A DNA stretch of 23,897 nucleotides from a virus: positions 1 through 23,897 of IMG/VR virus record IMGVR_UViG_3300025652_000552; one strand, written 5' to 3'. Position 1 is the stretch's first letter, and every line of letters starts with the position of its first letter. The translations under genes and the position numbers were made by a program. The notes beneath the pieces are model-generated. The model was not told where the DNA came from. It saw nothing but the letters and a program-made list of their open reading frames with translations, and searched no databases. Below are positions 1 through 23,897 of this stretch, piece by piece.

Positions 1-311
1 ATCTTCGTTCTTCGTATGTAACAGTTGTTTAAGTCATTTTTATTTTTAATGTAATCACTAACTAAACCGTTAATATTTGCTATAACTATTGTAGGCCTAG
101 GCAAAGCGCCTGAAGAATTAGTTTCTGCTCCAGCGAATTGTACAGGACAAGCTAAATATTCATTTCCTTCATAAATTAAATTTGCATTGAAATTTTTACC
201 TGCATGTAATCTAAGAAAACCAACAGATGCATCTATGTAAACTTCAAAAAGCTCCATGTAAGTATCTGGATCTAAAGATAAGAGATCTCTTATTTGTGAA
301 ATATCTGACAT
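1..311 (-). CDS. Minor tail protein, lambda gpL-like (partial, N-terminal 103 residues)
   Basis: The gene begins with ATG at 309-311 and runs off the left edge, so only the N-terminal 103 residues are visible. They read MSDISQIRDLL, then an acidic/hydrophobic stretch, LRLHAGKN, YEGNEYLACPVQF, and the key segment LPRPTIVIANINGLVS. In lambda-type minor tail protein L (Phage_tail_L family) the same order occurs: a strand with 'F H x G', a 'W/Y x G x x Y x P x P' segment, then 'P P R P T L x V A N V x G x I S'. That family acts at the tail tip and in lambda carries an iron-sulfur cluster bound by C-terminal cysteines, which lie outside this window. It starts three bases after the 315-2549 stop, so it belongs to the same transcription unit. 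The M-like then L-like order matches lambda. The family call is firm for the visible part; the C-terminus is unknown. Confidence 0.75.
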   Translation of the reverse strand, partial: MSDISQIRDLLSLDPDTYMELFEVYIDASVGFLRLHAGKNFNANLIYEGNEYLACPVQFAGAETNSSGALPRPTIVIANINGLVSDYIKNKNDLNNCYIRRTK

Positions 312-314
312 AAA

Positions 315-2549
315 TTATTCTTTCGTTAAAGCTTGTGCCGGACCATAAAGCGGAATTTGATTTGACATACTTTCATCATAATGTATTCCTGATGCAGTTA
401 TTTCTGAAGGAAATAAACTTTCATTTAAATATGCAGTATACTCTCCAGTTGGAGGAGTCACAGCTCCACCAAAAACAGTTTTCTTGGAATACTCTGATTT
501 TAAATTTTGATAAATCATTTCTATCGCAGATTCTATAGTTCCATTACTGCCATCACCAGTATCGATATAAGCTAAAACATCGTAAACATTTAATTTAACG
601 GCATCAAATAATTGATTATTGTATTTGTTGTTTTCGTCCCACTTTATTCTTGCAAGAGAGCCCTTAGGTAATTGGCCACCATCTACATAATCATTTTCAG
701 CACAAAAGTTTCCAAAATAAATAAACTGAGTACCTGCCGCTTGCGTTCCCGCTGATTTAAAAGTTGAAGGCGTTACAAATTTAGATGACGAATTATGAAT
801 TCCATTCATACCCCAAAAATATGTGTTAGTTCGGGCGTTATATGCATGATGCATAATCATGAATTTATTTCTACTTTTAGCGTAATCTCTATCATAATTA
901 TTATAAGGAAGATATTTATAATCTTCATCATAAAGTCCTCTCTGAATTTTAAAATCATCTACTTTAGTTAAAGTAGAGCCAGCAATATTTGATCCTTGAC
1001 CGATATTTGTAGTAAGAATCTTTTCGTCCAAACCAACCCTAAAATCATTTACCCCAAAACTGTCATTATACAGTTCTAGTCTATTTTGTTTTTCTATAAC
1101 CCTAAAATCATGCTCATCTGATGCAGTTGGATCATAGGAATCATAATATCTATAAGTATCAAGCGAAAAAGTCTTGCCCCTAGAATCTCTAAAAAACCCA
1201 CTTGCAGTTTCAAAAGCGGATGCATCATCTTTTATAAAATATCTAGTTAATATAGAAAAATCTAATCTAGCTCTGTTGTATTTATGAGTTTCATTAAAAT
1301 CGGTTGACAGCACGTTGCTTCTGTAAGGGCTATTTGAAATAAAATCTTTATTATTGTAATAAAATTCAAACATAGAATCCATAGCTCCAGTTCTATATGA
1401 ATTTTCATAAACATCACTAGAACTCACTAATTCAGGATCTAATTTTCTATCTTTATCATCATAATCGATTTCACAAACATAAAAAACTATTAAATTATCC
1501 CAAGCTGCTGCTCTTGTTTTATTAAATGTTTCTGCACTTTGAGACGAACCCTTATAATCAAAATTTGTTTGCACCCCTGATATAGGCAACCTAAAATAAC
1601 TATTACTTGGCATTTGAAAATAATAAAGATTTTCATCTTTGTATTTATCAGCTCCAATAAACCCAACATTGTCATCATGCATCAATAAATGCCCCGAATT
1701 TATCTCCGCCCCATTTCCAGCCATGTATATTAATCCCGGGCCGTTTAAATTAGAAAGAGAAACTTTATGAGTAGCTGTGGCATTAATAGTCGATCCATTT
1801 ATATCATCTATCCTACAAGAAGCATTAAAATTCAAACCACTACCGCTCAAAAAAATATTCATTCCTGTAAATTTATAATGTGGATCTGGAGAGTATGAAG
1901 TGCCGTCAACATAAGCTATATTAGTTATGCTAATATCTTGAGTAGTAGCGTTATAGTTAAAATCACAACCAAACCTTAATCCTGAATAAGGATAAGGAGA
2001 CATTCTTCTGACTGCTTTACAATTTATGCCTTCTCTGCCGTAAATACCTTTTTCTGTATTTCCTAAAGCGTTATCTATGTTTACTACTGTTTGAGGCCTG
2101 TAAGTTATGTTTAATTTACCGCTCATTGGCGTAACGATTCCGGGACCACTCGGGCCAGTCGGGCCGCTTCCATAACTAGTCGAACCAGTTAAATATTTGA
2201 TTGAAAAACCAGCGTTAGATTGACCGTCTACCACTTGAAAAATTTCATTTCCATCGTCAAAATTTGGAGGATAATTATCTAAATTTTTAGTATTAGAGTA
2301 ATCAAACACTTTATCGGGCACGGACATAGAAAAAGTATCTGAACTATCAGTAAAAAAGTCTAATTTCCTTTGTTTAACCCATCTTCTTTTTGTGGGTTTT
2401 TTCCCAAGAGATCCACCATCTCCCCCTTTAAAGTAAAAAGCTTGACTTACATCTAAGTCTGCGCTAGGTGCAGGTATAGGATCTACAGGTATAGGTACAT
2501 ACGTTAAATCGTATTCACTTAATATATTATAACTAACTAAAAAAGGCAT
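315..2549 (-). CDS. Large tail-tip-region structural protein of unknown function (744 aa)
   Basis: I do not recognise a family for this 744-residue protein. It has no signal peptide or membrane segment. The N-terminus holds a Pro-rich stretch (VPIPVDPIPAPS) and a short basic patch (KKPTKRRWVKQRK). A tiny collagen-like stretch, GPTGPSGPG, lies near residue 135. The rest is Asn-, Tyr-, Ser- and Asp-rich with alternating hydrophobics, as in beta-rich virion proteins and adhesins. It lies between the gpM-like fusion protein (2561-5320) and the gpL-like gene (1-311), with only 11 and 3 bases between genes, so it is almost certainly co-transcribed and part of the tail tip or baseplate. The ATG at 2547-2549 is the only sensible start; the leader GCAAGATTAAACAATTTTATT has no Shine-Dalgarno. 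A minor tail, hub-decoration or host-recognition role is inferred from position only. Confidence 0.6.
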   Translation of the reverse strand: MPFLVSYNILSEYDLTYVPIPVDPIPAPSADLDVSQAFYFKGGDGGSLGKKPTKRRWVKQRKLDFFTDSSDTFSMSVPDKVFDYSNTKNLDNYPPNFDDGNEIFQVVDGQSNAGFSIKYLTGSTSYGSGPTGPSGPGIVTPMSGKLNITYRPQTVVNIDNALGNTEKGIYGREGINCKAVRRMSPYPYSGLRFGCDFNYNATTQDISITNIAYVDGTSYSPDPHYKFTGMNIFLSGSGLNFNASCRIDDINGSTINATATHKVSLSNLNGPGLIYMAGNGAEINSGHLLMHDDNVGFIGADKYKDENLYYFQMPSNSYFRLPISGVQTNFDYKGSSQSAETFNKTRAAAWDNLIVFYVCEIDYDDKDRKLDPELVSSSDVYENSYRTGAMDSMFEFYYNNKDFISNSPYRSNVLSTDFNETHKYNRARLDFSILTRYFIKDDASAFETASGFFRDSRGKTFSLDTYRYYDSYDPTASDEHDFRVIEKQNRLELYNDSFGVNDFRVGLDEKILTTNIGQGSNIAGSTLTKVDDFKIQRGLYDEDYKYLPYNNYDRDYAKSRNKFMIMHHAYNARTNTYFWGMNGIHNSSSKFVTPSTFKSAGTQAAGTQFIYFGNFCAENDYVDGGQLPKGSLARIKWDENNKYNNQLFDAVKLNVYDVLAYIDTGDGSNGTIESAIEMIYQNLKSEYSKKTVFGGAVTPPTGEYTAYLNESLFPSEITASGIHYDESMSNQIPLYGPAQALTKE

Positions 2550-2560
2550 AATAAAATTGT

Positions 2561-5320
2561 TTAATCTTGCACATTGTTTGTTTGATCATCTAAAGTTTCT
2601 GTTCCAGCTTCTTCCGGCAAAGAAAACATTTGCTCTTCTAATGAAGTTAAAATAGCCATCTTATAACCAGCAGAACCACCTAAGCGAGTAGGTGCTTCTA
2701 CCATTCGTTTAGAATTTACATCTATTCCTTGTAAATTATCTTTCGCTAACCCAGCACCTAACCCGCCATATATTTTATTGTAATTGTTAAAAAACTCTTC
2801 ATTCAATAGCCCTTCTGGAGATGGTAGTAATTTTTTCATAAAATCTGCTTCAGTAGTATCATCTTTATAGTCATCAAGAATACCACTTACATCTAAATGG
2901 GAAAAACTACTTCCACCACCACCGCCTCCACCTATTATAGTAGATTCATCTACTACTAAATTTATATCCCCTGAAGCGCATACATAAACAGCAGTATTTC
3001 CGTCTAGACCTTCAGCTCCACCAGCGCCATAAACACCAACCCCTCTCATGTTTATCTCTAAACCAGAACCCATAGGGCTATAGTCTCCAGTTATAATCAT
3101 AGACCCTAAATATTTTGAATCTATACCACTAGATCCAATCGATGTTTGTGGGGATATATTAAAAACTACTCCACTATAAAATTCAAAATTATCTGAGTAA
3201 ACTCCTCTATGTTTTACTTCGTTATAAATATTTAAATTATAGTAATAAGGATCATACAAACCAAGATATAAAAATATTTTACCAAAACTTATAGGCACTG
3301 GAGCAGTGGTGTGACCATCTTTTATATCATCGTTTTGAATGTTTCTGTCTTGAGCCCAAACGCCAGTTGCATATGTATATATAGACTTAGAAATATAAGT
3401 TGAATTCACACCTCTAACTCTTATGTAATAATCCCTATCAAGCTCTAGATTATCAAAATAAGATTCATATCTATCAGATAAACCGCTTAAAGTTCCGTAT
3501 AAGTTTCCATCAATAACTCCCCCTAATAAATTAGAGTCAGCTTTTTCTACAGCTACAGTCTTACCTGTTTTTGTTGAAAAATTAGTTTGTTCAGAAATAT
3601 CTATTTCAAAACTCTCAAAAAAGTATCCAGTTGTAGGAGGCTTCCAAGAAGTTGTTATTTTTAAAGCATCATTTGTTGCATCATACGACGGACTGGATAT
3701 ACAATATTTATTAAACCCTAACCATTCTGAATTAGGGCCTGTTGGAAAATTAGTGCTACTAATAGTATCAGATCTTCCAGTTAATTGAATAAAAACATTA
3801 GGACCTATTTCTCCATTCTCAGGAGAATATTGCTCTATGGAATGATTAGCTATATAGTTAGTTGGACCCGTAACGCCCAAACTATTAGGCCCACTGCTAA
3901 ATGAGTCTGTTATATAAAAAGTATAAGATAAAATTCCACTATCAAAAGTAGAAATTACTTTTTCATCAATTTCAGAATCATCAAGTACAAATATATCTGC
4001 AAATTGCTTGTCAACCTCATCGCGTATAAACATAGGTTGCATTTCGTAAAAATTATCAGTGCTGCCACTGTTAAACAAATGTTTTGTTTTTGTTACCGCA
4101 AAACCTGAAGGCACATAACCAAAATCAACAGAGTAATCAGGAGTTCGAGGAGTTAAATAAGTATTAAATCTAGCCGATTCTTTTAGTCCATAAAGAGTTT
4201 CTATAAAAGTAGCCGAAATACTATTATTGTCTTTATAATTATAAGTATGGTTCCATCTTGGACAAAAAAATGTTCTCCTACCAGTTAGATTAGGTAATCC
4301 TTCGAACTCAAAAGCATCAATACCGTTTCTTTCTTCGAGGTAATGCAATAAAGCTTTAGCTTCTTTATCGTTTCTTTTCGTGAACTGCAATTGATAACCC
4401 ATCAAATTAGGATTTTCATTATCTTTTTGCATTAAATAAAATCTATCAAGTTGATTTTTATGATTTCTAGTAGTCAACTTAACGCTATTAGACATGTCTG
4501 GTCTAAAATAAAAATCTTTTGTCCACATGGGTGATCTACTTGCTGGGCCTGACCCTCCTGCTTTAAAATCAGCGATCCCAGTCATGAACCAAGTCCCCCT
4601 TTCTTCTAACGTGCCAGCTTTTGAAAAAATATAATCATGAGTACTATAATTTTTAGTGCTGTCGTAATCTTGTTCAACAGTATTAGCTATCAATTTACCT
4701 TTCCAATCTAAATTGCTTATAAAAGGAGCTTGCACGTTTACTGTTAAAGTATTAACATCGGCATATATGTACTGATAATCTATATCAGAGATATAAGATG
4801 GAACTGTTTTGTTATAAGGCTCAAATAAAGTCAAGTTAACTTTTTTCAACCCCTCTGAAGAAACGTTTTCTTCTTGAGTTTGATTGTTTTGATAGAAATG
4901 AGAAATACTTTTAGCCTCTAAATCAGTTATGCCATTGAACACAAGCTGGCCCTGCATGGACAAAGAATTTTCATTCTTAGAAACATTATAAACATAACTA
5001 TCTCCAAAATAAATAGAATATAAATTGCTTTGAAAACTTACGCTAGATCCATAACTCGGGGTGTAATTCCATTCTTGAGTCCACCGTGAATTATTGGGCC
5101 TAACATAAAAATAATTCTCTCCACTAGGGATATCAAATTTAGAATAGTAATAACCTGTTTCAAAAGGTCCCGTTGATACATTTTCCGTAACCCCATTAGC
5201 AGTATAATTACCCCCATTTATGCCAGTATAATACACAGGCTGGTATTTTTTTAATTCTATACCAGTTTCATATACAGCAATATCAGATACTTTTATTCTA
5301 AAATCATTTATAGCTTTCAT
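2561..5320 (-). CDS. Tail-tip fusion protein: two gpM-like domains, FN3-like domain, glycine-rich C-terminal region (919 aa)
   Basis: The start is taken as ATG at 5318-5320 (MKAINDFRIKV). An in-frame TTG at 5335 would overlap the upstream stop and lacks any support. Residues about 265-378 resemble lambda minor tail protein M: a strand LMGYQLQFTKRN, then helix KALLHYLEERNGIDAFEFE, a turn GRRTFFCPRW and a closing strand SISATFIETL. Residues about 110-200 repeat the plan in diverged form (SLSMQGQLVFNG, DLEAKSISHFYQNN, TLTVNVQAP). Residues 540-655 look fibronectin type III-like (ITTSWKPP, DRDYYIRVRGVNS). Residues 756-806 are glycine-rich, ending STIIGGGGGGGSSF, like glycine-rich motifs of phage adhesins and tail-tip proteins. 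It lies eight bases after the previous stop and ahead of the 744-aa and gpL-like genes. The likely role is tail-tip assembly combined with surface attachment; the domain fusion is the odd feature. Confidence 0.65.
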   Translation of the reverse strand: MKAINDFRIKVSDIAVYETGIELKKYQPVYYTGINGGNYTANGVTENVSTGPFETGYYYSKFDIPSGENYFYVRPNNSRWTQEWNYTPSYGSSVSFQSNLYSIYFGDSYVYNVSKNENSLSMQGQLVFNGITDLEAKSISHFYQNNQTQEENVSSEGLKKVNLTLFEPYNKTVPSYISDIDYQYIYADVNTLTVNVQAPFISNLDWKGKLIANTVEQDYDSTKNYSTHDYIFSKAGTLEERGTWFMTGIADFKAGGSGPASRSPMWTKDFYFRPDMSNSVKLTTRNHKNQLDRFYLMQKDNENPNLMGYQLQFTKRNDKEAKALLHYLEERNGIDAFEFEGLPNLTGRRTFFCPRWNHTYNYKDNNSISATFIETLYGLKESARFNTYLTPRTPDYSVDFGYVPSGFAVTKTKHLFNSGSTDNFYEMQPMFIRDEVDKQFADIFVLDDSEIDEKVISTFDSGILSYTFYITDSFSSGPNSLGVTGPTNYIANHSIEQYSPENGEIGPNVFIQLTGRSDTISSTNFPTGPNSEWLGFNKYCISSPSYDATNDALKITTSWKPPTTGYFFESFEIDISEQTNFSTKTGKTVAVEKADSNLLGGVIDGNLYGTLSGLSDRYESYFDNLELDRDYYIRVRGVNSTYISKSIYTYATGVWAQDRNIQNDDIKDGHTTAPVPISFGKIFLYLGLYDPYYYNLNIYNEVKHRGVYSDNFEFYSGVVFNISPQTSIGSSGIDSKYLGSMIITGDYSPMGSGLEINMRGVGVYGAGGAEGLDGNTAVYVCASGDINLVVDESTIIGGGGGGGSSFSHLDVSGILDDYKDDTTEADFMKKLLPSPEGLLNEEFFNNYNKIYGGLGAGLAKDNLQGIDVNSKRMVEAPTRLGGSAGYKMAILTSLEEQMFSLPEEAGTETLDDQTNNVQD

Positions 5321-5328
5321 AATTATGC

Positions 5329-7077
5329 TTAACAACTATCACGGTATGCGCAATCTCTTAGTTCTACCCATGGAACTTCAATTCTATATTCAGCTAAATT
5401 TTGTTGTGCTTCTTCTAAAGTATCAGCAAATTTTCCGAGCGCTATCGCTTCGTCTATTTCAGAGAAATTTAAAGTCGCTTGAGTTATCGTCACAAATTCA
5501 TCAGTCAACGTCCCATTGTCTAATTTTTCTTTGAAAGAAACAAACTTACCATAATGAACTAAAAATTTATCATTGTTTGAGCCTCCTATTTGTGAATTAT
5601 AGTCAGCACACGGATGAAGAGGAGGAGCGTTATTTTCAGAACAATCATCAAATAAAACATTTAAATTACTTGTATAGTCCTTCACACCTAGACCAGCAGC
5701 ATCCTTTAAAACCCCTAATGTGCCAGCAAGCCCAGCAGCACCTACATTTGTATTAAGACCAGTTTTCAAACTTTCAATGTTTGCGATTATATGTGTCGTA
5801 CCTGCCGCTACATTTATACCTTCAGACATAATTCGTGCAGCTTTTGTAAACCCTCCGTAATAATCTACTATGTCTTGAGGTGTATACACACTCGATGTAG
5901 TCTTAGTCTGTAACACTGAAACAGTATTCACAACATATATATTAGTCCACACATAAAGGTTTTCATCAATCGGTGGAGTAATTTCTTCTCCAGCAGGAGG
6001 ACCACCCCCAGCGCCATCGCTCCCACCTCCTCCGCCCGGACTTCCTCCGCCTACGCCACCCCCGAATCCCGGGTCAGGACAAGTATCATCTCTCCAACAA
6101 GGATCATAATCGCCACCCGGAGGAGTCCACCCTCTGCCGGGATCTCCACCATCTACAGGTTGCTTATCTATAATAACCGGAGGGCAAGCGGAATTAAAAT
6201 CTGGCAACTCAAAAACTCTATCTGGTGTAGCAGTTAATAGTAATTCATTTTCTATAAAAGGAATAGAAACATTTCTTCTGACATTGCTTAATGATTGTAT
6301 AGCCTTAAAAGAACCTTGTCCCACAGATCCTTGAGAAGCCGAAAAAGATTGCTCCACCACTCTTCCAGCTAAAGGCATAACAATAGTCTTAGCAGAATTG
6401 TACAACTCATTAAGAGTGCCTAGAAGATAAGTCTTATTGCCTCTAATAGTCATATAATTATTTATATTACTTCCTTGAGCATTTATCTCTATTCTAACGT
6501 CTTCTAAAGCAACCCTAGTTGGAGATTCAAATCCAACTTTAGTATAAGGCGTTCTTCTTGTTGTCAAAGAATAATTAAAACTAGAAATAAAAGAATAGTT
6601 ATCCCCATCTCCGACCAAATAACTTCTTAGCCCATTATAAGTTTCAAGCGAACTATCAAAAGAAGCTGGAATTTTATCTTTGAACTGAGTTTCTAAGTAT
6701 TTAATTCCGTGAAAAAAAGCGAATCCAGCATTAACTTTTATAGGTCTATAAGCAGAAACTTCATAAGTTAAATTTTCTAAATAACCATAAATTACAAAAG
6801 TATTAAATTTTACCAAAGTCGGCACTTCGGTTACTCCTGTAGCATGAAAATAAGTGGGCAACTTACCAGTTAAATCAAAAGTTAAATCAACTTTACCTTT
6901 TAAAGGTCCATTGGGCGCATAATTTGTCACTCTTCCATCTATATCCATAAGAGGATCAATAGAAGGGCTTAAACTGACATTAATACTTTCTGCGGGAAAA
7001 ATATCATCATTTAACCTTACGGCATTACTTTCAAAAACTAAAAACTTTCCCTTATTGTCTAATTGAGTTATCGCCAT
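5329..7077 (-). CDS. Tail-tube-like structural protein with Gly/Pro/Cys hinge and extra C-terminal domain (582 aa)
   Basis: Residues 1-200 follow the same plan as the major tail protein (20531-21934) and the 315-aa protein (8908-9855). A segment YGYLENLTYEVSAYRPIKV (about 97-115) matches 'G-F/H-V/L-x-x-Y-x-L/Y-x-V-x-x-x-P-x-x-x-V' in both. ISSFNYSLTTRRTPYTKVGF (164-183) matches their 'I-x-x-F/L-S-F-x-L/V' strand. It is therefore probably a tube-fold protein acting as a distal tail or tail-tip ring. After about residue 300 comes a hinge rich in Gly, Pro and Cys (PPGGDYDPCWRDDTCP, then GGGSPGGGGG). A globular domain of about 210 residues that I cannot place follows; it ends in a Cys-bearing tail, ELRDCAYRDSC. 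It is separated by nine bases from the fibre gene upstream. The tube-like call is by eye; the C-terminal function is unknown. Confidence 0.6.
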   Translation of the reverse strand: MAITQLDNKGKFLVFESNAVRLNDDIFPAESINVSLSPSIDPLMDIDGRVTNYAPNGPLKGKVDLTFDLTGKLPTYFHATGVTEVPTLVKFNTFVIYGYLENLTYEVSAYRPIKVNAGFAFFHGIKYLETQFKDKIPASFDSSLETYNGLRSYLVGDGDNYSFISSFNYSLTTRRTPYTKVGFESPTRVALEDVRIEINAQGSNINNYMTIRGNKTYLLGTLNELYNSAKTIVMPLAGRVVEQSFSASQGSVGQGSFKAIQSLSNVRRNVSIPFIENELLLTATPDRVFELPDFNSACPPVIIDKQPVDGGDPGRGWTPPGGDYDPCWRDDTCPDPGFGGGVGGGSPGGGGGSDGAGGGPPAGEEITPPIDENLYVWTNIYVVNTVSVLQTKTTSSVYTPQDIVDYYGGFTKAARIMSEGINVAAGTTHIIANIESLKTGLNTNVGAAGLAGTLGVLKDAAGLGVKDYTSNLNVLFDDCSENNAPPLHPCADYNSQIGGSNNDKFLVHYGKFVSFKEKLDNGTLTDEFVTITQATLNFSEIDEAIALGKFADTLEEAQQNLAEYRIEVPWVELRDCAYRDSC

Positions 7078-7086
7078 AACGTTTTA

Positions 7087-8868
7087 TTAGTCCACCGTGG
7101 ATTCAATACTAGATATTATCGTAGAATTTATACTTGTAGCACTACCATCAACTTTACACACTCTATATTGAATTAATTGACCTTCAGTAAAAGAAGCTAC
7201 TCCTGAAAAGGATTCAAAAGTGTACACTGTTCCAGCAGAAGAAATTCCCTTAATAGCAAACTGAGCAACAACCCCATTACTAGGCAATGAAGTCGGAGCT
7301 GAAGAAGCAGAATTAGAGAAACAATCTAACTGTTCATCAACACCCCCAGAAGAAGGGTTCACAACAGAGATCTCAAATCTAGCTCCATCAGTAAAATCAG
7401 ACAACGCTGTGTCTGCAGTTAAAATTTTTATTTTTTTAATTTTCCCATTAAATGGCGCAATTGCAAATGCACTTTCTGTGCTACTACTTGCATTGGCAGA
7501 AGTTGAAGAGCTTTCAAATAGTGGATTAATATATATATCAGAAGAAGCACATCTTGTATGATAATTTTGTATAAACTTACCTTTGCAATAATTATCACTA
7601 GTAGTATAAGACCCTTTAATGTCTAAATTTCCACTATCATAAAATCTATGAGTATTTCTCGAAGTAACATAAGTATTTGATGTATTTCCTGTTTGAAAGT
7701 ACAACCATTCATTTTGAAAATCATAACCAACAATAAATTTATTATCTGCTCCAGAAGAATATGTCGTAAACATAGTATCCACAGGACCACTGGAACTGGG
7801 ATAATTTGACTGATACTTCATAATCATAGTATCAGAAGATGTTTGCAATCTTTGTGTAGAAGAGTTGCTGCCAGTTGCGTCTATATTATAAACTGGAGTA
7901 ACACCACCAACACCTAATCTTTTATTTGATAAATCTAAAATAACACCATCAGTGCTTGACACAGTTGAAGTAGCACTGCTTCTCCCAAAATGTAAACTAT
8001 TTACTCCATTGTAAGTTATAGAAGCTGTTTGAGCATAACCCTCTCTTCTAAAATATAAGTTAGCATAATTTTCATCTTCTAGTATTAAAGTCTTGTAACT
8101 AGTTCCATTTGTATTAGTATTTGATACTAATAATCTTGCATCTGGATAAGTTTTAATATTTCCTATTCTTGTATTTTCAGTTATATTAGAAACAAAAACC
8201 GCTCCGCTCAAACCGAAGAACGAACCACTTGTTGCGTTTGCTCCTGATGCGTAACCAAGATAGAAATCATTATCTGAATCAAAACCACTATAAGTTACAT
8301 CAATATCTGCGGCGTTTGTATTATCATCGAAAGAAAAACGCATTGCTTCTGTAGCATATAGTTGTAGATTTATATCTGAATCTAAACCTGTTGCTCGATA
8401 AGCGAAGCCATCTGAAATAAAAGTCCCACTACCACTCTGAAAATATAAGTAAGGATGAGTTGCAGCTTTACCAGTTAAATAAAAATCATTTTTATAATCT
8501 TTAATAACGCTGTATTTTGCTATGCCATCATCGAAATTTATGCTTTGTCCAATCCCAGTACCCCTCAAACCAATAGAACTGTTTTGGTCAATTGTTCCAG
8601 CTATTTCAAAATCATATATAGGATCTATACCAGTATAATAAGATCCCACTCCAACCCTATTAGTTGTCGCATTTGTAGTAATTGAAGGGTTATCTCTATT
8701 AGCCCCTATCGTCATGTCTGCCGCACCCGTGGAGCGCACTTTATTTAAATTGCTTGAAAAATCATCAAAACTTATATTAAAAGCTGTGACATTAAAGTCG
8801 CTAACAGGGATTAAATAACCTCCCTGCATACTTGAGGTTGACACTAGGCTGTCTAATCGTTGGGCCAT
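7087..8868 (-). CDS. Tail fibre / receptor-binding protein (593 aa)
   Basis: This is a Ser/Thr/Gly/Asn-rich beta-structured protein. Degenerate stalk repeats are visible: NRVGVGSYYTGIDPIYDFEI (70-89), TRIGNIKTYPDARLLVSNTN (233-252) and KRLGVGGVTPVYNIDATGS (316-334). They resemble the 'V-G-I-G-x-x-x-P-x-Y-x-L-D-V-x-G' units common in phage tail fibres with trimeric stalks. About residues 430-593 form a distinct C-terminal domain containing AFAIAPFNGKIKKIKI (467-482), a pattern seen in the heads of several marine phage fibres, with spaced cysteines (C428, C440, C516, C571). No S74 chaperone/protease signature is visible. It lies between two tube-like genes and follows a 39-base gap carrying a repeated intergenic motif, so it may have its own promoter. 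Host recognition is a strong inference; the receptor is unknown. Confidence 0.7.
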   Translation of the reverse strand: MAQRLDSLVSTSSMQGGYLIPVSDFNVTAFNISFDDFSSNLNKVRSTGAADMTIGANRDNPSITTNATTNRVGVGSYYTGIDPIYDFEIAGTIDQNSSIGLRGTGIGQSINFDDGIAKYSVIKDYKNDFYLTGKAATHPYLYFQSGSGTFISDGFAYRATGLDSDINLQLYATEAMRFSFDDNTNAADIDVTYSGFDSDNDFYLGYASGANATSGSFFGLSGAVFVSNITENTRIGNIKTYPDARLLVSNTNTNGTSYKTLILEDENYANLYFRREGYAQTASITYNGVNSLHFGRSSATSTVSSTDGVILDLSNKRLGVGGVTPVYNIDATGSNSSTQRLQTSSDTMIMKYQSNYPSSSGPVDTMFTTYSSGADNKFIVGYDFQNEWLYFQTGNTSNTYVTSRNTHRFYDSGNLDIKGSYTTSDNYCKGKFIQNYHTRCASSDIYINPLFESSSTSANASSSTESAFAIAPFNGKIKKIKILTADTALSDFTDGARFEISVVNPSSGGVDEQLDCFSNSASSAPTSLPSNGVVAQFAIKGISSAGTVYTFESFSGVASFTEGQLIQYRVCKVDGSATSINSTIISSIESTVD

Positions 8869-8884
8869 ATATTATATTACACTT
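8869..8884 (-). promoter_or_regulatory. Candidate late promoter / leader motif before the tail fibre gene
   Basis: Read on the minus strand this is AAGTGTAATATAATAT, ending directly at the ATG of the fibre gene. It shares the AAGTGTAA core with motifs at 16688-16701, 22494-22509 and 23751-23766, all in intergenic gaps on the same strand. An adjoining perfect palindrome, ACTTTAAAGT, sits at 8881-8890. Function is inferred; the closeness to the start codon would give a nearly leaderless transcript if this is a -10 element. Confidence 0.35.
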
Positions 8885-8907
8885 TAAAGTTAAAAATTTA
8901 AATTAGT

Positions 8908-9855
8908 TTATGGTCTTAACATAGGACCAGAAACTCCTCCTCTACGTCTTCCTATATAAGTTTGATAATTCAACCTAACTTGAGTCACATCATCTGCTGA
9001 AGCAGAAAAATCTTGTGAAATTAATCTTGTATTAGAGCTGTTAAAACTCCACAATTGACTCACTTGATATGTATCATCACTTAAAAATGTTAAAAATGTG
9101 CCATCTGGCATCGTTACATCTTCGTCTACTTCCGTCAAAAAATCCGCATCATATACTATACCTTTTACATTGATAGAAAATGAATCAAAAGCTGAATCTG
9201 TTAAATAACTAAACATTCTTTTTGAAGTGAAATCGTCCACTTCCATTGTAAAACTTGTATTTACAACTATAGGCCAGCCAATGCTTACTTGTACCGGCAT
9301 TGTATTATTAATTGCATAAACTGGTATCTTAGGAACAGAAACGTCAAAAGAAAAATTTGTAATTCTATTACTAGTTGACTCTAAACAAGTTAAAGATATA
9401 TCACTAGGTCTTGGTACTTTCACTTGTCTTTCAACATTTCGGCCACTAGCATTTAGAGAATTTTCTGCTGTTTCATTTTGCAAACCATAACCTATATCAC
9501 CAAAAACAGATATATCTGCAGTTGAAACTGGAGTTTGACCGTACTGAACTGAATAAGAATAAGAAGTCAAATGACCTTCATCAAAACCCAGTATTCTATT
9601 ATCGTAATGAATTGACCCCCTTAAAGCTCTATTCAAACCTGTATAAGGCTGAATAATATCTACAAAATTTAAATCTCTAGTTATAGAAACGTTTGATTCT
9701 GGAATGTCAGAAATAACTTGATTAACGCATCCTTGACCAAGAATATTAACAGGTTTAGTTTTAACATTATAAGAAGCGCTAACAGAACTTACACCCAGCA
9801 ACTTCACTCCATTTAAAAAAACTGTTTGATTATAATTTGTAAATGCGCTTGCCAT
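8908..9855 (-). CDS. Tail-tube-like protein downstream of the tape measure (315 aa)
   Basis: The protein has a two-part beta-rich plan. The first part is VKLLGVSSVSASYNVKTKPV (about 17-36) followed by a 'G..N...P....I...L' stretch and HLTSYSYSVQYGQTPVSTAD (95-114). The second part is ITNFSFDVSVPKIPVYAINN (165-184) and TSFTMEVDDF. These match, segment by segment, the major tail protein at 20531-21934 (RVQNLNFGF..., FVSNYELNLTVGELPTANVT, IQSLSFSLPLART) and, less closely, the 582-aa protein. I infer a paralogue of the tube protein that caps or extends the tube near the tip, comparable in position to distal tail proteins. Its ATG at 9853-9855 overlaps the tape-measure stop by one base (TAATG), indicating translational coupling. 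The C-terminus is basic (IGRRRGG). Confidence 0.65.
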   Translation of the reverse strand: MASAFTNYNQTVFLNGVKLLGVSSVSASYNVKTKPVNILGQGCVNQVISDIPESNVSITRDLNFVDIIQPYTGLNRALRGSIHYDNRILGFDEGHLTSYSYSVQYGQTPVSTADISVFGDIGYGLQNETAENSLNASGRNVERQVKVPRPSDISLTCLESTSNRITNFSFDVSVPKIPVYAINNTMPVQVSIGWPIVVNTSFTMEVDDFTSKRMFSYLTDSAFDSFSINVKGIVYDADFLTEVDEDVTMPDGTFLTFLSDDTYQVSQLWSFNSSNTRLISQDFSASADDVTQVRLNYQTYIGRRRGGVSGPMLRP

Positions 9856-12800
9856 TACTGTTGTTTCTTCTTAGTGGAGTCTAACAATCCTCCAGATCTT
9901 TGTTCTGTGTTTATAACTTGCATAACTACTTGCTTGACTTTCTTAGAAAAGTCTTCATATTTTTCTGCTTGAGTCTGAGGTGCGCTTCCTTCTTCATTTG
10001 TATTTGTTTCTTCAGAAGAATTACCTCCTTTTGCGTTAACAGTTATGTTAACTGAAACATTATTAGTTGAGCTTGTATTGGTATTAGTTTCCGTCATACC
10101 CCCGCCAGCTCCACCGTCAGAAACCATTCCTCCGTCTTGGAAGCGAGCTATTCCAGAATTAATACTGTTTAAGCCACCAACTCCATATTTTCTTACTGCG
10201 TTACTGTTTACAACATATTCTCCACCTGTTAACATTGCGGGTACAGAATCTGTAATTCTGCTACCATAAGGCACGTAACCTCCTTTATTATACGGAAGAC
10301 CTACATTATATTGAAACGGTGAATTAATAGCATCAAAACCTAGCCCTGCTTGAGAATTTGGATTAACGGAAGTGCCACCCGGGCCACTTTCTAAAAATTT
10401 ACCCATCGAAGTGGAGCCAGCAGAGTTTCCGGCATTACCTATAGCACCTATACCAGCAGAAACTCCAGCCATAGCAAAACTTGAAATCGCTTGAGCAATC
10501 ATTTGTCTTTTTTTAGCTTTTTTCTCGGCTCTTTTTTGTCTTCTTATCGCGTCTAGCTGTTTTCTTTGCTGATAGTATTCTTTTATAAAAACTGTATTTT
10601 CTTGAGCGAAAGCAGATAATTGATCACTTGTTGCAGATAAGTTAACCCTAGCCGAAGCGTCAGAACCTTCGGCTGACATCATAGAACCTAATGCTACATC
10701 TTCCGATAATCTTCTTTCTCCACTTTTGAGTCTTCCGCCTGAAGCGAACCTAGGAAATGTTCCGTAATTTATACCATCTAAAGCTTTAGGGCCACCCATT
10801 CCTTTTACGGCTTCTCTGTTTAAAACATATTCACCGTCTTCTAATAAAGCTGGATTTTTATCTCCGGTTCTTCCTCCAGAAATATACATACCGTTTTGAG
10901 CTCTTATAAGACCACCCCTCTGTTTGGACATAGGTAACGCGCCAACAATTTGATTTGCGACTTGACCCATTAATGCAGATTGAATTGATTGAAGAAAAGA
11001 AGAAGCAACGCCTAATAAAGCGCTTTCTAAATCATCTGTTCTATTAATCGCCGCATCCATTGCGTTAACCAAACCATCCCTAAAGGCGATAGTTGTATTT
11101 TCGGCAAATCTAGAAGGAAAAGTTTCAGCTTCAGTTCTTATCTGCTTTATAGCTTTTTCGTACCCTCCTTTTGCAGTCGTTCTGGCTTCTCTTTGTCTAT
11201 CTGCTAAAGTATTTTGATTTTCTAATTCTTTAGTTTGTTGCTTTTCAAAACCTAATATCTGCTCTTCAAGCATCAACAAACTATTAATTGTATCTTCTTG
11301 GTCTTTTATCGCTTTTCCACTTAAACCCATTTCTTTCGCGGTATCTCTAATAGCTTCTTGTCTTTCTATAAGAGCTCTTAAATTTTCCTTATTAGCTTCT
11401 TTGCTTATATTTGCAATAGCTTCTTCGTTTTTCTTTAACTCTACAAAATATTCAGGATTTGAAACTACAGCTCCAGCTCCTATCCCCGCAGTCCCTAAAG
11501 CGTCAAGATTCGCTTCAAGGGCTGTTGAATCTACATTACCTGCAATGTTGGTTTGTGTAAAAATATTTCTTTGCTCTGACGCAGCGTCTCTTCTTAGTTT
11601 ACTTCTAAATTGATCTTCTTCCTGCAAAGTCATTCTGTTGAAAGCGCCGGGACTTTGAAGTTTAAGATTTCTATCAGAAGTATTTAAAGCTGACTGTAAC
11701 TGAAGATCCTGAATTGCCATCTCACGTTTAGCCAATAAATTAGATAAAGTATTTAAATTTTCTTGTTCTTTTTCAGTGACTTCGGCTCTTTTTGATAGAG
11801 CAGTAATATCTGCATCAATTACGTCCTGTTGCGCTTTTAAAGCGGCTTTTCGTGTAATTTCCCGATTAACAGCTTCTTTAGCTAAACTTTCTAAAACTAT
11901 TCTCTCCTTGGGGTCTACAAGGACATTTTCAGTATCTTTTATTTTATCAAAAAATTTATCTAATTCTTTTATACCGGCTTTTTCGGAAACTAAGTCTTTT
12001 AATTCTAAAGCTACTTCTGCTGATTTGATTTTGTTTTTAGAAGCGGTAACAAATGCATTTAAGAAATCGTTATTTATTTCTTTACTAGTTTTATCAAAAT
12101 CGGCTTGCAGTTCAGTTTTCCTGAAAGTACCCTGTTGTGCAATTGAGTCAATTGGACTTATAATACCTTGAGTTAGCGCCTGATTAGCTTTAAAACCTAT
12201 TTCTCTAAGATCTTTACTTTTATCCAACTGTATTAGCTCTTTGTCTACTCCTAAATTAATATCCCTTAAATTTTCTAGAATTTGGTTGAAAATATTTGCA
12301 ACTCCGGGCACCACCTCTGAAGCCCCTTTAATTGCAGCATCTTCTGTTTGTTCAACTAATTTTACTTGCTCTTCTAGTAACCCCAAATTCCCCCGAACAT
12401 CAATAGGTCCAGCTTTTTCTTCCATGGCTAATCGTCTCATTTCGGGAAGGCTGGCGGTCGATAGTTCCAAAGCTTTTTTTATATATGAGCCTCCCCCCGT
12501 TTCTGGAGGAACTAAAGTTTTTAGAACAGCTTTCTGTAAACCTTCAGGAAATTCCTTAAAGTCTGAACTTTGAACTATTTCATTTAATGCTTCTGAATCA
12601 TCTTTGTTCTTGATTAAACTATCTAAAAGTTTTTTAACGGTTGCATCTTCTTCAGCGTATCTAGCCAAATTCAAATAAGCTAACCTTTTTCCTTCTTTAT
12701 CTAAACTTTTTGAAGTTTGTAATTCATTAGCTATCCTAACATATTCATTTTTTGCGGTTTCTTTTTTAAGTCTTTCTATTTCTTCATTCAATTTTTCTGA

Positions 12801-15800
12801 ATCATTTGCACCAGTTACACCTAAAATTTCTCTTGAACCTTTAGGTAATTCTTGAAATAATTCAGTCCTCTGACTAATTAACTCCCGTCGTTGTTTTGCA
12901 TTGGTTGCAGTTCCTTGTAATTTTTCATTTATCTCGCCCATACTAGTTAATTTAGCAATTACTCCCTGTTCCTGATCCCTGTCTTTTTGAGCTTGACTTC
13001 TAATGTCATCTAAATTAGTTGCCGCTTCACTTGCAGCTGAAGCGAGACCAGCCAAAGCTCCCACTACACCGCCTATCGCTGTACCAAGACCGGGGAAAAT
13101 AGAGCTTCCTATCATTGCTCCAGTTACGGCTGCTGTTGGAACGGAGCTAGCTGCTGCAGAATTAAATCTTTCCTCTTCGCTCATTTCAATTCTGCTTCTA
13201 CCACGTTCTATAAAAGATGACGCCATGCCGCCGAGAATAGGCGCTGCAAAACTTAAACCTAAACCTAATCCACTCCCACCTCTTTTAGCTTGTGCATCAA
13301 AAGCTGTTTGCCTTGCATTTTGAAATCTTGTACTCAAACCTCCAATTCTTTGGCCAACGCCCCTAATTCCAGCCCCAGCTCTCCCTAATAGACTGGGCTT
13401 AGAAGAGAATCCTCCGGGGTTTAAAGTAGAAGGCGGCACGTAAGATCCCATAGAAGCAGGTAAAGTCGATGGCGGCACATACGCTGATGTTTGAGTCGCT
13501 ACAACATTTCTTTCTGTAGCTAATCTGTTTGTAGCAATTGCTACAGATTGATTTGCTTTTTGAACCACTAAAGTTGAACCTGTAGTCGCTTCTAACTGTT
13601 TAGCATATGTTCTTACATCTCCTTGAAGAAGTTTTTGATCATTTGCGCTTAGATTAACTTCTGAAGAAAGAGTTCTGAGAGCTCTATTTAATTTTTGTAA
13701 TTCTTGCTGTTGCTGTCTTGTTAAATCTGCGAATTTTTTACCAAAAACATCTTTAGAACTTATCTTTGGAATCGGAGCAAAATTAGGAATATAACCTGAA
13801 TTAACTAACCCAGCAGAAGATTGAGCGGCGTATGAATCTTTAACTGCTTGCTGTAACCCACCATGATCCGCAACAGCAGAAGCGAAACTGCCTTGACCAG
13901 AATTTCTAATATGAGGTATAGGACTATTAGAAAAAACAGATTTTTTACCAGACATGTTTTCCTCTAAGGACATAACAGCATTTTTATATGCAAAATTTGG
14001 AATGAAACCGCCAAATTTACCCTTACGTTTTGTTTGTGATTTACTGTCGTCTGTAGATAAAATTTTAGCACCTAAGTTTCTTAAAACCTGAGAGGCGAAA
14101 GCACCTCTTAACTTAGTACCTTTATTCGCCTTAAAATCACCTTGACTAGATGCTATGTTACCTTCAAATAAATCTTTTATCTCTGGTGTTATTTTTGTAT
14201 CTAAAGTTCCAGATTCTGGATTCAATGATTCCCCCGCTTGTTTGGAAGAAATTAACTTTCTAATAATTCCTTCGAAAAAAGCTCCCTTCAAAGATTCTCT
14301 TGCCCCTTTACCGCCAGCCTGATCAACTAAACCTTCTATTTCAGCTTTAGAAATTCGAGCTCCTTTAATGAAAGCAGGATCAAAAGATTTTAAAAGCGTT
14401 TTTCCTGCTGTATGCAAACTATCATCTATAACTTCTGCTATGGTAGAATTTTTATTTTTTAAATTTTTACTAGCGCCTTTCTTTAATCCATGAATTGAAA
14501 AATCAACAGAATCATATTTTTCACCACCTAACTGAAAGCCACTTTGAAATTTCTTCTTTGCACTTGCATCAAAAAAGTCTGTATCTGGAACAAGCATCGA
14601 AGCTTCTCTTTTTAAATTATAAGACCTTGCAGTTTCAGCAGCTGCAGCTTTTTTGTCACGACTTGTTGTCCAACCTGCCGCTTTAGCGTCTTGTTCACTA
14701 ATTTTTTTAGAATTAACAGCTGAAGTAATTTTTGGATTATTTAAAGACCCATCTACCTTATAATAGTCCCTCGGCAAAGCAAAATTAGGAATAAATCCAA
14801 AACTCGCATAAGGATCTACTCCAGTTCTAGACATAGAACTACTTCTATGTTTTCTGCCAGCTTTTGATCCAGCTGGAGGGTTTATAAACGGTTGATTGAA
14901 TCCTGCAACATATTTAACATTTTCGGCGGTATTCATTACGCCACCCACAGGAGATTTAACGACTGCTCCGGGCATGTAACCTCCAGCCATAGCCCCACCT
15001 ATTTCGGCTTGAGCTATTTGCGGGGGAATGTAACCTTCAGACTTAAATTTACGACCAGTTTGTAAACCTCTTGCACCAACGCTAACATTTTGTCTAGAAA
15101 GAATAGCAGCCAATTCTTTTGCTGTAGCTAACTGACTCCTATACTCTGAGGTGGTATTTCTAGCTAATTTTAATAAAGTATCTGCTTGAGTTGCCCTACT
15201 GTTACCTTGACCCATTAACGCTTTAGCAACATCTCCCTGCCCTTGAAGAATATTTAATATAGATTTTTCTATCGTTGCTCTTTTTTGAGAAGCACTAGAT
15301 AAACCTAAAAGAGCCGGTAAAGCTCTTGTTAAATCTATAAAAGTATTTTTTGCTACTTGAGCTAGAACAGCAAAAATCCCAACCAAAGCTGGACCAGATA
15401 AAATATTTTTAATACCCTCTAACAACCCTCTAGCAAAATTAGAACCCAAACCTTCCCCCTCCAAAAGACCATTTATGTACTGAACAGCTTCATTAATTGG
15501 CTCTATGATTGATTTTGCGATAGGTTTGAAAGTCGATTCACCTAAAGTAGACCCTAATTGAGTTAAGGAAGCGGAAGTTTGACTAAGCAGAGCATTTAAA
15601 GTCTTATTTAATTTTTCATTAGCTTTATCTGCTTCATTTGTCGCCCCAGTCGCTACTCTTAAAGCTGAATTATAAATTCCATATTCTTTATTTAAATCGT
15701 TAACTAAAGCTTTTAAAATGTTAACTTGATAAACACCAGCAACCTGCTCTGATAAGTAAGCTTTTTGAGTTTGAGCTAACCCACCATAAGCTGCCGAAAA

Positions 15801-16682
15801 ATTTTGTAATATCTGAACCGCTGGTAAAATGTTTCCCTGTAAATCTCTAACTTGAATATTAAAATTCTCTAATTGATTTAAAGTTTCACCTCTTTGTAAG
15901 CGGGTAAAAATTGTTTTTAATGCGTTACCTATAACAGAACCGCCTCTAGCCGTTGTTTGTTGAGCTGTTGCAACTAGAGCATTTAACTGATTGAAATCTG
16001 CTCCAGCTTCAAGCGCTGACTGACCTGCGCGAGATAAAGCTTCTGTAATATCTCTAGCTGAAACAGCAAATTTTTGCTCAACTGCTACAACTTTATTTAA
16101 AATCTCACTAGTATTAAGCCCTTCCCTAGCAAAACCATTAACTGCGGCAGTTAAATCTGCAACCGCTTTTCCAGCATCAATCCCAGTTAACCTCACCAAG
16201 GTTAAAGCGTCACCAGTTCTATTTAAAACTTCATTAAAAGACAAGCCTTGACGGGAAAATTCCAAAGCGGCTTTGGAAACTTGATCAAAAGAAGTGGCTG
16301 TATTTCTTGATATGTCAAATAACTGAGTAGAAAATTTCTGCAAAGAACCCACAGACAAATTTAAAATACGATTTATATCTGCTAAGTTTTTTTCCACTTG
16401 CAATGTAGCATCCGCTACATCTTTAAAAGCTTTTACTACACCACCCAAAACAGCCGTAGAAGCGCCAAAAGCTAAAACACGGGCGTTAGAAGCTTTCATC
16501 GCTGATTCAAAATCGTTGAGATCGCTTGTAATTCTACCTAAAGGCTGCCTAAACTGTCTCTCGTTTATTTTTAAATTTATTTTATTTTTGCCAGCTAAAC
16601 GAGAATTATATTGAGAAACGCCTTGAGCAATGCTTTGTGCTAAAGCTGTCTGATTGGCTTGGACATTAATTTGAACTGGCAT
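9855..16682 (-). CDS. Tail tape measure protein, TP901 family, with inserted segment (2275 aa)
   Basis: This is the ruler for tail length. The N-terminus has the classic TP901-type core at about residues 55-270: ESAMKASNARVLAFGAS, DINRIL, STQLFDISRNTATSFDQVS, LSRAGQSALEAGADFNQLNA and ARGGSVIGNALKTIFTRLQR. Hydrophobic stretches lie near 425-465, 1175-1215 and 2060-2090, and long charged helical regions fill about 1215-1900. Motifs GFIPNFA (629-635), GFIPNFA (892-898) and GYIPNFA (963-969), plus GYIPPQIA at 550, are unusual. Residues about 636-891 between the first two look like an extra basic globular segment. Near the C-terminus, two copies of a 'PA(L/M)L..GEYV(L/V)N..AV' repeat occur at about 1930-1990 and 2135-2180. 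At roughly 0.15 nm per residue the upper limit for the tail is about 340 nm. It follows the chaperone pair by 23 bases. Confidence 0.93.
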   Translation of the reverse strand: MPVQINVQANQTALAQSIAQGVSQYNSRLAGKNKINLKINERQFRQPLGRITSDLNDFESAMKASNARVLAFGASTAVLGGVVKAFKDVADATLQVEKNLADINRILNLSVGSLQKFSTQLFDISRNTATSFDQVSKAALEFSRQGLSFNEVLNRTGDALTLVRLTGIDAGKAVADLTAAVNGFAREGLNTSEILNKVVAVEQKFAVSARDITEALSRAGQSALEAGADFNQLNALVATAQQTTARGGSVIGNALKTIFTRLQRGETLNQLENFNIQVRDLQGNILPAVQILQNFSAAYGGLAQTQKAYLSEQVAGVYQVNILKALVNDLNKEYGIYNSALRVATGATNEADKANEKLNKTLNALLSQTSASLTQLGSTLGESTFKPIAKSIIEPINEAVQYINGLLEGEGLGSNFARGLLEGIKNILSGPALVGIFAVLAQVAKNTFIDLTRALPALLGLSSASQKRATIEKSILNILQGQGDVAKALMGQGNSRATQADTLLKLARNTTSEYRSQLATAKELAAILSRQNVSVGARGLQTGRKFKSEGYIPPQIAQAEIGGAMAGGYMPGAVVKSPVGGVMNTAENVKYVAGFNQPFINPPAGSKAGRKHRSSSMSRTGVDPYASFGFIPNFALPRDYYKVDGSLNNPKITSAVNSKKISEQDAKAAGWTTSRDKKAAAAETARSYNLKREASMLVPDTDFFDASAKKKFQSGFQLGGEKYDSVDFSIHGLKKGASKNLKNKNSTIAEVIDDSLHTAGKTLLKSFDPAFIKGARISKAEIEGLVDQAGGKGARESLKGAFFEGIIRKLISSKQAGESLNPESGTLDTKITPEIKDLFEGNIASSQGDFKANKGTKLRGAFASQVLRNLGAKILSTDDSKSQTKRKGKFGGFIPNFAYKNAVMSLEENMSGKKSVFSNSPIPHIRNSGQGSFASAVADHGGLQQAVKDSYAAQSSAGLVNSGYIPNFAPIPKISSKDVFGKKFADLTRQQQQELQKLNRALRTLSSEVNLSANDQKLLQGDVRTYAKQLEATTGSTLVVQKANQSVAIATNRLATERNVVATQTSAYVPPSTLPASMGSYVPPSTLNPGGFSSKPSLLGRAGAGIRGVGQRIGGLSTRFQNARQTAFDAQAKRGGSGLGLGLSFAAPILGGMASSFIERGRSRIEMSEEERFNSAAASSVPTAAVTGAMIGSSIFPGLGTAIGGVVGALAGLASAASEAATNLDDIRSQAQKDRDQEQGVIAKLTSMGEINEKLQGTATNAKQRRELISQRTELFQELPKGSREILGVTGANDSEKLNEEIERLKKETAKNEYVRIANELQTSKSLDKEGKRLAYLNLARYAEEDATVKKLLDSLIKNKDDSEALNEIVQSSDFKEFPEGLQKAVLKTLVPPETGGGSYIKKALELSTASLPEMRRLAMEEKAGPIDVRGNLGLLEEQVKLVEQTEDAAIKGASEVVPGVANIFNQILENLRDINLGVDKELIQLDKSKDLREIGFKANQALTQGIISPIDSIAQQGTFRKTELQADFDKTSKEINNDFLNAFVTASKNKIKSAEVALELKDLVSEKAGIKELDKFFDKIKDTENVLVDPKERIVLESLAKEAVNREITRKAALKAQQDVIDADITALSKRAEVTEKEQENLNTLSNLLAKREMAIQDLQLQSALNTSDRNLKLQSPGAFNRMTLQEEDQFRSKLRRDAASEQRNIFTQTNIAGNVDSTALEANLDALGTAGIGAGAVVSNPEYFVELKKNEEAIANISKEANKENLRALIERQEAIRDTAKEMGLSGKAIKDQEDTINSLLMLEEQILGFEKQQTKELENQNTLADRQREARTTAKGGYEKAIKQIRTEAETFPSRFAENTTIAFRDGLVNAMDAAINRTDDLESALLGVASSFLQSIQSALMGQVANQIVGALPMSKQRGGLIRAQNGMYISGGRTGDKNPALLEDGEYVLNREAVKGMGGPKALDGINYGTFPRFASGGRLKSGERRLSEDVALGSMMSAEGSDASARVNLSATSDQLSAFAQENTVFIKEYYQQRKQLDAIRRQKRAEKKAKKRQMIAQAISSFAMAGVSAGIGAIGNAGNSAGSTSMGKFLESGPGGTSVNPNSQAGLGFDAINSPFQYNVGLPYNKGGYVPYGSRITDSVPAMLTGGEYVVNSNAVRKYGVGGLNSINSGIARFQDGGMVSDGGAGGGMTETNTNTSSTNNVSVNITVNAKGGNSSEETNTNEEGSAPQTQAEKYEDFSKKVKQVVMQVINTEQRSGGLLDSTKKKQQ

Positions 16683-16687
16683 ATACA

Positions 16688-16701
16688 GTTATTTTACACT
16701 T
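16688..16701 (-). promoter_or_regulatory. Candidate late promoter / leader motif before the tape measure gene
   Basis: On the minus strand this reads AAGTGTAAAATAAC, followed by TGTAT and the tape-measure ATG. It fills most of the 23-base gap after the 329-aa gene. The AAGTGTAA core is shared with the gaps before the fibre gene, the connector-like gene and the small acidic gene. There is no Shine-Dalgarno in this gap. Promoter function is inferred from recurrence only. Confidence 0.35.
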
Positions 16702-16705
16702 ATTT

Positions 16706-17695
16706 TTATTGCTCACCCATCATTTTCATTAAATCTTTCATAGATAAATTGCCACCCTTCTTCTTTGCTTCTTCCCCGATGCTAACTGCTTTGGCATTGT
16801 TATTGTTAGTCATGTTTAAATATTCATAATCTTCTTTTGTCGCTCCAACAATAGAAGACGCTTTGCCCTCTTCTGTTTCTTTATATTTTTTAGCATTTTC
16901 GTTTGCGGAAACAAACTCGATTAGTTTTTCGGGATCTTTTTTATACTCTTCTGGTATTTTTTCAGAATCCGATAAAATATTTTTAAAATACCTTGCATAT
17001 AACACTAATTTTAATTGATTATGAGTTAAATCAATAACTGGCTTGCCATAAAAATGAAAAGCATCTTCACAAAAAGACATGTAATAAGAGAAAAAATCAC
17101 ACAAAACCATTTTCTGTATGTTATCGTCAGATATTTTAGTTATTGTAGAAGAATATAAAATAACTAACTCACTAATTATGGAAGCATTTAAATCATCAAA
17201 TTCACTGTCGCAAAAAGCTAATTCTTTCAAAGTACTATCTTTACAAAAAGTTCTTTTTATAAAATCCTCAGTAACAGATTGATCTGAATGATTTTCGCAG
17301 GTATTTCCTATGAGAGAACTTCTTTTGTTTTTTAACCTGTAGACTTCTTGTTGAGTTTTCTCGATTTGTTTGTTATGAGAATCTATTTGCGATTTTAAAT
17401 ATAACTTCTTTTTTCCATTAATTAAGTTATTTAAAAAATCTTCTTCGGTTTTTAATTTAGACTCTTCTTGCTGGGTCCAAGAATTTTCTTCTTGCAAGTT
17501 CTTTATAGCTTCCTTTAAAGTAGGTAAGCCTCTTTCTTTTGCAGAGTTGTAGTAGTTTTCCCTTAAATCATCCAAATCTGTCTGATCTTCATAGGAAATA
17601 TGTTTCACAAAAAATTTGCCAACAGAAGATTCTATTACAGAAAATCCTTTGCAAATATCTCTAAAAGTTTTTTTATGATCTAAATCATTCGACAT
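16706..17695 (-). CDS. Putative tail assembly chaperone-like protein, second of a pair (329 aa)
   Basis: No family is recognisable with confidence. Residues about 60-130 are strongly helical and charged (LQEENSWTQQEESKLK, SHNKQIEKTQQEVYRLKNKR), suggesting a coiled coil. A second helical part has hydrophobic and Cys-containing segments (IISELVILYSS, VLCDFFSYYMSFCEDAFHFY). The C-terminus is Lys/Met-rich (NLSMKDLMKMMGEQ). It sits immediately before the tape measure, where siphoviruses carry the G/GT tail assembly chaperones, and overlaps the 274-aa gene by 11 bases (17685-17695). Its ATG at 17693-17695 is embedded in the previous gene's end as ATGTCGAATGA, so translational coupling is likely. 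No slippery site joins the two frames; the shared open window is about 17 bases. The chaperone role is inferred from position, size order and helical content. Confidence 0.5.
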   Translation of the reverse strand: MSNDLDHKKTFRDICKGFSVIESSVGKFFVKHISYEDQTDLDDLRENYYNSAKERGLPTLKEAIKNLQEENSWTQQEESKLKTEEDFLNNLINGKKKLYLKSQIDSHNKQIEKTQQEVYRLKNKRSSLIGNTCENHSDQSVTEDFIKRTFCKDSTLKELAFCDSEFDDLNASIISELVILYSSTITKISDDNIQKMVLCDFFSYYMSFCEDAFHFYGKPVIDLTHNQLKLVLYARYFKNILSDSEKIPEEYKKDPEKLIEFVSANENAKKYKETEEGKASSIVGATKEDYEYLNMTNNNNAKAVSIGEEAKKKGGNLSMKDLMKMMGEQ

Positions 17696-18509
17696 TATCT
17701 TCTACTGGCTCATCGACTTCATCTTCTACCTCTTCGACTTCTTCCCCTCCTGTCTCCTCGCCTTTTAAAGAGGCTTCCAATAAAGTAACATCTTCAGTTC
17801 CAGTAAAATACCAAAAACTCACAACTCTAGCGATTTTTCCAAAAGCATTACCATAAATGAAATTTCCACTCTCTTCTAAAGTGTAAGAGTATTCTTCTTT
17901 ATCATCAAATGTATCTCCAATAAATAAAGGCTTAAAATCATCGCCTTCGGAAGTGTCTTTATAAAAAGACATATTTAAAACATACCACATAACAGCTCTA
18001 CTTTGAGCTTTTGAATCTGCGGTATTGTTGAATAAATCCAAATAACTAGCTTGAGTTTCAACCAAACGTTTTCTTAGATCAACTATATCTAGCTCTAAAT
18101 TTTTAATTTCCGACCTTAGCTCTTCAGATCTTTCTCCTCTTGGAACAGCAACTAGCGTAACTAGCTTTTCTTCCATGTCTATCAAATCTGTTTTAGCTTT
18201 ATCTATCACCTTATTATCTTCCTTACTCACTAAACCACCTGTATCAGTGTATTTATTGAGAAGCATATTTTTAGTTAAGATACCTAATTTTATACATCTA
18301 CTCATTTCAATAGAGTAGACCATATCAGCTTCTTGGATTTGTTTTCTGTTTGGCTTTTTAATTAAAATTTCTATGGGAATTGTCTTTTCGACTTCCTCCG
18401 TAATAGTCCTTTCTTTTTCTTCGCCTGAATCGTCAGTGTATTTTTCAGTTCTTTTTTCTGAAACTTTTGCGACTTTATCGATGGTAAACGTGTAAATGCT
18501 CTTGGACAT
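17685..18509 (-). CDS. Putative tail assembly chaperone, first of a pair (274 aa)
   Basis: The protein starts with a beta-rich section (SIYTFTIDKVAKV, a charged loop, then KTIPIEILIKKPNRKQI). A helical section follows (EADMVYSIEMSRCIKLGILT, LLNKYTDTGGL). This plan, 'KKP..R..I.E.D..YS..+S.CI+.G+LT+..L.KKY.DTGG', is one I associate with tail assembly chaperones of large marine phages, though I could not search it. Residues about 110-150 form a helical hairpin, and the C-terminus is extremely acidic (GGEEVEEVEDEVDEPVEDN), reminiscent of a chaperone tail. It is the first gene of the long minus-strand tail operon, 47 bases from the divergent plus-strand neck operon. The leader CATTACTATAATTATATAAAACTAT lacks a Shine-Dalgarno. 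Confidence 0.5.
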   Translation of the reverse strand: MSKSIYTFTIDKVAKVSEKRTEKYTDDSGEEKERTITEEVEKTIPIEILIKKPNRKQIQEADMVYSIEMSRCIKLGILTKNMLLNKYTDTGGLVSKEDNKVIDKAKTDLIDMEEKLVTLVAVPRGERSEELRSEIKNLELDIVDLRKRLVETQASYLDLFNNTADSKAQSRAVMWYVLNMSFYKDTSEGDDFKPLFIGDTFDDKEEYSYTLEESGNFIYGNAFGKIARVVSFWYFTGTEDVTLLEASLKGEETGGEEVEEVEDEVDEPVEDNVE

Positions 18510-18556
18510 ATAGTTTTATATAATTATAGTAATGTTAAATTTTATTTTTTAAAGTC
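18510..18556. promoter_or_regulatory. Divergent promoter region with palindromic -10-like core
   Basis: This 47-base gap separates two divergent structural operons and is nearly all A/T. At 18519-18528 is the perfect palindrome TATAATTATA, which presents a consensus TATAAT hexamer to both strands. The plus-strand copy would leave a leader of about 25 bases before the ATG at 18557. The minus-strand copy lies 13 bases before the ATG at 18509, giving a very short leader. No well-spaced -35 box is visible; a TTGGAC at 18503-18508 is only 10 bases away. Promoter function is inferred from the divergent layout. Confidence 0.45.
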
Positions 18557-19015
18557 ATGGCCTCAAGTTTAATATCATCTAGCGAAAAAACAGCATTAGA
18601 AGCAGTTATGGACGACGTGCATGAAACGTTCGCAAGGGAGATAACCGTTTATAAAGATGCGTCACAAGTAGTTATTATAACAGATCCTAACTTTAACCCA
18701 TTATATGACACAGGAGGAGGAACTACTGAGTCAATTATTAATACACCAATTTCTAGAACTTTTAAGGTAAGAATTCAATATCAAGACGATATTAAGAAAG
18801 AATATTGGGATGAATCTAACATTCAAGCGCAATTCAAAATAGAAGAAGTAAAAGGCAGCGTTAGAATTAAATTTTATGCAAGCGATTATGCTTGGATTAA
18901 AGATGCTAAAAGATTTGATGTAGACGGAAAAAGATTTGTTTTATATTCTAGTTTTAAACCGCACGGTTTATTTAATAATAAATTCTATACGATTATCCTA
19001 CAACCTGATGTTTAA
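18557..19015 (+). CDS. Head-closure / head-tail connector-like protein (152 aa)
   Basis: This small protein is predicted to be beta-rich after an N-terminal helix (EKTALEAVMDDVHETFAREI). A 'TFAREITVYKDASQVVIITD' segment comes next, followed by NPLYDTGGG. The end reads FDVDGKRFVLYSSFKPHGLF, then a final strand, NKFYTIILQP. The pattern 'FAR.I.VYK.A..VV..TDPN.NP.Y' followed by 'DG..Y.V....PHGLF....Y...L' is one I recall from neck or head-closure proteins of marine tailed phages. Length and position fit: it is the first gene of a plus-strand set that ends with the tube protein, the usual order of closure, completion, terminator and tube genes. It is preceded by TTTTTTAAAGTC with no Shine-Dalgarno. 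It overlaps the next gene by eight bases. Confidence 0.5.
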   Translation: MASSLISSSEKTALEAVMDDVHETFAREITVYKDASQVVIITDPNFNPLYDTGGGTTESIINTPISRTFKVRIQYQDDIKKEYWDESNIQAQFKIEEVKGSVRIKFYASDYAWIKDAKRFDVDGKRFVLYSSFKPHGLFNNKFYTIILQPDV

Positions 19016-19616
19016 TAAAGTTAAAGTAACTAAATCTGATGTAGCACAAATTCTTCCCGCAATAAGTAGAGAAGCAGATTATCGTATATATGTGAGAAAA
19101 AAAGTAAGAGAAGAAGTAGAAAAAATAAAATCAAAAATTACTGAACAGTTTAATAATCACCCAGTCACATTAGAATTAGAACAGGGAATAAGCGCAAACA
19201 ATATATCTGGAACTTTGAACGGTATAACAAATTTATATTCATTTATAGGATTCAATCAAGGTTACGACCCTATAAGCCCTATAAGAAGTGAATTAAATAA
19301 AATAAAACTAAATGAATCCTTTTCAATGAAAGGCACAATCAGATATACAATAGATTTTCCTACAGCAAAAGACATTTTCAATATAACCCCCCTACCTTGG
19401 GCTATAGGCAGAAGCTGGGCAAAAGGCATAGAAAGAGGGTTATCTGGTTTAGGTTACTACATAAGAGGAGAAAGAGTTTCAAGCAGATCGGGATCCGGCA
19501 TACAGTCCTCTAAAAAAGTTCTTTCAGGCGCAAGATTTAAAAACACAAAATATATATCTGCATTAATAAATACATACATAGACGATATTAAAAAGTTAGA
19601 AAAACTAATTCTATGA
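19008..19616 (+). CDS. Tail-completion / neck-like protein (202 aa)
   Basis: The start is taken as ATG at 19008-19010 (MFNKVKVTKSDV), overlapping the previous stop by eight bases. The frame is open back to 18936, but those 24 codons lie deep inside the upstream gene and read as hydrophobic shadow sequence. The N-terminal half is helical and basic (RIYVRKKVREEVEKIKSKI), as in HK97 gp10-like and other tail-completion proteins. The middle has the motif LPWAIGRSWAKGIERGLSGL (about 127-146) followed by YYIRGERVSSRSGSG, a Gly/Ser basic loop that I have seen in neck-type proteins of marine phages. Its ATGA overlap with the following gene and its position between a closure-like and a terminator-like gene support a head-tail joining role. 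No catalytic motif is visible. Confidence 0.5.
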   Translation: MFNKVKVTKSDVAQILPAISREADYRIYVRKKVREEVEKIKSKITEQFNNHPVTLELEQGISANNISGTLNGITNLYSFIGFNQGYDPISPIRSELNKIKLNESFSMKGTIRYTIDFPTAKDIFNITPLPWAIGRSWAKGIERGLSGLGYYIRGERVSSRSGSGIQSSKKVLSGARFKNTKYISALINTYIDDIKKLEKLIL

Positions 19617-20473
19617 TTCCTACGTTTTCACATAATTTAAATAACTCCTTTTTTCTTTGGTTTGATAATCTTTTGGCTGCAAAAGCAGAAGCTCATAAAA
19701 CATATACAACTAAATTGTATAATTATGATGACGCTAGACTAGGGGGAGACAAAGTTACATATGGAAGCCCTTACAAACAATGGGTATACGATAACAATGT
19801 ATCAGGAGCAACAATACCATCTGGATTAACTATCGACGGAACTTTCGCCGCAACTGGTACAAGCGGAATGATTTTTGATTTTGATAACGGCAGAGTTATT
19901 TTTAACAGTGGCGTTTCAACCGGCTTAGACATAACAGGAACTTATACTGTAAAAGAATTCAATACTTACATAACTGATAAGACGGAAGAATCTTTGATAG
20001 TAGAGAATAAATTTATTGAAAATAGCAGATTTACAGTCACAGAAACTCACATACCTCCTTACGACGCTGTCACTCCAGCGATTTTCATTTCTTCTTCTAG
20101 CATAGAAAACGAACCATTTGCATTAGGAGGTCAAGATATGACAAACGTAATAATGCGTGGCGTTGTATTTGGCGAAAGTTTATATCAAGTAGATGGAATT
20201 TTAAACACTTGCGCAGATGCCGCAGAAACAGCTTTTGGATTAATACCGATGGGAAAACACCCTTTAGCTGAATTTAGAAACCTTAAAACTGGTTTATATT
20301 CAACTGGATATGATTACAAAAATGCTGCCAAAGATCACTCAATTGGAACTGTTTTTGTTAACGAAGTAGATACCGCAAAAATGAGAGATAGTATATCAAA
20401 AGAATTAAATCCAACATTGCATATAGGTTTTATTGATTTTGAAATAAGTATGGCAAGATACCCAAGATTATAA
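19613..20473 (+). CDS. Neck or tail-terminator-like protein before the tube gene (286 aa)
   Basis: I do not recognise a named family. The N-terminus is helical (SHNLNNSFFLWFDNLLAAK). The middle is beta-rich with Gly/Thr loops (GLTIDGTFAATGTSGMIFDF, DITGTYTVKEFNTYIT). The C-terminal third has a strand-loop-strand arrangement (NVIMRGVVFGESLYQVDGIL) and ends DFEISMARYPRL. It overlaps the previous stop by four bases (ATGA) and is followed, after a 57-base gap, by the major tail protein. In siphoviruses and myoviruses the tail terminator typically sits just before the tube gene, which is the basis of the call. The 286-residue size is larger than most terminators (about 130-200), so a fused or decorated terminator, or another neck component, is possible. 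Confidence 0.4.
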   Translation: MIPTFSHNLNNSFFLWFDNLLAAKAEAHKTYTTKLYNYDDARLGGDKVTYGSPYKQWVYDNNVSGATIPSGLTIDGTFAATGTSGMIFDFDNGRVIFNSGVSTGLDITGTYTVKEFNTYITDKTEESLIVENKFIENSRFTVTETHIPPYDAVTPAIFISSSSIENEPFALGGQDMTNVIMRGVVFGESLYQVDGILNTCADAAETAFGLIPMGKHPLAEFRNLKTGLYSTGYDYKNAAKDHSIGTVFVNEVDTAKMRDSISKELNPTLHIGFIDFEISMARYPRL

Positions 20474-20496
20474 ATTTCACAAACAGCCTTATTTTC

Positions 20497-20504
20497 TGTA
20501 AATA
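20497..20504 (+). promoter_or_regulatory. Candidate promoter element upstream of the major tail protein
   Basis: The octamer TGTAAATA lies in the 57-base gap before the major tail protein, 26 bases ahead of its ATG. It differs at one base from the T4-type late promoter octamer TATAAATA and shares the TGTAA(A) core with the minus-strand intergenic motifs. A dedicated promoter for the most abundant tail protein is plausible. In AT-rich DNA an octamer like this can arise by chance. Confidence 0.3.
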
Positions 20505-20514
20505 AAAATAACAA

Positions 20515-20528
20515 TTTAACTAAAAAAA
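20515..20528 (+). repeat. Direct repeat copy 1, TTTAACTAAAAAAA
   Basis: This 14-base sequence ends two bases before the ATG of the major tail protein and recurs exactly at 21988-22001, just after the terminator that ends this gene. Copy 1 acts as the untranslated leader of the tube gene and has no Shine-Dalgarno. The A-run is typical of AT-rich leaders. Confidence 0.55.
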
Positions 20529-20530
20529 TC

Positions 20531-21934
20531 ATGGCAAGAAATCGTATAATTTATCAGAGTAAAGCTCTATTTATCGCCCCAAGCGCAACAGGCGCTCAGA
20601 TAGCTTTAACAGGTTGCAATACTGCAGCAGAGGTTAAGAAAACTGGCGCACCTTATAAAGGAGAAACTAATACCGCTATAGAAAACTCTACTGGGTTAAT
20701 GGTGAAATTAGATAGAGTTCAAAATTTAAACTTCGGCTTTACAATTAACGCTCAAGACGTTAACGAAATGGGCAGATTAGCTCGTATCAATAGAATTTCA
20801 AATGAACCTCCTACAGTTAATCTTGATTATTCTTACTATGTTACAGATGGTCTTACTGAAAGATTGATGGGTTTTGTTTTCGGTGGTACTGACACAGCAA
20901 ATGCAGCAGTTAACACTGGAGCTCACCCTTTTGACACTGATATGCCAATAGGAGCAGGAGCGCTTTCTGGATTTTTGGAAGAAACTCAAGGCCAAAATTA
21001 TTACATTATCACAACTAATGAAGGCGAAGATGTTGTTGGCGCTACATTAAGTAATGAAGATAGCATGGTTTCTATAGGAAATGGATTTGTATCAAATTAC
21101 GAATTAAATTTAACTGTAGGTGAACTCCCAACAGCTAACGTTACAGTAGAAGGTTTCAATATTAAATGTGATACTAGTGGCCATAGTGACGCAATGAGTG
21201 GTATTTCTCCCGGCATCAATACTCTCGCAGACCCTAACGTGGCATTTACTGATGCAGATTTTAATAGATATTATGCTGTTCAAGATAGCTTAATAAGCGC
21301 TACCGCTGGAACTGGATATAATGATATTGCAGCTTTACGCCCCGGAGATATTACAGTTTCTACTGATAGCTTCCATGCAGAAGATGATGAATTTATCACT
21401 TTAGCCAGCGATAAATCAACATCAGCTCATATTCAAAGTCTCAGCTTTAGCTTACCTTTAGCTAGAACCACCTTAAGTAGATTGGGAGCATTCTTTGGGT
21501 ATAACCGAGTTATTGATGTTCCATTAAACATGGAAATAAATTTAAACGTTTTTGCAACAGAGTTTAATGGTAACAAAAACTTATTTAATGTTCTTTGTGG
21601 CTCTCAACCAGAAAGAGAATTCTCTGTTCTATTAAATAAATGTAACGATGATGGATCTCATACTCCAGCTATTAAGTATAAGTTCAAAGGAGCGATTCTT
21701 GTTAGTGAAAATCATAGCTTAGACATCGGAGGAAATGAAACGGTTGATTTAACTTATTCAATTCAAATTGGTGGAGCTAATGATACAGTTAGAGGGCTAT
21801 TTATGAGCGGGTCTTATTCAGCTACCCAAAATCCCTTTCTTGATGAACAGTATCCGAAATTAGCAGCTGATGGATCTGGGCTTAGTGGTTTAATTAAAAA
21901 CTTCTATGGCCCGGGTGTAAGAAGAAATTATTAA
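20531..21934 (+). CDS. Major tail protein (tail tube subunit), 467 aa
   Basis: The protein forms the tail tube. It starts MARNRIIYQSKALFIAPS. A first tube-like half has RVQNLNFGFTINAQDVNEMG (62-81) followed by an EPPTVNLDYSYYVTDG strand pair and GFVSNYELNLTVGELPTAN (185-203). A second half has HIQSLSFSLPLARTTLSRLG (300-319) and VPLNMEINLNVFATEF (330-345). This two-domain beta-sandwich plan is repeated in the 315-aa and 582-aa proteins on the other strand. At 467 residues it is long for a tube protein, consistent with surface-exposed insertions (for example about 118-170 and 215-265). It follows the neck genes, has its own gap with a candidate promoter and a 14-base A-rich leader, and is closed by a strong terminator, as expected for a very highly expressed gene. 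Confidence 0.75.
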   Translation: MARNRIIYQSKALFIAPSATGAQIALTGCNTAAEVKKTGAPYKGETNTAIENSTGLMVKLDRVQNLNFGFTINAQDVNEMGRLARINRISNEPPTVNLDYSYYVTDGLTERLMGFVFGGTDTANAAVNTGAHPFDTDMPIGAGALSGFLEETQGQNYYIITTNEGEDVVGATLSNEDSMVSIGNGFVSNYELNLTVGELPTANVTVEGFNIKCDTSGHSDAMSGISPGINTLADPNVAFTDADFNRYYAVQDSLISATAGTGYNDIAALRPGDITVSTDSFHAEDDEFITLASDKSTSAHIQSLSFSLPLARTTLSRLGAFFGYNRVIDVPLNMEINLNVFATEFNGNKNLFNVLCGSQPEREFSVLLNKCNDDGSHTPAIKYKFKGAILVSENHSLDIGGNETVDLTYSIQIGGANDTVRGLFMSGSYSATQNPFLDEQYPKLAADGSGLSGLIKNFYGPGVRRNY

Positions 21935-21949
21935 TATATACTAAAGCAA

Positions 21950-21981
21950 AAATCCCAGCCTTTTGGCTGGGATTTTTTTTT
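21950..21981. terminator. Bidirectional rho-independent terminator
   Basis: The hairpin is AAATCCCAGCC, loop TTTT, GGCTGGGATTT, an 11-bp stem. It is followed on the plus strand by a run of T (21973-21981). On the minus strand the stem is also followed by T residues, from the As at 21948-21952. It lies between convergent genes: the plus-strand tube gene ends at 21934 and the minus-strand connector-like gene ends at 22003. It should stop both transcripts. Confidence 0.92.
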
Positions 21982-21987
21982 GTAAAC

Positions 21988-22001
21988 TTTAACTAAAAAA
22001 A
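21988..22001 (+). repeat. Direct repeat copy 2, TTTAACTAAAAAAA
   Basis: This is an exact copy of the 14-base leader of the major tail protein at 20515-20528. Here it follows the terminator and has no plus-strand start codon behind it; it runs straight into the stop of the minus-strand connector-like gene. It may be a leftover leader from a rearranged plus-strand gene or a chance A-rich match. Confidence 0.5.
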
Positions 22002-22002
22002 G

Positions 22003-22491
22003 TCAATAACAATAACCAGAACCACTCACAAGTGGAGACCCATCTATTCCAGCCACCTGAACTGGGGCGGCTTGATAAAGATTATAAGAGGTCACAAGCC
22101 TTTCCATTTCCTCTCTAGCATCATTAGCTAATCCTCTATAAGTTTTTGCTAATTCATTTTTATTTGTGCGAGTTATAACTGTATCACCTTCTCTCAAAGA
22201 CAGAAAATCAACAGAAGAATCAACGCCACGTAATACTTTGCGCGTCTTTTTAATATAAAATTCATACAAATACATTTGTTTATAAATAGCTCTTTCTTCT
22301 TGTTTGAAATCTCCAGTAGGAGTAAAGTCGCTTGAGCTTACTTCAAAGCTGGAATAAATTTTTGTATTTAATTGGCCAATATTATTAGCTAGCCATCCAC
22401 TAATAAAATAAAACTGCGCGTATCCGCTATCATATTCGAACTCGTTTGCGAATATTTCATCAGCTAAATCATGTACGCTATAAGAAATCAT
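22003..22491 (-). CDS. Head-tail connector / adaptor-like protein (162 aa)
   Basis: The protein is largely helical: DLADEIFANEFEY, then FISGWLANNIGQLNTKI, QEERAIYKQMYLYEFYIKKT, a loop with SLREGDTVITRTNKNELAKT, and LANDAREEMERLVTSYNLYQ. It ends with a Gly/Ser-rich tail. The order 'I..WL..NIG.LN..I' - 'EE..IYK..Y...YY' - 'EGD....R.N.NE.AK.Y..L..DA...L..LV..Y' is one I recall from head-tail adaptor-type structural proteins of marine phages. Adaptors of this type sit between portal and closure proteins. It is the last gene of a minus-strand unit that ends at the terminator and is read convergently with the neck and tube genes. A repeated motif fills the gap before its ATG at 22489-22491. Confidence 0.5.
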   Translation of the reverse strand: MISYSVHDLADEIFANEFEYDSGYAQFYFISGWLANNIGQLNTKIYSSFEVSSSDFTPTGDFKQEERAIYKQMYLYEFYIKKTRKVLRGVDSSVDFLSLREGDTVITRTNKNELAKTYRGLANDAREEMERLVTSYNLYQAAPVQVAGIDGSPLVSGSGYCY

Positions 22492-22493
22492 AT

Positions 22494-22509
22494 ATATATC
22501 TTTACACTT
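22494..22509 (-). promoter_or_regulatory. Repeated intergenic motif before the connector-like gene
   Basis: The plus-strand sequence ATATATCTTTACACTT (minus strand AAGTGTAAAGATATAT) is identical over 16 bases to 23751-23766. It nearly fills the 19-base gap between the glycosyltransferase stop and the connector-like ATG. The AAGTGTAA core also precedes the tape measure and fibre genes. It is a candidate late promoter or processing/translation signal. Confidence 0.4.
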
Positions 22510-22510
22510 C

Positions 22511-23410
22511 TTAAAGAGCTAATGAATTTAATATTTCTTCGGAGTTAAAAATAACATCATTCGAATAATAAGGAAACTCATGATGGTTTCCATGAAAATC
22601 ATAATCAAAAATATAACTATCAACTCTTTTTACGTTTCCTGACGGTTCTCTTGCACAAATATTATCATGTATATCGTAACCAAACATCTCAGGATGTGTA
22701 CCTACCCATAAAACAGTGCAAGGAATTTTATATGCAGCTGCAGCATGATGCAAAGAAGAATCAATTAAAGCTCTTTTTTGAGAAGCTCTAACTAAAGAAA
22801 ATAACTGAAAATTATTTAAAGGCGCATCTACTCTTTCAACACCTTCTAAGTGATAAGAGTTGGGGCGACAAACTCTAATAATATGATATTTTTGTGCAGC
22901 TGCTTTTACGATTATTTCAGCCATGGCTGGCGGCATATCTCTTGTCCAAGCATATGCGTTTGGTTGCATATTCTCATCCAGAGGACCACCATTAGTTTGT
23001 AAAAGAAGTATTGGTTTTTCACGTCGCCATTCTTGAGACCAAAGTTCTTGCATCCCATTCATTGGTAAATAAGGACTGATTTCCTTTTTATTATAAGGAA
23101 TATCATACATATTAAACCAAGTTTCATACAAAGGCGTTTTTCGCATAATATGATTATTCTCGTAGTAAGGCTCTTTTCTTAAAACGATAGTGTCTTTTTT
23201 ATGAATGTAATCATCATAAAAATAAGGCGTTGCCCCAACCTTGTAAACCCTATGTATGTTTTCGTTATTTAAAAATACCTCTGGATAAGAGGCAACGACA
23301 ACGATTTTTCTATCGTTATATTTCTTTTTTAAATGAGTAACAACAGCAGTTGAAGCTACGTTTTTACCCAAGCCCCCTTCTACATGAAAAACCAAATACT
23401 TCTCAGTCAT
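22511..23410 (-). CDS. GT9-like glycosyltransferase (heptosyltransferase superfamily, GT-B fold), 299 aa
   Basis: The N-terminus has a strand and glycine loop, YLVFHVEGGLGKNVASTAVV (5-24), followed by KIVVVASYPEVF, matching the first Rossmann half of ADP-heptose:LPS heptosyltransferase-type enzymes (GT9). The C-terminal half has the sugar-nucleotide-binding signature: RALIDSSLHHAAAAYKIPCT (213-232), LWVGTHPEMFGYDIHDN (234-250). Known GT9 enzymes transfer heptose or a related sugar to LPS. In a phage the acceptor may be host LPS, a capsid or tail protein, or modified DNA, and I cannot tell which. The protein is somewhat short for GT9 (usually about 320-360 residues). It lies two bases after the 86-aa gene and 19 before the connector-like gene, embedded among virion genes. 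Confidence 0.75.
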   Translation of the reverse strand: MTEKYLVFHVEGGLGKNVASTAVVTHLKKKYNDRKIVVVASYPEVFLNNENIHRVYKVGATPYFYDDYIHKKDTIVLRKEPYYENNHIMRKTPLYETWFNMYDIPYNKKEISPYLPMNGMQELWSQEWRREKPILLLQTNGGPLDENMQPNAYAWTRDMPPAMAEIIVKAAAQKYHIIRVCRPNSYHLEGVERVDAPLNNFQLFSLVRASQKRALIDSSLHHAAAAYKIPCTVLWVGTHPEMFGYDIHDNICAREPSGNVKRVDSYIFDYDFHGNHHEFPYYSNDVIFNSEEILNSLAL

Positions 23411-23412
23411 AA

Positions 23413-23673
23413 TTAGGCACTATAAGCCTTACCAGCTGCGATAGCTGCATCAACATCAGTTTCCTGTTGATCGGTTAGACCATCAGAAAACCATGTTTTA
23501 GCTTTCATGAGTTCAAGATGCTCGACATTTCTGTCTACTGTACCTTGTTTTTCTGAGTCTGATCCGCCATTCATTTGAGAGCCATCAATAATTCCATTGA
23601 TTAAATTGACAGAATCAAATGCGGCAGTAATAGAAGCTTGAACTTCTTCTTGTGTTTTGGTTTCTTCTTCCAT
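23413..23673 (-). CDS. Small acidic protein of unknown function (86 aa)
   Basis: The protein is rich in Glu, Asp and Gln with no Cys and no membrane segment. Helices are likely at both ends: QEEVQASITAAFDSVNLING, and VEHLELMKAKTWFSDGLTDQ followed by an Ala-rich helix ending AAIAAGKAYSA. The middle (DGSQMNGGSDSEKQG) looks like a flexible linker. The C-terminal 'EHL..M....WF.. LT..Q..D.DAAI..GKAY' pattern is one I believe occurs in small proteins of other marine phages, but no function is known to me. It is the first complete gene of a three-gene minus-strand unit with the glycosyltransferase and connector-like genes. A 14-base palindrome and an inverted repeat precede its ATG at 23671-23673. 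Confidence 0.6.
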   Translation of the reverse strand: MEEETKTQEEVQASITAAFDSVNLINGIIDGSQMNGGSDSEKQGTVDRNVEHLELMKAKTWFSDGLTDQQETDVDAAIAAGKAYSA

Positions 23674-23678
23674 AATTT

Positions 23679-23692
23679 TATAATATATTATA
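23679..23692. repeat. Perfect palindrome TATAATATATTATA before the small acidic gene
   Basis: This is a 14-base perfect palindrome six to nineteen bases upstream of the ATG of the 86-aa gene. It contains TATAAT-like hexamers on both strands, similar in kind to the TATAATTATA in the 18510-18556 gap. It could be a -10 region, an operator, or chance in A/T-only sequence. Confidence 0.4.
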
Positions 23693-23733
23693 TGTTCTAA
23701 TTAGTTTTTTTAAACAGAAAAGCTATTTGAATA

Positions 23734-23761
23734 TAAAGATATTCCTGTTAATATATCTTTA
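23734..23761. repeat. Inverted repeat with 9-bp stem in the 118-base gap
   Basis: The arms are TAAAGATAT (23734-23742) and ATATCTTTA (23753-23761) with a 10-base loop. The right arm overlaps the repeated motif ATATATCTTTACACTT at 23751-23766. There is no T-run typical of a strong terminator directly after it on the minus strand, so an operator, a weak terminator for the upstream gene or an RNA processing structure are all possible. Confidence 0.45.
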
Positions 23762-23766
23762 CACTT
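23751..23766 (-). promoter_or_regulatory. Repeated intergenic motif upstream of the small acidic gene
   Basis: This is identical over 16 bases to 22494-22509 (minus strand AAGTGTAAAGATATAT). Here it lies about 78-93 bases upstream of the ATG rather than against it, so it is less likely to be a ribosome-recognition element and more likely a promoter. It sits 26 bases after the stop of the gene at 23792-23897. Confidence 0.4.
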
Positions 23767-23791
23767 ACCCTTTTAAATATAAAATTTTATT

Positions 23792-23897
23792 TTATTGAAG
23801 TGCGCTTAAAAAACGCACCCACTCTTTTTCTCTTTTACCCCATGCCCATCTTGATCCGTAAGTATTTACTTGATCAATTAAATCCTGTTTATAATCT
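23792..23897 (-). CDS. 3' end of an unidentified gene (last 34 codons)
   Basis: On the minus strand an open frame enters from the right edge and stops at TAA (23792-23794). The visible residues include DYKQDLIDQVNTYGSRWAWG followed by KREKEWVRFLSALQ. The Trp/Arg/Lys-rich amphipathic end looks like real coding sequence, and its stop is followed by a regulatory-looking gap. Too little is present to name a family. It is in the same orientation as the 86-aa, glycosyltransferase and connector-like genes. Confidence 0.45.
   Translation of the reverse strand, partial: DYKQDLIDQVNTYGSRWAWGKREKEWVRFLSALQ

Follow-up and report, generated by a model that had tools for sequence, protein, structure and literature searches.

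A motif-bounded, nuclease-like cassette in a phage tape-measure protein as a candidate for exchangeable virion cargo

The tape-measure protein encoded in a 23,897-nucleotide stretch of viral DNA (the window; IMG/VR record IMGVR_UViG_3300025652_000552, positions 1 to 23,897) carries, between two copies of the motif GFIPNFA, a segment that is probably an exchangeable cassette within a cargo bay for enzymes delivered by the virion, the motif serving as punctuation at the level of the protein. Whole cassettes are swapped between phages with breakpoints at the motif, and the assignment of the window's cassette as a PD-(D/E)xK-type nuclease-like domain is well supported, the class being read from the catalytic motif, the order of the predicted structural elements and links between profiles. 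The features of the protein, all on the minus strand, are the following.

9855..16682 (-): tape-measure protein, 2275 aa, with PF10145 and PHROG matches
15012..15035 (-): GYIPPQIA, residues 550-557, degenerate motif opening the upstream conserved module; relatives have GGY[IV]P or GYIP there
14799..15011 (-): upstream conserved module, residues 558-628 (...GGVMNTAENVKY..GF.QPFINPP...), conserved in relatives up to motif 1
14778..14798 (-): motif 1, GFIPNFA, residues 629-635, left cassette boundary, low-confidence coil in the model
14010..14777 (-): cassette, residues 636-891, with an N-terminal adaptor (about 636-690), a beta-rich part and a nuclease-like core
14079..14306 (-): PD-(D/E)xK-like core, residues about 793-868 (G800, F803, E804, D828, D849-x-K851, K/Q865)
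13989..14009 (-): motif 2, GFIPNFA, residues 892-898, right cassette boundary
13797..13988 (-): cap module, residues 899-962 (AVMSLEENMSG...PHIRN...DHGGL...), conserved past the last cassette in relatives
13776..13796 (-): motif 3, GYIPNFA, residues 963-969, end of the cap module

The tape-measure protein and its gene context

The protein is a long member of the tail module with a PF10145 domain (PhageMin_Tail) at residues 123-315, detected above the Pfam cut-off with an E-value of 4.2e-25, and a PHROG search of its 2275 residues returns many tail-length tape-measure matches. About 1300 residues of tape measure follow the cap module. Downstream of the gene lies that of a minor tail protein, and the gene following the tape measure is homologous across the relatives compared. 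The four relatives compared share the arrangement of genes around the tape measure, the matching flanking genes being approximately 28-83% identical.

Four tail-region genes at 18557-21934 (+) lie on the strand opposite to the surrounding minus-strand structural genes, and this strand switch is also present in all four of the relatives compared. Another gene, at 22511-23410 (-), encodes a protein of 299 residues that is glycosyltransferase-like by eye, for which Pfam returns no family at an E-value of 0.1. Hjc (PF01870) was not found within the window.

The motif as protein-level punctuation

All four motif sites named in the first-pass annotation are present in the minus-strand open reading frame (ORF), and its "weaker cousin" GYIPPQIA proved to be a real homologous site, as seen from the related sequences that the relatives shown carry there. 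Given the amino-acid composition of the protein, G[FY]IPNFA would be expected about 4e-6 times, and 100 dinucleotide shuffles of the window DNA gave no match. The upstream module (558-628) is predicted to be ordered, with pLDDT values of about 73-88, and the cap module aligns with a module of other tape measures, NPxGLAVTNTRDEPxG. In a longer model covering residues 541-985, the three GxIPNFA motifs all fall between folded parts, in coil that is mostly of low confidence.

A search for the pattern across phages, which had been proposed as a check, finds G[FY]IPNFA recurring in IMG/VR and nearly confined to tape measures. At least 199 motif-bearing ORFs, the one of the window included, are among the matches listed from the pattern scans, and a homologous tape-measure N-terminus is present in 129 of the 132 listed ORFs with an intact 5' end; the other 70 of the 199 consist of 67 truncated at the 5' edge of the stored sequence and three that look like chance matches. 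In a logo of 417 dereplicated copies, each position of the core G-[FY]-[IV]-P-N-F-A carries about 1.8 to 5.1 bits, alanine or serine stands two residues ahead of the core and the flanks are near background; the consensus of the cassette boundary is [AS]-x-G-[FY]-[IV]-P-N-F-A. Since codon choice within the motif is that of the whole ORF, the motif is selected as protein and not as a DNA site, and a role as a DNA recombination site was rejected on account of this ordinary codon usage. Together, these data show the motif to be protein-level punctuation, situated at every cassette boundary within a disordered linker. The loci were chosen either by the motif or by the N-terminus of the window's protein, and the statements made here hold for those sets.

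No host can be named for the phages, because the four metagenome-assembled contigs found in a host scan carry three unrelated labels. Two contigs binned as Halobacteriovorax (L219 and L220) contain motif-bearing ORFs of 4202 and 4787 residues. The phage collection gave no cultured phage or isolate with the system for the queries tried.

A nuclease-like domain between motifs 1 and 2

The segment between motifs 1 and 2 had been described as basic and as unlike tape-measure coiled coil. Its 256 residues include 45 lysines and arginines versus 31 aspartates and glutamates, which makes the first description right though weak, and the second is borne out by the prediction of a folded alpha/beta domain over residues 636-891. 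AlphaFold2, run with the family alignment, gives a mean pLDDT of 82.5 over residues 690-891. The structure prediction that had been suggested as a check thus yields an ordered domain, neither disordered nor a continuous helix, but one for which Foldseek finds no significant match in the PDB (both models) or in BFVD (the 690-891 model); VIA-align likewise gives no match of weight, its best Z being 4.0.

The resemblance to PD-(D/E)xK nucleases, first proposed from loose residue spacing, is strengthened by the signature GxxFE, D, [D/E]xK and K/Q, found in more than 100 homologs, while a match of fold is missing. The full signature of this class, namely a glutamate in helix 1, an aspartate, [D/E]-x-K and a K/Q in the helix that follows, is present, and in the model its positions fall on helix, strand, strand and helix: E804 is placed in a helix, D828 beside a strand, D849-x-K851 on strands and K/Q865 in the next helix. 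The first strand of the alpha-beta-beta-beta-alpha-beta core is not evident in the model. Because no fold match was found, the assignment to the superfamily rests on the signature and on the order of elements.

Iterative profiles, whose E-values come from local searches against a few hundred sequences, bring the family of the window's cassette to more than 100 members. The columns G800, F803, E804, D828, [D/E]849-x-K851 and K/Q865 are conserved in sequences only 11-28% identical to the window's, an apparent invariance that is inflated, given that the profiles that gathered the family contain the catalytic residues and favour sequences that keep them. The catalytic set also aligns in 68 sequences that span both bounding motifs. 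The family was reached solely through the motif pattern: no Pfam or PHROG family recognises residues 636-891, a single-sequence search with the cassette gives no match in viral contigs or annotated phages, and a sequence search of the PDB gives matches at chance level alone.

The adaptor at 14610-14777 (-), covering residues about 636-690 (DYY...AKAAGW..S), is found again in L243 and other relatives, where a nuclease-like domain of another type follows it. Since this adaptor is common to the window's cassette and to a different nuclease-like cassette, the cassettes are themselves mosaic, assembled from smaller modules.

Cassette number and exchange in relatives

A search with residues 21-420 of the window's protein gave 31 relatives at 61-68% identity, 30 of them with a readable tape measure. 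As in the window, motif 1 starts at residue 629-634 in nearly all of these 30, and the two relatives with the first motif elsewhere come from stretches that are cut. Past motif 1, the relatives have two to five segments, each closed by a motif, followed by the conserved cap and a final motif; the protein of the window has a single one. The first slot is occupied in all relatives, and no empty site was seen among them. In the complete close relatives (L221-L251), the tape measure measures from 2206 to 3044 residues, a variation that stems from the number of cassettes and from the region after the cap.

Pairs of tape measures are approximately 80-100% identical in DNA up to the motif and approximately 20-40% identical within the segment, a level like that of random sequence (eight pairs shown), and in most of these eight, high identity resumes at the next motif. 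The ends of alignments falling in the cargo zone were collected from an all-against-all BLASTN comparison of the motif-bearing ORFs. Right ends lie within 45 nt after the motif start in 95% of 615 cases (median +20) and left ends lie at the motif start in 91% of 400 (median -1), versus 18% of random points within 45 nt either side of a motif; the counts are non-independent, as pairs share loci, and 112 ORFs feed the anchored version of the test.

Other cassette types

Among the loci listed, 343 distinct cassettes fall by iterative profiles into 74 families, which overlap at shared domains. Among the other cassettes, Pfam models match GNAT, SNase, HATPase and P-loop domains, and some further ones resemble HAD, ART-like and kinase-like domains when their motifs are read by eye. 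Other slot-1 families have the same residue order as that of the window, and in one independent slot-1 family, for which a separate alignment was made, E, D, E-x-K and K are invariant. Several of the slot-1 nuclease-like families are linked to each other by profile comparison, which leaves the P-loop, HAD, GNAT, SNase and ART-like cassettes separate.

One cassette (L137:5042-6748) is, by eye, a GHKL/HSP90-type ATPase, which is unusual inside a tail protein; one member of the cassette set matches HATPase_c in Pfam. An intein or other self-splicing insertion was rejected, the motif being retained at both sides and no HINT-domain match being found by Pfam in P0001 or any of 75 other cassettes.

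Function of the cassettes

The first-pass suggestion of a cargo or enzymatic domain is well supported by the conserved active-site signature and by the unrelated enzyme-like domains that are swapped at the same site. The cargo bay would open at residue 629, past the conserved upstream module, and close at the conserved cap module, one tape-measure backbone carrying one to five enzyme-like domains that are exchanged whole at the motif. As is general for tape measures, the protein would be ejected into the host together with the DNA. The delivered domain may be an active nuclease directed against host or rival nucleic acid, or it may act on defence, and the motif may be a flexible linker for docking, chaperone binding or cleavage, through which the cargo units can be stored in the tail.

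According to two papers, tape measures leave the tail with the DNA in known tailed phages (PMC11126660; PMC13277306). We infer delivery of the cassette as cargo by analogy, because known tape measures are ejected with the DNA and because an endonuclease has been shown on a tape-measure-related protein (PMC11126660). A folded domain of 250 residues is a tight fit in a lumen already filled by the tape measure, which speaks against a cargo bay. A broader version, possible and put forward tentatively, is that the tape measure of a large uncultured tailed-phage group would be a programmable multi-payload carrier in which the motif also releases or docks the payloads, each ejected tail delivering a set of host-acting enzymes.

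Compatible with the cargo bay, and rather unlikely, is that the motif is a protease cleavage site and the tape measure a polyprotein, the cargo being released as separate units, either in the virion or inside the host. The location of the window's three motifs in predicted disordered linkers, the protein-level selection on the motif and the small residues ahead of it agree with cleavage; however, such linkers and small residues would equally suit docking or chaperone binding, and no protease was identified beside the motif protein in the window.

The nuclease cassettes could also be selfish homing elements that cut cassette-less alleles and spread in frame, with the motifs as tolerated insertion points and the other domains as hitch-hikers. 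Most slot-1 cassettes are nuclease-like and cassettes clearly move among related phages, and one study reportedly concerns nuclease genes at phage exchange boundaries. Yet the constant occupancy of slot 1 is at odds with homing, later slots carry non-nuclease domains (GNAT, P-loop, HAD, ART-like), unrelated nuclease families replace one another and Pfam finds no intein-like domain, all of which makes this origin improbable. Tape-measure length normally sets tail length, and the range of lengths among close relatives, due in part to cassette number, would suit cassettes that serve as structural spacers, adjusting tail length or the filling of the lumen, with enzyme-like folds recruited as inert modules. 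In the window's family, however, no columns are more conserved than the catalytic residues, which a spacer would not need and which are invariant in the independent family too, and spacers are improbable.

Relation to known systems

Phage proteins and tail-related proteins with variable effector domains are already known as a kind. In the contractile injection system of Streptomyces davawensis, Tme is a tape-measure-related protein with an endonuclease domain that is loaded in a tail-like particle (PMC11126660). The proposed cargo bay shares with it a putative endonuclease domain on such a protein; Tme differs in having an EndA-like C-terminal domain and DUF4157 and in belonging to a cellular system, whereas here a PD-(D/E)xK-like phage cassette is internal and has a repeated motif at its bounds. 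Sle1-type effectors of actinobacterial injection systems likewise have a tape-measure-like backbone with exchangeable functional domains; they vary at the C-terminus and belong to a cellular system, and the sections consulted describe no punctuating motif or serial cassettes (PMC13277306). The functional domain of Tme and of the Sle1-type effectors is at the C-terminus, whereas the window's cassette occupies residues 636-891 of 2275.

Polyvalent proteins of phages and conjugative elements carry several effector domains (ART, zeta-like kinase and others) that are presumed to be delivered at infection (PMC5512222). The relatives are similar in having up to five cassettes in a virion-gene context, the window having one; in contrast, the source never mentions "tape measure" (PMC5512222), and in the present case the tape measure acts as carrier and a single motif bounds the cassettes. 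Bacterial polymorphic toxin systems also join variable enzyme domains to a constant carrier at a conserved motif, but their variable domain is C-terminal and accompanied by an immunity gene, whereas the present cassettes are internal, central and serial and the gene after the tape measure is one of the conserved tail genes. Neither the motif nor cassettes in phage tape measures were found described in the literature searched, which excluded most subscription papers and preprints, and the arrangement seen here, with cassettes that are internal to a phage tape measure, placed in series and bounded by a motif, appears to be new.

If the cargo bay is real, natural phages would have in the tape measure a platform that delivers interchangeable enzymes. 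With the short motif, such cargo could be located and its limits drawn in any metagenome, and the cassettes would provide divergent phage-borne nucleases and modifying enzymes that current family libraries fail to detect.
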